From IMG/VR virus record IMGVR_UViG_3300025711_000251, positions 1 to 54,457 of that record: a stretch of DNA of 54,457 bases; one strand, 5' to 3'. The notes beneath the pieces were generated by a model. That model made no database searches, had not been told where the DNA came from, and saw only the letters and a program-made list of their open reading frames with translations. Each line of letters starts with the position of its first letter. Positions within the stretch are counted from its first letter, which is position 1. This document shows, piece by piece, positions 1-54,457 of the stretch. The position numbers were made by a program, and so were the translations under genes. This DNA comes from a virus.

Positions 1-165
1 TCAGCACATCAGCGGGCGAAGCAACGTCATCCCTCCGCGGAAACAAAAGACGCCCGCAACAAGCGCTACCCACCAGATCATCATCACCAGCGACCCGAAG
101 AACATGTTGGATATGGCGGTCACGCTGTACGCCTGAGACGCAACCTCAACCCACAAGGAGTACAT
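1..165 (-). CDS. small membrane protein, 54 aa, outside the prophage boundary
   Basis: A 54-residue reading frame whose stop codon is the first codon of the window. It contains one clear hydrophobic segment of about 25 residues (from MFFGSLVMMIWW onward) followed by a short charged tail, so a single-pass inner-membrane protein is likely. The ATG at 165 lies inside a perfect palindrome (158-173); a longer frame could begin at 270. It lies on the chromosomal side of the tRNA-Pro fragment at 459-508, so it belongs to the flank or to a neighbouring element. I do not recognise a family. Confidence 0.4.
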   Translation of the reverse strand: MYSLWVEVASQAYSVTAISNMFFGSLVMMIWWVALVAGVFCFRGGMTLLRPLMC

Positions 166-173
166 CTGTACTC
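158..173. repeat. 16-bp palindrome GAGTACA-TC-TGTACTC
   Basis: A perfect inverted repeat with 7-bp arms and a 2-bp centre. The same palindrome, with centre CC, occurs at 50352-50367 inside the prophage. In both places it is followed by a spacer containing GCCTGCTGC. It may be a protein-binding site or part of an exchanged gene-boundary cassette. Confidence 0.6.
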
Positions 174-414
174 TACCCAACAATAGCCTGCTGCATCGGG
201 CGCGGCTGACAGAAGGTGAGCGAACTTCATCACTGTAAAATTGAGCGATGCTGGGCGAGGCTGGCACCAAAGACCCGCGGCACTAGAAGTGGGGACGTAC
301 GCATTACTGACCCCTGCAAGGTTCGGAGGCAGGGGCGCGAGGGCGACCAGTCGGCGATCGAGAAGTACACACAGGCACTGAAAAAAGAAAGGTCACGCAA
401 AAGTCACGCACATG
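174..414. other. left flank without a convincing gene
   Basis: No reading frame with a believable ribosome binding site is seen here. The first 40 bases resemble the spacer at 50368-50412. A plus-strand frame ends at about 414 with the residues VTQKSRT and a stop; tails of this type occur on tRNA-targeting integrases, so this may be the last trace of another integrase. That reading is weak. Confidence 0.3.
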
Positions 415-442
415 AAAAAGCCCAATCTTCTCAGATTGGGCT
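415..442 (-). terminator. rho-independent terminator of tRNA-Pro
   Basis: Perfect 10-bp stem (AGCCCAATCT / AGATTGGGCT) with a 4-base loop, followed by a U-run on the minus strand. It lies 17 bases beyond the CCA end of the tRNA-Pro fragment, as expected for the terminator of the original tRNA gene. Confidence 0.75.
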
Positions 443-458
443 AAGTCATTGAATTATA

Positions 459-508
459 TGGTCGGGACGGAGTGATTCGAACACTCGACCCCTAGCACCC
501 CATGCTAA
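459..508 (-). other. attachment site: 3' half of tRNA-Pro(GGG)
   Basis: Read on the minus strand this is the 3' half of a tRNA: anticodon stem and loop ATGGGGT (anticodon GGG), variable loop GGGTC, T arm GAGTG-TTCGAAT-CACTC, acceptor strand CGTCCCG, A and CCA. The 5' half (D arm and 5' acceptor strand) is absent; unrelated sequence begins near 509. It is therefore not a working tRNA but the duplicated core left by integration into a tRNA-Pro gene. The intact gene should lie just right of the integrase, on the minus strand, beyond the window. Confidence 0.85.
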
Positions 509-695
509 GGCTTTTCATGTCGTAAGCATCTGATTTAAAAGGTATTATACCAGTTGCAGACAGTGCAAAAAACACAGATTTTAGTGGTTTTGCAAACGGA
601 AATGCGCGGCCTCCAGCTGTGGTTTTGCGCAGATCTGTACCCCACCTTACGGCGTCCTGCCGACTGTAAAAACAACTCCACGAAAAGCAGTGCTA
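509..695. other. phage end, non-coding
   Basis: A+T-rich phage-end sequence between the attachment core and the first phage gene. No gene is visible. It may hold integrase arm sites, but I could not identify specific repeats. Confidence 0.3.
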
Positions 696-717
696 CCCTC
701 CGATTTCCAACGGAGGG
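696..717 (+). promoter_or_regulatory. hairpin covering the ribosome binding site of the next gene
   Basis: CCCTCCG (696-702) pairs perfectly with CGGAGGG (711-717) across an 8-base loop. The right arm is the Shine-Dalgarno sequence of the gene at 724, with a spacing of 6 bases, so the folded RNA would hide it. This suggests controlled translation. Confidence 0.6.
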
Positions 718-723
718 ATTTCC

Positions 724-933
724 ATGACAGCAGTACAGATGCTTCAACGGTTGATGGTCGCCCAGGTCAAATCGCACCTGGCCCTCGGCGCCGCCATTGA
801 GGAACTGGCCCTGTGGGCCGAGCAGAACGGCGGTGCCCAGGCGGCGAGGAATGCTCGCGACGCGTTGAGCGCGCTGGACGATTCCAGTGAGCTCATCGGC
901 CACTGCCTGGAAGAACTGGGCAAGGAAGGCTAG
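724..933 (+). CDS. small prophage-end protein, 69 aa
   Basis: A 69-residue acidic, alanine-rich, mostly helical protein (TAVQMLQRLMVAQVK... to EELGKEG). The ATG at 724 has a strong GGAGGG site, but that site lies in a stable hairpin. The gene runs opposite to all its neighbours and its end overlaps the end of the minus-strand gene at 930 by 4 bases. Its position between attachment site and late operon is that of a lysogen-expressed cargo gene. No function is recognised. Confidence 0.6.
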   Translation: MTAVQMLQRLMVAQVKSHLALGAAIEELALWAEQNGGAQAARNARDALSALDDSSELIGHCLEELGKEG

Positions 934-1232
934 CTTCCCTCTTCCCGACACCACCACGACTGGGCGTACATCACGCCATCCACCTCCTCGATGCCGCTCA
1001 GGATCATCCCGTTGGGGACCATGCTGGCCAAGTTCACATCCAGCAGCAGCGGCAAGAGCGGCGGCTCCATTGGCCACGGACCACGAACCTTGGCGACCCT
1101 GGACACCCGCTTCAAGCATTCAACCCGCTCCTCCTCCACCGCAATCCCGCCGCGTACCGGCTGGGCCTTGCGCAGCTCATTGGCGTCCAGCGCGACGCCC
1201 AGGTGCCGCCGGCGAACCACCAGGAAGTGCAT
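930..1232 (-). CDS. hypothetical protein, second gene of an SOS operon
   Basis: 100 residues, with no clear motif beyond an N-terminal basic and hydrophobic stretch (MHFLVVRRRH) and a central VPNGMILSG segment. Its ATG overlaps the stop of the upstream gene (TAATG), so the two are translationally coupled and share the LexA-box promoter at about 1.5 kb. It is the last gene of the minus-strand block. Function unknown. Confidence 0.65.
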   Translation of the reverse strand: MHFLVVRRRHLGVALDANELRKAQPVRGGIAVEEERVECLKRVSRVAKVRGPWPMEPPLLPLLLDVNLASMVPNGMILSGIEEVDGVMYAQSWWCREEGS

Positions 1233-1450
1233 TACCGCCCACCCTGCAGCCGGGCCAGGTCGGCGCGCAGAGCGTCTCGCTGGCGGGTCAGTTCTTCGGT
1301 CACCTGCACCAGGCGCGCGATCCGGTTACGGGCGCCCTGGATGTCGCGGTAGGCTTCGTTCAGCTCCGTCTCGAGCAGCACGCACTGGTGCTTGTAGGTC
1401 TCCAGCAGTGTCGGCGAGCCATCGGCAAAAGGGTCTTTGTAGGGGAACAT
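1232..1450 (-). CDS. LexA-controlled small coiled-coil protein, 72 aa
   Basis: The likely start is the ATG at 1450 (MFPYKDPFADG), not a longer upstream frame, because a LexA box and promoter lie directly before it. Residues 15-70 are heptad-rich and strongly charged (ELNEAYRDIQGARNRI..., RDALRADLARL), indicating a coiled coil. It heads a two-gene operon at the left end of the prophage. Being SOS-driven it should be made at induction, independently of the phage late promoter. I do not know its function. Confidence 0.65.
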   Translation of the reverse strand: MFPYKDPFADGSPTLLETYKHQCVLLETELNEAYRDIQGARNRIARLVQVTEELTRQRDALRADLARLQGGR

Positions 1451-1466
1451 CGTGAGCACCGAAATA

Positions 1467-1482
1467 CTGTATATGCGAACAG
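1467..1482 (-). promoter_or_regulatory. LexA (SOS) box
   Basis: CTGT-N8-ACAG (CTGTTCGCATATACAG on the minus strand) matches the gamma-proteobacterial LexA consensus. It lies 17 bases before the ATG at 1450 and overlaps the end of the promoter -10 at 1481-1486. Confidence 0.8.
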
Positions 1483-1509
1483 TATCCGGAACCTGATTTG
1501 CCCGGTCAA
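1481..1509 (-). promoter_or_regulatory. sigma70-type promoter of the SOS operon
   Basis: TTGACC, 17 bases, GATACT on the minus strand. The LexA box begins inside the -10, so bound LexA would block RNA polymerase. Confidence 0.55.
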
Positions 1510-1527
1510 TTTTGCTTGGCGCGCAAG

Positions 1528-2094
1528 CTATCCGCCGTGGCACACCCGGGCATAGTCCTGCAGGGCCTTCAAGGCTGATCGCTCGCGGATGAGGTCGGCG
1601 CGGAGATCGAAAACAGCTTGTCCAGCTTCTCCACTGAGTTCGACTGTTCCTGCATTGCCCACGCCGGTGGCGCTGGCGGCACCGGGCACCCCGCCGCTAC
1701 CGCTACCGTTTGCGGGGCAACTGCCCGCGATCCGCAGCCGCTGAGTGCCAGCAGCAACATCAGCGCGCAGCCGTTCATTGGCAGCCTGAGTCGCGGCGTA
1801 CCGTTGGCGCAGGGTTTCGTTTTCGGCGAGAGCATCGGTTTTCTCCTGGGTGCGCTGGGCGTCGATGTCGGCAGCCTTCCGCTCGGCCGCCTGCTGTTGG
1901 GCCAAGGCCTTGCTGGTCTGCGCGGCCCCGGCGTTGTTGATGGCGATCAGGTCCGCCTGGTACCCAGCCGACTGCGCGGCCAATTGCTTGCCGTAGCTAT
2001 TGGCCTGCCAGGCCCAGGCCACATAGAAGCTGCCAGCCATGAGTAGCAGCACCAGGCCGGCGGCCACGGCCCACTTGATCAGGGTCTCGTTCAT
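1528..2094 (-). CDS. Rz: Rz-like inner-membrane spanin
   Basis: 188 residues. An N-terminal signal anchor (about residues 8-28, VAAGLVLLLMAGSFYVAWAW) is followed by a long alanine/glutamine-rich coiled coil, the architecture of lambda Rz (i-spanin), which spans the periplasm and fuses the two membranes at the last step of lysis. The ATG at 2094 overlaps the end of the endolysin gene by 4 bases. A second gene with a lipobox lies entirely inside it in another frame, as Rz1 does in lambda. Confidence 0.85.
   Translation of the reverse strand: MNETLIKWAVAAGLVLLLMAGSFYVAWAWQANSYGKQLAAQSAGYQADLIAINNAGAAQTSKALAQQQAAERKAADIDAQRTQEKTDALAENETLRQRYAATQAANERLRADVAAGTQRLRIAGSCPANGSGSGGVPGAASATGVGNAGTVELSGEAGQAVFDLRADLIRERSALKALQDYARVCHGG
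1569..1778 (-). CDS. Rz1: Rz1-like outer-membrane lipoprotein spanin, nested in Rz
   Basis: 69 residues starting at ATG 1778 (MNGCALMLLLALSGCGSRA). The lipobox LSGC at residues 12-15 implies cleavage before the cysteine and attachment to the outer membrane. The mature part is proline-rich (PVPPAPPAW), as in Rz1 o-spanins. The whole gene lies within the Rz coding region in a shifted frame, an arrangement almost diagnostic of the pair. Confidence 0.8.
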   Translation of the reverse strand: MNGCALMLLLALSGCGSRAVAPQTVAVAAGCPVPPAPPAWAMQEQSNSVEKLDKLFSISAPTSSASDQP

Positions 2095-2516
2095 GCCAGT
2101 GCCCTGCGCAGGCCTTCCGCGAACACCGCATCGGGGTACTCGTAGTTGGCGCATTCGTGCTTGATGACGTTGCGCAGCAGAGCACCCAGAACCGCTGGAT
2201 CCTTGATGTTGCTGATCACCTGGTCCGGGCCGAGGCCGCACCGCTGGGCTACGGCCTTGATGTAAGCCTCGGTGTCGTTCTCAAAGCTTGGGGCATACGG
2301 CGTGATGAGCGCCCTCACCGTCTTGCGGCCGTACTTGTTGTAGTAGGTCTGCAGCAGCTTGCCGCCGGCGCGGATGCCGTTCTCTGGCTCATCAAAGCGG
2401 CAGAAGCGCGATTCGATGGCCGGGTCGTATGGGAGCTGGCCCACCCAGTTGTTGGTCTTGCTGAAATCGATGTTGCACGGGTTGTTATTGCGGACGCCGC
2501 GAGGAATGGCTGGCAT
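2091..2516 (-). CDS. endolysin / muramidase-like virion protein
   Basis: 141 residues beginning MPAIPRGVRNNNPCNI. The RGxRNNNPxNI start followed by a W-x-G-Q segment and FxxPxxGIRAxxxLLxTYY is typical of the small phage muramidases or transglycosylases annotated as endolysin or structural protein P5. It would cut the glycan strands of the cell wall. It sits directly upstream of the spanins and after the tail-fibre terminator, about 26 kb from the holin-like genes at 28.2-28.8 kb, so the lysis functions are split between the two ends of the late operon. Confidence 0.75.
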   Translation of the reverse strand: MPAIPRGVRNNNPCNIDFSKTNNWVGQLPYDPAIESRFCRFDEPENGIRAGGKLLQTYYNKYGRKTVRALITPYAPSFENDTEAYIKAVAQRCGLGPDQVISNIKDPAVLGALLRNVIKHECANYEYPDAVFAEGLRRALA

Positions 2517-2533
2517 TTACTTTTCTCCAGACG

Positions 2534-2558
2534 AAAAAAAGCCCGCTCAGTGGCGGGC
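2534..2558 (-). terminator. rho-independent terminator after the tail fibre gene
   Basis: GCCCGC-N6-GCGGGC followed by seven U on the minus strand, between the tail fibre stop (2578) and the endolysin start (2516). Confidence 0.75.
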
Positions 2559-2577
2559 ATTGGGAGTGGCTGGTTGA

Positions 2578-4044
2578 TCAGGTTCCAGAGGCAGAAAGCT
2601 TCGCCTCCAGGCGGGCCAGGCGTTCTTCTTGGCCGCGAGCGATGAAAAGTCCGAGCTGGTCGTATCGGAAGCCATACCGGTTACCGGCGTCGCGAGCTTC
2701 CTGAATTATGACCTCTTCTCGTGAGGTTTCTTCCCAGGTGAACGATGGAAAATCTTTATATTGTTCAAACTCTGAGTAGGGAACATTTTGATAAAGAGGC
2801 TCGCCAACTGAATATATATTTCCCCGAACAACCTCTTCAGTTATTTTTTCTAGAGCCGGCCACTCGTCATAACAAATGAAGGCGTAGTTCATGGCGTCCA
2901 AGCCTTGACCACTCATTATTTCGATCGCTCTTTGTACGGTCATACCAATATGAGTACGCGCGTCTTCACCTTTGGCGACAACCGAGTCCAACCATTTATA
3001 CGAACCGATTTCCGCAGCCAGCAGCATTGCCGCTGATATTTCCGCATCTGACAGTTTGGATACTGCAGTTTTTTCACGAGCATCTGAAGTGTTGATGGTG
3101 CCAGTAACTGAGTACAACGAAGCGAATCTGTTCTGTCCCGTACCACAGTTCATCCCACCATCTGTATTGGGGAAGAATGACGCCCCCATACTCAATCCGG
3201 TGGAGCCTGCGCCCATTACCGTTACGTTTGTTGCAGAGTTGGCGATAATCCTGGATGTATAATCAGCTGACGAAGAATTATAGTGAAAATCAATATAAGC
3301 AGCGCCGGTCAACTCGATACCCGTAAAGGTTGGAGCATCCCCCGCGCCTAATCCCAAAGCAGTGCGCGCACCAGTAGAGGTGACGGCTCCCGTTCCGCCC
3401 TGGCTGATTGCGATGGCTGTAGTGAGCCCGGTGATCTTTGGAGTTGAAACTGCAAGGGGGATGGTCAGTGTGCCATCATAACTGTACGTCATGACCGGGC
3501 CGGATGCTGTATTGTCTGCGTTGACGCTACGCCAAGTGAAGCCGCCAGAGCCTGAACCCCTGTTGCACAGGAAATTGCCCGCTCCTCCAAGCGACGCCTC
3601 TCCGTTCCAGCCCATGTAAAGACCTTGAGTGCCGTAGAGCGCTGCGGGAGCCACGACCCCCACTTCCGAAAGAACAGCCCGACCATCGCTTCGGCCTGTA
3701 CCACCCTTCGCTACTGGCAAAATGTCGTAATTTCCCGTGGTGCCCAGAGCCGCCAGCTTGTCGCCAAAGCTATTCACGATCGACCGCAACTGATCGGCCG
3801 AAGCCTTCACGTAACCCTGCATGGGCGCCATTGCGTAGGTGCCCGCGCCAGCAGTAGCTCCCTGATACGCAGGCAGGATCGACAGCACCGTGTCGCTCGC
3901 AATGTTGGCCACCTCGTACCAGCGGCCGTCCGGGCCGAGGAGCGCATCCCCTACCCGGCTATTGGCCGCGAAGGCCGTGCCGGTACCGGTGACCGTGGTG
4001 GAATTCTGGGTGCACGCAACCGTACCCGTTCTGTACCAGGGCAT
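2578..4044 (-). CDS. tail fibre protein with C-terminal S74 self-cleaving chaperone
   Basis: 488 residues from ATG 4044 (MPWYRTGTV), preceded by GGAG at 6 bases; a start at 4059 has no such site. The N-terminal 100 residues resemble virion-anchor domains of tail fibres (DGRWYEVANI, MQGYVKASADQL). The middle is a glycine/threonine/serine-rich beta region with KGGTG and QGGTG repeats. The C-terminal part from about residue 315 is a Peptidase_S74 intramolecular chaperone with the SDAREK Ser/Lys segment (residues 320-325). It would trimerise the fibre and then cut itself off. The C-terminal third is more A+T-rich than its surroundings, as recently exchanged fibre tips often are. Confidence 0.85.
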   Translation of the reverse strand: MPWYRTGTVACTQNSTTVTGTGTAFAANSRVGDALLGPDGRWYEVANIASDTVLSILPAYQGATAGAGTYAMAPMQGYVKASADQLRSIVNSFGDKLAALGTTGNYDILPVAKGGTGRSDGRAVLSEVGVVAPAALYGTQGLYMGWNGEASLGGAGNFLCNRGSGSGGFTWRSVNADNTASGPVMTYSYDGTLTIPLAVSTPKITGLTTAIAISQGGTGAVTSTGARTALGLGAGDAPTFTGIELTGAAYIDFHYNSSSADYTSRIIANSATNVTVMGAGSTGLSMGASFFPNTDGGMNCGTGQNRFASLYSVTGTINTSDAREKTAVSKLSDAEISAAMLLAAEIGSYKWLDSVVAKGEDARTHIGMTVQRAIEIMSGQGLDAMNYAFICYDEWPALEKITEEVVRGNIYSVGEPLYQNVPYSEFEQYKDFPSFTWEETSREEVIIQEARDAGNRYGFRYDQLGLFIARGQEERLARLEAKLSASGT

Positions 4045-4060
4045 ATTTTCTCCAGGCATG

Positions 4061-4084
4061 AAAAAGCCCGCGCACGACGGGCTT
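4061..4084 (-). terminator. rho-independent terminator before the tail fibre gene
   Basis: AAGCCCG-N7-CGGGCTT followed by U residues on the minus strand, after the stop of the gene ending at 4098. Confidence 0.7.
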
Positions 4085-4097
4085 ATTGGACAGGAAC

Positions 4098-4952
4098 TTA
4101 GTTAAAAGGAAACGGCAGGCCCGCCGTTCTGATCACTAGAGCTTGAGGATACCTATCAATTGGTAGGTTATTTACAAGACTAGGGGTGCTATTGCCTCTG
4201 GCAGAAGGCGTCCCCCCTGCAGGCCCAAACATGAATCTGATCCCCCCGATGTAGCCACCTGCGCCCTCCACAATGCTATAAGTACCCCTGGCAGCATTGA
4301 GATTGGCGCCCCTAGAAAAGGTTATGTGCGCCGCATACTCCTGAGCGTCTAGAGCGATATCAACTTTCGAGTACTCAATACTGATATAGGTAGAACCAAC
4401 AGTTACAGAAACATCCTGACCATAACCATTAATGTAAGCAGCCGTATAGTATCCTGCTGGATAGGGAGCCGAAGCAGGGGGTGTGGGCGCCTGTCTTACA
4501 GCAACAATATTTAGAGGGTACTGCAAGGAGTTAAACGTTAAAGTTCCTGAGCCGTCCCATATCTTCAAATGCGGACCTGTCAAGGTATCCTGCATAAGAT
4601 CAAAGGCATACACCTTTGTTGACTCCGACGCATTACCGTAGATATAAGTCTTGGTTGTTCCCGAAACACTCACACCATTCAGACAGCCATCCCCAACTAT
4701 AAACAGAATCGGAGACTTTGCGTTAGGCACAGTGAATGTCCACATCTGATCCCCTACACCTCCAGCATCTACCTCACTAGACGCAGTCCAGCTATTGCCG
4801 TCATTTGGATCAAGGTTGATAGATCTAAGCGTTCGCCTCGTCCACACATTACCTTTAACCAGATAGCCGCTGCGAATAAGGCCGTAGGATATAAGCGAGG
4901 TATCGAATAACTGCGCACCATCAGATCTAGTTACAACTAGGCGTGCTGACAT
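4098..4952 (-). CDS. tail tip / adhesin-associated protein, 284 aa
   Basis: 284 residues, mostly beta strand, glycine/serine/threonine-rich, starting MSARLVVTRSDGAQLFDTSLISYGL. No enzyme motif is seen. It is clearly more A+T-rich than the flanking tail genes, suggesting separate acquisition. It overlaps the upstream 100-residue gene by one base and follows the host-specificity protein J, so a role in receptor contact at the tail tip is likely, but by position only. Confidence 0.7.
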   Translation of the reverse strand: MSARLVVTRSDGAQLFDTSLISYGLIRSGYLVKGNVWTRRTLRSINLDPNDGNSWTASSEVDAGGVGDQMWTFTVPNAKSPILFIVGDGCLNGVSVSGTTKTYIYGNASESTKVYAFDLMQDTLTGPHLKIWDGSGTLTFNSLQYPLNIVAVRQAPTPPASAPYPAGYYTAAYINGYGQDVSVTVGSTYISIEYSKVDIALDAQEYAAHITFSRGANLNAARGTYSIVEGAGGYIGGIRFMFGPAGGTPSARGNSTPSLVNNLPIDRYPQALVIRTAGLPFPFN

Positions 4953-5254
4953 CAGTAGTACCCATAGTAAATCTGGCAGTTCGCCGAGAAGTTACCCCAA
5001 TTGTTGGTATTGTACGAATAAGCCCACGTCATTGTAGTACCGACGATTGTCACGCCAGGCAGCTTGCCCTTCTCCCGTTGCAGATCCACCAGTGGCACGA
5101 TCACATAGAACATCGTCCTGCCGGTCGGCGCCGCGGGAATAGCGGTCGATCCGTTGGCGCCTCCCGTTATGACGCTACCCACCATCTGGCAAATACTGGT
5201 CGTCATGTCCAGCTTCACGGTGCCGTCAGAACTCCTGATTACGAGACCAACCAT
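4952..5254 (-). CDS. small tail-tip protein, 100 aa
   Basis: 100 residues, beta-rich, starting MVGLVIRSSDGTVKLDMTTSICQMVG. Its opening (VIRSSDGTVKLD) resembles that of the next gene (VTRSDGAQLFD), so the two may share a fold and bind each other or the J protein. It begins 2 bases after the J stop codon. No family is recognised. Confidence 0.7.
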   Translation of the reverse strand: MVGLVIRSSDGTVKLDMTTSICQMVGSVITGGANGSTAIPAAPTGRTMFYVIVPLVDLQREKGKLPGVTIVGTTMTWAYSYNTNNWGNFSANCQIYYGYY

Positions 5255-5256
5255 GG

Positions 5257-8200
5257 CTACAGACTCAAGTCGACACCAACGACACCGTTGGCGTAGATGA
5301 ATTTCAGCGAGGTATTGGTCAGGCGCATGGTCCCCACGCCCGCAACCACGCCATTCATTTCGAAGGTGCCATCCTTGGACAGGCGCCAGCCTGTGCTGCC
5401 GGAGACGTAGTTGTCCGACTGGATCACGCTGCCGATTTTGGCATTGGTGATGGTGCCGTCCTGGATGAACGCCGAGTTCATGAACACCTGGCCGTTCTGC
5501 ACCGCGAACGGCACGTACGAGGTGCCCCCCGCTAGCGCGGTGACAACTGCGAAGCGGTCGGCGCTCACCAGGAGCTGGCTCTGCAGGCCCGCCCCTGTGT
5601 TCTCGATACCCAGCCCGATCCCAGCAGCCACGTACTGCCCGGTCGAGCTGTTGTACTGCATTTTCACCGACCAGTTTGCAGACACCTTTCCGTTCAAGGT
5701 ATTGACCGCAGACTGTGTAGTGCTGATCTGCAGCGTATTTTCGCCGACGCTAGCGGAAAGGTTATCGATCTTCGTAGCCGTCGCGGAATTGTTGTCCGCC
5801 ACCACCTTCTCCAGCGAGGTAATGTTGGCCGTATTTTTCCCTACCGATGCGTTGAACGTGGTCAGGCGCTGTGCAGTAGCTTCGTCTGCTGTAGTCCTCA
5901 CCTTGCTCTCGGTCGCGATCGAGGCGGTGGAGATCCACCCCTTGATGGCACTGTCCAACTCGCCATCGCCGTCGTCATCCCGAGTGCCGGCCTGCAGGAT
6001 CTGCAAGGATGACGCCTGCGAGGTCAGCGCTCCGTCAATATCTTCGATGCTCGCGGTATTGATCTGTACCTGCTCGGCCAGCCCGTTGGCCGTCTCCACC
6101 ACCTGGCCAACATCCAGCCAATACGCTGCATTGGGCGGAGGCGTGTTCACCGGCACCGCCTGGGTGGCCTGGTACAACCGCTGCCCCTCCTGAACCATGT
6201 CGCCGGCCACGTAGGCCTTGGCCGGGTCGTACAGCAGGATATTGTCCAGAGCGTCGATCTGCTCCTGCAGCCCGGGAATCTTGTCGATTTCGTCCAGCAG
6301 GTCTTGGCCAAGCTCGGTGCGGTCGATCTGCCCCTTGATCAGGTCGAGGACCGGCGCCGCCTCCGCACTGGTCTGGCCCATGACCCCGATACCGGCAGGG
6401 TACCAAGGGCCGATGTTGCCGGTCCGATCAACCAGGCGCGCCCAGAAGAAGAACGTCACGCCCGCCAGCAGGCTTTGCATCGCGTAGCTCGCCTGCGGGT
6501 AGGCCAGGTCGGCCAGCTTCGTGGCGTCGTCCAGGGAGGTCGTGGAGCTGTACCAGATCTCGGTGCGCTGTGTGTCTTCGGCCCCGGAGGCCGGGAATGT
6601 CCAGTTGATGCCGATCCCGAACAGCAACGCGGTAGTGGTCAGCGTGGTGACCGCCGGCGGCAGGCCGGTTTTGCCCTGCAGTTCGGTCGTGTCGCTGTAC
6701 GCCCAGATTGATGCCGTGTTCATCGAGTTCAGCGCTGCCACCCGTACCAGGTAGGTGCCCGCGTAGATCCCGCGCACCTCGATGCTGGCCGAGTACGTCC
6801 GCCCGGCGTACACCCAGTCGTTGCTGTTGCGGCGCCACCATACGTCGTAGGAGACGGCGCCCGCGGGTGCTATCCACTCCGCGCGCATGGTGGTGACCGC
6901 CAGGCCCTGGTCTATGGAGTTGTAGGTGGACAACTGGATGTTGGTAGGTGGTGCTTGGACGCTCGACGGAATGACCGTGACAGGTAGCTGAACGATCTGC
7001 GCGCCGCTATCGATGGCGGCGTACTTGCTGGCCACATGCTTGACGGCAGTGACGGTGTAACCGAGACCGTCATCATCGGAGCTTTCTGCAACAGAGAGCA
7101 CGCGGTAGACCTGCGGCACCAAGTCCGCAGACTCGATAGCGAATACCGACTGGGTCACGGGCAGAGCGCTCCATGCCGCCGTGACAGTTACAACTCGACT
7201 GGCGTATGACTTCACCGTCCGCGTTTCTGCAGTGCCCGTCGGCAGGATGATCACAATGGTGTCACCTGCGTTCACTGTGGCATCAGCGTCAAGAGTCACG
7301 GTGGTGGCCGTAGCTGCCTTGATTCGCCCACCGATACGGCGCCCTGCCCTGGCCTCGTCGGCCACACGGATGATCTGACCCGGGCGGGCAATGGTGCCAT
7401 CCATGCCTACGGAGAACGAAACGGTTTCATTCTCCAGCAGGTTGGTCAGGAGCGTGTAATGGCCCAGGCGCTGGGCCTGGCCTTGCGAGGTACATCCGAA
7501 CGCGGTCAGCTCTGTTTGCTGTACCCCGTAACGCGCCAGCGCCTTCTGGTCGCTGACATACTCGACCTTCTTGTTGTAGAAGTCCGATGGGTCGTTCCAG
7601 CTTACCAAGGCGACCGAGTAGCGGGTGCTCTTGGCGCTGCCCACGTAGGTGAATTTGCCGTCAGCCACGTTGGCCTGGTTGTAGGTGTACACAGGATCGC
7701 TGGGCATATCCGCGCAAGCGGTGACGCTGCCAGCCGCCCAGTAGGCCATGCCCCGGAAGATACTCGCCAGATCCTGCAATACTTGAAGCGCATCGGCGCG
7801 GGTCTGCAAGTACAGGTTGCAGGTGAAGCGCGGCTCGGTACCGCCCTTGCCGTCGTCGACCAGCTGATCGCAGTAGCCCGCAATTTGGTACAGCGCCCAC
7901 TTGTCCACCTGGGCCGCGCTGATCAACTGACCCAGGCCGTAGCGATCGTTGAGGATAATGTCGTAGTAGATCCACGCCGGGTTGTCGGTCCAGGCTAGCT
8001 TGAACGTGCCATCCCATACCCCGGCGTAGCCGCGGGTTTCCGGTGTGTAGTTGCTCGGCACACGGATGATGCGCAACTTGCAGTCGAACGCCCGGGCGGG
8101 GATGCTCGAAAACTGCGAGGCATCAACAGTGATGCCCACCACTGCGGTGTATGGGTAACGCAGCTTGGCATCGATGATCTCCGTATAGGACACCACGTTG

Positions 8201-8826
8201 GTGGTGCTCTGGATGCTCGAGCTCGTCGAGTCTACGGTCAGACGGCGCACACGAATGCGCCATCCGGTGGTAGCGGTAGGCAGGTCGACCCGGTGACTGC
8301 GCTCGTAGGTGCTGGTGGTCTTGCCGTTGAACGATGTGTTCACCACTTCCACATAAGCGCCGGAGTCGGTAGCCACATCAATGGCGTACTTCACCTCGTA
8401 GCCGTTGATGTTGCCGCTTTCATCCGTGTAGGTCAGATAAGGCACCGACAGGCGGACCCTGACAGCCGATAGCTCGATGTTGGTGAGCTGCTGCACCCAG
8501 GGTGTCGCATATTTCAGCTCCACGCTCACGGCCGTTTCGCTTTCCACTGAGGGAAAGCCGGAGAGGTATTCCTGATCCGCCTCTCCGGTACGGGTCCCCA
8601 CGGTGACGCCGCTGTAGTTCAGCGAGCCGTCAGCGTTGGCCAGCGGCGTTTGATCGAGATAAATCGATTGGCTGCCATTGACCAGCCCCACGATCGGCCC
8701 CTCACTGATTGCGTCCAAGACTTTCGCATAGGCGATGCTGATCAGGCTATCTGGGGTTTCACTGGGCGATTTCTGGCTTTCACTGCCGCCCTTGCTACCA
8801 CTGATATGGCGTGCTGCTGCGCCCAT
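5257..8826 (-). CDS. J: host specificity / tip attachment protein J
   Basis: 1189 residues, close to lambda J in size and position. The N-terminus (KGGSESQKSPSETPDSLISIAYAKVLDAISEGPIVGL) is the classic J opening. It continues with the tail-hub region (KLAWTDNPAWIYYDIILNDRYGLG, about residues 280-300), fibronectin-type repeats around 640-800, a DALDNILLYDPAKAYVAGDMV carbohydrate-binding-like segment near 880, and a C-terminal DUF1983-like coiled coil and tip. J forms the central fibre that binds the host receptor. It is preceded by a terminator and is last in the canonical tail order I-J. Confidence 0.93.
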   Translation of the reverse strand: MGAAARHISGSKGGSESQKSPSETPDSLISIAYAKVLDAISEGPIVGLVNGSQSIYLDQTPLANADGSLNYSGVTVGTRTGEADQEYLSGFPSVESETAVSVELKYATPWVQQLTNIELSAVRVRLSVPYLTYTDESGNINGYEVKYAIDVATDSGAYVEVVNTSFNGKTTSTYERSHRVDLPTATTGWRIRVRRLTVDSTSSSIQSTTNVVSYTEIIDAKLRYPYTAVVGITVDASQFSSIPARAFDCKLRIIRVPSNYTPETRGYAGVWDGTFKLAWTDNPAWIYYDIILNDRYGLGQLISAAQVDKWALYQIAGYCDQLVDDGKGGTEPRFTCNLYLQTRADALQVLQDLASIFRGMAYWAAGSVTACADMPSDPVYTYNQANVADGKFTYVGSAKSTRYSVALVSWNDPSDFYNKKVEYVSDQKALARYGVQQTELTAFGCTSQGQAQRLGHYTLLTNLLENETVSFSVGMDGTIARPGQIIRVADEARAGRRIGGRIKAATATTVTLDADATVNAGDTIVIILPTGTAETRTVKSYASRVVTVTAAWSALPVTQSVFAIESADLVPQVYRVLSVAESSDDDGLGYTVTAVKHVASKYAAIDSGAQIVQLPVTVIPSSVQAPPTNIQLSTYNSIDQGLAVTTMRAEWIAPAGAVSYDVWWRRNSNDWVYAGRTYSASIEVRGIYAGTYLVRVAALNSMNTASIWAYSDTTELQGKTGLPPAVTTLTTTALLFGIGINWTFPASGAEDTQRTEIWYSSTTSLDDATKLADLAYPQASYAMQSLLAGVTFFFWARLVDRTGNIGPWYPAGIGVMGQTSAEAAPVLDLIKGQIDRTELGQDLLDEIDKIPGLQEQIDALDNILLYDPAKAYVAGDMVQEGQRLYQATQAVPVNTPPPNAAYWLDVGQVVETANGLAEQVQINTASIEDIDGALTSQASSLQILQAGTRDDDGDGELDSAIKGWISTASIATESKVRTTADEATAQRLTTFNASVGKNTANITSLEKVVADNNSATATKIDNLSASVGENTLQISTTQSAVNTLNGKVSANWSVKMQYNSSTGQYVAAGIGLGIENTGAGLQSQLLVSADRFAVVTALAGGTSYVPFAVQNGQVFMNSAFIQDGTITNAKIGSVIQSDNYVSGSTGWRLSKDGTFEMNGVVAGVGTMRLTNTSLKFIYANGVVGVDLSL

Positions 8827-8844
8827 GTACTTTTCTCCTGGCGT

Positions 8845-8866
8845 AAAAAAACCCGCCGAAGCGGGT
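8845..8866 (-). terminator. rho-independent terminator upstream of J
   Basis: ACCCGC-cgaa-GCGGGT followed by seven U on the minus strand, after the lipoprotein gene ending at 8884. Confidence 0.75.
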
Positions 8867-8883
8867 TCTCGAGAATCAAATTC

Positions 8884-9234
8884 TTAGAGGCATCTTTCCA
8901 GTGCGGGCCTCAATTTGCGCGAAATCCATGTATCGCCCACCTCGTAGTACATCACGTTGGTTAAGCCTTTTTTCTGGATCAGATCGGCAAAGTACTCATT
9001 ACCTTGGGTGTAGACCGTGGAACCTCCTGACCTGCCAGGCTGCAGATGTGCTTGGGCGTTACCACCAGCAAGACTCGTATCCTGCCACGCGAACAGAACG
9101 CATTTTGAGAGCTCCGTTTCGGGCTTCGTTGACGAGTATGACTTTACCGGGCCGGATGCCCGCATCTCTGTCATAGAAGGCGATGAACACCCCGCCAAGA
9201 GCAACATCGCGAACGCCCCAATAACAATACGCAT
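8884..9234 (-). CDS. lipoprotein between tail genes I and J
   Basis: 116 residues from ATG 9234 (MRIVIGAFAMLLLAGCSSP), with a good GAGGGA site. The signal peptide ends in lipobox LLAGC (residues 13-17), so the mature protein is anchored in a host membrane and is not a virion part. Two further cysteines (in SKCVLF and the C-terminal ERCL) could pair in the periplasm. Its place inside the tail operon, before a terminator, is that of a cargo gene. Receptor masking or superinfection exclusion are candidate roles, but nothing in the sequence proves them. Confidence 0.7.
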   Translation of the reverse strand: MRIVIGAFAMLLLAGCSSPSMTEMRASGPVKSYSSTKPETELSKCVLFAWQDTSLAGGNAQAHLQPGRSGGSTVYTQGNEYFADLIQKKGLTNVMYYEVGDTWISRKLRPALERCL

Positions 9235-9278
9235 TTCGATCCCTCGCCCCAAAACGAGTAATTTAGCATAACGCTCTG

Positions 9279-9929
9279 TTACGCTTGATCCTCGGCGTAG
9301 ATCCCAGCACTTACGACGGCGCTACCTACAATCATGCGCCCGTACCCTAGCGGCACAGGGTTCCCCTGAGCCTGGGTGTTCACCGGGCCGCTGAAGCTGT
9401 AGCTCGGCTTGTTATCTGCGCTATCACTGGTGTTGAGCCCCGTCGCGGTGTTCGTGAGCATCTGCGCGACGCCACCGATTGCCATAGATATCCCTACGGT
9501 CCCGGCGACAGTCCAGGCAGCGGCGCTTGCGCCGGTCGTACCGAACAACGACGCTCCACCTGCAGCGGCACCGCCCGAGAAATAGCTCGCAACAGCGATC
9601 AATGCGATGCCAATCACCGTCTGTAGGCCACCGGCCCGCTTGCTCCCCTGGATAACCGGCGCAATGCGAATCTCGCTGCGCCCAGGCGGGTCGCCGAGCT
9701 CGTCTTGACTGATATTGCGCTTCCCATGGAAGACTGCGAAGGCCATGCCTTTGTCTCTGGCCTCGAACATGAACTGCTCGAAGCCGGGCAGCAGGATGGA
9801 GAGCGCACGGCAGGCCTCGGCGGCGCTGGCGACGGCCAGGGTATGCACCCGGCCAAACCGGGCGCCGAGCTTGCCGTAAAGGCGGATGGTGCGCAGGCGT
9901 TGGCTTGGCTCGTAGTTGAGAGCGGACAT
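9279..9929 (-). CDS. I: tail assembly protein I
   Basis: 216 residues. The N-terminal 100 residues form the lambda I-type beta-grasp-like domain (LRTIRLYGKLGARFGRVHTLAVASAAEACRALS). A glycine/alanine-rich hydrophobic region follows (about 105-160), and the C-terminal VPLGYGRMIVGSAVVSAGIYAEDQ is conserved in this family. It is needed in lambda for assembling the tail tip complex and is not found in the mature particle. The ATG has GGAG 8 bases upstream. Confidence 0.88.
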   Translation of the reverse strand: MSALNYEPSQRLRTIRLYGKLGARFGRVHTLAVASAAEACRALSILLPGFEQFMFEARDKGMAFAVFHGKRNISQDELGDPPGRSEIRIAPVIQGSKRAGGLQTVIGIALIAVASYFSGGAAAGGASLFGTTGASAAAWTVAGTVGISMAIGGVAQMLTNTATGLNTSDSADNKPSYSFSGPVNTQAQGNPVPLGYGRMIVGSAVVSAGIYAEDQA

Positions 9930-9944
9930 GGTTTCTCCGGCATC

Positions 9945-9966
9945 AAAAAACCGCCCGGAGGCGGTT
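9945..9966 (-). terminator. rho-independent terminator upstream of gene I
   Basis: AACCGCC-N4-GGCGGTT followed by U residues on the minus strand, between the 51-residue gene ending at 10003 and tail gene I. Confidence 0.7.
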
Positions 9967-10002
9967 GGTATGAATTTGTAGTGTTGCTGAGGCAGGCGCC
10001 CC

Positions 10003-10158
10003 TTACTGCTGCCGTACGTCCAAGATAGTAGCTCCTGGGTACTTTTGAAGGATTTTGCGCTCGGCTTCGCGCTGATCCGTGCCGTTTTGAAGCACGTTAT
10101 TCATGCCGTTACCGTTGCTGGCCTTGAGCTTGAACACGTAAGTTTTTACCGCTGCCAT
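10003..10158 (-). CDS. small conserved phage protein, 51 aa
   Basis: 51 residues (MAAVKTYVFKLKASNGNG ... REAERKILQKYPGATILDVRQQ). The start at 10158 has AAGGAG 8 bases upstream. The pattern of two beta strands, a helix and a final strand suggests a small double-stranded beta or ribbon fold. It sits between tail genes K and I and ends at a terminator. I have the impression of similar proteins in other Pseudomonas tail operons, but no function is known to me. Confidence 0.65.
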   Translation of the reverse strand: MAAVKTYVFKLKASNGNGMNNVLQNGTDQREAERKILQKYPGATILDVRQQ

Positions 10159-10298
10159 ATGGCGACTCCTTCGCTCGGATGAGCGTAAACCATATCAGCG
10201 CCCGTCTGGAGCTCAAACTGGATAAACGACCAGTAACGATACCGGTGCGAGGCATAGTAGCGTTTGGCCTTCCTAAAATAGCGTAAGGATGCGAGGTC

Positions 10299-10544
10299 AT
10301 GGACCAATCAGAACTCAACCAGCAGCTCACGGATGCCGTAAACGCTCATGGCGCCGACCTGCAAAATTTGACATGTGTCATATCAGGCCTAGTTCATCAA
10401 CTGGCCGCAGCACAAGGAGATGCAGGCCTTGAGGCGGCCAGGCAGTTTGCTTTGCGCGTTGCGGAGGCGATCCCGAAAAATGGACCGGTAAGGCCGAACC
10501 CGAAGAAGATCTCGGAATTTTTCAGCAAGCATCCATCGGCTTGA
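10299..10544 (+). CDS. reverse-oriented small helical protein, 81 aa
   Basis: 81 residues (MDQSELNQQLTDAVNAHGADLQNL...), predicted mainly helical, with a basic C-terminal tail (RPNPKKISEFFSKHPSA). AAGGATG precedes the ATG. It runs against the tail operon and its end overlaps the end of the minus-strand gene at 10522 by 23 bases. Its own orientation suggests its own promoter and expression in the lysogen. Function unknown. Confidence 0.6.
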   Translation: MDQSELNQQLTDAVNAHGADLQNLTCVISGLVHQLAAAQGDAGLEAARQFALRVAEAIPKNGPVRPNPKKISEFFSKHPSA

Positions 10545-10728
10545 GGCCTAGCGTCGACTCAATCCGGGAAAGCAGGTGCTCTAACAGGTCGGCTTTCTCC
10601 TGCACTTGCCGACCGAAATCCTCAGACAACGTCAATCCGACATCGGAGAAAATAAACTGAGATCCCAAAATCTCAGCTTCATTGATCGTCAGGGCGCCGT
10701 CCTCGGCAACTTCAAATGACTTGCTCAT
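10522..10728 (-). CDS. small acidic protein in the tail operon, 68 aa
   Basis: 68 residues from ATG 10728 (MSKSFEVAEDGALTINEAEILG), with GGAG 6 bases upstream. Acidic, ending in an amphipathic helix (RQVQEKADLLEHLLSRIEST). It lies between K and the 51-residue gene. No family is recognised. Confidence 0.6.
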   Translation of the reverse strand: MSKSFEVAEDGALTINEAEILGSQFIFSDVGLTLSEDFGRQVQEKADLLEHLLSRIESTLGLKPMDAC

Positions 10729-10751
10729 AGAGTCTCCTGCGGCTCTGCCGC

Positions 10752-11531
10752 TCATGTAGGTTTCAAATCTTTGTGCCTGAGGACCAATCGGGTGGATTCA
10801 GCCCAGAACCCGCCGTACACATCGCGGCGACTGTCCCGGCCATACAGGTGGTGCAGGATCGACCCGGGCGCCGGGTAGTGCTCTGGCTCGGTCGCCAGCT
10901 TGCCGTCGGCCAGGTAAATCCCAGCATGGTTCGGTACCGGCGCCCGTACCTGCATGATCACCACGTCACCGTGCTGCAGGTCTTGGACCGGCGAGAAGCC
11001 GCAATCGGCATAGTTCTCCATGTACAGGTTGCCGCCGTTGGCCCACCAGTCGTCCTCCCGCCCGTACTGCTTGAGCGTGATGCCCAGCTCGCGCTGGTAG
11101 AAGTCAACCAGCAGTTGGTAGCAGTCCAGCGTGCCATGGAAGAACGGGCGGCCAATCAGGGGCGCCTGGTAGCCCGTGGGCGCGAACGCCACCATCTCGC
11201 CGGCAGCCACCATACCATCCTCGCCGCGGCGAACCTCGATGATCAGCCACGGCAGCTCGATGGCCTCGCACGCCACTCGGTCTGCGGCGCTAGGCTGCGG
11301 CGAGTAGTCGGGATGGCTGTGCACCACGGCCAGCACCTCGCCACGGTCTTCCGCCTGGGCGTACTCCTCCGGCGCGATGCGGAAATGCTCGCTGGGCGTT
11401 GTCGCACCGTTGTCACACGGCACGTAGACCTGGCACCCTGCCTCGCGGATGACCAGGCCGCACACCTCATGCGGGTATCCGGCCACCGCTTGGGCCTCGA
11501 TCGCGGCGCGAACGCTGTCGGTAATGTTCAT
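10752..11531 (-). CDS. K: tail protein K: JAMM peptidase fused to NlpC/P60 peptidase
   Basis: 259 residues. The N-terminal Mov34/MPN domain has the full zinc signature HSH-x7-S-x2-D (His71, His73, Ser81, Asp84) and the upstream glutamate Glu22 in PHEVCG. The C-terminal NlpC/P60 domain has catalytic Cys137 (GTLDCYQLL) and His202 (PNHAGIYL). This is the architecture of lambda K, a tail-tip protein thought to open peptidoglycan or process tail components. It overlaps gene L by 4 bases. Confidence 0.93.
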   Translation of the reverse strand: MNITDSVRAAIEAQAVAGYPHEVCGLVIREAGCQVYVPCDNGATTPSEHFRIAPEEYAQAEDRGEVLAVVHSHPDYSPQPSAADRVACEAIELPWLIIEVRRGEDGMVAAGEMVAFAPTGYQAPLIGRPFFHGTLDCYQLLVDFYQRELGITLKQYGREDDWWANGGNLYMENYADCGFSPVQDLQHGDVVIMQVRAPVPNHAGIYLADGKLATEPEHYPAPGSILHHLYGRDSRRDVYGGFWAESTRLVLRHKDLKPT

Positions 11532-12226
11532 CCCGTCCTCCCAGCGGTTGGGAACGAGCCGTACCGCAACTGACCGGTCTCGCCAAACCTGAATTTGCAG
11601 CCCTTGAGGGTACCGCTACACATATCGCTTGCGGCATCCGTGGTGATGATGTCGTCGTCCGTAGCCACCGGCCCACCGGTGTAGCCGCAGTAAGGGCCCC
11701 GGTACCCGCCGATGGACAACCACTGGCAGCAGTTGGCGACGATCTGCCGGCCTGGGAGCTGCTTGTTGTTGAGGTTGATGGGCGAAGACAACGTGAACTC
11801 GACCTGTGTCTTGTCTTCTCCGGTCTTCTGCTCCACGTACCATATGTCGTCGGGGAAGGCCTCGTCTGGGTCTGCCTCGGCATTGCCGCCGGCAAAATTC
11901 ACGGCATCGAGGTAGCGCCCCATGGTGCGTTTGCGTGTCACTTTGGCCCCAGCCAAGTCCTCGAACCCAAGGCACAATGCTGTGATAAAGCCAGTGACGT
12001 TGCCGACCAGCAACGTCGGATTGGGCTGCTGACTGTCTGAGGTGATCTCAAACCCGCTGGCCTGAATGGGCCAGGGTGAATACTCCAGGCCCTGCCACCA
12101 GATCGACCCCAGGCGCTGGTAGCCGTGGAACCGGTAGAGATCAGCCCCGATAGCCGTGGCGTCGAGCTCGAAAAGCTCCACCCGCTCCCCGGGCTCCAGG
12201 GTCTGGATGTCGGCGTTGATTCCCAT
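11528..12226 (-). CDS. L: minor tail protein L
   Basis: 232 residues, matching lambda L in length and place between M and K. The C-terminal third has the cysteines expected of the family (NCCQW, YCGY, MCSG, GCKF); in lambda L such cysteines hold an iron-sulfur cluster. The N-terminal part (LEPGERVELFELDATAIG, WWQGLEYSPWPIQASGFE) forms the tail-tip hub domain. Confidence 0.9.
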   Translation of the reverse strand: MGINADIQTLEPGERVELFELDATAIGADLYRFHGYQRLGSIWWQGLEYSPWPIQASGFEITSDSQQPNPTLLVGNVTGFITALCLGFEDLAGAKVTRKRTMGRYLDAVNFAGGNAEADPDEAFPDDIWYVEQKTGEDKTQVEFTLSSPINLNNKQLPGRQIVANCCQWLSIGGYRGPYCGYTGGPVATDDDIITTDAASDMCSGTLKGCKFRFGETGQLRYGSFPTAGRTG

Positions 12227-12234
12227 GGGTTACC

Positions 12235-12570
12235 TCAGGGCGCGAAGGCCTGATCAAAAGTTACAGAAAGAATCCACTTCCCGCCGCCCTGATCCGCCGG
12301 ATCGAACTCTTTGCAACGGAAATATGATTGGTCGCCAAAAGGCGGCGTCCAGTAAAACGACTGATAGCCCTTGCGCGCCCTTAGGAAGTCCAGGATCGCT
12401 TTAATGCGGGCCTTGGACCCAGTGAAGGTCAGCGGCCAGGACTGGCTTTCAGCATTGATGCCGTCGCCAGCCACCTGCTCGTACCCGTCACCAAACTTGG
12501 CCGACCGGGTGCGCTGGGTAATCCTCCCCGTGGGCTTGCTGTCCGGCGTCCAGGTGAATACTTCCGTCAT
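12235..12570 (-). CDS. M: minor tail protein M
   Basis: 111 residues with the typical M pattern: FTWTPDSKP at the start, RSAKFGDGYEQ, then WPLTFTG and a WTPPFGDQSYFRCKEF core. It is a tail-tip component joining the tape measure to L, and sits exactly between tape measure and L. Confidence 0.9.
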   Translation of the reverse strand: MTEVFTWTPDSKPTGRITQRTRSAKFGDGYEQVAGDGINAESQSWPLTFTGSKARIKAILDFLRARKGYQSFYWTPPFGDQSYFRCKEFDPADQGGGKWILSVTFDQAFAP

Positions 12571-12572
12571 TC

Positions 12573-15500
12573 CTACCTCCCATTGATGGCCTTGCGGATG
12601 TTGCCGCCCGAAGACAGCGACCGGGCTTCCAGCTCTTTGTATTTGCTGGCCGCGATCTCGCCCATCTGCTGGCCGAACTGCTGCAGACCGGCAGTATTGC
12701 TGGCGACCTGGGTGCTACCGTCGCTGGCGATCTGGATATTCACCTGCGGAGCGGCCGAAGCAGAGGTCGCGGCATTTGCTGCACGAATGCCTGCTCCGCC
12801 GGCGGTAGCAACCGGAGTGACGTAACCGCCGTCGGCGTAGCCCCTGGCATTCAGGCCCACCAGGTAGTCCTTCATGCCGGGCTGATCGACTACCTCCTTG
12901 CGGATCACCACCTCGCCGCCGTGCACCACACCAGCTGGGTCGTACTTCCCACCCGGGCCGGTATAGCCACCGTCGGAATAGGTCGCTGATACCCAGTTGG
13001 AATAGGCAGATCCGGTATATCCGGCGGCCGTACTGCCTGCAGATGCCGATCCGCTGCTGGAAAGCCCACTCAATAGCCCGCTGATGCCGCTCCCTGACAC
13101 ACTGGAAAAGACGCTGGACGCGGCTGCCTCAAGCTCCATCTTGGCCAGCATCTTGGCGAAGCTGAGCAGGACGTCGCCAAAGCTTTCATCGGCGCCGAAG
13201 GCCCAGTCCACCGCCGCATCGGTCAGCCCATCGAATAACGAGGTGAAAGCGGACTTCATCTGCCCGGCGACGTTTTGGGCGTTATCCAGGTAGTTCTGGA
13301 GGGCTGAGGTTGCGCCAGCCGTCCAATCCCCCTGCGCCGTGGTCAAATCGTCGTAATTTTTGATCGCGGTGTCGTGCAGGTCTTGCTGGGTGGCGTTCAG
13401 CGCGGCGAGTTTTTTCGTGTACTCGTCCAGGCTCATGCCGCGCGAGCCGTCGCCATACTGGTTGGCCAGGTCCAGCTTCTGCTGGTTGATCTTGTCGTCG
13501 ATGGCGTTCTGCTGGTCGGTTAGCGCCTTCTGGCGATCGCCCTGGCCGAGCCCTGCGGCCGCACGCTCACCTTGTAGGCGCAGCGTGGCGACCTGCTGTT
13601 GTAGCGCGTCGGTGTAGGTTTTGACTGCCTGGGCTTCCTTGCGCAGACGGCCCTGCTCGTTAGCCGATAGCACCTCCAACTCGCTATCGACGTCCTTCTG
13701 GGCCTTGAGCATGCTGGCCCGGGCGTCGGCGATCTTCTGGTCGATCTGGATACGCTGGACTGCAGTGGTCGACGCCTTATCGCGCACCGACTCTAGCGCT
13801 GCGATTTCCGCCTGGTAGGCCGCGGTGACCTCGTCCTTCTCGTTCCCCAGGATTGCCGCGCGCTTGAGTGAGTAATCCTCCTGGGAGATAAGCCCGGCCT
13901 TCTGGGCGGCATCAAGCTGCTTGAAGGCATTGGCATACTCGTCCTGGATGGCCTTCAGGTTGTTCTGGGCCGTGTTGAAAGCGGTAAGGTCTACTGCACC
14001 GGCAGCCGACTGCGGGTCCTTGTTCTTGTCCTTGATGTTCTGGATGCCCTTGGCCACCGCAGCAGGCTGTACCAGCGGCGAAGTAGGGTTTACCGATTTG
14101 ATTTTTTCGATGTTCTGGAGATATTCCTTTATCTCCTTATTGCGTTTCTGCTCGGCAGTGAGGTTCGAGTCATTGAGCGCCTTGACCTTGTCACTGGCGG
14201 CAATGGCCTCCTTTTCCGCTTCGGCTCGGTCGCCTACATACTTGGCCCGGGTGCGTTCGCCATCGATTTGCAGATTCAGGAAGTCCAGGCGGGCCTGGTC
14301 CTGCTCCCGGCTGGCCCCGGTAGCCATCATGTCAGGGTTGTCCGCCCCGATCGTTGGAAGGTTGGAGTAGTTCGATGCATCTGCCAGGCGCTGCTTGAGC
14401 GCTTCGGCCTGCTGTTCCAGGCTTTGCTCCCGGCCCACGTTCAGGGTAGCGTCCAGCGCCCCTTTGGCAGCGTCCTTGACGCCCTTCCACCCCTTCTCGA
14501 TCAGACCCAGGTTCGCCGTGATCTCTGCAGCCCGTAGCTGCACAGTTTGGGCATAGGTATCGGTGAGGAGCTTGACTGCGCCGACGTTGTCTCCCTGCTC
14601 CTTCAGCGCCACGATGTGCGCGTACACGGACTGGGTCAGGAAGTGGTACTGGTCGTTGAGCTCTTTGGCTGCAGCGACCGGGTCCTTGGCAATCTTCACG
14701 AACTCGGCGATGGTTGCATCGACCGATTTTTCTGTCGCGTCCTCCATCAGCGACGCGGCTTCGGCGATAGCCTTGAAGCTATCCCCCGCAATCACGCCCG
14801 AATTCGCCAACTTGGTTAGCGATGCCGCAGCTTCGCCCACGGTACCGTTGGTCTCGCTCACCTCTCGGGCGAGATCGCCCATGGCGCCCGCGGACGTACC
14901 AGCAGCATTACCCGTCAGGATGAGCGCTTGTTTGTATTCCTGCGCCTCCTTGGAGCCCTGGCTGTAGCCGTAGATGACAACCCCTATGGCTGCAGCCACA
15001 GCAGCAAATGCGGCCGCACCAGCAATGAGGCCAGCGGTAGCACTGGAGACGGCAGGCGTAATCGCACCGATGGCCTTGTGGGCATTTTCCGCAGCTTCGG
15101 TTGCGGTATTTGTGCTTTCGGCGAAATCGGAAAGGCCCTCCCCCGCCTCGCCCGCATTCTCAGCAACATCCTTCGCGCCCGAGGCAACGCCATTCAGGGT
15201 CGCGCCAAGCGTAGCCGCACCGGAACCGAAGCCGAACAGAGACTTGATCTTTGATTTGAGGGCATCAAACGCATTCCCGATGCCACCAGCGTTGGTGCCA
15301 ATTTCCATCAGGTTGTGCGCGGCGACGCGAAGATTTCCCTCGGCAAGAGCGTTGACGAACTGGAGGATGTTTTCCCGCGCTTCCTTGGTGCCCAAGGCCA
15401 CACTTTCCAGCGGGGCCTTCGACTTGCTGCCCTCGTCGTTGAACGCTTTCAGCTTCGCCCGCGATGCCTCGATGTCTGCCGAGTAGTCCTTGAAGGTGTC

Positions 15501-16052
15501 ACTGTCGATCAGCCCGGCCTTCTTGTACTTCGCCAACTGCTCCTGCTGGGCGTCAAGCTTGGCCAGCGCCGCGACGGTAGGGTTGATCTTGCCGAGTAGC
15601 GCCTGGAGACCTTCAGCCTGTACGCCGGTCGCTGCTGCAGCCTTTTTGGCCTCCTCAGCGAGCCGGGTTTCAGTCGCCAAGAGCGCCTGGCCCCGAGCGT
15701 TCATTGCGGCCTGCTCAGCCGCCCAGTCCCGGGCGGCCGTGGAGCCACCCTTCATGGCGGATGATGCATCGGTGACGCCAGAGGTCAGGCTTTTGTGGTA
15801 CTCGCTGGCCTCCAACGACGCCTTCGCCATTGCTGTGAGCCGAGTCATGGCGTCCTCGGACGACTCGGAAAGCTTGGCCTCCGCGGTGGACAGGTCCTTG
15901 GCGGATGTTGCGGCTTTGTCAAAGCCCTCGGCGACACCTTCTGCAGCTTTCTCAGCCTTGGCTCCTGCCTGGGCCAGCTTTTCAAGGTCCGTGGCCGCTT
16001 GGACGGCATCACCCGAATCTACTGCAATCCCGAGTTCGGCGATGTTGCTCAT
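12573..16052 (-). CDS. tail tape measure protein
   Basis: 1159 residues. The N-terminus ([23 protein letters not shown]) is the usual start of lambda H-type tape measure proteins. Long alternating coiled coils are broken by a glycine/alanine-rich hydrophobic stretch (about residues 335-370, [23 protein letters not shown]), and the C-terminal lambda-type domain has [23 protein letters not shown]. It sets tail length: at about 1.5 angstrom per residue it predicts a tail of roughly 170 nm. It lies directly after the G/GT frameshift pair. Confidence 0.93.
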
Positions 16053-16062
16053 GGCGGCTCCG

Positions 16063-16763
16063 CTATTCCTTGCCCTGGGCCATGCAGGCCAAGGCTTCTG
16101 CCTCCATTATTCGGAGGTCGTGAAAAATGCTGCGACGCTGCGCGGCGGGCACGGCCATCAGGCGCATAACTGCCGGCAGGGCGCCGTAATCCAGGCCGGT
16201 AGCGCCGCATGCGCCCGTGCGCCACTGGGTGGACATGGCTTCGAAGACCGCGAACGATGGCAGGATGTCGGGCATCAGCTCGAACTCTTCCTCGAAGTCA
16301 CTGGGCGAGAACCCGAAGACCGCCAGCACGTCGGCTGAGGCTCCGGGCTCGTACATCGCACGGGCGGCGGCCCTTAGTTTCCCTCGCGGGTCGCCCGGAA
16401 CGCTGCCTGGTAGGCATCGACGATTGCCCGGCCGGCGCCAACAGAAGTGCGGACCAGGGCGCGGATGGAGTCATCGTCGAATGCATCATCGAAGCCCCAG
16501 CCAACCACCAGATCCTTCACCTGCTCGAAGTCGACAGCCAACTGAGCCTCGGTGACTTCCTTCAGCGTCACGTCAGCGCCGCGAGCCTTGAGGGCTTCCT
16601 GGTCCTTCTCGGCGCGCTCCTGCCAGCCCGTGAACAGCGCGGCCAACTCTTCGCGGTCGCGGTACTTGAACTCGAACGGCACCAGCATCGGCTCGCCGCC
16701 TACGCGGGGGATGGCCACGTCCTGCTTGAACGTGGGGTCTTGGGCAATTTTGAAGGTCGTCAT
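16063..16763 (-). CDS. tail assembly chaperone GT (made by -1 frameshift)
   Basis: Fusion product of about 233 residues. Translation begins at 16763, slips back one base at GGGAAAC (16377-16383) and continues into the frame that ends at 16063. After the slip the reading is GGG AAA CTA AGG and runs without a stop into the DUF1799-like T domain ([21 protein letters not shown]). The T part has no ribosome binding site of its own. In lambda, G and GT coat the tape measure before tube assembly. Confidence 0.85.
16374..16763 (-). CDS. tail assembly chaperone G
   Basis: 129 residues ([25 protein letters not shown]...), acidic and helical in its second half, in the standard place between tube protein and tape measure. 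It ends in GAG GGA AAC TAA; the last sense codons form a slippery heptamer, so a minority of ribosomes should make the longer GT form. Confidence 0.85.
   Translation of the reverse strand: MTTFKIAQDPTFKQDVAIPRVGGEPMLVPFEFKYRDREELAALFTGWQERAEKDQEALKARGADVTLKEVTEAQLAVDFEQVKDLVVGWGFDDAFDDDSIRALVRTSVGAGRAIVDAYQAAFRATREGN
16377..16383 (-). promoter_or_regulatory. -1 ribosomal frameshift site GGGAAAC
   Basis: X-XXY-YYZ heptamer in the correct phase (G GGA AAC), immediately before the G stop codon. It leads directly into the T frame, which is open across the junction. Lambda uses GGGAAAG at the same place. Confidence 0.85.
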
Positions 16764-16766
16764 GGT

Positions 16767-17423
16767 TTACGCGGCCGCCGTCAGGTAGCGAGTGGGTTCG
16801 CCCTGCAGCGCCAGGTTGACGGTGCGGGTCAGCAGATTGTTACGGGACACCACCGGCTGCTTGGAGAACGAGGTATAGGTGCCGTAGAGAATCGTGTCGG
16901 TGCCAGGCAGGTTCATGCGGGCGGCCTCGACCTGCTTGCCAGAGTCGGCCTTGGCCAGGACGGCGTTGAACGGCTTGGCAGGGTCATCGGCGATGGTCAG
17001 TGCCATGCTGGCGGCCGACTTGTCGGTCGGAATCTGCTTGCCGAGGTCGTCTTCCAGGAAAACCACATCCAAGTAGTTCTGCTCGCCGCCGGAAAACGCG
17101 ACTTCGGTCACTTGCGGGATCTGGACCCAGGTCAGCACTTTCTTCAGGGTGCCCGCACCGCCGCCAGCCGGGAACAGCTGCACATCAGTGGTATCGATTT
17201 CTTCCAGCGTGATCGCGGTGTCCGTGGCGGCCTTCACGCGCACCACGCGGCTGTTCAGACGGCTCCAGCCGGAGGTAACCAGCACAATGTCGCCCGCTTC
17301 GAGATCTGCACCTACCACGGTGGCCACAGCCTCGGAAGCGTTGGTGATCGCGGTAAAGGCCAGTTCGGCCTCGTAGGTGGCGGCGTGTTGGATGGTCGCG
17401 CCGTTGGGAAGCTTGAAGCCCAT
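16767..17423 (-). CDS. major tail tube protein
   Basis: 218 residues, nearly all beta strand (MGFKLPNGATIQHAATYEAELAFTAI...). Size and location before G/GT match lambda V-type tube proteins, which polymerise into the tail tube. It is preceded by a terminator, consistent with separate high-level expression. Confidence 0.85.
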   Translation of the reverse strand: MGFKLPNGATIQHAATYEAELAFTAITNASEAVATVVGADLEAGDIVLVTSGWSRLNSRVVRVKAATDTAITLEEIDTTDVQLFPAGGGAGTLKKVLTWVQIPQVTEVAFSGGEQNYLDVVFLEDDLGKQIPTDKSAASMALTIADDPAKPFNAVLAKADSGKQVEAARMNLPGTDTILYGTYTSFSKQPVVSRNNLLTRTVNLALQGEPTRYLTAAA

Positions 17424-17444
17424 GGGATTTTCCTCATGCAGAAA

Positions 17445-17467
17445 TGAAAAACCCGCACAGGGCGGGT
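17445..17467 (-). terminator. rho-independent terminator between head-tail and tail genes
   Basis: ACCCGC-N5-GCGGGT followed by five U on the minus strand, between the tail terminator gene (stop at 17490) and the tube protein gene. Confidence 0.7.
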
Positions 17468-17489
17468 TCAGGGTTGCCCAACGGGCGAG

Positions 17490-17900
17490 TTATTCGGTGT
17501 CAGCGCGGTACTGGAATGAGGCCGGGACGCTGTAGGTTGTGTCGCCGACGATGCCGGTGCCGGGATCGACTGGGGTCATCACGGTCACGGTGAAGTCGCC
17601 TTGGCTGAGCCGCAGGTAGACGGGGAACAGACCGGCCAGGTCGTCCACCAGGCTCTCGGCAGCCCCCGGGCCATTCCCGGCAGGTGTCACCACATTGACC
17701 TGGAACAGGCCGGTGTACAGCTTGTGGTCCCCGGCCAGGGTGTTGCTGTCGGTACCGGCGGGCAGCGTGAATGCCGCCAGGTAGGTCTCACCATCAGCAG
17801 GATCAAAGCTCACGTTCTGATAGGCGACCCGCAGGCCCTGCCCCGCCGCCCAGGCTGCCAGGCGCTGCTCGTAAATGAACCGGATGATCTTGTGGCTCAT
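17490..17900 (-). CDS. tail terminator protein (DUF4128)
   Basis: 136 residues: helix with IIRFIYEQRLAAWAAGQGLRVAYQNV, then beta strands (LAAFTLPAGT, YTGLFQVNVVTP, FTVTVMTPVDPG). This is the DUF4128 pattern, the family of tail-terminator (lambda U-like) proteins that cap the tube and stop its growth. It overlaps the preceding gene by 4 bases. Confidence 0.8.
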   Translation of the reverse strand: MSHKIIRFIYEQRLAAWAAGQGLRVAYQNVSFDPADGETYLAAFTLPAGTDSNTLAGDHKLYTGLFQVNVVTPAGNGPGAAESLVDDLAGLFPVYLRLSQGDFTVTVMTPVDPGTGIVGDTTYSVPASFQYRADTE

Positions 17901-18553
17901 ACCTGGTTGTTCCTGATGGCCTCCAGCACGATCTGCTGGAAGCGCGCGACGGTGATGCGCACCATGCCGCCCGGGGCCTGGGTCGAATGACCGAACTCCA
18001 GCGGGATGGCATAGGGCAGGCTGTTGGTGATGTAGGCCGTCTGGCCAGCTTGGAACTCAACGGCGCCATTACGGATACGGGCCATAGATTTAGCACCGCT
18101 CCGATCCACCTCTTCAGTGGTCGAGCCATCCGGCGCGCCGATGCTGAACATCCAGTTGCCCCGGAAGCGGCCACCGACGTAGTCCTTGCCCGCCACCAGG
18201 CCGTTCACGTTGAAATTCTGGTTTCGCTCGGTCTTGGTCAGGGGCTTGGCGTACTTCACGCCTTTGCGCAGCTTGCCAGCCTTGGTGAAGTTGCTGTCGT
18301 CGAGGTTGATCAGCGTATTGCGGATAGCGACCTTGTAGTCGTAGTCGTCAGCGGCCTGGGTGTTCTTCTGGCGGTGCGCTACGTTCGCGGCCCAGATCTC
18401 CGGGTTACCCACGGGGGACATCATGATCACGCTACTGCCGATCTCAATCACGATCTCGCGCAGTGTGGCGTCTATGGTCTGCTGAGCTTGCGCGGCGAAC
18501 GCTTGGATCTGGGCGGCGAAACTACCGCTTTTGCCGGCGTACTTGGAGGCCAT
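17897..18553 (-). CDS. neck / tail-completion protein (HK97 gp10-like)
   Basis: 218 residues. The helical start (FAAQIQAFAAQAQQTIDATLREIVIEIGSSVIMMSPVG) followed by WMFSIGAP, YITNSLPYAIPLEFGHS and a C-terminal helix is the usual pattern of HK97 gp10-like tail-completion proteins. Its place just before the tail terminator fits. Confidence 0.7.
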   Translation of the reverse strand: MASKYAGKSGSFAAQIQAFAAQAQQTIDATLREIVIEIGSSVIMMSPVGNPEIWAANVAHRQKNTQAADDYDYKVAIRNTLINLDDSNFTKAGKLRKGVKYAKPLTKTERNQNFNVNGLVAGKDYVGGRFRGNWMFSIGAPDGSTTEEVDRSGAKSMARIRNGAVEFQAGQTAYITNSLPYAIPLEFGHSTQAPGGMVRITVARFQQIVLEAIRNNQV

Positions 18554-18554
18554 G

Positions 18555-18944
18555 CTATTTCCTCAGCTGAAGTGTCCAGGTTGCACCAGCTGGGTCCTGA
18601 CCGACGTCTAGCACCCGCTTGCCTCCAATAACGTCTCCCACCATCGGCTGGGCCAGATCCACAGTTGCCGCGCCGCCGACGGTGATCAGCAGCTCATTCT
18701 GCAGCACCAGCAGCTTCTCATCCGTGCCGAGGACGCGGGAGCCGTCAATTTCCTTGGCCAAGTAGCTGCCAAACACCCCACGCCCGGCGTACGTCGTGGT
18801 CGTGCTGGCCGGCTTGCCGGTGGCAGGGTCGTATGCGCCGGTTACAGTGCGCGTTCCTACCACGGGCTTCACAGCATCGGCCAGTCCGTCCGCATCGTCG
18901 AAGGCCTCAGCCAAGTCCGCCTGAATGTCGTCACGCATGCCCAT
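18555..18944 (-). CDS. head-tail connector protein, 129 aa
   Basis: 129 residues from ATG 18944 (MGMRDDIQADLAEAFDDADGLADAV), with AGAGGG before it. An N-terminal helix is followed by beta strands (RTVTGAYDPATGK, YAGRGVFGSYLAKEIDGSRVLG, ATWTLQLRK). It is likely a head-closure (stopper) protein by position between adaptor and gp10-like genes. Confidence 0.65.
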   Translation of the reverse strand: MGMRDDIQADLAEAFDDADGLADAVKPVVGTRTVTGAYDPATGKPASTTTTYAGRGVFGSYLAKEIDGSRVLGTDEKLLVLQNELLITVGGAATVDLAQPMVGDVIGGKRVLDVGQDPAGATWTLQLRK

Positions 18945-18946
18945 GG

Positions 18947-19324
18947 CTACACCCTCTTGAGCATGAAGACGCCCGGCCGTTTGACCCAAGGTTCCAGCAG
19001 CGCCAGGGCGAAGTTCTCGCCTTGTGTGAGATCAGTCGAACCAGCGACGTAGGTTTTGCTGGTGGATGTGCCGGCCTGCGCTGAAACCGTCGTGCTCTGG
19101 ACTTCCTTTTTGGTGTCCTTGTAGAGGTTGCCCGCGGCGGCGACCTTCGCCACCTGAGCGCCGGCCGTCTTGATCTCGGCCGGAACCGGATCAGGGACAA
19201 CCCGCTTAATCTTGGCCGTGAGCCAGGCGTTGGCCATGGCCACAGAAAGGACCGGATCACCGGTGCCAGCCCAGTCAGGACCGAGCTGGGCATCGACATC
19301 GGCAACGGTGATGAAGTCGGTCAT
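18947..19324 (-). CDS. head-tail adaptor protein
   Basis: 125 residues from ATG 19324 (MTDFITVADVDAQLGPDWAG), with AAGGAT before it. The all-helical N-terminal region (SVAMANAWLTAKI, EIKTAGAQVAKVAAAGNLY) matches gp6/adaptor-type connector proteins, which dock on the portal ring. Confidence 0.65.
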   Translation of the reverse strand: MTDFITVADVDAQLGPDWAGTGDPVLSVAMANAWLTAKIKRVVPDPVPAEIKTAGAQVAKVAAAGNLYKDTKKEVQSTTVSAQAGTSTSKTYVAGSTDLTQGENFALALLEPWVKRPGVFMLKRV

Positions 19325-19334
19325 GTGCTGATCC

Positions 19335-19772
19335 TTATTCCTTCGGCACAAGGGCCTGCAGGTCTTCTTTCTTGGCTGCTGAGTCGAACGTGATGCCTTT
19401 GGCGGTCAGCCAGGCCTTCAGGTCCGGCACAGTCATCTTGAGTGGGTCGGTTTCAGCGGGGCCTGCCTGGGCGGCTACCGCTGCAGCGATCTCGTCGGCC
19501 ATGCTGCGCGATGCGTAGCCTTCAGGCGGGTAGGCGCTGGCCTGATAGCCTGCAGCGACGTATTCAGCCACTGTCGGGCCGTCCAGGCGCAGGCCGTCTT
19601 CGCCCACAGCGCTGACCTTGATCCCAGCGCGCTTGTAGGCGTCGATGATGTTGGGATTGTCGCCCTGCACCAGTACCTCGGTCGCCGAGCCAATGACGCC
19701 GAAGAACTCGCTCAGCAGTCGGTAGCACGTTCCGGCCTCAGTGCCGGGCGCGTCGGTATAAATGACTTTCAT
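19335..19772 (-). CDS. capsid-associated protein with C-terminal HeH/LEM-like motif
   Basis: 145 residues. The C-terminal 35 residues (MTVPDLKAWLTAKGITFDSAAKKEDLQALV) form a HeH/SAP-like helix-extended-helix, known for binding DNA or capsid interiors. The N-terminal part (MKVIYTDAPGTEAGTCYRLL) is compact alpha/beta. It follows the major capsid gene, so a capsid accessory or head-completion role is likely. Confidence 0.6.
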   Translation of the reverse strand: MKVIYTDAPGTEAGTCYRLLSEFFGVIGSATEVLVQGDNPNIIDAYKRAGIKVSAVGEDGLRLDGPTVAEYVAAGYQASAYPPEGYASRSMADEIAAAVAAQAGPAETDPLKMTVPDLKAWLTAKGITFDSAAKKEDLQALVPKE

Positions 19773-19820
19773 GGTTCACCTCGAGGTGACCCGGCGCCCC
19801 GAGAGGCGCCAGGCTGGTGG

Positions 19821-20804
19821 TCAGCCGCCGACTGGAGCGGTGCCGCTGATGACAGCCGCGAACGGCACCTGCTTGCGGTCGAAGACGCGGGTCCAGTTGG
19901 CCGCAGCGGCGTACTGGGTCGCGGTCGGGCTCTGGTTCAGCACGTTGCTGCCGGCCCAGCTGAAGCCCGCAGGCTGCAAGATGTAGGTCTTGCGCTCCCA
20001 CAGCACTTCAGCGCCACCGCCGTTGCCGCCGTCAGGCTTGCGCTGCAGCTCTTCCGGGGTGTGCGGGCTGCCCACACCGTAGCCGAAGGCGCCCTGGCCG
20101 AAGAACACCGACAGGAACTTGCCAGCGCTGTAGGTCAGACCGTCGTCCATGAATACGGGCTTGCCCAGGTAGGTCGCCAGGATGATCTTGCCCTCGGAAT
20201 CGCGCAGGTACTCGATCATGTCCTGCTTGACCATCTGGTTCATGACCGCCGAGTGCACGCCGATAGCACTGAACTGGTCGGCGGCGTCGCCGGCGGTGAA
20301 CGCTGCGTCCTGGAACGCGGTGGCACTGATGCTCGCGCCGGCGTCGACGACCATGTCGCCGGCGTTGTTGGCGATGTTCGACGCGATGATGCCGCGAGCC
20401 GAACCCAGCAGGTAACGCTGCCACTGGCGGGTCCAGTAGGTGCCGAAGCGGTTTCGCACCTGCTGCATTGGTTCGGAGTTGGCCAGTTCGGCAGTCAGGT
20501 CAGCTACGCCATAGCCCTTGTTGAGGAACAGGGTGCGCGCACGCATGGTGCCCTGGGTGACCTTGCCAACGGCGCCCAGGTCGTCCGGGTCATCGTTGGA
20601 GACGTTGGGTGCCTCGTCGGCGTCCAGGTCCTGCCAGTAGGAGACTTCGGCAGTGCCTTGGCCATTGTTGGCGACAGCATCCAGCACCGGCGAGCGGGTG
20701 ATGATGCCTGATTCATACACCGCGGTGCGCTCAGGCGAGTTCACCGGGTCGAGGCTTGCGTAGTAGTCGGCGACGAAGATGTCCGAAAGTTGGGTGGTTG
20801 GCAT
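19821..20804 (-). CDS. major capsid protein
   Basis: 327 residues (MPTTQLSDIFVADYYASLDPVNSPERTAVYESGI...). The length, the N-terminal ligand-rich region and the place directly after the scaffold gene mark it as the coat protein. HK97-fold hints are QQVRNRFGTYWTRQWQRYLLGSARGIIASNIANNAGDM (spine helix) and SAVMNQMVKQDMIEYLRDSEG. It follows the scaffold stop by 3 bases. Confidence 0.88.
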   Translation of the reverse strand: MPTTQLSDIFVADYYASLDPVNSPERTAVYESGIITRSPVLDAVANNGQGTAEVSYWQDLDADEAPNVSNDDPDDLGAVGKVTQGTMRARTLFLNKGYGVADLTAELANSEPMQQVRNRFGTYWTRQWQRYLLGSARGIIASNIANNAGDMVVDAGASISATAFQDAAFTAGDAADQFSAIGVHSAVMNQMVKQDMIEYLRDSEGKIILATYLGKPVFMDDGLTYSAGKFLSVFFGQGAFGYGVGSPHTPEELQRKPDGGNGGGAEVLWERKTYILQPAGFSWAGSNVLNQSPTATQYAAAANWTRVFDRKQVPFAAVISGTAPVGG

Positions 20805-20807
20805 GGA

Positions 20808-21581
20808 TTAGGTTCCTTTGGTGGCCATGAGTTTTTTGAACGCTTCGGGGTTGTCGCGGGCCAGCGCGGCGCGCTCGGTCTCCGTGTACTCGCCCCATTT
20901 CTTCGTGGCCTTGCCACCGTTGTCGCCGGTCTGTCCGGCGCCCTGGGCCCTTGGCCACAGGTGAGTTGCAGTTTCACGCAGCGATTCCGCCCATTCGAAC
21001 GGGGACAGAGGTGTCTTGCCATCCTTGCCGTAGATGACCTCGCCATCACGGTCGGTAGCGATCGCTTCGCCGTCTTCGCTGAGCTTGAAGGTGCCCCGGG
21101 CGCGCAGGATGATGTCCTCGGCAGCCTCAGGGAGCGCGCCGGCCTTGAGGGCGGCAGCGCGGATGGAGTCGGCCAGCACCTTGTCGCTGTACTTGGCAGC
21201 GAAGGCCTCGGCCTTGTCGGCGCGCCCCTTCTCGGCGGCCAGTTGCTTGTCGTAGTCACCGCGCAGGCGCTCGGTGCGCCGGGTGATGACCTCGTCCAGC
21301 TTGCCCTCGGCAATCAGCTTGGTTTCCTCGTCCTGGCCGACCTTGGCCAGCAGGCCTTTCACAGCATCGATATCCAGGCCTTCGAACTGACCTTTCAGCT
21401 TGTCCAGTTCGGTCTTGATGGTCCGGTTGGAGCCCAGCAGCTCGGTGTTCTTGGCTTTCAGGCCAGTCACTTCCTTGTCCAGGTACTCCTGCACCTTGCC
21501 GCCCAGCGCCTCCTGAAGGGCTGCGGCCTGGGTAGCATCGAGGGTGAGGCCAGCGGCGGCCGGGTCAAATTCAAATGGCAT
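20808..21581 (-). CDS. head scaffolding protein
   Basis: 257 residues from ATG 21581 (MPFEFDPAAAGLTLDATQAAALQEALGG), with AGGGGAT before it. Central charged coiled coil (LKAKNTELLGSNRTIKTELDKLKGQ, RTERLRGDYDKQLAAEKGRADKAEAF) and a basic C-terminus (KKWGEYTETERAALARDNPEAFKKLM) are typical of scaffolds, which guide procapsid assembly and then leave. It is directly upstream of the coat gene. Confidence 0.85.
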   Translation of the reverse strand: MPFEFDPAAAGLTLDATQAAALQEALGGKVQEYLDKEVTGLKAKNTELLGSNRTIKTELDKLKGQFEGLDIDAVKGLLAKVGQDEETKLIAEGKLDEVITRRTERLRGDYDKQLAAEKGRADKAEAFAAKYSDKVLADSIRAAALKAGALPEAAEDIILRARGTFKLSEDGEAIATDRDGEVIYGKDGKTPLSPFEWAESLRETATHLWPRAQGAGQTGDNGGKATKKWGEYTETERAALARDNPEAFKKLMATKGT

Positions 21582-21621
21582 GGATATCCCCTGGGGATTG
21601 GTTGGCCCGCCTTGCGGGCAT

Positions 21622-21646
21622 AAAAAAACCCCGGCATGGCCGAGGT
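21622..21646 (-). terminator. rho-independent terminator upstream of scaffold gene
   Basis: Stem AACCcCGGC / GCCGaGGTT, loop of 3, followed by seven U on the minus strand, after the 88-residue gene ending at 21667. Confidence 0.65.
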
Positions 21647-21666
21647 TCTGTGATTCGAGGTTTGTG

Positions 21667-21933
21667 CTATCGCTGGATTTTGAAGTGCATGAGCCAACCG
21701 GCAGGATTGGTGCCGATCTGGCCGGCCTTGATGCTGGAGGCCCATGGATAAATCGTTTGTAACCGGGGAATCGCCAACTCAATGATCTCCCGCTTCATCG
21801 ATTCGTTAATGTCCCCGGGCTCCATCTCTCGCAGATCAACGATGGCGAATAGCACCGATGCACCAGGATCGTCTTCGGCTACCGGGTGCTCCGCCAGTTC
21901 TGAATCCAAATACTGCTTTGCGGTCTTCGCCAT
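21667..21933 (-). CDS. hypothetical protein, 88 aa
   Basis: 88 residues (MAKTAKQYLDSELAEHPVAEDDPGASVLFAIVDLREM ... PRLQTIYPWASSIKAGQIGTNPAGWLMHFKIQR). No motif is recognised. It is a single gene between the morphogenesis genes and the scaffold gene, followed by a terminator; by its place it could be cargo rather than structural. Confidence 0.55.
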   Translation of the reverse strand: MAKTAKQYLDSELAEHPVAEDDPGASVLFAIVDLREMEPGDINESMKREIIELAIPRLQTIYPWASSIKAGQIGTNPAGWLMHFKIQR

Positions 21934-22005
21934 TGATGATCACTCCAGTTGCGGGGCTCACAATGTGCCACGTCCTGGAGAATACTGAAACCGCAGGGCT
22001 GAGGT

Positions 22006-22491
22006 TTAAGTCCTTACGATCTGCAGCCCACGCATCACCAGGTAGTCGGCGAACTGCGTGCGGCTCGCGACCCACAATGGCGGGTGGTTGCGGAATGCCT
22101 CGGTACTGCGCGTGAGCGGAACGGACGTTTTGCCGTCGAAGCAGTGAGTAGGCTCAACCAGCTCGATGCCGTGGTCATCGGCGTAAAGCTCAATGGCCAG
22201 CATCACCTGGCCATGCCGGATGCCGTATGGGATCAGGGCCCTGCTCAGGAACTCACCCGCCAGCACGATCCCGTCGCGGGGCCAGGCCAGCGGCTGGCCG
22301 GCTGAGGCCGGTACGCCCTTCCAGCGCATTGCATCCATGGCCCGAGCCGCCTTCAGCAGGTACTCGACCTGGCCGGCCTCGTCCTCCGGCACCGGGAATC
22401 CGTAGTACTCACCATGGAAGCGAAGTGAGCTAGCGTCGGCGTAGCTGTTCGCTGCTGGATCGGTGCCCTGCCCGTGCTCGACGATGATCAT
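22006..22491 (-). CDS. head-completion protein of the DnaT-like family
   Basis: 161 residues starting MIIVEHGQGTDPAANSYADASSLRFHGEYYGF. The order NSY..A, a helix with LLKAARAMDAMRWKG, then QPLAWPRDG is the signature of the family labelled DnaT-like ssDNA-binding in phage annotations, found in head gene clusters beside portal and capsid genes. A head-completion or connector role is more likely than replication here. Confidence 0.7.
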   Translation of the reverse strand: MIIVEHGQGTDPAANSYADASSLRFHGEYYGFPVPEDEAGQVEYLLKAARAMDAMRWKGVPASAGQPLAWPRDGIVLAGEFLSRALIPYGIRHGQVMLAIELYADDHGIELVEPTHCFDGKTSVPLTRSTEAFRNHPPLWVASRTQFADYLVMRGLQIVRT

Positions 22492-22515
22492 GGCGCGCCC
22501 TGTGGTGTGGGGCGA

Positions 22516-23610
22516 TCAGTTTACACCGGCCTTGCGGAACATTTCAGGCTCAAGCTTTTTCAGCTCCTCCAGCGTCAGAGGCTGGAACTTGCTATCCAGT
22601 TGCAGCATGGCGAACTTCGCCGGAGGCAGACCACCATCGCGGAACAGCTTGCCGCGTACCGGGCCGAGTGCCGCATCCTGGAAGCTCGCAGGCTGGGTCG
22701 CCAGCCAATCGTAATAGCTGAGACCCGCGTCTACCTGGCCGCCGCCGGCATCACCCACGGAAGCCCGCGTAGCCCCTTTTGAGAAAGTGGCCGACAACCT
22801 GGTGCTGGGCACCGTGGTCGACCGGCAATTGATGTGCGCCGGTGGCAGCGGCCCTTTGCCCAGTTCGAACACCCGGCCATCCAGCCCCTTGCACTGGGCG
22901 CTGGTCTTACGGTCGAGCGTCGATACCCAGCGATAGCCCGGCACCACGTCCTTGTTCGCCTTCAGCGTTTCCATGCGCGCCGTGGTGGCCACGTGCTGGA
23001 TGGCCGTCTGCACGACAGAGCGGGCGTTGCGGTTGCTCACCGCGAGAATACCGTCGTTGAAGTTCTGGTCTGCCGTGCCGCGAATCGCCTTCACGATCTC
23101 GGCATTGGTTTGGCCCTGGCCATAGCCCAGGCGGATGGCGTTGGTTACGCGCATCGTCTCCGACCGGGTCCAGCCATTTAGAAACGGCTTCAGCAGCTTG
23201 CCGCCGTCCAGGCCGGTCACCTGCAGCGGGTAAGAGAACACTGCGGCACGGATGACCGCATTGGTGGGCATTACCGCATCGACCGACAGCGCGTTGCTGA
23301 GGCTGTTGGCCTCAAACGTCGCCTCGTACTGGGCGATATCGACCAGGTCGGCCTGCACCAGGTCGCTGTAGTCCTTGTAGATGGCCAGCAGCTTGCCGTC
23401 GACGCGAGCCAGGAACTCCTCCAGCCTCTGCCGTCCGTAGGTGGTCAGCTCCTTGCGGGTCAGCTGATCGCGCACCACGGTGTCGATCTTGCGCAGGTAC
23501 CGCTCGAACTTCTTCACCTCGCCAGCCTTCAACCGCTCGAGCATGACGCTATGCCGGGTCGTTTGCTCCAGTAGCTGGCTGTCCGGGTTCTGTTGGGGTA
23601 TCGCTGCCAT
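22516..23610 (-). CDS. head morphogenesis protein (SPP1 gp7 / Mu F-like)
   Basis: 364 residues. The N-terminal helix-rich portion (YLRKIDTVVRDQLTRKELTTYGRQRLEEFLARVDGK) is followed by the conserved Mu F-like core RSVVQTAIQHVATTARMETLKAN and the motif YRWVSTLDRKTSAQCKGLDGRVF ... PPAHINCRSTTVP with cysteines and histidine. Such proteins are minor head components packed near the portal. It overlaps the portal gene by 62 bases. Confidence 0.88.
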   Translation of the reverse strand: MAAIPQQNPDSQLLEQTTRHSVMLERLKAGEVKKFERYLRKIDTVVRDQLTRKELTTYGRQRLEEFLARVDGKLLAIYKDYSDLVQADLVDIAQYEATFEANSLSNALSVDAVMPTNAVIRAAVFSYPLQVTGLDGGKLLKPFLNGWTRSETMRVTNAIRLGYGQGQTNAEIVKAIRGTADQNFNDGILAVSNRNARSVVQTAIQHVATTARMETLKANKDVVPGYRWVSTLDRKTSAQCKGLDGRVFELGKGPLPPAHINCRSTTVPSTRLSATFSKGATRASVGDAGGGQVDAGLSYYDWLATQPASFQDAALGPVRGKLFRDGGLPPAKFAMLQLDSKFQPLTLEELKKLEPEMFRKAGVN

Positions 23611-24991
23611 CGTCTTTGTCCAGGTTCAGGCCACGCCCAGCGTCGGTCTCATCACCGACCAGGGTGGCTTCCTCGTCGTAGGCCCGCTCCGGCAGTTTCC
23701 CGGTGGTCAGGTACTGCCAGTAGGTGTCCCAGCTGATCCCGCCGGCGGCAACTGCCTTCTGCAGCTCGGCCAGTACCTGGGCATCCACGTCGGGGATGAT
23801 GAATTCCGGCTTGACCGTGAAGGTCACGTCGTCCGGGTTGTAGCCGGTCCACTCGGCGGCATAGCGCAGGCCTTGCTCAATGGCAGCGGCCACGGTGATG
23901 ACGATGCTGTGCAAGGTGGCATGCTGGTCGTTCTGACGCGTCTTGCGCGCCTCGCCCGACTCAGCGCCTGAGGCATCCATCACCTTGGCACCTGCCTCCA
24001 GGGCGGCGTTCTTCTGGTCGTCCATGGCCTGGCGGACAGCCTCAATGCCAGCGCCCTGGAACTCCAGGTATCCGCACGACCCGTTTCGGCCCAGATCCCA
24101 AGCGGCCGACGGGCCGGTCACGCTCAGTTCCACCTCATCGTCCAAGCCCGACACCCACGGTTGCGGGTGGCTGGTCTGGTGCAGAGCGGTGAAGTAGTCG
24201 GCGCTGAGCTGGTAGCTCTTCAGTGCCGCCCGGGCCATGGTCAGCAGCGGCACCTCGTCGACGCCGGGGGAGTTGTCGGTGGAGCCGCAGTAGATCACCG
24301 GCAGGTATTCCAGGCCGCGCACCAGCTGGTTGTCGTTGTTCACAGTGCCCAAGGGCCGTAGCTCCTCCAGCACCGCGCCATCCTCGCCCAGCACGGCGCT
24401 GTGACATACGCCATCAAGCAGCTTGAACACTCGGTAAACGCGCTTGCAGTCGTGGTCGTACTCGTCCTCCTGGTTGTCGCGGAACTCCACGAACACCGAC
24501 AAAGTGAGATCCTGCCGGCCGCCCATCGAGCCGACCTTCCAGTTGATCGCGTTGCGTGTGGCGTAGGTCGAGAAGTACGGCTCGCCGCTTTCGTCCACAT
24601 TCACTACCAGCGGCACCCGGCCGTGGGAAATGGCTTGGCGCACCATGCGGAAGAATAGTTGGTTCAGGCCGAAGCCGTCAGCCGTGGCGTTGTCCTCCAG
24701 GTCCTGCATGCCGGAGGGCAGTTTGATTTCGGGGATCAACCGGGAGACCAGGCCCATCATCGAGCGGAGCGCGTCGCGCACCCAGTGATCGTATTGAGCC
24801 CGGTCCCGGTAGTTCGCGTAGAGGTAGGCGTTGCCCTGCCCGTCCAGTTTCTCGGCCTCCACCATGCCGCTGGGCTTGGGCAGGTTGACCGCATTGCGCT
24901 TGATCGCGCACTCGCCCTCGAGCGCGTCGTCCATCATCAGCCACTCGGGCAGATGGGCGTCGTAGTCTGGGCTTGTCGATTGCACTGGCAT
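23549..24991 (-). CDS. portal protein (DUF4055)
   Basis: 480 residues beginning MPVQSTSPDYDAHLPEWLMMDDALEGE, of the DUF4055 portal type: LPKPSGMVEAEK..., YLYANYRDRAQYDHWVRDALRSMMGLV, and SGAESGEARKTRQNDQHATLHSI. It forms the dodecameric ring through which DNA enters and leaves the head. Its ATG overlaps the terminase stop codon (TGATG). Confidence 0.9.
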   Translation of the reverse strand: MPVQSTSPDYDAHLPEWLMMDDALEGECAIKRNAVNLPKPSGMVEAEKLDGQGNAYLYANYRDRAQYDHWVRDALRSMMGLVSRLIPEIKLPSGMQDLEDNATADGFGLNQLFFRMVRQAISHGRVPLVVNVDESGEPYFSTYATRNAINWKVGSMGGRQDLTLSVFVEFRDNQEDEYDHDCKRVYRVFKLLDGVCHSAVLGEDGAVLEELRPLGTVNNDNQLVRGLEYLPVIYCGSTDNSPGVDEVPLLTMARAALKSYQLSADYFTALHQTSHPQPWVSGLDDEVELSVTGPSAAWDLGRNGSCGYLEFQGAGIEAVRQAMDDQKNAALEAGAKVMDASGAESGEARKTRQNDQHATLHSIVITVAAAIEQGLRYAAEWTGYNPDDVTFTVKPEFIIPDVDAQVLAELQKAVAAGGISWDTYWQYLTTGKLPERAYDEEATLVGDETDAGRGLNLDKDDGSDTPTEPGQPATGANDPA

Positions 24992-26316
24992 CAGGCCAAT
25001 CCTCCAATACGGCGCGCGCCGGCAGTTTGAGACTTGATCGGGTAGCGCTTGGCAATGAAGTAGCCAGCAGCATCGTTCATGTGGTCGTGGCCCTTTTTCG
25101 GGTCCTTGTCAGGCTCGCCCTTGTCCGTGTAGGTCTGGCGCTCCAAGCAGAGCGTGAGCTGCGGACACTGGTCGATGTTGACCTTCAGGCGGCGCTCGCC
25201 GTAGCTGTTTAGCAGGATGGCGTTGAGGGCGTTCACGCGGTCTTTGACGCTGGGGTTCATCGAGTCGACCACCACCGTGAAACCCGCCTTCTTGAGCAAG
25301 GACAGGTCCGATTCACTTGCGTTCTTGCTGCTGGTGTTCTGGCCGCTGGCATCCGGGTAGACCGCGACGGTGTGGCCAGGGAAGCGAGCCTTGATCTTCT
25401 CGATCATCTCCGGCGTGTCGCGCACGGCGTGGAACTCATCCAGAGCCATCGGCAGGTCGTCGCGCACCACGTAGACCACGGCGCTCATCTTCATGACGTT
25501 GAAGTCCATGCCAATGTGCAGCGCCTCGCCGGGCTTGATGCGCTCAGTGGTGCGGCACTCGTCGCGACTGAAGGTGTAGTAGACGACGCCCGCATAGTTC
25601 TCGAAGCTGGCCTCGTACTCCTGGCGGAACGTGCGCGGGTCCATCTTCCGGCGCGCCGCGTCCAGTTCCTCGGCGGGGACGTTGCCGCCGTCCAGCGAGG
25701 TGTAGAGCCAGCTCTTGTGGTCGGGCTCATGGCCTGGCCGGCCATCCTGAAACGTGTCGTAGCAATGGTTGAAGCCCTTCGGCGTGCCGATCCGCAGTGC
25801 GTGACCGCCTTTGCGCGTATCACCGCTAGGCAGCGTGTACTGGCAGGTCGAGAGCATCGGCCGCAGGACTTCCTCCCAGGCCTCCCACGGGCAGTCGGCC
25901 CATTCGTCCACCAGGACAAAGAACAGGCCGGAACCGCGCAGGTTGTCGTAGTTGTCGAGCCCCACCACTCGCATGACATGACCGGACTTCAGAGTGATTG
26001 AGCATTCCGTCTCGTTCGGCCGGGTCGCGCGCCAGGCTTCAGGGATCGCCTGCTTCAAGCGGCGCCAGAACACACGCTTGGCCTGCTTGAAGGTCGGCGC
26101 GCCGTACCAAATCTCATCCTCCACGCTTACGCCCCACTCCGCAGCCAACCTGGCCGCGCGGCGCATCTCTGCCTTGCCGAGAAAGGTCTTGCCGAACCGC
26201 CGGCCACACACGGCATCGCGAAATCGTGCCTCAGGCTGGAAGCCCCAAACGTAGATGTTCGCCTGCTTCGGCGTCAGCTTTACCGGGGGGTCATAGGTAC
26301 GGGGTAGACGGGACAT
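24991..26316 (-). CDS. terminase large subunit
   Basis: 441 residues from ATG 26316; an in-frame ATG at 26322 is also possible. The N-terminal ATPase has Walker A CGRRFGKT (residues 37-44) and Walker B FFVLVDEW. The C-terminal nuclease has acidic clusters HIGMDFNVMKMS, VYPDASGQNTSS and HDHMNDAAGY. It pumps and cuts concatemeric DNA at the portal. It overlaps the small subunit by 26 bases. Confidence 0.93.
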   Translation of the reverse strand: MSRLPRTYDPPVKLTPKQANIYVWGFQPEARFRDAVCGRRFGKTFLGKAEMRRAARLAAEWGVSVEDEIWYGAPTFKQAKRVFWRRLKQAIPEAWRATRPNETECSITLKSGHVMRVVGLDNYDNLRGSGLFFVLVDEWADCPWEAWEEVLRPMLSTCQYTLPSGDTRKGGHALRIGTPKGFNHCYDTFQDGRPGHEPDHKSWLYTSLDGGNVPAEELDAARRKMDPRTFRQEYEASFENYAGVVYYTFSRDECRTTERIKPGEALHIGMDFNVMKMSAVVYVVRDDLPMALDEFHAVRDTPEMIEKIKARFPGHTVAVYPDASGQNTSSKNASESDLSLLKKAGFTVVVDSMNPSVKDRVNALNAILLNSYGERRLKVNIDQCPQLTLCLERQTYTDKGEPDKDPKKGHDHMNDAAGYFIAKRYPIKSQTAGARRIGGLA

Positions 26317-26767
26317 TCTCATCAGGCTCCAGGGTGTACTCAGCGATCGCGTGCGGCTGATCAGCCTGGGAGCCAAGGGGCTTGTCGGGTTCAAGGCGGC
26401 GATTCACGTATACGTCGCCTACCTCTTTGGCTGCCTGCTCCAGCAATTGGGCAGTCAGCGCCATGTTCTTCATGTTCTCGGCCTTCTCGGCCATGCGTCC
26501 CAGCGTGCGAAGTCGGAACGCGCGATTGGCAATGGGGATATCAGCTGTCTCTTCACGAAAGCGCTTGCGCGCATCATGGAACAGCTCGACCCACTTCTTG
26601 CCCAGGCCCTGCCCGGCGAACTTCGTGGGATCGTGCGACTCGCACTGCTGGCGGCTGATTTCAATGCCGAACTCTGTCTTGACCGCGGCGACCACCTGGG
26701 AGGGCGTATCGAAGCAGGCCAGAGCCTGCACAATGAAGGCCTTTACCTCGCTTCGTAGCACTGCCAT
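26291..26767 (-). CDS. terminase small subunit (DUF2280)
   Basis: 158 residues from ATG 26767 (MAVLRSEVKAFIVQALACFDTPSQVVAAVKTEFGIEISRQQ), a DUF2280 N-terminal helix-turn-helix. The family sits next to large terminase genes in many Pseudomonas phages and is taken as the DNA-recognition subunit. GAGG precedes the start; a TTG start 18 bases upstream is less likely. Confidence 0.88.
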   Translation of the reverse strand: MAVLRSEVKAFIVQALACFDTPSQVVAAVKTEFGIEISRQQCESHDPTKFAGQGLGKKWVELFHDARKRFREETADIPIANRAFRLRTLGRMAEKAENMKNMALTAQLLEQAAKEVGDVYVNRRLEPDKPLGSQADQPHAIAEYTLEPDENVPSTPYL

Positions 26768-26800
26768 AGGGGCCTCATCCGTCAAAACCTGTCATGGGAA

Positions 26801-27424
26801 TCAGGCCGACTTGAGCAGACAGGTTCCGCAGGCCCTCGAAATGTTCAATTTGCCCACCTCGGCGGGTTGATTTGCGGCGTCGATCAAGGCTTGCACCTCC
26901 TCGCTCGCACCGTAGCGGCGGACGACACCGACGAACTCTTCCACGTCGTGTCCGCGCAGCTTCAGCTTTGGGCCGCCGTCCTGGGTAAAGGCCGGCGCGC
27001 CGTATCGGTCGGTGTCTTGGGCGATGTGATAAAGCTCATGCTCTACCAAGGCGCAGAACTCGGTATCGCTGCAGTAGGCGCAGTAGTCGGCGGCCAGCGT
27101 GATGATGAAGGCCGGCACCTCGCCAAACCAGTCACGCATCTGCTGCTCCATCCGCGCCTTCTGCCACCCCCCTGCTCGGAAGGCGACCTGTTCGGCTTGG
27201 CCCAACACCCGGCGGCCTGCCTTCTCGAAGCTGGAAGAGGCCCACATCACGCGGACATTGGCGTCGAGCAGATGGGCGTGGTCGGGGTTGTGGATCTCCC
27301 CGTCTTCAGCGAGCACATGGATTCCAACCCATTCCCACACTTCTGGCGCGGGAGCAAGCCGGATGCCTATGTCCGCTAGGTCAGATAGCTCGGTCGCTTC
27401 CTTGGGCGGATATGGCCTGTTCAC
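26801..27424 (-). CDS. putative phage metallopeptidase
   Basis: 207 residues with zinc-protease motif HExxH (HELYH, residues 129-133) in VEHELYHIAQDTDRYGAP. The N-terminal part carries VRVMWASSSFEKAGRRVLGQ and FIITLAADYCAYCSD. This is the putative-metallopeptidase family seen beside terminase genes in Pseudomonas prophages. Its substrate is unknown; virion maturation or host-protein cleavage are both possible. It overlaps its upstream neighbour by 4 bases. Confidence 0.8.
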   Translation of the reverse strand: MNRPYPPKEATELSDLADIGIRLAPAPEVWEWVGIHVLAEDGEIHNPDHAHLLDANVRVMWASSSFEKAGRRVLGQAEQVAFRAGGWQKARMEQQMRDWFGEVPAFIITLAADYCAYCSDTEFCALVEHELYHIAQDTDRYGAPAFTQDGGPKLKLRGHDVEEFVGVVRRYGASEEVQALIDAANQPAEVGKLNISRACGTCLLKSA

Positions 27425-27612
27425 TTCACCACCATCTTGTGCGTCTCAGCATGGGCATGGCCGTGGAGGATGCCAACCACCAGGCCCTGGGGTATGCCGG
27501 CAGCCTTGGCAGCGTCGATGGCATTGGCGATTGCGCTATCTAGGCCTTTTACTGCGGCTGCGACCTCTGGGCCGAGCGGCAATGCATGATGCAGGCGGGT
27601 CACATCACCCAT
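27421..27612 (-). CDS. hypothetical protein, 63 aa, next to Acb2-like gene
   Basis: 63 residues from ATG 27612 (MGDVTRLHHALPLGPEVAAAVKGLDSAI), with TGAGG before it. One long amphipathic helix, then IPQGLVVGILHGHAHAETHKMVVK with a histidine-rich end. It lies between the metallopeptidase and the Acb2-like gene, overlapping the former by 4 bases. No function is known. Confidence 0.65.
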   Translation of the reverse strand: MGDVTRLHHALPLGPEVAAAVKGLDSAIANAIDAAKAAGIPQGLVVGILHGHAHAETHKMVVK

Positions 27613-27620
27613 AGCGCACC

Positions 27621-27851
27621 TCAGCTGAAAGGGTCGGCTGGCTTGGCGATCGAGCGCACAAACCACATGAAGCCCTGCTGCAGATTAGTCTTGGCCAGGG
27701 CCAACAGGCGCTGGTCAACGCCCTCAATCTGACCGATCTGCTTGAAAAGCTCGCCCGCATCAGCCTCAAGGGCCTTGATCGAGTTCATGCCGTCGATCTC
27801 GGACTGGGTCAGGTCGCGGTAACCGGTGATCTTCTTGTGCTGATTGTCCAT
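27621..27851 (-). CDS. acb2: Acb2/Tad1-type anti-CBASS cyclic-nucleotide sponge
   Basis: 76 residues: KKITGYRDLTQSEIDGMNSIKALEADAGELFKQIGQ..., with a C-terminal VDQRLLALAKTNLQQGFMWFVRSIAKP. This is the two-helix hairpin pattern of Acb2 proteins, which form hexamers that bind 3',3'-cGAMP and related signals and so stop CBASS abortive infection. Tyr11 and Lys26 fall at exactly the positions reported as essential for cGAMP binding in phage PaMx33 Acb2. It sits in the late operon between lysis and terminase genes. GAGG lies 8 bases before the ATG. The identification is from memory of the family, not from a search. Confidence 0.78.
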   Translation of the reverse strand: MDNQHKKITGYRDLTQSEIDGMNSIKALEADAGELFKQIGQIEGVDQRLLALAKTNLQQGFMWFVRSIAKPADPFS

Positions 27852-27875
27852 GAGGCTGCCTCTCTGCTGCGTGGG

Positions 27876-27974
27876 TCAGATGAAGGTGTAGGCCAGGACG
27901 CAGAGAGCGAGGACCGCAAGCGCGGACCAGCCCAGAGCTGCGACGCCCTTCGAGGAATTGGTTTTGGCTCCCAT
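27876..27974 (-). CDS. tiny single-pass membrane protein, 32 aa
   Basis: 32 residues (MGAKTNSSKGVAALGWSALAVLALCVLAYTFI). GAGGA precedes the ATG at 27974. A polar, basic N-terminus and one C-terminal hydrophobic helix resemble small phage membrane proteins found with holins. The inverted repeat at 27991-28030 lies in its upstream leader. Confidence 0.6.
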   Translation of the reverse strand: MGAKTNSSKGVAALGWSALAVLALCVLAYTFI

Positions 27975-27990
27975 GGGGAATCCTCAGTCA

Positions 27991-28030
27991 GTGCGCGCCA
28001 CGAACTGCTACCCGCCATTTCGTGGCGCGG
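27991..28030 (-). repeat. inverted-repeat element, copy A
   Basis: On the minus strand it begins CCGCGCCACGAAATGGC and ends CGTGGCGCGCAC, giving a 10-bp stem. The same arms with a different 11-base middle occur at 35406-35445, and a third, slightly diverged copy is at 47166-47202. Here it is intergenic. Confidence 0.75.
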
Positions 28031-28034
28031 CAGA

Positions 28035-28241
28035 TCAGACGGCCTTCTGCACCAGGGCGATCAGGTGGTCCCACTCAGCTTCCACGTCGTGGCCCAGGGC
28101 AACCAGCAGCGCCTTCAGCTTGTCGGTGTCGGTGGTAGTGGCAGGTGCGGTGGTGACTTCAGGGGTTGGATCAGCCATGACTGGCTCCTTCTTGGTAGTG
28201 AGCCCGGAGAACCAGGCACGGATAGATTTCAGGATGTTCAT
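28035..28241 (-). CDS. small lysis-region protein, 68 aa
   Basis: 68 residues from ATG 28241 (MNILKSIRAWFSGLTTKKEPVMADP). A short amphipathic N-terminal helix, a threonine/proline linker, then a helix LKALLVALGHDVEAEWDHLIALVQKA. Its start overlaps the stop of the previous membrane-protein gene (4 bases). It may be membrane-associated and part of the lysis cassette. Confidence 0.65.
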   Translation of the reverse strand: MNILKSIRAWFSGLTTKKEPVMADPTPEVTTAPATTTDTDKLKALLVALGHDVEAEWDHLIALVQKAV

Positions 28242-28525
28242 CGTGTGCTCGCCTTGCGCCGCTCTTGACCGCGCCATACGAAAATGTGATGCCGACGGGC
28301 CCAGGCGTACATGACGATGCCGGCATGCAGCGACACCTCGGCAGGGTGCGAGACGTGGCCGCGCAGCTGGGCAGCCAGCAATGCGAAGGCGCTCACTGCC
28401 ACCAGGTAGAACGACACGGCCAGCAGGGGCTGTTCGAATGGATGCACCCGACGCAGATAATCCATGGCGGCCAGGATGACCAGGCTGCAAAGGACGGCGT
28501 CGACAGCGCTCAAGATGGTGTTCAT
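28238..28525 (-). CDS. membrane protein, putative second holin
   Basis: 95 residues with three hydrophobic stretches (AVDAVLCSLVILAAMDYL, LLAVSFYLVAVSAFALLAA, and VSLHAGIVMYAWA) and a strongly basic C-terminus (RRHHIFVWRGQERRKASTR). This layout fits class I holins. It overlaps the preceding holin-like gene by 4 bases, so the two may act as holin and antiholin or pinholin partner. Confidence 0.7.
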   Translation of the reverse strand: MNTILSAVDAVLCSLVILAAMDYLRRVHPFEQPLLAVSFYLVAVSAFALLAAQLRGHVSHPAEVSLHAGIVMYAWARRHHIFVWRGQERRKASTR

Positions 28526-28836
28526 GGTCCGGCACCTCTGAAAGGCCCGATCTGCCCAGCAAGTGCCTTGAGGCCGGGGATGATGTTCATCGCCAGCAGG
28601 CCGATCAGGAAGGCCACCCCATTTTGTGAGTCTGCATCAGTCGGCAGCTTGAAGTATGCAACGACGAGCTGGGTGGTGAAGATCGCGGACACGAAGCCCG
28701 TCACCACCGCCGCGGCTGCCTGCTTACGAGTCAGTCCACGGAGAAACGTGAGAGATAGGACAGCGCCGGCGAATCCGGCCAGCGCAACACCGTACTTCGC
28801 CAACAGTGCTCCTGTGGCAGTAGTGGCTGGCTCCAT
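28522..28836 (-). CDS. holin
   Basis: 104 residues from ATG 28836 (MEPATTATGALLAKYG), with GGAG 7 bases upstream. Three membrane segments (VALAGFAGAVLSLTFL, AAAVVTGFVSAIFTTQLVVAY, GVAFLIGLLAMNIIPGL) separated by short basic loops are typical of a small class I holin, which makes inner-membrane holes to release the endolysin. It is first in the lysis-gene group, just downstream of the tRNA gene. Confidence 0.78.
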   Translation of the reverse strand: MEPATTATGALLAKYGVALAGFAGAVLSLTFLRGLTRKQAAAAVVTGFVSAIFTTQLVVAYFKLPTDADSQNGVAFLIGLLAMNIIPGLKALAGQIGPFRGAGP

Positions 28837-28881
28837 TGGAAACTCCGGAATGCAATAGGCCCTAGACAGGGCTCTAAAATA

Positions 28882-28957
28882 TGGTTGCGAGGGGTGGATT
28901 CGAACCACCGACCTGCGGGTTATGAGCCCACCGAGCTGACCGCTGCTCTACCACGCA
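28882..28957 (-). tRNA. phage tRNA-Met(CAU) with initiator features
   Basis: A full 76-base cloverleaf with encoded CCA: acceptor TGCGTGG / CCTCGCA (one T-T mismatch at 5-68), D stem GAGC/GCTC, anticodon stem GTGGG/CCCGC, anticodon loop CTCATAA, T arm GGTGG-TTCGAAT-CCACC. Three initiator hallmarks are visible: G-C pairs 29-41, 30-40 and 31-39; A11-U24 in the D stem; and a weak U1-A72 end pair instead of G-C. It lies in the late operon between the bacteriocin immunity gene and the holin. Confidence 0.88.
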
Positions 28958-29019
28958 AAAGCAAAAAGCCCCTGCAGCACTCTCAGCTCGGAGCAATGGG
29001 TGCGGAGGGGCCGAAAACG

Positions 29020-29044
29020 AAAAAGCCCAGCGCGATGGCTGGGC
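29020..29044 (-). terminator. rho-independent terminator after the immunity gene
   Basis: GCCCAGC-N6-GCTGGGC followed by five U on the minus strand. A second weaker GC-rich stem (AGGGGC ... GCCCCT, 28966-29011) with a U-run follows before the tRNA. Late antitermination must read through both to reach the tRNA and holin. Confidence 0.65.
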
Positions 29045-29083
29045 CTTGTCATAACACTGCCGCCGATAAGGGCAGCTAGCTTT

Positions 29084-29383
29084 TTACGGCCTCCCCAAGC
29101 TCAACTCTAGGTGACCGTCACAACTAATCATGGCGAGGTATTGCTCCCCGTCCAAGTCGAACGGTACCACCCACCAGTCGTTTGTGGTGTCGTAGCGCGA
29201 TCCATCCTTCAGTACGTACTTACCTACCGCGCTCTTGTCGTGCCTGCTGTAGTAGCTATCAATCGAGCTTTTGAAGAAGGCCTCGCCATTACTTTGGCAT
29301 GACTGCTCCTTTGACTTATCCTCGCATCCCGCCATCGCGAGAACAGCCAAAATCATGTAAATCCCTGAGGCCTTCTTCAACAT
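29084..29383 (-). CDS. lipoprotein, probable M-type bacteriocin immunity protein
   Basis: 99 residues from ATG 29383, 4 bases after the bacteriocin stop. The signal peptide ends in lipobox LAMAGC (cleavage before Cys20). The mature domain has two further cysteines, Cys29 and Cys88, and the pattern CQSNGEAFFKS ... WWVVPFDLDGEQYLAMISCDG. Colicin M immunity protein (Cmi) is likewise a membrane-anchored periplasmic protein of similar size with one disulfide and an LLVPF ... YYGMYHC segment. Context and pattern agree; no search was possible. More A+T-rich than its neighbours. Confidence 0.72.
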   Translation of the reverse strand: MLKKASGIYMILAVLAMAGCEDKSKEQSCQSNGEAFFKSSIDSYYSRHDKSAVGKYVLKDGSRYDTTNDWWVVPFDLDGEQYLAMISCDGHLELSLGRP

Positions 29384-29387
29384 CTGC

Positions 29388-30290
29388 TTACCTGCTTCCA
29401 GTGAACTCGACTTTTTGTGCATCGAGGAAGTTAATCGTGTAATCCGCGTGGCCGAACGTATCCCCCAATTGACGCAGGAAGGTGGTGAGAGCTTCCTGTG
29501 CCCATGACCGGTTACTAAGATCGGCATCATACCGGTCAGGGTTCAGAGTGAACGATCCGGAGAACGAGTACTGGCCATCGGCAGTAATCGTCAATGTACC
29601 AGTGAGAGAACCACTGATTCGCCCGATCATACCAGCTGCAGGCAAGTCCAGCGGAGCTCGACTAAAAGTGTTGTAGCTGAATGGCGACGCTTGTAGCTGG
29701 TAAATGCCAGCCCCTTTTGATGCATCGTTGAGAATGTCAGTGATCGGAGTAAAGTCGGTCGAGACCACCTGCAGATCCAGGGAGCCGATGTGAACGTATC
29801 GATCAATGCCGCCACCGAACAGCCAATAGCCTATCGCAGCGACGGGCATCAGCGGCGTCCCAACGAAATCAACGCCGTGAGTTCCCCAGGCAGCAGTCCA
29901 ATCCACGCCACTGGTTAGAAACTGGCCGTAGTAATCCTTTAGAGTGGCATTCTGGTCGGCAGCCAGAGAATAGAGACCCGCATTCCCCAACGAAAACGCC
30001 CCATAACAGTGCATTGCCAACTGCCGCTTCACGATATCGTAGGTCTGGTTACTAATCCCCTTGCATACCTCGTTCAGAGCCGTAACGGAGTCGCCGTCAG
30101 CGACTGCATCCCAGACAGCTTCACCGTTGAGGGTTGTTGCGGAAGCGATGAGCGGAATTTCAAGGATCTGTCGAACGTAGGGAGGAACGCTCTGAAAGCT
30201 GGCATCCCAGCTGGAATCGTATGCATAGGTCTCAGACGAATCACTCGATCCGTAAATAACAGTAGGAGGCAGTTCAATAGGGCCAGCCAT
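29388..30290 (-). CDS. colicin M-type (lipid II-degrading) bacteriocin
   Basis: 300 residues from ATG 30290, with GGAG 8 bases upstream. The C-terminal half follows the colicin M catalytic fold: YWLFGGGIDRYVHIGSLDL, FSYNTFSRAP, GMIGRISGSLTGTLTI, then the signature D252-x-Y254-D255. Colicin M has D-x-Y-D-x5-H-R; here the H and R positions are Arg261 and Ser262. The N-terminus (IELPPTVIYGS) could be a TonB-box-like translocation segment. It would cut undecaprenyl-linked peptidoglycan precursor in the periplasm of competitors. Length matches colicin M (271) and PaeM (289). It overlaps the Com-like gene by 17 bases and is followed by an immunity gene. Confidence 0.82.
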   Translation of the reverse strand: MAGPIELPPTVIYGSSDSSETYAYDSSWDASFQSVPPYVRQILEIPLIASATTLNGEAVWDAVADGDSVTALNEVCKGISNQTYDIVKRQLAMHCYGAFSLGNAGLYSLAADQNATLKDYYGQFLTSGVDWTAAWGTHGVDFVGTPLMPVAAIGYWLFGGGIDRYVHIGSLDLQVVSTDFTPITDILNDASKGAGIYQLQASPFSYNTFSRAPLDLPAAGMIGRISGSLTGTLTITADGQYSFSGSFTLNPDRYDADLSNRSWAQEALTTFLRQLGDTFGHADYTINFLDAQKVEFTGSR

Positions 30291-30477
30291 GGTGTTTCTC
30301 CAATGTAGGCGCCAGGGTTTTAGCCCTAGCAGATTCGCTCGCCGGCGCGCTTGGAGACTCATGGGTCTTCAGGTCATTTAGCGTTCCACAACGGGTACAC
30401 TTGATTTGGATTTCTGTATAAGCGCCCACTTTCGCGAGCAGCTTGCTGCATTTACCGCACCTGTATTCGGATTTCAT
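30274..30477 (-). CDS. com: Com-family zinc-finger regulator
   Basis: 67 residues from ATG 30477 (MKSEYRCGKCSKLLAKVGAYTEIQIKCTRCGTLNDL). The CxxC-x17-CxxC zinc finger and the YTEIQIKCxRC core are those of phage Mu Com, which binds the com-mom mRNA and opens the mom ribosome binding site. Here no mom follows. Instead the gene overlaps the start of the bacteriocin gene by 17 bases, so Com may control translation of the toxin. AAGG lies before the ATG. Confidence 0.78.
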   Translation of the reverse strand: MKSEYRCGKCSKLLAKVGAYTEIQIKCTRCGTLNDLKTHESPSAPASESARAKTLAPTLEKHHGWPY

Positions 30478-30630
30478 CCGCAAAGCCTTATTTTCTGCTA
30501 GGATCCGTCCCGCTCGCGCGTGAGCAGGGGGCCTTGGCTGGCTTGCAGGTACTGTCTGCGATCTGGTGACTACAGGAGGTGGTCGAAACACTCCCTGGAG
30601 TCGCCCTCTCTTTCTTTACATGCGCATACG

Positions 30631-30659
30631 AAAAAGCCACGAACGTGTCGGGGCTTTTT
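30631..30659 (-). terminator. second early terminator in the late leader
   Basis: AAAAAGCC-N11-GGGGCTTTTT, U-rich on both strands, about 80-105 bases downstream of the late promoter and before the Com gene. Late transcripts must pass it. Confidence 0.6.
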
Positions 30660-30674
30660 GCTTTCTGGCAGGCA

Positions 30675-30700
30675 TAAAAAAACCGGCGCAGTGGCCGGTT
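30675..30700 (-). terminator. first early terminator in the late leader
   Basis: ACCGGC-N6-GCCGGT followed by seven U on the minus strand, about 40-60 bases after the predicted late start site, resembling lambda tR'. It also ends the Q-like operon. Confidence 0.75.
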
Positions 30701-30743
30701 CGTTCGAGGAAGTTGCCGTAGGCAAAATCCTAACTATGGGGAA

Positions 30744-30772
30744 ATGATGCCGTCAGCCGTGCGGGAAGTCAA
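30744..30772 (-). promoter_or_regulatory. late promoter (pR'-like)
   Basis: TTGACT, 17 bases, CATCAT on the minus strand, just downstream of the Q-like gene and just upstream of two terminators. The arrangement copies lambda Q-pR'-tR'. Confidence 0.6.
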
Positions 30773-30837
30773 CACCTAATGGTCTCGTTCCGTCCCAGAT
30801 AGTCCCGTTCAGTCTCCGGCGTCTGCTTTGAAGCCGT

Positions 30838-31440
30838 CTACGCCGCATCCTTCATCTCGTAAATTACTGCTGCCACCGGGCTCAATGCCATCCGATCCAG
30901 GTCCTCGCAGCACTCGAAAGCGCGCTGCACAAACGGCTCCCAGTCGCGAGCCCAGGCGCATGACTCCAGGCGGCAACCCATCTCGGCGTACAGCCAGGCC
31001 CGAAACTTTTCCGGGCTGGCCAGCGGGTCAGCGTTGGCCGACTGCCCGCCTTGGTGCATGTACTGGTACCGGCGCATCACACCCTTCACCACGTACTCCA
31101 ACTTCTCGCGCTTGGCTGCGGTCATGCGCGGGGACCTGGCCACCACCAGATTGAAGACGACCTCCTCCGCTGCCTCTCGGATATCGTCAGCGCGGCGGCG
31201 GTCGGGACGTGGGGCGTACATGAAATCGCCGAAGACGCGCACCTCTGGGGTGAGCTTGGCGATCGCCGACTGAATCCAGCCAGCCACGGTGCCGTGGGCG
31301 GCAGAATTGGCAGTCACGCCGCGATCCGTGGTCTGAACCGCGGTGCCCAGCAGGCACTGCTGTTCTAGCCCAGAAAGCCCGCCACGGGTTTCAGTGTAGG
31401 TGCAGTCGTGCCAGGCCAACCGCGCGGAATTGATCTTCAT
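30838..31440 (-). CDS. Q-like late antiterminator (by position)
   Basis: 200 residues (MKINSARLAWHDCTYTETRGGLSGLEQQCLLGTAVQTTD...). Basic helical middle (ADDIREAAEEVVFNLVVARSPRMTAAKREKLEYVVKGVMRRYQYM) suitable for DNA or RNA polymerase binding. It is last in the early operon after NinB and NinG, its ATG overlaps the NinG stop, and a promoter-plus-terminator unit follows, exactly the place of lambda Q. I do not see a diagnostic antiterminator motif, so the role is inferred from context. Confidence 0.65.
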   Translation of the reverse strand: MKINSARLAWHDCTYTETRGGLSGLEQQCLLGTAVQTTDRGVTANSAAHGTVAGWIQSAIAKLTPEVRVFGDFMYAPRPDRRRADDIREAAEEVVFNLVVARSPRMTAAKREKLEYVVKGVMRRYQYMHQGGQSANADPLASPEKFRAWLYAEMGCRLESCAWARDWEPFVQRAFECCEDLDRMALSPVAAVIYEMKDAA

Positions 31441-32015
31441 GCTGCTTCCCCCTTCAACGCGCGAATCTTCGCGCGGTACTCGGCCTTGATCGCCTTCAAG
31501 TCTTCAATGGTGTAACGCTTGGGCTCGTGCGGCCCTTCCAGCCACTCAACCTTGGCAGCGCCGATGCGGGCCACCAGAGTGATGCGGTAGTTCACGATGT
31601 CGCCGGATTTGTGGTTGTTGCATGGCGCACATTGCTTGTGGACGTTCAGGGGCTCAAAGCGCAACTCTGGGTTGGCGCCCACCGTGCGGTAGTGGCCAGC
31701 GTGATATTGGCCTTCGTGGTGCCGGCCGCAGCTCACGCATGGCAGGGTGGCGTCACGCAGCCTGATCCACTCGTTGAACACGATCTGAGCTTCACGCATG
31801 TGGTCGGCGCGCGTCTTGACCCGCTCCTTCGCCGCACGCAGTTCCTTGCGCCCGATCGCGGCCAGCGACTTGCGCGCCCTTTCCTGGTTCACGTCCTTGA
31901 TGGCCAGACCACAGGCTGGGCTGCACACCTTTTGGCCCAGACGCTGCGGGATGAACTTGGCAGCGCAGGCAGCATTGAGGCACTTCTTGGCCTTTGGCGG
32001 TTTAGCTGCGATCAC
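31437..32015 (-). CDS. ninG: recombination protein NinG (Rap)
   Basis: 192 residues from GTG 32015, which overlaps the NinB stop (GTGA). N-terminal zinc cluster KCLNAACAAKF ... KVCSPACG, a lysine/arginine-rich middle, and the C-terminal HNH-like block CVSCGRHHEGQYHAGHYRT ... FEPLNVHKQCAPCNNHKSG. Lambda Rap/NinG is a Holliday-junction and D-loop nuclease that helps Red recombination. Confidence 0.92.
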   Translation of the reverse strand: MIAAKPPKAKKCLNAACAAKFIPQRLGQKVCSPACGLAIKDVNQERARKSLAAIGRKELRAAKERVKTRADHMREAQIVFNEWIRLRDATLPCVSCGRHHEGQYHAGHYRTVGANPELRFEPLNVHKQCAPCNNHKSGDIVNYRITLVARIGAAKVEWLEGPHEPKRYTIEDLKAIKAEYRAKIRALKGEAA

Positions 32016-32431
32016 GAATACCGCCCTCCCCAGTGATCCTTGGCTGTCCAGCGCACCTGGTGCTCGCCACCGAATGCCTCGATCCAGTCCAGCAGCTCGG
32101 CGCACTGCTTCACGCTCAATTTGCTTGTGCGCTCGTACACAACGTCGAAGCCATGCCCATCGAGCGCCGGTATCATCTGCGGGCGCTCGCCGGCCTCACG
32201 CAGCCATGCAGCCGTCAGCAGCCGCTTCCAGATCAGGACGCCCCACTTCTTGCCGGCGTGCTCGACCTGGTTGGCGATATCGGTCAGCCTGGCGTGAAGC
32301 AGCTTGTTCTGCTCCCCGCTGCGGTCCAGGTCCTGGATGATGATCTTCTTGGGCTTCGAGAAGTCCGTGCCGTCTAGGAAGCCGTTCAGCCGGCTTGTGT
32401 CTTCACGGCTGCGCATCACGATTTCAGCCAT
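32012..32431 (-). CDS. ninB: recombination protein NinB (Orf)
   Basis: 139 residues with the NinB pattern: KPKKIIIQDLDRSGEQNKLLHARLTDIANQVEHAGKKW, WKRLLTAAWLREAGE, DVVYERTSKLSVKQCAELLDWIEAFG. Lambda NinB (Orf) binds single-stranded DNA and SSB and replaces RecFOR. It lies directly upstream of NinG, as in lambda ninR. Confidence 0.92.
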   Translation of the reverse strand: MAEIVMRSREDTSRLNGFLDGTDFSKPKKIIIQDLDRSGEQNKLLHARLTDIANQVEHAGKKWGVLIWKRLLTAAWLREAGERPQMIPALDGHGFDVVYERTSKLSVKQCAELLDWIEAFGGEHQVRWTAKDHWGGRYS

Positions 32432-32433
32432 GG

Positions 32434-32949
32434 CTACGCACCCCCGATGCTTTTCAGGATCGACTGGAGCTGCTTCAGCTTCTCCAGCGATTCGGCATTG
32501 CCTTCACGCTCAGCTTCGACCGACAGCGCCACCTCCTCGATGCGGCCGGCCAACTTGCGCAGACGGTTACCGATCTCGTCGGCCAGGCTGACGACCTCGC
32601 CCGATAGCAAAGCCAGCGCATCCAGGGCGCCGACCTGCGGCTTCTTGATCGACACCACGGTGTCATTGGCTACTTTCGGCATGGCCGGCTCCTTCTTGGC
32701 TTTTGGGGAAAACGCATCGCGCTGGAATTTGCCACCGACCGGCTCACGAATGATCCCGGCTTCCTTGAGCTCGCCCAGGGCGCGGCGAACCGCGTAGCTC
32801 GACACTGCGGTGGAGTTGGCAGCCATAGCGGCGGAGTGGATGTCGTGGGTGCTCCAGCTGTCCTGGATTGGGACGTGCTGGAACACCTTGCGAGCGATTG
32901 ACGACTGGCCGGCCAGTAGCTGGGTAACACGGGGTTCGGACATGGCCAT
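32434..32949 (-). CDS. winged-helix DNA-binding protein with C-terminal coiled coil
   Basis: 171 residues from ATG 32949, overlapping the previous stop (TGATG); ATG 32943 is an alternative. Residues about 10-75 form a winged helix (IQDSWSTHDIHSAAMAANSTAVSSYAVRRALGELKEAGIIRE). A basic linker follows, then a coiled coil (ALLSGEVVSLADEIGNRLRKLAGRIEEVALSVEAE). A small regulator or replication accessory is likely; no exact family is recognised. Confidence 0.65.
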   Translation of the reverse strand: MAMSEPRVTQLLAGQSSIARKVFQHVPIQDSWSTHDIHSAAMAANSTAVSSYAVRRALGELKEAGIIREPVGGKFQRDAFSPKAKKEPAMPKVANDTVVSIKKPQVGALDALALLSGEVVSLADEIGNRLRKLAGRIEEVALSVEAEREGNAESLEKLKQLQSILKSIGGA

Positions 32950-33731
32950 CAAACACGATCCTCGGTGGTGGACTGATTGGCCTGCTGGATCAGCAGCGCC
33001 CGGCGGGCGGCAAGATCGTTGGCAGCGGCAATCTTGATCTCAAGCTTCTCTGCGGCCGTAGCCCTGCGCATGGCGAGCATGCTGTCCTTCACCGCCTTGA
33101 GTTTTTCGCGGAGCTTGGCGGTGGGGCGAGCCATGGTGCCCGTCAGCAGCCCCGCGATGGCGCGGCCATCCTCTGTGATGGGCTCATGGCTCAAGTCGGC
33201 CAGAAGCAGCGTGGCGCGCTCCTGGGGGATGCGCTGGAGCTGCACGGCGGTGTTCACAGCGGCGATGCGGCGAGCGGGATCGAACCCCATGGACAGGCTC
33301 CACTTCACCGGCACCGCCGTGGCGCGGGCGTCGTAGACAAACCGGTCGTAGGCGCTGATGAACGCCATGCGGGCGCCGATCTTGTCGCCAGCGTCCAGCA
33401 CTGGCCGGGCAGCGCTCAAAGCACGCTGGATTTCGTCGGTCATCACCACGGTGTCGAACTCGTCGCTCGACGCCAGGGCGATTGCCCAGGCTTCATCACG
33501 CCCGGGGCGCCCGTCTTCGGCTTGGATGCGCTGCATCACGGCGGCAAGGGTGAGCTTGCCGGTCAGCTCCCGGCGGCAGGCCTGGAGCGCGGTACGGATG
33601 TCCTTGGGCGAGAATTCGGCCAGGTCACCGGCCATGAGCTCGGCAGCCGTGGCGCTGATGGTCTGACCCAAGGTTTCTGCAGTGGCGCAGATAGCGCCGG
33701 CGAGTTGTGCGATTTCTTCAGAGGAAAGCAT
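32949..33731 (-). CDS. replication protein P-like (helicase loader by position)
   Basis: 260 residues from ATG 33731 (MLSSEEIAQLAGAICATAETLG), with GGGAGGT 8 bases upstream; it overlaps the O-like gene by 14 bases. Mainly helical: FSPKDIRTALQACRRELTGKLTLAAVMQRIQAEDGRPGRDEAWAIAL. Lambda P follows O and loads DnaB; this gene takes that place. The sequence itself shows no ATPase motif, so the role rests on synteny. Confidence 0.6.
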   Translation of the reverse strand: MLSSEEIAQLAGAICATAETLGQTISATAAELMAGDLAEFSPKDIRTALQACRRELTGKLTLAAVMQRIQAEDGRPGRDEAWAIALASSDEFDTVVMTDEIQRALSAARPVLDAGDKIGARMAFISAYDRFVYDARATAVPVKWSLSMGFDPARRIAAVNTAVQLQRIPQERATLLLADLSHEPITEDGRAIAGLLTGTMARPTAKLREKLKAVKDSMLAMRRATAAEKLEIKIAAANDLAARRALLIQQANQSTTEDRV

Positions 33732-34680
33732 TGCGCGCACCTCCCGAACGGATGTTGTCGGCAGCCTGCTGGGCGGCATTGACGTTGGCCTGGGTGTTTT
33801 CCATCTGGCGGGCGGTGGTCGCATTCATCTGGCGGTTGGTCGCCCACTGGGTGTGGTAGGCCTCTGCCTTGGCCAGCAGATCACCGATGCCATGGCAGCC
33901 GTTGATCAGGCGCGAGTCGTTGATGCTCAGGAAGTACGCCGCGACGTGGTGGGCAACACCGGCGCCGAGGCGGTCGACCAGCTGGCCAACCTGCCCCGCC
34001 ACCTTCGCATTCCATACCGGCCAGGCGTCGTAGCGCTTGCGGTAGGCCATGGCGTAGTTGGCCCAGGCCTTGAAGGTTTTGCAGGACTGGTCTTTGGGGC
34101 CCGGCATATCGGCAGGGATTTCACACCGCGGCTTATCGCTGGAAACTAGAACCAAACCGGCAGGTTGCGACGGCGCAGCCGGGGCGGCTTGCAAGTCCTG
34201 ACTGGTACCCTGATTGGTATCCTGATTATTGGTATCCTGATTTGTCGGAGATTTTTCCGACCCTTGCTCGGATTTTTTTCCGACCTTGCTCGGAGATTTT
34301 TCCGAGGTGGATCGGATTTTTTTCCGACCCTTGTTCTCTGGTGGGGTCGGATATTTTTCCGACCCATCCACTTTCTGGTTCCACTCCGCAGCTTTCGCGG
34401 TCAAGCGGAACAGCGTGATGTTGGCGTTGCTGGACAGCTCGATCAGGCCGGCCGCGTCCAGAGCCTTCAGCAGCCGGTAAGCGGTGTCGGGCCGATCAGT
34501 CAGCAGCGGAAGCTCTTCGACGATCTTCGCCTTGCTCAGGGCGAAGTAGATCCCGTCGTCAGTCTTCACGGCCTTGGTCCAGCTTGGGCAGCCGTAGACG
34601 AACGCGAACAGCAGGGCCTGCTGAGCATTCAGCCCCCACTCCAACGCCTTCACCTGGTTGATGGTCACAGTGAACTGCAT
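33718..34680 (-). CDS. O-like replication initiator containing the origin
   Basis: 320 residues. N-terminal winged-helix region (residues 1-110: NAQQALLFAFVYGCPSWTKAV, LSKAKIVEELPLLTDRPDTAYRLLKALDAAGLIEL) of phage replication proteins. A low-complexity linker (about 115-165) is encoded by five DNA iterons and three 13-mers. The C-terminal domain (FKAWANYAMAYRKRYDAWPVWNAKVAGQVGQL) is shared with other Pseudomonas phage replication proteins. As in lambda, the origin appears to lie inside the initiator gene. Confidence 0.85.
   Translation of the reverse strand: MQFTVTINQVKALEWGLNAQQALLFAFVYGCPSWTKAVKTDDGIYFALSKAKIVEELPLLTDRPDTAYRLLKALDAAGLIELSSNANITLFRLTAKAAEWNQKVDGSEKYPTPPENKGRKKIRSTSEKSPSKVGKKSEQGSEKSPTNQDTNNQDTNQGTSQDLQAAPAAPSQPAGLVLVSSDKPRCEIPADMPGPKDQSCKTFKAWANYAMAYRKRYDAWPVWNAKVAGQVGQLVDRLGAGVAHHVAAYFLSINDSRLINGCHGIGDLLAKAEAYHTQWATNRQMNATTARQMENTQANVNAAQQAADNIRSGGARNAFL
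34203..34242 (-). repeat. three 13-bp repeats beside the iterons
   Basis: TGGTAyCCTGATT at 34203-34215, 34215-34227 and 34230-34242, moderately A+T-rich, next to the iterons. They could be the duplex-opening segment. They stay in codon phase (coding NQDT repeats), so a protein-level cause cannot be excluded. Confidence 0.5.
34245..34362. other. probable replication origin: five 16-bp iterons
   Basis: Five copies of TCGGA-N6-TCCGA, with middle GATTTT, TTTTTT, GATTTT, TTTTTT and TATTTT, starting at 34245, 34268, 34290, 34312 and 34347. Spacings are 23, 22, 22 and 35 bp, close to two helical turns. They are not in codon phase, so the DNA, not the protein, is conserved. This is the layout of lambda ori inside O. 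Confidence 0.8.
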
Positions 34681-34681
34681 G

Positions 34682-35479
34682 TCAGGCCTTCCCGACCAAT
34701 TTGGCCAATTCGACGAAGCGATCCACGTACCAGTGCGGCTGCGTTTCGCGGGGGGACTGAGGGCTGGTCAGGTTTTTGCCGTAGCGCAGGCCCTTGTCGG
34801 TGACAGACCAGAAATCGACGATCACTTGGCGGGAGTTCTTGCGCTGCATGTTCTTGAGGTAACCGTGGGCAGCAAGAGCGCGGTTGAAGGCAGCGGCCGT
34901 GCGGGCAATGCCGTGATCCTTAATCAGCGCGGTCACCGACTTGGTGGCCATGCTGGAGCCGCCAGTGGCGTCCGGCGCGGCATCCACGGCATAGCCTGGG
35001 AGGAATTTTGGGTCCAGGCCGTTGTTCTCTGCGATCTTGGTCAGCATCAGCATCTGGCAGGACGGCGCCGGCTTCAGCAGGCGTGTGAAGCATTCCATGA
35101 TGGCGATCTCGCCGACCACCTTGGTACCGTTGGCCATAACTGCATGGCGCGCCTGAGACTGCCCTTCCAGCTCATGCCAGCGGCGAATAACCTTCATGCG
35201 CAGACCGGCGCTGTAGCCGGTCAGCAGGCAGTCTGTGTGCTCACGATCCAGCAGGTACTGGATCTGCTCCCGGTTGCGACCGTCCAGGTAGATGTCCTCA
35301 AATTTGAGTACATCAGCCGTCAGCTCTTTGAGCATGGCGACAATATCGCGCTTCACGTTGTCGTGGCGCTTACCAGTGACGCTGGCGATCTCCCGCGACG
35401 ACATCGTGCGCGCCACGTTTTCGGAGCTGCCATTTCGTGGCGCGGGGTGGGTATTGATCGCTTGGTTCTGTGTGTGCAT
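34682..35479 (-). CDS. rha: Rha-family phage regulatory protein
   Basis: 265 residues. The Rha domain spans about residues 20-110: MSSREIASVTGKRHDNVKRDIVAMLKEL, YLDGRNREQIQYLLDREHTDCLLTGYS, LRMKVIRRWHELE. A second winged-helix-like region follows (SATKSVTALIKDHGIARTAAAFNRALAAHGYLKN). Rha proteins interfere with growth of P22-like phages in IHF mutants and are thought to be regulators. The start at 35479 has GAGGT; an internal ATG at 35404 directly follows repeat copy B but lacks a binding site. Confidence 0.88.
   Translation of the reverse strand: MHTQNQAINTHPAPRNGSSENVARTMSSREIASVTGKRHDNVKRDIVAMLKELTADVLKFEDIYLDGRNREQIQYLLDREHTDCLLTGYSAGLRMKVIRRWHELEGQSQARHAVMANGTKVVGEIAIMECFTRLLKPAPSCQMLMLTKIAENNGLDPKFLPGYAVDAAPDATGGSSMATKSVTALIKDHGIARTAAAFNRALAAHGYLKNMQRKNSRQVIVDFWSVTDKGLRYGKNLTSPQSPRETQPHWYVDRFVELAKLVGKA
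35406..35445 (-). repeat. inverted-repeat element, copy B
   Basis: Same 12-base and 17-base arms as copy A at 27991-28030 with a different 11-base middle. It lies inside the first 25 codons of rha, in the sense of transcription. Confidence 0.75.
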
Positions 35480-35541
35480 ACTTACCTCACTCGTTACAGC
35501 ATCAAGCCGGGCCGCAATCCCGGCTTTTTTGTGTCCGAAAT

Positions 35542-35964
35542 TCAGGCTGCCTTCACCGAGGCCGCCATCACATCCAGGCTCTGGCGCACGTGGTCGATCT
35601 CGACCTTGATCTGCGCCTTCTCGAAAGAACTGACGTGGTTGTCCTCCAGCGCGCTGTGGACGGCGATGGTCAGGTCAGCAACCTCCTTCCCCACGTTGAT
35701 CAACGAGGCAGTGAGCGCCTGTGGCTGAGGAGCTGCGCGAGCTACCAGGCTGAAACCGAACGCATCGGCCAGGGCAGCCAGAGGGCGCATATCGCCGGTA
35801 TGCAGCAGCACACCAAACAGATGCTCGATGGTCAGGTGGTGCGCTTCGTTGTCGGGGTTGGCGCGCTGCAGCAGGCCGACATGGGGGAGGCCCATCTTCG
35901 CGGCCAGGGCCTTGGCTTCGTTGTCGAGCACGGCGGCCTGGCAGGCCCTCAGGAAATCTTCCAT
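35542..35964 (-). CDS. CII-like phage regulatory protein
   Basis: 140 residues from ATG 35964 (MEDFLRACQAAVLDNEAKALAAKMG), with GAGG 8 bases before it. It carries the pattern NPDNEAHHLTIEHLFGVLLHTGDMRPLAALADAFGFSLV of the phage CII/Cox-type regulators (PF06892-like), then a helical C-terminus. It follows the Cro-like gene in the leftward early operon and probably helps decide between lysis and lysogeny. Confidence 0.78.
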   Translation of the reverse strand: MEDFLRACQAAVLDNEAKALAAKMGLPHVGLLQRANPDNEAHHLTIEHLFGVLLHTGDMRPLAALADAFGFSLVARAAPQPQALTASLINVGKEVADLTIAVHSALEDNHVSSFEKAQIKVEIDHVRQSLDVMAASVKAA

Positions 35965-36049
35965 TCGTAAAACCTCACTTCTGTTTCCGTGGTGGCTCAG
36001 TGCCCACTCGCCGAAAATGTGCCTACTGAAACTGATCAGGATGTGTCCC

Positions 36050-36265
36050 ATGACCGAGCAATCCGAACTTCAGGGCGAGATCGCCGCCCTCTGCTGCTTC
36101 ATGGCCGCCGTGGCGTCCATCCTTCCGTTGTCTTGCCAGCTCAGGCTGGGGCCAGCTTTCGAGCAGCGCGCTGAGGCGATGCGGAAGCGTTTAGGGCCTG
36201 AGGTGTTGCGGGGCTTCGAGGAAGCGACGGTGTCGCTCAGTTCGAAGCGCCAGGGTCGGGGTTAG
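36050..36265 (+). CDS. small protein antisense to the early leader, 71 aa
   Basis: 71 residues (MTEQSELQGEIAALCCFMAAVASILPLSCQLRLGPAFEQRAEAMRKRL...), a mainly helical protein with two cysteines. It runs against the early operon in the 297-base gap between the Cro-like and CII-like genes and overlaps the end of the former by 4 bases. The ribosome binding site is weak. I have the impression of similar proteins in other Pseudomonas prophages. If transcribed, its RNA would be antisense to the leftward early mRNA. Confidence 0.5.
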   Translation: MTEQSELQGEIAALCCFMAAVASILPLSCQLRLGPAFEQRAEAMRKRLGPEVLRGFEEATVSLSSKRQGRG

Positions 36266-36498
36266 GCGGCGCCGCGAAGCACCTTGTGTGCGAGGTCAAC
36301 GAGATCCGGCCGCAGACCGGCAATGGTGATCTCCCCTGCCGAGGCGTCTTGAAGGCGCTCCGCCAGTTCGGCAGAGGCTTTGCGGTGACCACCTGCGAGC
36401 TGCCACAGGTGGCCGACAGTGGTCTTTGCGGCTGCCGCAACGTCCTGGCGCCGATCGTTCGTAGCGTTGGCCAGCCAATCGCGAAGATGATCATTCAT
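36262..36498 (-). CDS. cro: Cro-like repressor
   Basis: 78 residues from ATG 36498 (MNDHLRDWLANATNDRRQDVAAAAKTTVGHLWQLAGGHRKASAELAERLQ). AAGGAG lies 6 bases upstream, which favours this start over 36516. Residues 15-50 form a YdaS/Cro-type helix-turn-helix. It is the first gene of the leftward operon, divergent from the CI-like repressor, and its promoter is overlapped by operators. Confidence 0.85.
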   Translation of the reverse strand: MNDHLRDWLANATNDRRQDVAAAAKTTVGHLWQLAGGHRKASAELAERLQDASAGEITIAGLRPDLVDLAHKVLRGAA

Positions 36499-36522
36499 GG
36501 TTTTCTCCTTACACATGGACAG

Positions 36523-36551
36523 AATTTAGCTTAGGGCTAATTTCAGAGCAA
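36523..36551 (-). promoter_or_regulatory. leftward early promoter
   Basis: TTGCTC, 17 bases, TAAATT on the minus strand, upstream of the Cro-like gene. The rightward early promoter has the same -10 (TAAATT). An operator covers the -10. Confidence 0.7.
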
Positions 36552-36592
36552 GGAAATAATTTAGCTATGGGCACATTTAGCAAACAGCTAAA
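36525..36592. promoter_or_regulatory. operator cluster between cro and repressor
   Basis: Three sites of type TTTAGC-N5-GCTAAA: 36525-36541 (good), 36560-36576 (right half poor) and 36576-36592 (perfect). The first covers the leftward -10. The last two surround the repressor start codon at 36567. The same motif recurs at 39231-39272. Confidence 0.75.
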
Positions 36593-37463
36593 CGCTGGCA
36601 TGCTTGCGCGCATGGATATTTACGCGATTCGAAAACAGAACCTGGTCAAGCTGATTGGCAACCAGAGGAAGGGAGCCTGCGCCGAGCGCTGGGGGATGGC
36701 CCCTGCACACTTGAGCCAGATCCTTTCCGAAAAGACGGCTAAGAACTTGGGCGACGATGTGGCGCGCCGGATTGAAAGCGTGGAAGGTTTGCCACGGGGT
36801 TGGTTTGACGCACTTGTATACGACGAAATCGTGAGCGCCCCTGCAATAGTTGAAGAGCAAGGACCAATCTATGGGAAGGAAGACAGCTCTCTATCAGCTG
36901 CGGATATGGTAAAGCAGATGCTGGCCAAGCAAGGCAAAGGGCTGTCAGCCGAAGCGCGTGCCCGCCTGCTCGCGGCAGCCGACGAGCCAGGGGAAAGCAA
37001 CGTGATCGCGGTCGAATTCTCCCGCCCCGGCCAGGTCGGGGACGAGGTGTGGATTGCTCACTACGACGTCCGGGCGGCGATGGGTGGCGGCCAGGTGGCC
37101 CACGACTACCCGGAAATGCTCCAGGACGTGCGGGTGAGCCCGAAGCACCTGCGCGAGATGGGTGTCGAGTTCAAGGAACACTTCCACCTCAAGCTGGTCA
37201 CCGGCTGGGGCCAGTCGATGGCGCCCACGATCAAGCACCGCGATCCGTTGCTGGTCGACGTGAGTATCCGGGAATTCATCGGGGATGGGATTTACCTGTT
37301 TTCCCACGAGGACCTGCTGTACATCAAGCGCCTACAGAAGAAGGGCAAGGATCATTTCAAGATGATCTCGGACAACACGAACCATCCGCCTGAGGACATT
37401 CGAGTGGATGACACCTTCATTCAAGCTAAGGTGCTACTGGTGTGGAATGCGCACCTTGCCTGA
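36567..37463 (+). CDS. cI: CI-like prophage repressor with S24 peptidase domain
   Basis: 298 residues as given. N-terminal helix-turn-helix (about 18-75: IYAIRKQNLVKLIGNQRKGACAERWGMAPAHLSQILS). C-terminal LexA/CI-type S24 domain with nucleophile Ser217 (GWGQSMAPTI) and Lys254 (LLYIKRLQKKG). No Ala-Gly or Cys-Gly cleavage pair is obvious in the hinge (YDVRAAMGGGQV), so self-cleavage is not certain. The perfect operator at 36576-36592 lies inside the 5' coding end; a start at ATG 36612 (MDIYAIRK) would avoid this. The rightward -10-like AATAAT (36555-36560) would make the ATG at 36567 nearly leaderless, as for lambda cI. Confidence 0.88.
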   Translation: MGTFSKQLNAGMLARMDIYAIRKQNLVKLIGNQRKGACAERWGMAPAHLSQILSEKTAKNLGDDVARRIESVEGLPRGWFDALVYDEIVSAPAIVEEQGPIYGKEDSSLSAADMVKQMLAKQGKGLSAEARARLLAAADEPGESNVIAVEFSRPGQVGDEVWIAHYDVRAAMGGGQVAHDYPEMLQDVRVSPKHLREMGVEFKEHFHLKLVTGWGQSMAPTIKHRDPLLVDVSIREFIGDGIYLFSHEDLLYIKRLQKKGKDHFKMISDNTNHPPEDIRVDDTFIQAKVLLVWNAHLA

Positions 37464-37547
37464 CCAAGTAAATTGCTAGCGCCGACCGCGTCAAGCCGCA
37501 CCACCTGCTCTGCCGATTATTTGCGCAACTTTTTTGGATGACATTCC

Positions 37548-37898
37548 ATGACGGACGATACCAACCCGACTCCTCGCAAAGATTTTTTCAAAACAGAAAC
37601 CAGTGACTTCATCCGATTTCTGTCCGAAAACACTGACCCGACATGCCCTGCTTGTAAAAATCAAAGCTGGACCATCATGCGCGAGGAAGGAGAGGAGAAC
37701 ACCTATCGATTTGGACTGATGGTTCGAAATGTCGAGCGTCGCCCCTATGTTTCCATTTTTTCAACGTTTTGCACAAAATGTGGCTTTATGCGGTCTCATT
37801 TGGCAAGAATCGTTCATGATTGGGTGAAGGCCAACCCGGATGAGCAGCTTCCTTTGGAGCTAGAGGCTGGTGAGCACGAGGAACCGGAGGATGAATAA
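37548..37898 (+). CDS. zinc-ribbon cargo protein, 116 aa
   Basis: 116 residues with two CxxC pairs (PTCPACKNQSW and FCTKCGFMRSH, about residues 33-36 and 76-79) forming a zinc ribbon, a polar N-terminus and a very acidic C-terminus (LELEAGEHEEPEDE). It follows the repressor in the same direction and is clearly more A+T-rich than the rest of the phage. Expression with the repressor in the lysogen is likely. It overlaps the next gene, so the two probably act together. Function unknown. Confidence 0.7.
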   Translation: MTDDTNPTPRKDFFKTETSDFIRFLSENTDPTCPACKNQSWTIMREEGEENTYRFGLMVRNVERRPYVSIFSTFCTKCGFMRSHLARIVHDWVKANPDEQLPLELEAGEHEEPEDE

Positions 37899-38577
37899 CT
37901 ATTCGTGCGAGGATGTGCGCGCGAAGCTAGAATTGTATGCTCCGACTGGGACTTACACGCAGTCTGCGGAGCCACCCGCTGACGCACTCAAGCCGGGAGG
38001 CGTTGAAAAGCATCGCGTTCGAGAGAGGTATAGCGTCAATACAGGAACTGACGCTGACGTTTCTAGTCGTCGTGACAATTCTGGAAAATATGCTAATACT
38101 GCACCCATGACCGATCTCTCTCGTAAAGAAATGAATACTACCTTGTCCGCTATCGAAGAGCGGATGGATAAGCGTATTGACCGTATGGAGAAGGCGGAGG
38201 AGCGTCGAGCAGACGATTTCCGTAATGAGTTGTCGCTACGCGATGCCCAGCTCCAGCGTGAAATTGACATCCGTCAGGAGTCGTTCCGGGCGGAGCAGGC
38301 TGCTAGAGATGCTGCCTTGTCAGAAAAGTTTGCAGGGTTTCTAGCAGCCCAAGCTGAGCGAGATAAAGCTTGGGAAAAAATTTCCGAGTCGAGATTTGAG
38401 CGGATCGAGAAAGATGTTAGCAGCATCAAGGCCGATACCAAGAAGGTCGGAGAAGATGTGAATGGTATTAAGGTCACTATGGGTAAGTACCTAGGAGGCG
38501 CAATCGTGATAGGTGCGATTGCCTCTGCGCTACTCGGCGTTGCATTAAAATATGTTTTTTCGACCTTCCATCCCTGA
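37891..38577 (+). CDS. coiled-coil protein with C-terminal membrane anchor
   Basis: About 228 residues from ATG 37891, which overlaps the previous stop; GTG 37870 and ATG 38107 (MTDLSRKEMNTTL) are alternatives. From 38107 on it is a continuous charged coiled coil (SAIEERMDKRIDRMEKAEERRADDF, SRFERIEKDVSSIKADTKKVG), ending in one hydrophobic segment (YLGGAIVIGAIASALLGVAL) and a short tail. Such a tail-anchored coil next to a zinc ribbon, beside the repressor and with deviant base composition, is a typical lysogenic cargo or superinfection-exclusion candidate. A terminator follows. Confidence 0.65.
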   Translation: MNNYSCEDVRAKLELYAPTGTYTQSAEPPADALKPGGVEKHRVRERYSVNTGTDADVSSRRDNSGKYANTAPMTDLSRKEMNTTLSAIEERMDKRIDRMEKAEERRADDFRNELSLRDAQLQREIDIRQESFRAEQAARDAALSEKFAGFLAAQAERDKAWEKISESRFERIEKDVSSIKADTKKVGEDVNGIKVTMGKYLGGAIVIGAIASALLGVALKYVFSTFHP

Positions 38578-38610
38578 ATCGGTAACAAGAAAGAACCGAC
38601 TTACTCCATC

Positions 38611-38637
38611 AAAGCCCGCCATGTAGCGGGCTTTTTT
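38611..38637. terminator. bidirectional terminator
   Basis: AGCCCGC-N6-GCGGGCT followed by six U on the plus strand; A residues on the other side also allow minus-strand use. It separates the repressor/cargo operon from the converging DUF1654 gene. Confidence 0.75.
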
Positions 38638-38644
38638 GTGCTCA

Positions 38645-38977
38645 TCAGAAAGGCGCAGCCTCCTCCTCTCTCGCCTCCCACAGATTCCTCTCGTCCTCTG
38701 CCACCGCCGCCGCAGTCGGCTCATCGCTCTCCTGAGCCTCCCACTTCACTGTCACCGCGCCGTCGTCATGGAAGGTCAGATCGATGCCATCCGTGCTTGC
38801 CAGCACCTCCAGAATCCCATCCCAGTCTTCCTGGGCGTCCATGTCGAGCTGGTGGATGGTCACCCAGCGCTGAACCTGCGCCAGTGGGTGATTGATCATC
38901 GCTGACACCCGAAGCCCTAGCCGCTCTGCACCGGTCATTTGTTCACGTTGTGCCAGTGCTTTCTGCGCCATGCCCAT
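38645..38977 (-). CDS. DUF1654 protein under LexA control
   Basis: 110 residues from ATG 38977, with AGGAGG upstream. The core ERLGLRVSAMINHPLAQVQRWVTIHQLDMDAQEDWDGILEVLASTDGIDLTFHDDGAVTVKW is the DUF1654 pattern, a family restricted in my knowledge to Pseudomonas and relatives and often found in prophages. The acidic C-terminus is extended. A LexA box lies 16 bases upstream, so it should be induced by DNA damage. Its function is unknown. Confidence 0.8.
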   Translation of the reverse strand: MGMAQKALAQREQMTGAERLGLRVSAMINHPLAQVQRWVTIHQLDMDAQEDWDGILEVLASTDGIDLTFHDDGAVTVKWEAQESDEPTAAAVAEDERNLWEAREEEAAPF

Positions 38978-38992
38978 ACCGCCCTCCTTTAG

Positions 38993-39008
38993 CTGTATAT
39001 TTGTACAG
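38993..39008 (-). promoter_or_regulatory. LexA (SOS) box of the DUF1654 gene
   Basis: CTGTATATTTGTACAG: both CTGT and ACAG halves are intact with an 8-base centre. It lies between the predicted -10 (39020-39025) and the ATG at 38977. Confidence 0.82.
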
Positions 39009-39019
39009 TGTTGTTACAA

Positions 39020-39049
39020 ATCATAGCGCAATGCTAAACGGCCGGTAAA
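39020..39049 (-). promoter_or_regulatory. promoter of the DUF1654 gene
   Basis: TTTACC, 18 bases, TATGAT on the minus strand, ending 12 bases before the LexA box. An 8-bp inverted repeat (CTAAACGG 39034-39041 / CCGTTTAG 39055-39062) overlaps its -35 region. Confidence 0.4.
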
Positions 39050-39190
39050 GGGATCCGTTTAGTAGACTTACGGTTTAGAGATAGGGGGAATTTGTCAGGC
39101 TTGTATCCTTTTGCGCATTGATTGCGTGGGCCTTGGCCCGGCCCGTACCTACCGAAGTCGCCGCAAGAGCGAATTTCTCCCTCAAGCGAA

Positions 39191-39213
39191 GCCCGCCTAG
39201 AGCGGGCATTTTT
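39191..39213 (+). terminator. rho-independent terminator upstream of the rightward promoter
   Basis: GCCCGC-N5-GCGGGC followed by ATTTTT. It would stop transcription entering the rightward operator region from the left. Confidence 0.65.
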
Positions 39214-39230
39214 ATGCCCAGCTAAATTTA

Positions 39231-39272
39231 TTTAGCCCTGAGCTATTGACGGCGCTTTAGCTTGTGGCTAAA
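39231..39272. promoter_or_regulatory. right operator cluster
   Basis: TTTAGC-cctga-GCTATT (39231-39247, 10 of 12 bases matching) and TTTAGC-ttgtg-GCTAAA (39256-39272, perfect). Both follow the motif seen at the leftward promoter. An extra half-site GCTAAA lies at 39221-39226. Confidence 0.75.
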
Positions 39273-39274
39273 TT
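39246..39274 (+). promoter_or_regulatory. rightward early promoter
   Basis: TTGACG, 17 bases, TAAATT. The perfect operator 39256-39272 lies between -35 and -10, so repressor binding would shut it off. It drives the recombination/cargo operon. Confidence 0.75.
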
Positions 39275-39280
39275 CACCTC

Positions 39281-39659
39281 AACGCCAGCGACAAGGGCGC
39301 CAGGGCCTGAAGAGGCCTGCCGCTCTTTACCACCGCCAAGATCCTCGCGACCGACTACCCCGGGCAACCGGTAAATGCGAGCAACAAACAGTCGGCCCAT
39401 GCAGCCTCTGGAAGCTGCCGGACTCCCCTCATGGGAGGACGCCAAACCATGCAAGCCAGCCGGAAGATCATCGATCACGAAATGTGTGACGCCGGCCAGG
39501 TGGGGAAACCGCGGCGACACGCATGGGGCGGAAACGAACGGATGTTGCGTTCTGCCCAGCCGGAGGTGGCGCGTAACACCGGCCAGCAAGACCAGATTTC
39601 ACTGGCAGCCCTTCTCACGAGGGGCTGACGGGAAATCAACCGCCCTGGAGGGCAGACAA
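39281..39659 (+). other. structured, non-coding leader of the rightward operon
   Basis: About 380 bases with no convincing gene but several hairpins, for example GCAGC...GCTGC (about 39399-39416), CTCCC-N5-GGGAG (about 39422-39436) and CAGCCCTT-N6-AGGGGCTG (about 39606-39627). It may carry antitermination or processing signals. Confidence 0.45.
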
Positions 39660-39875
39660 ATGCGCAATCAAAACCAGCTCCGCGCCGAAGGCGAATCGAT
39701 GGAACAGTTCAAGGCTCGTCGCGCTCGCGGTGTGGCGACCAACATCCTGGGTTTCATGGCTGAGTGCCGGGAAGGAGCTGGCTGGGACCCTGCAAAGGCT
39801 GAGCAGATCAGCGCTTTCAAATACCACCGCTCCCGTCTTCATCAGCGCCTTGCGATGGCACATCGGCTGCCATGA
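39660..39875 (+). CDS. first gene of the rightward operon, small basic protein
   Basis: 71 residues (MRNQNQLRAEGESMEQFKARRARGVATNILGFMAECREG...), with GGAGG 8 bases before the ATG. An arginine-rich segment (FKARRARG) and its place as first gene after a long structured leader recall lambda N, but no N-type motif is clear. Otherwise unknown. Confidence 0.6.
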   Translation: MRNQNQLRAEGESMEQFKARRARGVATNILGFMAECREGAGWDPAKAEQISAFKYHRSRLHQRLAMAHRLP

Positions 39876-39949
39876 GCCTGACCCGATTTCCTCGATGACC
39901 TTGGGTGGCAGGGTCATCAGGGAAATCAACCCAAAAAAGGAAACGCAGC

Positions 39950-40129
39950 ATGAGCAATTTCAGCGCCGGCCAGCCAGTGGTCATCACCAACCCGCGCGGC
40001 ACCGAGAAGGCGGGCAAGTACGTTGGCACGCAGGACCTGGGCAGTCGCCGCGGTGGCGGCCTGTACCTGGTGGTTGATGTAGAGGGCAAACAGCTCCGGG
40101 CCCGCCCGAGCAAAGTGCGGGCCGCCTAA
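39950..40129 (+). CDS. small beta-rich protein, 59 aa
   Basis: 59 residues (MSNFSAGQPVVITNPRGTEKAGKYVGTQDLG ... LYLVVDVEGKQLRARPSKVRAA), a likely SH3-like small beta barrel with a basic tail. A GGA element lies before the ATG. Function unknown. Confidence 0.6.
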   Translation: MSNFSAGQPVVITNPRGTEKAGKYVGTQDLGSRRGGGLYLVVDVEGKQLRARPSKVRAA

Positions 40130-40191
40130 TCGGCGATTTACTGAAGCGCCTGGGCGACCGGGCGCTTTGGAAATCAACGGAGGGCAGCAAC

Positions 40192-40464
40192 ATGCAAATC
40201 AACCAGCAGAAAACGGTGCAGGTCGACGTGACCGAGCTGCACTTGCACATCAAGGTCAGAGATGGCTTTGCAGCAGGCATCAAGGACGCCCAGGGCGATG
40301 AGGTGGCAGCCTACGAAGGCTACGTACCCGACTTCTTCCCTGGTGAGCACTACGGCGATTACCTGATCTTGAACATCGACCTGGCCACGGGCCAGATCAA
40401 GAACTGGAAGGCGCCCACAGCAGAACAGGTCGAGGCGATGCTCAATCAGGAAGATGAGGATTGA
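40192..40464 (+). CDS. hypothetical early protein, 90 aa
   Basis: 90 residues (MQINQQKTVQVDVTELHLHIKVRDGFAAGIKDAQGDEV ... AMLNQEDED), alpha/beta with an acidic end. It has a GGAGGGC site. It is followed by a gene-free stretch with two long inverted repeats. Function unknown. Confidence 0.65.
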   Translation: MQINQQKTVQVDVTELHLHIKVRDGFAAGIKDAQGDEVAAYEGYVPDFFPGEHYGDYLILNIDLATGQIKNWKAPTAEQVEAMLNQEDED

Positions 40465-40839
40465 GCGACGCCAGGCTCTCCCCCGAGAGCCCATCGATAA
40501 CCCCTTTCGCACAACGATAGTTGGACGGCAGCCACCGTCGCGAGAGGGGTTATCGATGCCGGACGAAACTGCGGCCTATAACCGCCCACCTGGTATCACA
40601 GCAACACGCAGATGACCGCGCAGGCTGATGCGCGAGCGCTTGAACCTGGCTCAGCCAGTCGGCCCGAAGTGGCGGGTGTGAAATGACTCAAGCGTTACTT
40701 CCCGAAAGCCGGAGATCAGCGCCGGCCATCTGCCCCCCCTTCCCCGAACCCTCCAGACAGCTCCCTCCCCGCGCCCAACGGCAACCAGCGGGACGAAGGG
40801 TGCTGTCTTGAGGGTTCTGCAAAAGACCTGGAGGTCATC
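40465..40839. other. gene-free stretch with two long inverted repeats
   Basis: 375 bases without a supported gene. Pair 1: ATCGATAACCCCTTTCGC (40493-40510) against 40540-40557, 17 of 18 bases paired, with an inner GACGG/CCGTC stem. Pair 2: GAACCCTCCAGACAGC (40746-40761) against 40802-40817, 15 of 16 paired. The second ends 22 bases before the next ATG. Confidence 0.7.
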
Positions 40840-41259
40840 ATGGGCTACGCCCTACGCAATTACGACGTTTGGAAAACAACCCTTCCGGTCGTGGCTGATG
40901 ACAGCCAGGCCCAGGTGGCGTGGCTGGAGAGCGCTGCCGAGCAGTTGGTGCAGGGCTCGGACGTGGTGTGGAAACGCCGCAACGGGCCGCAGCGCCGGGT
41001 CACCGCCGGCGAGTTCGCCACGGTGGTGCAGAACCACCTGAACCAGCGGCAAATCGACGGCCAGGACGACCAGGACGGCTTCGGGCGCCTGGTCATCGAC
41101 GCCATGGCCGGCGCCCCGGGCAAGACCAACGCCCAGTACCTGCTGGGCCCGACCCGCCACCCGCTGGGCAAGCTGCATGAGCTGGCCGAAGACCTGCTGC
41201 GCGAGTTTGCGCCGGATGCAGCCGCCGCCCAGCGCGAGGAAGCCGAGGACGATGCATGA
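40840..41259 (+). CDS. hypothetical early protein, 139 aa
   Basis: 139 residues (MGYALRNYDVWKTTLPVVADDSQAQVAWLESAAEQLVQGSDVVWKRRN...), with GGAGG before the ATG. Helical C-terminus (LGKLHELAEDLLREFAPDAAAAQREEAEDDA). It starts a run of tightly overlapping small genes. No family is recognised. Confidence 0.65.
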   Translation: MGYALRNYDVWKTTLPVVADDSQAQVAWLESAAEQLVQGSDVVWKRRNGPQRRVTAGEFATVVQNHLNQRQIDGQDDQDGFGRLVIDAMAGAPGKTNAQYLLGPTRHPLGKLHELAEDLLREFAPDAAAAQREEAEDDA

Positions 41260-41465
41260 ACAGCCCGGCCAGCGTGCACGTACAAATCTCGCAGGCGCTG
41301 GATGATCTTGAGCGCCCGGACGCCCCGCGCTTCTACGAGGCCCACGTCGAGAAAATCATCATCAACGCGATGCAGGCCTTTGAGCCTCTCATCACCCTTG
41401 AAGAATTCCACTACTACAGCGCGCGCCTTCGGCGGATCTGCCAGCGGCGCAAGGAGGCGGCATGA
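41256..41465 (+). CDS. small helical protein, 69 aa
   Basis: 69 residues (MNSPASVHVQISQALDDLERPDAPRFYEAHVEKIIINAMQAF...RRICQRRKEAA), all helical with a basic C-terminus. Overlaps both neighbours by 4 bases (ATGA), so it is translated as part of a chain. Function unknown. Confidence 0.65.
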   Translation: MNSPASVHVQISQALDDLERPDAPRFYEAHVEKIIINAMQAFEPLITLEEFHYYSARLRRICQRRKEAA

Positions 41466-42004
41466 GCATTGATTGGAGCAAGGCGCCAACCGCAACACAT
41501 TACACCCCGCCACTCGACGACAGCGGTATGTGGGTTGCCGTCTTCTGGCGCAAGGAAGGCAACCACTTCCCCGAAGCTTGGCAGGTGGACGACGACGGAA
41601 ACTTGAACAACATCCAAAGGCCTACGGTAGTTAAGGAATCTCTGGAGAGAATGATTGCCCGCCCCATCTTGTGGAACGGCGAAGGCCTGCCGCCAGTTGG
41701 CGTCCCGATCGAAGCCAAGCACAAAAACGCGCAGCCTGACTGGGCTCGCCCTGGTTTCTACGAGACGGTGATAGTCGCCATCGGCAAGCAGCTCGTTATC
41801 TTCGAGGCGGACGGCAACGGGAGCGAAAAGGTTGGCACGCTGAGCGACTACATCTTCCGCCCCATCCGCACCGCCGAGCAGATCGCGGCGGAAGAGCACC
41901 AGAAGGCAATCGACGAACTGGCTGCCGACACAGACTGGATTCTTGACCGCGCTTCATGCGAAGCGGTCATTGCAGCCGGCTACCGCAAGCAGGTGCAGCC
42001 ATGA
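41462..42004 (+). CDS. phage hypothetical protein, 180 aa
   Basis: 180 residues (MSIDWSKAPTATHYTPPLDDSGMWVAVFWRKEG...). Contains GLPPVGVPIEAKHKNAQPDW and VIVAIGKQLVIFEADGNG ... YIFRPIRTAEQIAAEEHQKAIDEL. The P-P-x-G-x-x-x-E opening of the second domain and FRPIRT ending are common in phage small-gene clusters, sometimes repeated in one protein. The function of this module is not known. Confidence 0.7.
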   Translation: MSIDWSKAPTATHYTPPLDDSGMWVAVFWRKEGNHFPEAWQVDDDGNLNNIQRPTVVKESLERMIARPILWNGEGLPPVGVPIEAKHKNAQPDWARPGFYETVIVAIGKQLVIFEADGNGSEKVGTLSDYIFRPIRTAEQIAAEEHQKAIDELAADTDWILDRASCEAVIAAGYRKQVQP

Positions 42005-42222
42005 TCCAGCCCATCGTGAAATCGTTGATTGACGAAATGGTCGATGAGCTTCCCGAGCACCTGGCAGTGCCAGCCGACCGCGTGCTGATGGTCTTCAAGG
42101 GCCGCACTATGTGGGAAGCCATGCAGGCCGCCGAACGGGCGCACATCTCCAACCCTGAGGCCTGGAGCCGCCGGGCCTGCCTGTGCGGTGAGTGGACGCT
42201 GTCGTATGAGGTGCGGGTATGA
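42001..42222 (+). CDS. small hypothetical protein, 73 aa
   Basis: 73 residues from ATG 42001 (MIQPIVKSLIDEMVDELPEHLAVPADRVLMVFKGRTMWEAMQAAERAHIS...), overlapping both neighbours by 4 bases. Helical, with two cysteines near the end (RRACLCGEW). Unknown. Confidence 0.65.
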   Translation: MIQPIVKSLIDEMVDELPEHLAVPADRVLMVFKGRTMWEAMQAAERAHISNPEAWSRRACLCGEWTLSYEVRV

Positions 42223-42674
42223 AGCTTGAGCGCTCGACACTCATCGCCCTGGCGGCGCACGAAAGTGCACTGCAGAGGATCAAGTCGCTGACACGCTCTA
42301 TCGGCGAGCATCTTGGCCAATGCGAAAACCGTTTTGATCAGCTCGGTCCGAAGCCTGTCAACGAGTTTCCTGAACTAGGCGAACTGCCTTGGCCCAATGG
42401 CAGCGAAGAGCATTGGCGAATTCTCTACGACGAGAAGAATCGCCGCAAAACGCACTTGTGGGATGCATTTCAGTTGTGGGCAGAAGACGAAGACCGCAGG
42501 CTGAATGACGATGAAGTGATGGATAACCTGCTCAAGCAAGGCTGCGTCCACTGCACTCGCGCTTGGTATTTTGCAAGAGAGCGCAAGAAAGCGCGGCTGG
42601 CTCTTCGCGGCTTCCGACTGTCTCTGCGTGCGCTTGGCAAATCTGCCATCAAGGCGCTGGAGCCGAAGCCATGA
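42219..42674 (+). CDS. hypothetical protein, 151 aa
   Basis: 151 residues (MKLERSTLIALAAHESALQRIKSLTRSIGEHLGQCENRF...), strongly helical and basic at the end. A CVHC pair (GCVHCTRAWYFARERKKARL) plus CENRF could bind a metal. Similar proteins seem to be common in Pseudomonas phage early regions; function unknown. Confidence 0.65.
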   Translation: MKLERSTLIALAAHESALQRIKSLTRSIGEHLGQCENRFDQLGPKPVNEFPELGELPWPNGSEEHWRILYDEKNRRKTHLWDAFQLWAEDEDRRLNDDEVMDNLLKQGCVHCTRAWYFARERKKARLALRGFRLSLRALGKSAIKALEPKP

Positions 42675-42787
42675 CCGCCCGCCAGCGCGCCAAGCGCATC
42701 GCTATGTGGCGAGGAAGTTTCATCACCCTGACCCTGTGCACGCTCTGGCTGATCGCCAGCTCCTACGCAGACCGCATTGCTTCGTGA
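42671..42787 (+). CDS. tiny membrane protein, 38 aa
   Basis: 38 residues (MTARQRAKRIAMWRGSFITLTLCTLWLIASSYADRIAS): a basic N-terminus and one hydrophobic helix. Its ATG overlaps the previous stop by 4 bases. Likely a single-pass inner-membrane peptide of unknown role. Confidence 0.55.
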   Translation: MTARQRAKRIAMWRGSFITLTLCTLWLIASSYADRIAS

Positions 42788-42794
42788 GGTGACC

Positions 42795-43061
42795 ATGGCC
42801 ATTGAAACTAAACAGGCGGCGGTCTACTTCGCCCCAACAGCAGGGCGCCGCTTCTTAACCAAGGCCGCAGCAGTCAACAAGGAAGCCCGGGCGATCATCA
42901 AAAAGCACTTCCCGGACGAGCGCGGCTGTCGCGGAGAAATAGACGGCTGCGGGCCGTACGGATGTGGCGACCGAGGCTGGAGCCTTGAGGTTGATCAGCC
43001 TGAACGTTTCCAGCGCTACTACCGCCTCCTAACCGCCGCCCTCAAGAGGACTCTCGCATGA
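42795..43061 (+). CDS. hypothetical protein, 88 aa, cysteine-rich centre
   Basis: 88 residues from ATG 42795 (MAIETKQAAVYFAPTAGRRFLTKAAAVNKEARAIIKKHF). A cysteine/glycine-rich centre (GCRGEIDGCGPYGCGDRGW) may bind metal. GAGG precedes the ATG. Unknown. Confidence 0.65.
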   Translation: MAIETKQAAVYFAPTAGRRFLTKAAAVNKEARAIIKKHFPDERGCRGEIDGCGPYGCGDRGWSLEVDQPERFQRYYRLLTAALKRTLA

Positions 43062-43102
43062 TCGCCCTCCTCTGGTTCTGCTACGCCTACAACGTCAAGT
43101 AA
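43058..43102 (+). CDS. possible 14-residue hydrophobic peptide
   Basis: MIALLWFCYAYNVK, with AGAGGA before the ATG and a 4-base overlap with the previous stop, in the chain pattern of its neighbours. It is too short to judge; it may only be the ragged end of the cluster. Confidence 0.25.
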   Translation: MIALLWFCYAYNVK

Positions 43103-43157
43103 CCCCCTTCCCCTATCTATCGCAGCGCCCCGGTGACGGCATGGCGCAGGAGCAATC
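43103..43157 (+). repeat. intergenic boundary module, copy 1
   Basis: C-rich tract (CCCCCTTCCCCTATCTATC), then a GCGCC/GGCGC stem, then AGGAG and the ATG. Similar modules precede the genes at 47614, 48261, 49422, 50413, 51374, 52635 and 53133. Confidence 0.6.
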
Positions 43158-44282
43158 ATGTCCGCAAAACAGCAGGTCATCACGATTGACGACATCAGCC
43201 AGGAAAACGCCCCGGCTATCTACGTGGCCGGCGGCCTCAAGCAGTTCCTGGAGCATGCCAAGGCCCAGGCCACCGGCGAGGTGCCGGACCTGACCACCCG
43301 CAAGGGCCGCGAACGCATCGCCAGCCTGGCCGCGCAGGTAAGCAAGTCCAAGACCGCCGTGGAGAAGCCGGGCCGCGAGTACCTGAAGCGGCTGAAGGAG
43401 ATGCCCAAGGTCATCGAGGCCGAGCTGCGCGAGTTCGTGACCAGCATGGATGCGCTGCGGGACGAAACGCGCCAGCCGCTGACCGACTGGGAAAAGGCCG
43501 AGGATGCGCGGGTGGATGCCCACAACGATGGCATCCAGCGCATCAAGAACATGGCGGTGTTCGCCGAGCCGCCGACCGCCGCTCAGGTTCAGCAGGCAAT
43601 CGCCGACTTGGAGCGGATCGAGATCGGCAAGTCCTGGGAAGAGTTCCTGCCCGAGGCCGCCCAGGCCAAGGACCAGGCGCTTGCCAGCCTGCGCGGCCAG
43701 TTGGCCCAGCGCCAGGCGTACGAGGCTGAGCAGGCCGAACTGGCCCGGCTGCGCCGCGAGGCAGACGAGCGCGCCGAGCAAGACCGCATCCGACTGGCCC
43801 AGGAGGCCGCTGTCGAGGCCGAGCGTCAGCGTGTGGCCCGGGAGCAGCAAGCCGAGCGTGACGAAGCCGCTAAGCGCGAGCAGGACCTGAAAGACCAGGC
43901 CGCTGCACGGGAGCGCGAAGCCGAAAACCAGCGCCTGCAGTTGCAGCTTCAGGCTGAGCAAGCAGAACGCCAGGCCGCCCAGGCTGAAGCCAATCGCATC
44001 GCCGCCGAGCAGCGCGCCGAGCAAGAGCGTGCGGCCGCCGCCCAGCGCGCTGAACAGGCCGCCGAGAAAGCCCGCCTGGACGAGCAGCGCCGCCAGAAGG
44101 AAGCGGCCGACGAGATCCTGCGTCAGGAGAAGCTGCGTGAAGCTGACAAGGCCCACAAAGGCGCCATCTACAAAGCAGCCAAAGAGGCCTTCATGGCCAA
44201 CGGCATGAGCGAAGACTGCGCCCGCCTGGCTGTGAAGCTGGTGGCCAGCGGCTTCATCCCTGCCATGAGCATTCAATACTGA
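43158..44282 (+). CDS. long coiled-coil protein of the recombination module
   Basis: 374 residues. The N-terminal domain (residues 1-125) is helical and lysine-rich (TRKGRERIASLAAQVSKSKTAVEKPGREYLKRL). A very long Ala/Glu/Gln/Arg coiled coil (about 180-335) follows, then a C-terminal small domain (AHKGAIYKAAKEAFMANGMSEDCARLAVKLVASG). It is co-transcribed with the ERF annealing protein and YqaJ nuclease, 7 bases upstream of ERF. A DUF1351-like partner role is possible but not demonstrated. Confidence 0.75.
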   Translation: MSAKQQVITIDDISQENAPAIYVAGGLKQFLEHAKAQATGEVPDLTTRKGRERIASLAAQVSKSKTAVEKPGREYLKRLKEMPKVIEAELREFVTSMDALRDETRQPLTDWEKAEDARVDAHNDGIQRIKNMAVFAEPPTAAQVQQAIADLERIEIGKSWEEFLPEAAQAKDQALASLRGQLAQRQAYEAEQAELARLRREADERAEQDRIRLAQEAAVEAERQRVAREQQAERDEAAKREQDLKDQAAAREREAENQRLQLQLQAEQAERQAAQAEANRIAAEQRAEQERAAAAQRAEQAAEKARLDEQRRQKEAADEILRQEKLREADKAHKGAIYKAAKEAFMANGMSEDCARLAVKLVASGFIPAMSIQY

Positions 44283-44289
44283 GGTTCCC

Positions 44290-45069
44290 ATGAGCAACGT
44301 AGCCCGAGTTGAACAAGCCGCCCTCCCAGTGCAGGCGGCAGAATCGGCCACCATCCTGCAGATCATCCAACAGGTGGCCATGTCTCCTACCGCCGACATC
44401 GACAAGATGGAGCGGTTGATGGCGATGCATGAGCGCTTCCAGGCGCAGCAGGCCAAGCAGCAGTACGACGAGGCGCTGGCCCGCATGCAGGAAGAACTGC
44501 CAGTGATCGGCGAGCGCGGCGGCATCAAGGACAAAAACGGTCGCATCCAGAGCACCTACGCGCTCTGGGAGGACATCAACGAGGTGATCAAGCCGGTGCT
44601 GGCCCGCCACGGCTTCGCGATCACCTTCCGCACGCCGCGCAATGGGCGCGGGATCGAAGTGGAAGGCGTCTTGAGCCATCGCGGCGGACACCGGGAAACC
44701 ACGTCTCTCCTCCTGCCGGCCGACACCAGCGGCAGCAAGAACGGTGTCCAGGCAGTGGCCTCCAGCGTGAGCTACGGCAAGCGCTACACCGCCGGCGCCT
44801 TGCTCAACTTCACCACTACTGGCGAGGACGACGACGGCAATGGCGGCGTTGCTGCGGTGACCCCGCGCGTCACGTCCGCCCAGGCTGCCCAGCTCGCAAT
44901 GCTCCTGGAGAAGTGCAGCGAGAAAGCCAAGAAAGCATTCGCCGGCATCCACGGCACGCCGTCGGCGGTAGAGAAAGCCGTGTTCGACCAGGTGCTGGCC
45001 ATGCTCACCAAATCGGCGGCCCAGAACGCCAAGAATCCAGAAGGGGAAGCGAATGAAGATCATCAGTGA
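44290..45069 (+). CDS. erf: ERF-family single-strand annealing protein
   Basis: 259 residues. The ERF core lies at about residues 50-170: ALARMQEELPVIGERGGIKDKNGRIQSTYALWEDINEVIKPVLARHGFAITF ... SHRGGHRETTSLLLPADTSGSKNGVQAVASSVSYGKRYTAGALLNF. Such proteins anneal complementary single strands in phage recombination, like P22 Erf. It overlaps the YqaJ exonuclease gene by 17 bases, forming a complete exonuclease/annealase pair. Confidence 0.93.
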   Translation: MSNVARVEQAALPVQAAESATILQIIQQVAMSPTADIDKMERLMAMHERFQAQQAKQQYDEALARMQEELPVIGERGGIKDKNGRIQSTYALWEDINEVIKPVLARHGFAITFRTPRNGRGIEVEGVLSHRGGHRETTSLLLPADTSGSKNGVQAVASSVSYGKRYTAGALLNFTTTGEDDDGNGGVAAVTPRVTSAQAAQLAMLLEKCSEKAKKAFAGIHGTPSAVEKAVFDQVLAMLTKSAAQNAKNPEGEANEDHQ

Positions 45070-45670
45070 TGTCGAGCAAGGCACCCAGGCCTGGCTGGAA
45101 CTGCGCCTGGGCATCATCACCTGCAGCGAGCTGGACAGCCTGCTGGTGAACGGCAAAGGCGAAGCGGGCTTCGGCGCCGGAGCCTTCACCTACATGAACA
45201 CCCTCATCGGTGAGCGCATCACCGGCGAAGCGGCTGACCCCTTCCAGGGCAACCGCCACACCGAGCGCGGCCATGAGTACGAGGGCATCGCGCGCGTCCT
45301 TTACGAAAGCCGTGAGGATGTGAAAGCCCGCCAGGTGGGCATCATCCTGAACCACGGCATCGGCTACTCGCCCGACTCGCTCATCGGCGACAAGGGCCTG
45401 ACCGAGATCAAGACCAAGCTGCCAAAGCTGCAGGTCGAAGTGATCCTGGGCAAGGAGATCCCCAAGGAGCACATCGCCCAGTGCCAGGGTGGCCTGTGGG
45501 TCTCCGAGCGCGAGTGGATCGACTTCGTCTGCTACTGGCCCGGCATGCCGCTGTTCATCAAGCGCGCCTACCGCGACGAAGTGCTGATCCGCAAGCTGAC
45601 CGAGCGCGTTGCCACCTTCTACGAAATCCTCGACGAGCGCATGAATAAGGTGCTCGGCCTGGCCGCATAA
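45053..45670 (+). CDS. YqaJ/lambda Exo-type recombination exonuclease
   Basis: 205 residues. PD-(D/E)xK nuclease: WLELRLGIITCSE near the N-terminus, Glu75 or Glu77 (RGHEYEG), Asp108 (YSPDSLIG) and Glu118-x-Lys120 (LTEIKTK). It would resect 5' strands for ERF annealing. Confidence 0.92.
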   Translation: MKIISDVEQGTQAWLELRLGIITCSELDSLLVNGKGEAGFGAGAFTYMNTLIGERITGEAADPFQGNRHTERGHEYEGIARVLYESREDVKARQVGIILNHGIGYSPDSLIGDKGLTEIKTKLPKLQVEVILGKEIPKEHIAQCQGGLWVSEREWIDFVCYWPGMPLFIKRAYRDEVLIRKLTERVATFYEILDERMNKVLGLAA

Positions 45671-45684
45671 CTCAAGGAATCACG

Positions 45685-46143
45685 ATGCCAACTCTTACCG
45701 ATATCGGCCGCCTGGGCCGAGACGCTGAACTGCGCTACACCCCCAACGGCGACGCCGTGTGCAACCTGGCCCTTGCGTGCGAATACGGTCGCAAGGGCCA
45801 GGACGGCAAGCGCCCCACCCAGTGGATCGATGCCACGCTCTGGGGCAAGCAGGCCGAGGCCATGGCGCCCTACCTGCTGAAGGGGCAGCAACTGCACTTC
45901 ACCATCGACGATGCCCACGTCGAGACCTACTCCAAAGGCGACGGCAGCCAGGGCATCAAGCTCACCGGCCGGGTGATCACCATCAAGTTTGCCGGCACTC
46001 CGCCCGCCCAGCAGCAACCGGCGCCGCAACAGCAGCGCACTCAGCAGCAGGCGCCGCGTACCCAGCAATCACGGCCAGCGCCACAGGCCGCCACCCAGCC
46101 GGCCCACGACTTCGACAGCTTCGACGACGACATACCGTTCTGA
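45685..46143 (+). CDS. ssb: single-stranded DNA-binding protein
   Basis: 152 residues: an N-terminal OB fold (GRLGRDAELRYTPNGDAVCNLALACEYG, WIDATLWGKQAEAMAPYLLKGQQLHF), a Gln/Pro-rich linker (about 112-140) and the acidic tip DDDIPF that recruits partner proteins. It has the same tip as host SSB and could compete for RecO or exonuclease I. It follows the exonuclease and annealase genes. Confidence 0.95.
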   Translation: MPTLTDIGRLGRDAELRYTPNGDAVCNLALACEYGRKGQDGKRPTQWIDATLWGKQAEAMAPYLLKGQQLHFTIDDAHVETYSKGDGSQGIKLTGRVITIKFAGTPPAQQQPAPQQQRTQQQAPRTQQSRPAPQAATQPAHDFDSFDDDIPF

Positions 46144-46150
46144 GGTGCCC

Positions 46151-46528
46151 ATGATCGATCATGAAATCCTGGCAGGCGCTGAGCGCCAAGCCGAATTGGA
46201 GGCCGCAAAAGCGGCCTTCTTCATGTCTGGCGGGCAGGTTCAACAGCTCGGTCTCAGCGAGACTCAGCCTCGCCGCCCGCTGTCCTGGAATACCACCATG
46301 ACCCAGCGGGCCGGTGCACGCCGCGAGTTCATGCAAAAGGAGCGGGACTTGGCGGGCCTCATTCGGACCCACGCAGTGGTTGATACCGCCCACGGCCCAG
46401 TGACGCGCACGGCCATCCAACTGCGCAACAAGCTGCGAACCCTCGGCGAGAAGCTGACGACCCCGCAGGTCGAACAGATCGCCGCCAAGTACCAGGTGCA
46501 ACTGGCCTACGCGGGGCGCCGGGTTTGA
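46151..46528 (+). CDS. hypothetical protein, 125 aa
   Basis: 125 residues from ATG 46151 (MIDHEILAGAERQAELEAAKAAFFMSGGQVQQLG...), with GAGG before it. Basic second half (KLTTPQVEQIAAKYQVQLAYAGRRV) may bind nucleic acid. Unknown. Confidence 0.65.
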   Translation: MIDHEILAGAERQAELEAAKAAFFMSGGQVQQLGLSETQPRRPLSWNTTMTQRAGARREFMQKERDLAGLIRTHAVVDTAHGPVTRTAIQLRNKLRTLGEKLTTPQVEQIAAKYQVQLAYAGRRV

Positions 46529-46609
46529 AGCGGCTCAACAACCGAGTGCGCCAGCGCCGCCGGCAAGACCAACTCTACTTACCGCCCAGCGGGCTGCAGG
46601 AAGACCAAT

Positions 46610-46972
46610 ATGCAAAAGACAGCATCTGGAGTCGTGACCCTTCCGTCGTGGATGCGGTCGGTGAAGAAGCTCTACAACACCCGGAGCGGCGGCCAGTACC
46701 GGCCTGAGGATGTGGCAGTGGCGTTCGCGCTGAGCCTGCGCTTTCACGACAGCGCTGACGAGCTCCGCGCCCTGGCACAACGCTTGGTGGACAAGGTCTG
46801 TCTGGAGCATCAGCCGAACATGCGGCGCCTGGCCCGCGAGCCTGACGACGCCGAGGTGTTCGACGCCGCGCTGCGCATCATCAACCGGGTCTGCGACCTG
46901 ATGGAATACGGCCCGGGCACCACCTTCGTGCGCAATGGAGACCAGCATGGCACTGACTCAGCAGCAGCGTGA
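46610..46972 (+). CDS. hypothetical protein, 120 aa
   Basis: 120 residues (MQKTASGVVTLPSWMRSVKKLYNTRSGGQYRPEDVAVAFALSLRFHDSADELRALAQRL...), helical, with AGGAAG before the ATG. It overlaps the next gene by 26 bases. Function unknown. Confidence 0.65.
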   Translation: MQKTASGVVTLPSWMRSVKKLYNTRSGGQYRPEDVAVAFALSLRFHDSADELRALAQRLVDKVCLEHQPNMRRLAREPDDAEVFDAALRIINRVCDLMEYGPGTTFVRNGDQHGTDSAAA

Positions 46973-47270
46973 CGAACGCCGCCACGCCAAGGCAGCAGCG
47001 CTACAGGAAGAGGATCTTCGGTTGAAGGTGCGCCCTGGCACCAAGCAGGCCCTGGCTGAACTGATGGCCTGGGCCGGAATCGAGGAACAGGGCGAGGCGA
47101 TGACGCTGATGATTCATCACCTGCATGCGCTGGGCCCGGGCGGCGCGCTCCCGCTGCTGGAACCGCCGCGCCACGAAATAGCACTATCGCGAAAAGTGGC
47201 GCTGGCGTTTGAGCGGAAGAGCCTGCTGATGATTCAGAAAGATCCGGGGAATGAAGTGATTAGCCCCTGA
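46947..47270 (+). CDS. small basic DNA-binding candidate, 107 aa
   Basis: 107 residues from ATG 46947 (MALTQQQRDERRHAKAAALQEEDLRLKVRPGTKQALAELMAWAG), with GGAG before it. A beta strand (RLKVRPGT) followed by two helices (KQALAELMAWAGIEEQGEAMTLMIHHL) resembles a ribbon-helix-helix repressor. Its 3' part contains repeat copy C. It overlaps the end of the reversed gene at 47260 by 11 bases. Confidence 0.6.
   Translation: MALTQQQRDERRHAKAAALQEEDLRLKVRPGTKQALAELMAWAGIEEQGEAMTLMIHHLHALGPGGALPLLEPPRHEIALSRKVALAFERKSLLMIQKDPGNEVISP
47166..47202 (+). repeat. inverted-repeat element, copy C
   Basis: CCGCGCCACGAAATAGC ... GTGGCGC: 16 of 17 bases of the left arm agree with copies A and B, and the 7-bp core stem is kept. 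It lies within a coding region but in a codon phase different from copy B. Confidence 0.65.
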
Positions 47271-47505
47271 GCGCCTGCCACTCAGGGTGCTTCTCCGCGA
47301 GAACTTTGATTGCCTCATCATAGTAAGGCTTGTTTGTCGCGTCATTTAGATCAACCTTCAACTCCCCGTCATCGCTTTGAAGCTTGTAGTTCACCCTATC
47401 CCACTTGTGAACCCAGAAAGCCTTACCTGCTTCTGGATCGTATTCCACGTAGTACCAGGACTCGTTGCGACCACCTATGCCTACCTGTCCAATTGGATAA
47501 CGCAT
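47260..47505 (-). CDS. reverse-oriented small protein, 81 aa
   Basis: 81 residues from ATG 47505 (MRYPIGQVGIGGRNESWYYVEYDPEAGKAFWVHKWDRVNYKLQSDDGE...), with a strong AAGGAG 7 bases upstream. Beta-rich first half, then a helix (KPYYDEAIKVLAEKHPEWQALRG). It runs against the operon and is more A+T-rich than its neighbours, as an independently expressed moron gene would. Function unknown. Confidence 0.65.
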   Translation of the reverse strand: MRYPIGQVGIGGRNESWYYVEYDPEAGKAFWVHKWDRVNYKLQSDDGELKVDLNDATNKPYYDEAIKVLAEKHPEWQALRG

Positions 47506-47613
47506 CGCTTCTCTCCTTGATCCGGCACAGCGCCGAATACACCGATATACCCCACCCCCAATCAAATTGCCACCATCCGGCCACGGAGGGCGGCGCATGC
47601 AATGGAGATTGCC

Positions 47614-48192
47614 ATGATCGAAGTCACCGAAGGGCAGCTCAAGCTGCTGTGGCATACGCTTGGGCTGCGGCCCGATTGCAGAGACAGCCGCACGGTATAC
47701 CGCAATCGTTTCCTCGCAGACCCTGGCCACGACGATGTGCCCGACCTGGAAACGCTGGTAAGCCTCGGGATGATGGGGAGCCGCAATCCTCCGGCCTTTT
47801 GCGACCAGAGCGAAAAGCTCTACTACGCGACGGCGGCCGGTAAGCAGTTCGCAGTCCAGAAGATGCCACCGCCTCCGAAGCTGAGCAACTTTGAGGAATA
47901 CCTCAACGTTGCCGATTGCTACGAAGGATTTGCCCAGTTCCTCGACATCAACGTGCCGCAGTACCAGCAGCGCGGAGAGTGGCGGAATCGTGAATATCGG
48001 ATGGTCCGCTATGCGCGTAACAGCCCCTATCGGCATTACGACCGCCACTACAGCCTCACCAGCTGGTCGACTTACGAAACGCTCGAAGTCGCGGGTGAGT
48101 GGGCGCCCACCATGAAAGCGGCCAAGGCCAGCTACAAAGAAGCCCTCCAGAAACATCGCGCCGAGTTGCGCAGTCAAGCGCACGCCGCCTAA
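47614..48192 (+). CDS. hypothetical protein, 192 aa
   Basis: 192 residues from ATG 47614 (MIEVTEGQLKLLWHTLGLRPDCRDSRTVYRNRFLADPG...), with GGAG 6 bases before it. It contains DLETLVSLGMMGSRNPPAFCDQSEKLYYATAAGKQFA, which resembles a winged-helix segment, followed by a tyrosine/arginine-rich C-terminus. Similar proteins occur in phage early regions. Function unknown. Confidence 0.7.
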   Translation: MIEVTEGQLKLLWHTLGLRPDCRDSRTVYRNRFLADPGHDDVPDLETLVSLGMMGSRNPPAFCDQSEKLYYATAAGKQFAVQKMPPPPKLSNFEEYLNVADCYEGFAQFLDINVPQYQQRGEWRNREYRMVRYARNSPYRHYDRHYSLTSWSTYETLEVAGEWAPTMKAAKASYKEALQKHRAELRSQAHAA

Positions 48193-48260
48193 CCCCACCC
48201 TCCCCTATATCGCCACCTCGGCCAGCCATCGGCAGGCGGGCGGCTGTCTGGAGATATCCA

Positions 48261-49028
48261 ATGCACGTCCTGTTCTGCAGCTACGGGAATGATTCAATTG
48301 CCCTGATCCAATGGGCGCACGAGCGGCAGCTCGAAGATGTGGTTTGCCTGTACTCCGACACCGGCTGGGCTGCTGAAGAATGGCCGGCGCGCGTTGCCCA
48401 GGGCGAGGCATTGGCCCAACGCTACGGATTTCGGACGGTACAGACGCAGTCCGAAGGCATGGTAGCGCTGGTGAAGCGGAAGTGTGGGTGGCCTGGCGCT
48501 GGTGGACAAGGCCAGTTCTGCACCGCCGAATTGAAGGTGCTGCCCGCGCTGGCCTGGCTTGATGAGCATGATCCGGAAAAGCTAGCCACGGCTATGACGG
48601 GCGTTCGCAGGTCGGAGAGCGCTCACCGCGCAGATGCACCGGAACATGTGGTGGAGTCGGAGCGGCACGGCAGCCGAGAGTTATGGCAGCCGCTGGTACG
48701 CCACGACGATGGGATGCGCAACGAGCTGCTGGCTCGAGCCGGCTTCGAAGTGCTGCCTCATCGGTCCCGAGAATGCGAGCCATGCATCAACGCCAACATC
48801 GACGAGCTGCGACTTCTCTCCGAGGACAGGATCCATCTGATCGACATCACCGAGCGCGAACTTGGCTTCACGAAGAAAGGAAAGGCACGGGTGATGTTCC
48901 GGCCCGGCAGAAGAAAAAACGCCGTCGGTATTCGTGCTGTTTTGAAGTGGGCCGTGGCACCCAGGCCGCGCGATCAAATGCAGCTATTCCCGATCAACAA
49001 ATGCGAATCAGGGTATTGCGGTGGCTGA
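48261..49028 (+). CDS. PAPS-reductase-like PP-loop protein
   Basis: 255 residues from ATG 48261 (MHVLFCSYGNDSIALIQWAHER). The PP-loop SYGNDS (residues 7-12) and following helix bind ATP in the phosphoadenosine phosphosulfate reductase / DndC-like superfamily. Further blocks are VVCLYSDTGWAAEEW, KRKCGWPG, a TGVRRSESAHR loop and CEPCINANIDELR with two cysteines. Phage members of this family are linked to sulfur-related nucleotide chemistry or DNA modification, but the substrate is unknown. It lies close to a C5 methyltransferase gene. Confidence 0.82.
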   Translation: MHVLFCSYGNDSIALIQWAHERQLEDVVCLYSDTGWAAEEWPARVAQGEALAQRYGFRTVQTQSEGMVALVKRKCGWPGAGGQGQFCTAELKVLPALAWLDEHDPEKLATAMTGVRRSESAHRADAPEHVVESERHGSRELWQPLVRHDDGMRNELLARAGFEVLPHRSRECEPCINANIDELRLLSEDRIHLIDITERELGFTKKGKARVMFRPGRRKNAVGIRAVLKWAVAPRPRDQMQLFPINKCESGYCGG

Positions 49029-49070
49029 TCACTCCCATCATCCGCCACCTCAATAGCTATGACAGCCGCG

Positions 49071-49343
49071 TCAGTACGTGATCCAGGAAACGGCGGCTTG
49101 GAACACCGCAGCGGCTGCAGCAAATCCAGCAGCCCACCTATTCCATTTCGTTTGCAAGTCAGCAGTCGCGATGATGTCGAAGGTTTTGTCGCCTTCAGTT
49201 CTGACCAGCGCCGCTTCAGTCCATCCGCTTTCAGATACGACCTCTACGTACGGCGCTTTTACTGTTGCTGACCGTATCCAGAGCGCACATGAGATAAGCG
49301 CGCACGCGCACAGCATTACCGTGAAAAATAGTTTCCAAGTCAA
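49071..49343 (-). CDS. reverse-oriented membrane protein, about 90 aa
   Basis: About 90 residues if started at TTG 49343 (AGAGGG before it); TTG 49367 is also possible, and there is no ATG at the front. Two hydrophobic helices, near the N-terminus (WKLFFTVMLCACALISCALWI) and at the C-terminus (AAGFAAAAAVFQAAVSWI), flank a soluble part (VEVVSESGWTEAALVRTEGDKTFDIIA). It runs against the operon between PAPS-reductase-like and methyltransferase genes. Possible superinfection-exclusion protein; unproven. Confidence 0.55.
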   Translation of the reverse strand: MTWKLFFTVMLCACALISCALWIRSATVKAPYVEVVSESGWTEAALVRTEGDKTFDIIATADLQTKWNRWAAGFAAAAAVFQAAVSWITY

Positions 49344-49421
49344 AGCCTGCCCTCTCCGTCTCTTCAATGTTTCAGGCTATTTACCCCACTTCCACGAATC
49401 ACGCCACTGGCGAGGATCAGA

Positions 49422-50345
49422 ATGACCACAGCAATCGATTTGTTCGCCGGCCTTGGCGGATGGTCCACCGGTGCCCGCGCGGCGGGTGTGGACGTCCTCT
49501 GGGCTGCCAACCACTGGCCCGAGGCCGTAAAGTGGCACGCGGCCAACCATCCCACCACCGACCACGTGTGCCAGGATTTGCACCAGGCGCGCTGGGAGCA
49601 GGTACCGGCCCATGACCTGTTGCTGGCCTCGCCATGCTGCCAGGGCCACTCGAAGGCGCGTGGGAAGGCCTCGGGCAACCCGCAGCATGACTCCTCCCGC
49701 TCCACCGCCTGGGCAGTCGTATCGGCCCTTGAGTATCACCGCCCCGAAGGCGGCGTGGTAGAGAACGTGCCGGAATTCATGGACTGGGCGCTGTACCCGG
49801 CCTGGCTACAAGCGGTCCAGGCGCTGGGCTACCAGGTCGCTCCGCACATCGTCGACTGCGCGGACCTGGGCGTGCCTCAGCACCGGGTGCGCCTGTTCCT
49901 GGTGCTGACCCGCAGCCGTGCACCGCTGATGCTGGAGCTGCACAAGCGCCAGCACGTGCCGGCCGCCAGCTTCCTGGACTTCAGCGCCGGCAAGTGGTCG
50001 CCCATCGTGAAGCCTGGGCGGGCTGCCGCGACCCTCACCCGGGTGGCCAACGGCCGGGCCAGATTCGGTGACCAGTTCATCATGCCCTACTACGGCAAAG
50101 GCTCAGGGCTGACTGGGCGCGACATGGCTAGGCCGATCGGCACCATCACCACCCTGGACCGCTGGGCCTTGGTGCGCGGTGACGAGATGCGGATGCTCAG
50201 CGCCAACGAGGCACTGGCCGCCCAGAGCTTCCCGTCGGACACCCTGCGGCCGGACAACCACCGGCTGACCATGCACATGGCCGGCAATGCGGTTCCGCCG
50301 CTTGCCGGCCAGCGCATCCTCGAAGCGATGATGGCCGCCGCGTAG
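49422..50345 (+). CDS. C5 cytosine-specific DNA methyltransferase
   Basis: 307 residues. Motif I DLFAGLGGWS (6-15), motif IV SPCCQGHS with catalytic Cys73, motif VI VVENVPEF (Glu110), motif VIII PQHRVRLF and motif X GNAVPPLAG. The usual P-P-C-Q is P-C-C-Q here, as in some other phage enzymes. It is a stand-alone enzyme with no restriction partner in sight, so protection of phage DNA from host restriction is likely. Target sequence unknown. Confidence 0.93.
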   Translation: MTTAIDLFAGLGGWSTGARAAGVDVLWAANHWPEAVKWHAANHPTTDHVCQDLHQARWEQVPAHDLLLASPCCQGHSKARGKASGNPQHDSSRSTAWAVVSALEYHRPEGGVVENVPEFMDWALYPAWLQAVQALGYQVAPHIVDCADLGVPQHRVRLFLVLTRSRAPLMLELHKRQHVPAASFLDFSAGKWSPIVKPGRAAATLTRVANGRARFGDQFIMPYYGKGSGLTGRDMARPIGTITTLDRWALVRGDEMRMLSANEALAAQSFPSDTLRPDNHRLTMHMAGNAVPPLAGQRILEAMMAAA

Positions 50346-50351
50346 CGCAAA

Positions 50352-50367
50352 GAGTACACCTGTACTC
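50352..50367. repeat. 16-bp palindrome GAGTACA-CC-TGTACTC
   Basis: Perfect 7-bp arms, 6 bases after the methyltransferase stop codon. A twin lies at 158-173 in the left flank. Confidence 0.65.
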
Positions 50368-50412
50368 CAACCCCTATCACAGCCTGCTGCGGCAGGCGCA
50401 GAGGACAGATAG
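50368..50412 (+). repeat. intergenic boundary module, copy with strong hairpin
   Basis: CAACCCCTATCAC, then hairpin GCCTGC-tgcg-GCAGGC, then AGAGGA and the ATG at 50413. The left flank (174-215) has a diverged version directly after the twin palindrome. Confidence 0.6.
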
Positions 50413-50670
50413 ATGAACCAAGTCCAAAGATTCTGGGCTGAGGAAGCCACGAACATCCGTTGTGTGCGGGAGGCTGACTACGACGCAGCGCTGGCCCGCG
50501 AGGCCGCACTTCAGCAGCGCCTGAACGAGGCGGATCAGCGGATTGATGATGCAGCAGCTTTGCTGCAACGGGCCCAACAGCTGATACCGAGCCTCCAGTA
50601 CAACTGGCACGCGAATACGGCTGCCCTGCTCAGCCAACTGACCAAAGACAGCCCGGAGGTGGGATCGTGA
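50413..50670 (+). CDS. small coiled-coil protein, 85 aa
   Basis: 85 residues (MNQVQRFWAEEATNIRCVREADYDAALAREAALQQRLNEADQRIDDAAALLQRAQQL...). Helical with a heptad region. It overlaps the Lar-like gene by 4 bases. Small proteins of this pattern commonly accompany phage Lar-like genes. Function unknown. Confidence 0.65.
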   Translation: MNQVQRFWAEEATNIRCVREADYDAALAREAALQQRLNEADQRIDDAAALLQRAQQLIPSLQYNWHANTAALLSQLTKDSPEVGS

Positions 50671-51320
50671 GCGAGCAACTGAAGCCGTGCAGCTGCGGAT
50701 CAATCCCGCGCCTATCGAACCATGAAGGCTCAGCAATCCACATAAGCTGTAGTTGCGGAATCCAGTTGTGGGGAGCCAGGGCTCACTTCTCATCGGAAGA
50801 AGCCGCAACAAAAGAGTGGAATACCCGGGCCCAGCCGAACACCTGCACCAAGGACGGCGGCCCAGCGCCTGCGCCTGAGCCGGTTTGGCTGTGGATAGCC
50901 CCGGACGGCCATTTTGGCTGGACCGATCGGTGGGACGTTGCCAAGCATCTGCCATTCGAGTTGACCAAGCTCTACCGCAATCCGCCCGCCCAGGCGCCGG
51001 TGGTGCAAAAGTACGATGACACTCTGCTGCCTTTCTTCGAACTTATGCGCAAGGAATTGCATGCCAATGCTGGCAAGGGTGACCGCCCTGGCTGGCTTCA
51101 GATGTCAGCAGATACTTGCCTTTTGGAAATCATCTACCACTTCGGCAAGCTGCAAAAGGCCGTCAAGAAAGGTGATTGTGATGGCATGAATGAGTACGCC
51201 GCCGACGTGGCCAACATGTGCATGATGCTTCTGGACATATGCGGCGCACTCAATCTTGTTGAGGTCGTTCCCGTGGGTGCATCCATCGACGAGATCAAGC
51301 GCCTCAACCCCACCCTCTAA
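50667..51320 (+). CDS. Lar-like antirestriction domain fused to MazG-like domain
   Basis: 217 residues in three parts. Residues 1-55 have the Lar pattern LKPCSCGS ... ISCSCGIQLWG ... AATKEWNTRA with paired cysteines; Rac Lar relieves EcoKI restriction. A short WLWIAPDGHFGWTDRWDVA segment follows. The C-terminal helical domain (about 120-205: LLPFFELMRKELHANAGKGDRPGWLQM ... MNEYAADVANMCMMLLDICG) resembles MazG-like nucleotide pyrophosphohydrolases. The fusion suggests combined defence against restriction and control of nucleotide pools. Confidence 0.75.
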   Translation: MSEQLKPCSCGSIPRLSNHEGSAIHISCSCGIQLWGARAHFSSEEAATKEWNTRAQPNTCTKDGGPAPAPEPVWLWIAPDGHFGWTDRWDVAKHLPFELTKLYRNPPAQAPVVQKYDDTLLPFFELMRKELHANAGKGDRPGWLQMSADTCLLEIIYHFGKLQKAVKKGDCDGMNEYAADVANMCMMLLDICGALNLVEVVPVGASIDEIKRLNPTL

Positions 51321-51373
51321 CCCTCCCCCATCTATCAAAGTCAGCCGCTGTAGCGGTATGGCGAGGATCAGTC

Positions 51374-51673
51374 ATGGATAACGAAAAAATGCGCGCTGAG
51401 TTTGAGTCCGCATGGCTCCAACGATACCCAGATCATGAAGAAATTGCTTTTAAGCGTAGCTACTTGGAGCCGGATAGCTATGTCGCTACTCGTCTCAAGG
51501 ACGCATGGTGGGCCTGGCAGGCCTCCCGAGCTGAGATTGTGGTTGAGCTCCCAGAGCGACGCAATGTTCCTGATCGTGACTGTTGGGCGCGTACCAATTC
51601 CCTCGGATACAACACCTGCAACCAAGAGGCCCGATTAGCCATAGAGGCAGCTGGCCTGAAGGTGACGCCATGA
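51374..51673 (+). CDS. hypothetical protein, 99 aa
   Basis: 99 residues (MDNEKMRAEFESAWLQRYPDHEEIAFKRSYLEPDSYVATRLKDAWWAWQASRAEIVVELP...). The FESAW ... AWWAWQASRA pattern is widespread in phage small-gene clusters and of unknown function. A GAGGATC site precedes it within a boundary module. It overlaps the next gene by 4 bases. Confidence 0.72.
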   Translation: MDNEKMRAEFESAWLQRYPDHEEIAFKRSYLEPDSYVATRLKDAWWAWQASRAEIVVELPERRNVPDRDCWARTNSLGYNTCNQEARLAIEAAGLKVTP

Positions 51674-52119
51674 CCGAACTGATCGAAGTGAAGGTCGCCA
51701 ACCTGTCCGGCGAGGCGTTGGGCTGGGCCGTCGGCAAGGCGGAAGGCCTGGATGTTCTCCTGGCCCCGCCCGTCTACGGCAACCCGTGGCGGGTGTTCGT
51801 CCGCTACGCCGGGGAGGTCACCACTCGCGATGTCCGGTATGCGCCGCAAGATAGTTGGGCTGATGGTGGGCCGCTGATCTCGAAATACCGAGTACTGATC
51901 ACGCCGCCGAATGAAATGGTCCATCGCAACTTCGGACCTTTCGACAAGCGCAACGGGTACTACGAAAGTGGCTTGTGGGGATCGACCATCTTCGGCAAAG
52001 AACGCAAGCACCGACGAGCTTCCTTCCATCACCAAGACAGCCCACTGACCGCAGCCATGCGCGCGATTGTGCAATTCGAACTGGGCGACACCGTTCAGGT
52101 GCCCAAGGAGTTGATATGA
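51670..52119 (+). CDS. DUF2591 (NinX-like) protein
   Basis: 149 residues from ATG 51670 (MTELIEVKVANLSGEALGWAVGKAEGLDV). The motif LSGxALxWAVxxAEG and the later LTAAMRAIVQFELGDTVQVPKEL are those of DUF2591, the family of phage NinX proteins. In enterobacterial phages it sits among nin genes. Function unknown. Confidence 0.8.
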   Translation: MTELIEVKVANLSGEALGWAVGKAEGLDVLLAPPVYGNPWRVFVRYAGEVTTRDVRYAPQDSWADGGPLISKYRVLITPPNEMVHRNFGPFDKRNGYYESGLWGSTIFGKERKHRRASFHHQDSPLTAAMRAIVQFELGDTVQVPKELI

Positions 52120-52271
52120 GCGACCGCGAGAAATTCGAACAGGCCTACGCCCAGGACAACCAGTGCACCCTTGAATGGATAGTGAGCCAGCGGATGAGCA
52201 ATGGCAGCTACGAGCATCTGGAACTGAATACCGCTTGGCGTTGGTACCAGCGCGGATGGGCGGCGGCGTGA
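52116..52271 (+). CDS. small hypothetical protein, 51 aa
   Basis: 51 residues (MSDREKFEQAYAQDNQCTLEWIVSQRMSNGSYEHLELNTAWRWYQRGWAAA), resembling a short form of the FExxW...AWxxWQ family seen at 51374. It overlaps both neighbours by 4 bases. Confidence 0.65.
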   Translation: MSDREKFEQAYAQDNQCTLEWIVSQRMSNGSYEHLELNTAWRWYQRGWAAA

Positions 52272-52579
52272 GCGCGGAGATCTTCAAGTTTCCAGCAAGC
52301 CGTCGTCAACACAACACCCAGGTCAAGGCAAACCAGGTCCAGCGAAAGCAGCTCGCCGACTGGTTTCGGGCCATCGCCCAGCACATCGAAGGCAATGAGG
52401 TCGAGCATGAGCCCCTGGCTGCCATGATCGTCCTCAGCAGCGCCGAGGGCGACGAGGTGCTGCACGTCGGCTATCAGAATGATCAGGTCAGCCTGCGCGA
52501 AGCAGGCAGCCACTGTTACAACTTCACCAGCCTCCATTTCACGCGCCGCGGCGGCAATTTCTACGACCGCCGCAAGTAA
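52268..52579 (+). CDS. hypothetical protein, 103 aa
   Basis: 103 residues from GTG 52268, which overlaps the previous stop (GTGA). It begins VSAEIFKFPASRRQHNT; a helix (RKQLADWFRAIAQHIEGNEV) precedes beta strands (MIVLSSAEGDEVLHVGYQ). Function unknown. Confidence 0.62.
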   Translation: MSAEIFKFPASRRQHNTQVKANQVQRKQLADWFRAIAQHIEGNEVEHEPLAAMIVLSSAEGDEVLHVGYQNDQVSLREAGSHCYNFTSLHFTRRGGNFYDRRK

Positions 52580-52634
52580 TCAACCCTCACCCACTCTCTA
52601 CTGCCTGCCGGCGCCCGGCGGGCGAGGTATTGCC

Positions 52635-53093
52635 ATGTCCGCGACTCAACGATTCCACGAAGTAGCCAACGATGCACTGGTCAACATCAGCGAACAGCTT
52701 CGGCCTGGTGCCAAGCTTGCGCTGGTCATTTACACCGAAGGACAGCCCGAGCGCGACATCGTGCTCGAAGACCGTGGCCTGGACCGTGACGCAGTGCTCA
52801 GCACGCTGCGCCGGTGCGGCCTGACCATCGACGGCGACAATGCCTACAAGCAGGACCTGCTCGATGCTGTCGTGGGGGCCATGGCCATGGGTGCACAAAA
52901 CACCAACCCGCCTCCGGCTGACCACTGGGGCCAGCGCTTTTGGGATATAGCCCGCGCGGAGCGCGCGCAAACCGAAGAGCTGATAGAGGTGCTGAAAGGA
53001 GTCCAGGCGCGCTGCAAAGGCATCGGCTACGTCGGTGTCGACGGCCAGTACCTGAAAGTCGTCAACGCAGCCATCGCCAAAGCCACCGAATAA
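52635..53093 (+). CDS. hypothetical protein, 152 aa
   Basis: 152 residues from ATG 52635 (MSATQRFHEVANDALVNISEQLRPGAKLALVIYTEGQPERDIVL). Alpha/beta first half, helical second half (RAERAQTEELIEVLKGVQARCKGIG). A boundary module with the hairpin GCCTGCCGG-cgc-CCGGCGGGC and GAGG lies before it. Function unknown. Confidence 0.65.
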   Translation: MSATQRFHEVANDALVNISEQLRPGAKLALVIYTEGQPERDIVLEDRGLDRDAVLSTLRRCGLTIDGDNAYKQDLLDAVVGAMAMGAQNTNPPPADHWGQRFWDIARAERAQTEELIEVLKGVQARCKGIGYVGVDGQYLKVVNAAIAKATE

Positions 53094-53132
53094 CCCCTTC
53101 TGCCGCCATAGGGCGGCCACCCAGAGGTATCC

Positions 53133-53345
53133 ATGAAGCGAGAACTGATCAAGATCAGCGAGTTCCGCCGGCGGCGCTGGGGCCCAAATGGCACCCCGCA
53201 GTGCTCGCAAGCCATCCGCAACCACATCCGTAACGGCCTGATCCCAGGCGAACAAATCGGCAAGCTCTGGTACGTTGACTGGGCGGCCTTCACGAAAGCT
53301 GACGGTAACGACCTGGTCGCGATGGTATTGAAAGGAGCCGCGTAA
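53133..53345 (+). CDS. xis: excisionase-like small DNA-binding protein
   Basis: 70 residues (MKRELIKISEFRRRRWGPNGTPQCSQAIRNHIRNGLIPGEQIGKLWYVDWAAFT). A winged-helix of the MerR/excisionase type: basic helix (PQCSQAIRNHIRNGLIPG) then strands (EQIGKLWYVDW). It lies immediately upstream of the integrase and its stop overlaps the integrase start (TAATG). It would bend DNA at the attachment site and favour excision. Confidence 0.82.
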   Translation: MKRELIKISEFRRRRWGPNGTPQCSQAIRNHIRNGLIPGEQIGKLWYVDWAAFTKADGNDLVAMVLKGAA

Positions 53346-54457
53346 TGGCGCCGCGCCCACGCAACAAATCAAACCGGGGTCTTCCCCAGAACCTGTACGT
53401 CGATGAGCGCCGCGGCACCTTCCGTTACCGGCGCCCTACCGATGGAAAGTGGTTTCAGTTCGGCGCTGACCGGCTCAAAGCTATCGACGCCGCGAAGCAA
53501 CTGAACCTGGCGTTCCTCAAAGGTGCCGACCTGGTCGGTGCCGTGCTGGGCGAAACCTCCGACCTGTTCACAGCCTTTCTGGACCTTTACGAATCCAAGA
53601 TCCTGCCCGAGCGGGAGCTGGCAAAAGGAACCTTGGGGCTGTACGCCGTGCACTTCCGGCGCTTCCGCAAGGCCTTCGAGGGCAAGGCCGTTGACCAGAT
53701 CACCATTCGGATGATTGCGGAGATGCTGGACGCACTGACGCCGCGCACGGCAAACCAATGCCGGGCGCTGCTGATCGACATCTTCAACCACGCGGCATCA
53801 AAGGGTCTGTGCCCGGACAACCCCGCGGCGAGCACCATCAACCGAATTGAGAAGAAGCAGCGCAAGCGCCACACCGAGGAAGGGTTGAAGGCCATCAGGG
53901 CGAAAGCGCCAGCATGGCTCAAAAACGCCATCGACCTGGCGCTGATCACCGCCCAGCGGCGGACAGATATTCTAGATATGAAGTTTGAGGATGTGCGGGA
54001 CGGGTTCTTGTATGTCGTCCAGCAGAAGACGGCCAAAGCCAGCGATGCAGCCTGGATTCGGTTCCGGGTGACACCCGAGCTGCAGGCTGTGATCAGCCGT
54101 TGCCGGGACAACGTGGCATCGCCCTACCTGGTGCACCGCCGGCCGGATCGCCTGAAACAGAAGCAGGCGCAGACGAAAGAGCACTGGACCAAGATCGAGG
54201 AGCGATATTTGACGCGGGCATTTAAGGCTGCCCGGGAGGATGCGGGATGTTACTCGGACTGGTCCGACGAGGAGATGCCTGGCTTCCACGAAGTGCGGGC
54301 GCTGTCCCTTCACCTGTACAAAAAAGCGGGCAAGGATGGCCAGAAGATCGCCGGCCACGCCAGCGAGGAGATGACAAAAAACTACCAGCGAGACCACGCC
54401 GAGGTGGTCTGGTCCGACGCTATTCCAGACCTCGATATCAGCGAATTCGCGGGTTAG
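53345..54457 (+). CDS. int: tyrosine integrase
   Basis: 370 residues. N-terminal arm-binding domain (NLYVDERRGTFRYRRPTDGKWFQFG, 16-40), core-binding domain (about 72-165) and catalytic domain with Arg206 (TAQRRTDI; Arg205 adjacent), Lys228 (QQKTAK), His315-x-x-Arg318 (HEVR), His338 (AGHAS) and nucleophile Tyr347 (KNYQRD). All catalytic residues are present, so it should be active. It points towards the expected intact tRNA-Pro gene, and its stop is the last codon of the window. Confidence 0.95.
   Translation: MAPRPRNKSNRGLPQNLYVDERRGTFRYRRPTDGKWFQFGADRLKAIDAAKQLNLAFLKGADLVGAVLGETSDLFTAFLDLYESKILPERELAKGTLGLYAVHFRRFRKAFEGKAVDQITIRMIAEMLDALTPRTANQCRALLIDIFNHAASKGLCPDNPAASTINRIEKKQRKRHTEEGLKAIRAKAPAWLKNAIDLALITAQRRTDILDMKFEDVRDGFLYVVQQKTAKASDAAWIRFRVTPELQAVISRCRDNVASPYLVHRRPDRLKQKQAQTKEHWTKIEERYLTRAFKAAREDAGCYSDWSDEEMPGFHEVRALSLHLYKKAGKDGQKIAGHASEEMTKNYQRDHAEVVWSDAIPDLDISEFAG

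Follow-up and report, generated by a model that had tools for sequence, protein, structure and literature searches.

The stretch of viral DNA analysed here (54,457 bases, referred to below as the window) contains an acb2-like open reading frame on the minus strand that starts at 27851, ends at 27621 and consists of 76 codons plus a stop codon. A 76-residue protein had been assigned to exactly these positions in a preliminary description, which did not give the strand. The sequence upstream of the ORF ends in ...GCAGAGAGGCAGCCTC-ATG, and a purine-rich, Shine-Dalgarno-like AGAGG lies a few bases 5' of the ATG. The gene and its surroundings are arranged as follows.

31437-32105, minus strand (the strand of acb2): NinG-like gene
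30838-31440, minus strand: gene for a phrog_3373 protein
28522-28908, minus strand: holin gene
28238-28525, minus strand: gene for a phrog_13520 protein
27621-27851, minus strand: acb2-like gene, 76 residues, recognised from the ORF, the Pfam PF24729 match, the PDB Acb2 and Vs.4 matches and the AlphaFold2 model
27421-27612, minus strand: gene for a 63-residue protein (phrog_15190, function unknown), its ORF starting 8 nt past the acb2 stop codon
26801-27424, minus strand: gene for a phrog_513 protein (labelled transposase in PHROGs)
26291-26785, minus strand: phrog_546 gene, in the place of the small terminase
beyond phrog_546 in the gene order, minus strand: large terminase gene
36567-37463: gene for a CI-like repressor
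53345-54457 (window end): tyrosine integrase gene

The window also encodes a major head protein, a tape measure protein and a lambda J-like tail protein. Because these genes are found together with those for a CI-like repressor and an integrase, the phage looks like a lambda-like temperate siphophage. The earlier proposal of a temperate phage thus agrees with the repressor and integrase genes, and that of a late operon fits the position of acb2 between the holin and terminase genes. Elsewhere, a DNA methyltransferase gene (49422-50345, plus strand; phrog_116, E 1.4e-73) may provide a guard against restriction. A tRNA-Met gene (28882-28957, minus strand) lies just upstream of the holin gene, and seven of the 60 related loci scanned (L007, L015, L046, L054, L060, L075 and L078) contain one to four tRNA genes about 0.8-1.5 kb upstream of acb2. 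An ORF family is found at this tRNA region in 52 of 80 loci; by its pattern it may represent a translated tRNA half.

The 76-residue protein belongs to the Acb2/Tad1 hairpin family. A search with the Pfam model of this family (PF24729), which the preliminary description had suggested, gave a match of 70.5 bits over residues 10-70, covering the whole 58-position model and well over the cut-off of 27 bits. A phmmer search of PDB sequences identified the solved PaP2 p26/Acb2 (8h2j, E 4.3e-13) and T4 Vs.4 (7uq2, E 0.0011); 8h2j is given as Acb2 (p26) of phage PaP2 in an excerpt of PMC11722364. Relatives were found in 238 of the 50,697 records of a phage collection, PaMx33 among them, and 327 of 334 pattern-matched viral stretches from IMG/VR encode one. 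Four additional scans with other family members yielded a diverse homologue set in which 221 of 319 filtered ORFs are 72-78 residues long and 73 have at least 85 residues, a mix that depends on the queries chosen. The region 27624-27851 (minus strand) also matches phrog_717, a model of 289 positions, only by its C-terminal positions 199-287, a hint that some longer proteins may end in an Acb2 domain. Annotation of the family is uneven: in two deposited Pseudomonas aeruginosa phages (L084 and L085; BK061476 and PP003914) acb2 is unannotated beneath a long antisense ORF, labelled 'Rz-like spanin' in one of them, and acb2 homologues in other phages are labelled 'NAD/FAD-utilizing enzyme'.

The structure predicted with AlphaFold2 from a 126-sequence alignment (mean pLDDT 90.5, pTM 0.72) consists of a short N-terminal helix (residues 4-7) and two long antiparallel helices (16-40 and 47-69), with no strand. 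The layout of the Acb2 protomer described in an excerpt of PMC12043709 agrees with the modelled helices. When the model was compared with the PDB using Foldseek, the best eight rows were all Acb2 or Vs.4 chains (8h2j_A, E 7.5e-4, TMq 0.75) and the ninth was unrelated (E 2.6). VIA-align gave Z scores of 8.6 for 8h2j (2.1 A, 73 residues), 8.3 for 8h2x (1.9 A, 71 residues) and 8.3 for 7uq2 (2.5 A, 73 residues), the next match scoring 6.1. The predicted fold is that of the Acb2 helical hairpin, as the preliminary description had expected. As fold rank or Z score alone is weak evidence for short helical hairpins, the case for Acb2 is carried by the sequence and by the residues considered below.

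According to an excerpt of PMC10097602, Vs.4 contacts cGAMP through Y8, H11, K23, R79 and F82, with Y8 stacking on the ligand, and forms a hexamer with three cGAMP molecules and a Kd for cGAMP of about 30 nM. These five residues align to Y11, L14, K26, R66 and A69 of the 76-residue protein, so that the Tyr, Lys and Arg of the dinucleotide pocket are present and H11 and F82 are replaced by Leu14 and Ala69. PaP2 and PaMx33 Acb2 likewise have Leu and Ala at the H11 and F82 positions, yet PaP2 Acb2 was solved with cGAMP bound; hence these two residues are not family-defining. Conservation was assessed in an alignment of 126 sequences, i.e. the window protein and 125 representatives under 80% identity, which left out 12 of 138 representatives (long-tip, C-terminally extended and a few others). 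The codons concerned, placed by alignment, are listed with the number of homologues that share the residue.

27819-27821, minus strand: Tyr11 codon, aligned to Vs.4 Y8; Tyr in 125/126
27774-27776, minus strand: Lys26 codon, aligned to Vs.4 K23; Lys in 125/126
27708-27710, minus strand: Arg48 codon, aligned to PaMx33 R67; Arg in 121/126
27654-27656, minus strand: Arg66 codon, aligned to Vs.4 R79; Arg in 125/126

Asn23 is found in all 126 sequences. Tyr11 and Lys26, which we take to be key residues for cGAMP binding in PaMx33 Acb2, had been reported to fall at the same residue numbers here, and both residues do have those numbers in the PaMx33 protein and in the window protein. R67 of PaMx33 Acb2 presumably has a role in cyclic trinucleotide binding. 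Beside Arg48, 96 of the 126 homologues have a Trp at position 49, where the window protein has Leu.

Compared with 80 close loci, acb2 showed a median protein identity of 97.4%, with pS of 0.53, pN of 0.017 and pN/pS of 0.028; these loci are the most similar of the 327, a choice that lowers pN. The corresponding pN/pS ratios of the neighbours were 0.31 for the 63-residue gene (29 loci), 0.28 for phrog_513 (33 loci) and 0.26 for phrog_546 (24 loci), and the acb2 ratio was lower in every co-measured locus (29/29, 33/33 and 24/24, respectively). The same was true in 12 of 12 loci chosen by the 63-residue neighbour instead. Protein evolution of acb2 is thus about ten times slower than that of its neighbours in the same loci. 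This constraint may reflect a ligand that is unable to evolve away, together with a hexamer subunit of 76 residues most of which would be pocket or interface. A literature search on Acb2 and purifying selection returned, judged by title, only papers on plant or insect genes. As the ORF matches PF24729, has many relatives and shows far more synonymous than replacement change, it is not a chance reading frame. Family model, predicted fold and pocket residues all support the earlier assignment as an Acb2-type protein, and we consider it very probable that its product is a nucleotide sponge of the Acb2 type, probably hexameric, that would bind CBASS cyclic nucleotides as its studied relatives do.

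Close relatives of acb2 are found mostly in Pseudomonas. When 84,980 species genomes were scanned, 44 acb2 loci were identified; 33 of these were at least 88% identical to the window gene (two of them partial at contig ends), 32 titled Pseudomonas and one Pantoea. One contig of Pseudomonas sp. RIT623 carries two acb2 copies (L446 and L462; 97% and 91% identical to that of the window) about 7.2 kb apart. Of 298 Pseudomonas genomes, 26 had a match to the CBASS synthase family PF18144 that exceeded the cut-off; this family covers only part of the CBASS synthases, and the counts are lower bounds because one genome (G001) matched in one scan and not in another. There was no enrichment of PF18144 with acb2 (2/28 acb2-positive genomes, including weak partial matches, vs 24/270 acb2-negative; Fisher p 1.0), and a link between acb2 and host CBASS was rejected on these counts. 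Among genomes picked for a near-identical acb2, PF18144 was over cut-off in five of 26, vs 26 of 298 (p 0.09).

A few Pseudomonas prophages contain an acb2 that is near-intact except for a single in-frame stop, at codon 41 (L482), 37 (L463) or 58 (L466, which also has a small deletion). Stop-containing alleles were found at nine of 417 loci with a match, a figure that does not represent a rate because flagged stops were part of the reason for fetching L482-L488 and because L466 and L483 represent one gene. No stops interrupt the matches to the phrog_513, phrog_546 and terminase-like genes downstream in L463, or the match to phrog_513, the one gene matched, in L482. PaMx41 acb2 also has a stop at codon 37, according to an excerpt of PMC10419184, and such losses are suggested in part of PMC12657218 to come from Panoptes. 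Natural nonsense alleles beside intact neighbours provide material on when carriage of Acb2 is costly.

The preliminary description had suggested that the 63-residue neighbour may be an anti-defence partner of acb2. Of the 80 close loci, 33 have the neighbour downstream of acb2, with a 1-nt overlap in 30 of the 33, as might be expected of a two-gene anti-defence module. Among 81 loci collected for the neighbour itself (L357-L437; 80 from a scan plus Medea1), acb2 is present in only 12; the remaining 69 show none in the available sequence, which in 55 cases reaches upstream for at least 2,000 nt. Furthermore, no functional family matches the neighbour over cut-off, the Pfam model 'Phosphodiest' scoring 15.8 bits against a cut-off of 23. 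Given this occurrence mostly without acb2 and the lack of a functional family, the partner idea was rejected, and we regard a dedicated module as very improbable. At loci without acb2 the neighbour follows holin or spanin-like genes, labels assigned by sequence reading; only clear holin or spanin-like clusters were used, as the largest cluster of the upstream slot includes shadow ORFs. The neighbour, which in Pseudomonas phages often overlaps the preceding gene by 1 or 4 nt, therefore seems to be a general lysis-terminase junction gene, with acb2 as an apparently optional insert next to it.

Two other readings concern the ligand. The hairpins of Acb2 and of Tad1 both fall under PF24729, so that the protein could be a sponge of the Tad1 type, with the Thoeris signal gcADPR as its main ligand. 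In an excerpt of PMC12043709, Tad1 is described as an N-terminal antiparallel four-strand sheet followed by two helices. This sheet is missing from the AlphaFold2 model, in which the 76 residues form no strand, and both the sequence search and the fold comparison led to Acb2 and Vs.4; Tad1 identity was rejected on this architecture and has hardly any likelihood left. The protein could instead be a homologue of Acb2 with a lost or altered ligand range, e.g. one that binds cyclic dinucleotides only or is tuned away from Panoptes decoys. A shortened hairpin tip and Leu in place of the usual Trp beside Arg48 would be consistent with such a change, and it is argued in part of PMC12657218 that phages have to choose whether to retain Acb2 or give it up. 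Against it, none of Tyr11, Lys26, Arg48 and Arg66 has been lost, purifying selection on the clade is very strong, and the Panoptes mCpol family (PF18182) had no match in 21 acb2-bearing Pseudomonas genomes, including three with broken alleles (G041, G021 and G024), in a search in which one of 14 control genomes matched, below cut-off. We consider an altered range unlikely.

The reading that we favour, an Acb2-type sponge, suggests the following course of events. Six copies of the protein would probably assemble into a compact hexamer, with cyclic dinucleotides held in pockets between subunit pairs (Tyr11, Lys26 and Arg66) and cyclic trinucleotides probably bound at the three-fold axis (Arg48). 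In lytic growth or on induction, the cyclic nucleotides of a host CBASS enzyme would be bound but not cleaved by the Acb2-like protein, and effectors such as phospholipases or nucleases would stay off for as long as the phage needs to complete its cycle. From what is established for the studied relatives, we have high confidence that hexamer formation, ligand binding and protection from CBASS would apply to this protein. The low pN/pS (about 0.03 vs about 0.3) is the expectation for a tiny protein that has an unchanging small-molecule target and its faces taken up by pockets or hexamer contacts, in contrast to inhibitors that chase a changing protein.

The window protein is thus a well-supported new Acb2 from lambda-like temperate Pseudomonas phages, in a family that is already known. 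It shares with the Acb2 of PaP2 and PaMx33 (p26; PDB 8h2j, 8h2x and 8ixz) the N-terminus MDNQHKKIxGYRDL, Tyr11, Lys26, an Arg aligned to Arg48, the C-terminal RxIAxP segment and the fold, with 41.5% identity to PaMx33 Acb2 (about 41% over the whole length). The two solved proteins found are longer (93 and about 88 residues) than the short proteins of this clade. PaP2 Acb2 is the one with 93 residues; the 17-residue shortening to 76 is mostly in the hairpin tip, and Leu49 replaces a Trp of both PaP2 and PaMx33 Acb2. Gene position also differs, as the PaMx33 gene is located after replication genes and ahead of a convergent structural gene, whereas the gene described here lies between holin genes and terminase. 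T4 Vs.4 (7uq2) has the same fold, and its Tyr8, Lys23 and Arg79 are kept as Tyr11, Lys26 and Arg66, but its Phe82 and His11 are not kept and identity is only about 25% in the fold alignment. It is conceivable, though we give it little weight, that the 76-residue Pseudomonas clade is a compact, near-frozen Acb2 whose short tip and lack of the Trp produce a ligand range unlike that of PaMx33, and that the repeated loss by stop codons marks a cost, e.g. sensing by decoy-nucleotide defences.

Follow-up and report, generated by a model that had tools for sequence, protein, structure and literature searches.

The Com protein of Haemophilus sputorum was shown by SELEX to select the motif CC(N)2-3GAG in a loop closed by a C-G pair, and the same motif is found in the leader of the mom gene of phage Mu (PMC6483171). 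Genes resembling com are also familiar from Pseudomonas: about 90% of the llpA genes outside P. aeruginosa have one in front of them, and com-like genes likewise precede other tailocin cargo, their role being unexplored according to the authors (Ghequire 2018; PMC6240691). The sole published test of such a gene that we found concerns P. syringae PG4180, in which a premature stop in the com gene upstream of lscB left levan formation unchanged (data not shown in that study; PMC3899960).

We have now analyzed a com gene that stands at the head of a bacteriocin cassette in a viral genome, the window (that is, the whole 54,457-bp IMG/VR virus record). Judged by its genes, the source virus is a temperate siphophage of the Pseudomonas type, since the record encodes an integrase, a CI repressor and an anti-repressor along with an O-like protein, NinG, terminase and tail fibre J; a preliminary description of this DNA had placed the cassette in a prophage. 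As that description also had it, three genes lie in a row on the minus strand, and their coordinates were confirmed: com (30274–30477), a gene for a ColM-family toxin (29388–30290) and a gene for a lipoprotein with two cysteines (29084–29383). Upstream of com is a late-region gene (30838–31440, minus strand; PHROG 3373) whose homologues also precede com at four other loci (L006, L007, L114 and L119); the gene position after NinG is annotated as antitermination protein Q-like in phage PAJU2. Terminator-like hairpins were found by consensus scan between this gene and com (30680–30701, minus strand) and, by the scan only, at the close of the cassette (29022–29047, minus strand), the total from the scan being near the shuffle mean and about equal in shuffled DNA.

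The window holds further genes of note. A tRNA-Met (CAT) gene (28882–28957, minus strand) lies between the candidate immunity gene and the holin, and phage PP083311 carries tRNA genes at the equivalent position. Farther downstream of the cassette, a 76-residue protein (27621–27851, minus strand) contains an Acb2/Tad1 hairpin domain (PF24729, 70.5 bits) and is a candidate anti-CBASS/Thoeris sponge. In the early region, on the plus strand, a phosphoadenosine phosphosulfate reductase-like gene is followed by a DNA methyltransferase gene (48099–49028 and 49422–50345).

The inferred product of com is a 67-residue RNA-binding protein of the CCCC zinc-ribbon kind in which all four cysteines are conserved. 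It matches PF10122 at 65.1 bits (E 3.8e-18, family cut-off 22.9), as expected of the Mu Com-like zinc finger that had been proposed, and its PHROG annotation is "translational regulator." The next gene would encode a 300-residue bacteriocin. The Colicin_M domain (PF14859) is confined to residues 140–287 (63.4 bits, cut-off 27), and a phmmer search of the PDB returned colicin M, pectocins, syringacin M and PaeM. An AlphaFold model built from nine sequences had a pLDDT of 64.7, its N-terminal part being poor and its C-terminal part good, and all 14 of its significant PDB matches were ColM proteins (best E 8.5e-13), in agreement with the colicin M-type fold that had been predicted. Scans of viral and genome contigs with the toxin or the lipoprotein as single proteins gave no close relatives; searches with Com and with families did better. 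Homologous toxins are present at three loci (L079, L159 and L162; 39–45% identity).

The active-site stretch of the toxin, DRYDADLSNR, is one residue shorter than the alpha-type motif DxYDx5HR and has no histidine, and membership of the alpha type was accordingly rejected. Given that the H235A substitution abolishes the activity of colicin M (PMC8469651), the protein could be a catalytically dead relative, belonging to a cassette that has decayed or is otherwise employed. We consider this very unlikely: burkhocin M2 is active with the stretch DKFDADSSNR, which also lacks the histidine and in which the Asp is essential (PMC4661593), and the His-less stretch is common to four related toxins, the window's included, whose frames are intact and whose genes each have a lipoprotein gene behind them. 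The protein fits the published descriptions of the ColM-beta type in its retained Asp and Arg, its missing histidine and its PmiB-like partner. The assignments of toxin and lipoprotein, made by homology, are firm; that the 300-residue protein is toxic is what we infer from them.

The lipoprotein (99 residues) begins 4 nucleotides after the toxin stop codon, in the same operon, and has a lipobox (LAMAGC) and cysteines at positions 29 and 88, in agreement with the two-cysteine lipoprotein first described. Each of the toxins of L079, L159 and L162 is followed by a homologous lipoprotein (33–45% identity) with the signature WWxVPFD...SCDGHLEL. PmiB is a lipoprotein of about 100 residues with two invariant cysteines that is found beside such ColM toxins (PMC5277000). 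By this likeness to the published description of PmiB, and with four toxin–lipoprotein pairs recurring, the protein is a plausible candidate for a PmiB-type immunity protein. The protection of lysogens that the preliminary description ascribed to it is at most a possibility, given that its gene shares an operon with that of the toxin. The preliminary description had compared it to Cmi; this is not supported, because a model of the lipoprotein (pLDDT 73) had no fold match in the PDB, nor was there a Pfam match over cut-off, and the YebF-type reading was dropped for want of a YebF/Cmi domain or fold. At the same phage position, L114 and L119 have com, an alpha-type ColM gene (with the HR motif) and a gene for a multi-helix PmiA-type protein.

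How general is the placement of com before such cargo? By scanning, Com was found at 49 loci in genomes and at 80 in viral sequences, and 11 cargo families stand behind it: LlpA lectins (30 loci), GH5 (20), DUF642 (18), a protein of about 110 residues (15), a beta-propeller (14), a 214-residue secreted protein (13), an 84-residue protein (7), alginate lyase (6), ColM (4), a 239-residue protein (2) and a pore-forming colicin (1), counts that include near-identical loci and depend on the seed used. The pairing of com with a bacteriocin had been thought undescribed, but it is not new, because the review cited above (PMC6240691) and the annotation of EU982300, which places com near a colicin M gene (cma), already report it. 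The com gene most closely related to that of the window, at L059:4208-5881, lies ahead of a gene for a pore-forming colicin (PF01024) that begins, like the window toxin, with MAGPI-L; the colicin gene is followed by that of a membrane protein, a possible immunity partner. A second Com subtype (L243-L248 and L250) precedes genes for DNA cytosine or adenine methylases. Proteo-phage-1 RNA (RF03044) occurs about 1–2 kb after com at two loci (L006:6109-6186 and L022:5214-5287).

In the window the ATG of the toxin gene lies 17 nucleotides inside com, an overlap that had been likened to that of mom. The overlap is present, but it is neither a conserved feature nor a mechanism, and we rejected it as such: across 130 com loci, cargo starts range from 35 nucleotides before to 64 nucleotides after the com stop codon. 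What is nearly constant is the distance from the ATG of com to that of the cargo gene (median 196 nucleotides).

The end of com harbors a different kind of signal. Two hairpins with the loop motif of PMC6483171 stand in tandem there on the minus strand, hairpin 1 (30355–30368; AGAC-CCAUGA-GUCU, motif CCNNNGAG) and hairpin 2 (30336–30347; CGC-CGGCGA-GCG, same motif), and they are followed by an apical hairpin 3 (30312–30329; CUAGGG-CUAAAA-CCCUGG), which is conserved in position, is variable in sequence and precedes the Shine–Dalgarno region. Few such hairpin pairs within 40 nucleotides occur in the 54-kb window. Among 58 non-redundant junctions representing the 11 cargo families, every one has at least one C-G-closed hairpin with the CC(N)2-3GAG loop at the end of com, and 49, including the window, have two. 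Alignment of these junctions revealed near-invariant bases, GAGnCTCgAG and CGCCnnnGAGCG, which form both hairpins. Helices are paired in 97, 96 and 79% of cells. Double-changed cells numbered 44 as compared with 13.9 in shuffles (0/500), and slid controls paired at 26–47% as compared with 90% for the helices; the pair counts are inflated by related rows, and these tests do not remove relatedness. An Rfam search found no family at this element, nor did we find a published description of a Com-type RNA element at com/cargo junctions.

Could the element be no more than inherited coding sequence, its hairpins and Shine–Dalgarno complementarity by-products of protein conservation and ancestry? Most of the com genes are from related Pseudomonas, and hairpin 1 begins in one frame everywhere, as such an origin would have it. 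Hairpin 2, however, is read in all three com frames (compare EPRVNAGER with ASLEQSPLSD), and protein conservation therefore cannot explain it. Moreover, paired substitutions (AGGC/GCCU, AGAC/GUCU and GGGC/GCCC) alter the protein and keep the pairing, and elements scoring 50–59 bits persist where com has been destroyed or is absent. We hold this origin to be most improbable. A Com-responsive RNA is instead well supported in the family and, by its sequence, is present in the window, where Com would presumably bind the two hairpins.

These hairpins also bear on the ribosome binding site of the cargo gene. The Shine–Dalgarno region of the toxin gene, UUGGAGA (30297–30303, minus strand), is the exact complement of a strand, UCUCCAA (30351–30357, minus strand), that shares bases with hairpin 1 in the latter's 3' arm, and over the 58 loci Shine–Dalgarno regions are complementary to strands of hairpin 1 or hairpin 2. 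RNAalifold applied to the whole junction recovered hairpins 1 and 2 only; it misses the blocking helix because the strands used differ among loci, and we therefore turned to duplex energies. The mean for the Shine–Dalgarno/hairpin duplex was -15.0 kcal/mol, as compared with -8.6 when the Shine–Dalgarno sequence was shuffled, and a locus's own pairs beat those swapped between loci (permutation p 5e-5, relatedness not removed). The median pairing of the Shine–Dalgarno region to upstream sequence was 0.70, as compared with 0.23 at 411 control gene starts (p 2e-14). Forcing the Com hairpins to form lowered the median pairing over the 58 loci from 0.72 to 0.40 and that in the window from 0.66 to 0.25, in the latter case at a cost of 6.6 kcal/mol. 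Taken singly, the window makes a weak example of sequestration: its fold is not unusual relative to shuffles (z about -1) and depends on the stretch that is folded, the Shine–Dalgarno region pairing elsewhere when the stretch runs from 100 nucleotides upstream to 18 nucleotides downstream of the toxin start. The Com-bound and ribosome-blocked folds are predicted to compete, because the hairpin strands pair with the Shine–Dalgarno region of the cargo gene.

In the mechanism that we propose, the Shine–Dalgarno region of the toxin gene would be shut in the late transcript because it pairs with the final part of the com reading frame, while Com would be made first, from the open upstream part. Com would then bind the two tandem CC(N)2-3GAG-loop hairpins within the pairing region and, as these would be incompatible with the blocking helix, its binding would free the ribosome site. 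The product, a putative ColM-beta lipid II hydrolase, would be released at lysis, and the downstream lipoprotein would serve as the PmiB-type periplasmic immunity protein. In this view com, toxin and lipoprotein probably constitute a phage cargo cassette governed by a translational switch that Com operates, as in Mu com-mom. The genes, folds, hairpins, Shine–Dalgarno complementarity and reuse with other cargo were all observed computationally; the suggestion that Com controls the toxin gains support from the tandem hairpins, whose formation would compete with the occlusion of the ribosome site, and we infer that the control is translational. Such a switch, if true, would explain how a phage might put off making a costly toxin until lysis.

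We also searched for the element with covariance models. Model R1, representing the two hairpins and built from 30 sequences including the window, had matches at E <= 1e-3 in 101 of 200 Pseudomonas genomes, the weakest of them due to chance, and model R2, from which the window and L059 were held out, placed positions 30328–30372 ahead of all others in the window, although with a score of no more than 17.1 bits (E 6e-5), and found L059 at 27.8 bits. The com genes ahead of DNA methylase genes were missed by R1, yet hairpin 1 is kept in them. Among 74 R1 matches that we examined, 53 lay in an intact com gene, whereas in 16 com was broken or absent, and there the cargo start was 85–92 nucleotides after the start of the element. 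Examples are the element ahead of an LlpA-like gene at L195 (53 bits) and the one ahead of cma at L140 (58 bits), where com lacks its first cysteine. Matches were also found just upstream of levansucrase genes. Two apparent elements were set aside, one (G449) being coding DNA without com and the other (G121/L213) a chance match.

All 11 sampled genomes with com-less elements have a Com gene, as compared with 62 of 200 overall, which points to action in trans; duplication and decay by descent would yield part of the same pattern. The findings suggest one ancient phage protein switching on many different cargo genes. We put at even chances the broader view that Com acts in trans, at the post-transcriptional level, on a Pseudomonas regulon of several genes, whose elements come with or without their own com and whose members would be bacteriocins, tailocin lysis enzymes, glycosidases, alginate lyases, levansucrases and DNA methylases. 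At L195 (G101:C66:18000-26000) four elements lie within 3.4 kb, each before a different cargo gene, and com is intact at the first alone. At three other loci (L203, L207 and L209), an intact com lies about 12 kb away from com-less elements that precede the gene for a 183-residue protein (LTxRQLxxIYPLAGQR), perhaps the lysis enzyme of the tailocin.

Another explanation sees com and its 3' segment as a portable promoter and recombination module, the phage-associated promoter element (PAPE) of P. syringae, behind whose phage promoter cargo is swapped; the hairpins would then persist as DNA or through descent, and Com would play no part in translation. Eleven unrelated cargo families do indeed stand behind the same module, and the PAPE drives transcription of lscB/C, with the com stop having no effect (PMC3899960, PMC3973379). 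That negative result speaks against the switch, although an effect could have been masked by further com copies at other PAPEs of PG4180 acting in trans, and action of this sort would offer a reason for the outcome of a single-com mutant. A mere promoter module accounts poorly for loops that match the Com SELEX motif, for a hairpin 2 kept across reading frames, for Shine–Dalgarno regions complementary to hairpin strands and for a spacing from element to cargo start that holds even without com; in addition, the DNA upstream of com is conserved at only part of the loci. We therefore judge it unlikely and favor the translational switch.

Finally, we compare the cassette with the systems that most resemble it. 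The PAPE of P. syringae levansucrase (PMC3899960) likewise contains com and has the same RNA element just upstream of the levansucrase genes, but it has been described as a promoter, and a com stop mutant there had no phenotype. In the ColM-beta systems with BmiB/PmiB immunity (PMC4661593, PMC5277000) we see an active-site stretch that likewise lacks the histidine (DKFDADSSNR in BurM2) and a downstream two-cysteine lipoprotein of about 100 residues; the window cassette differs in its location in a siphophage late region behind com. The lectin-like bacteriocins and other tailocin cargo of Pseudomonas (PMC6240691) resemble it in having a com-like gene directly before the bacteriocin gene in a phage element, and the LlpA loci L006 and L007 even share its upstream gene; the review names the com gene only, leaves its role open and describes no RNA element. 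The role of com before most Pseudomonas lectin bacteriocins is thus an open question in print, which the RNA element makes testable. As for Mu com-mom (PMC6483171), both systems encode a zinc ribbon of the Com family immediately ahead of the target gene and have a CCNNNGAG hexaloop hairpin beside a structure, in the window a predicted one, in which the start signals are concealed. Here, in contrast, the hairpin is present twice in tandem, with arms that pair with the Shine–Dalgarno region, the target is a bacteriocin gene, and related elements occur without an adjacent com. The best reading, in which translational control would be the working principle, is that a Mu-type Com-mom switch has been reused with a ColM-beta bacteriocin as its cargo, and the RNA element would extend the Com-RNA rule from Haemophilus Com to many cargo families.
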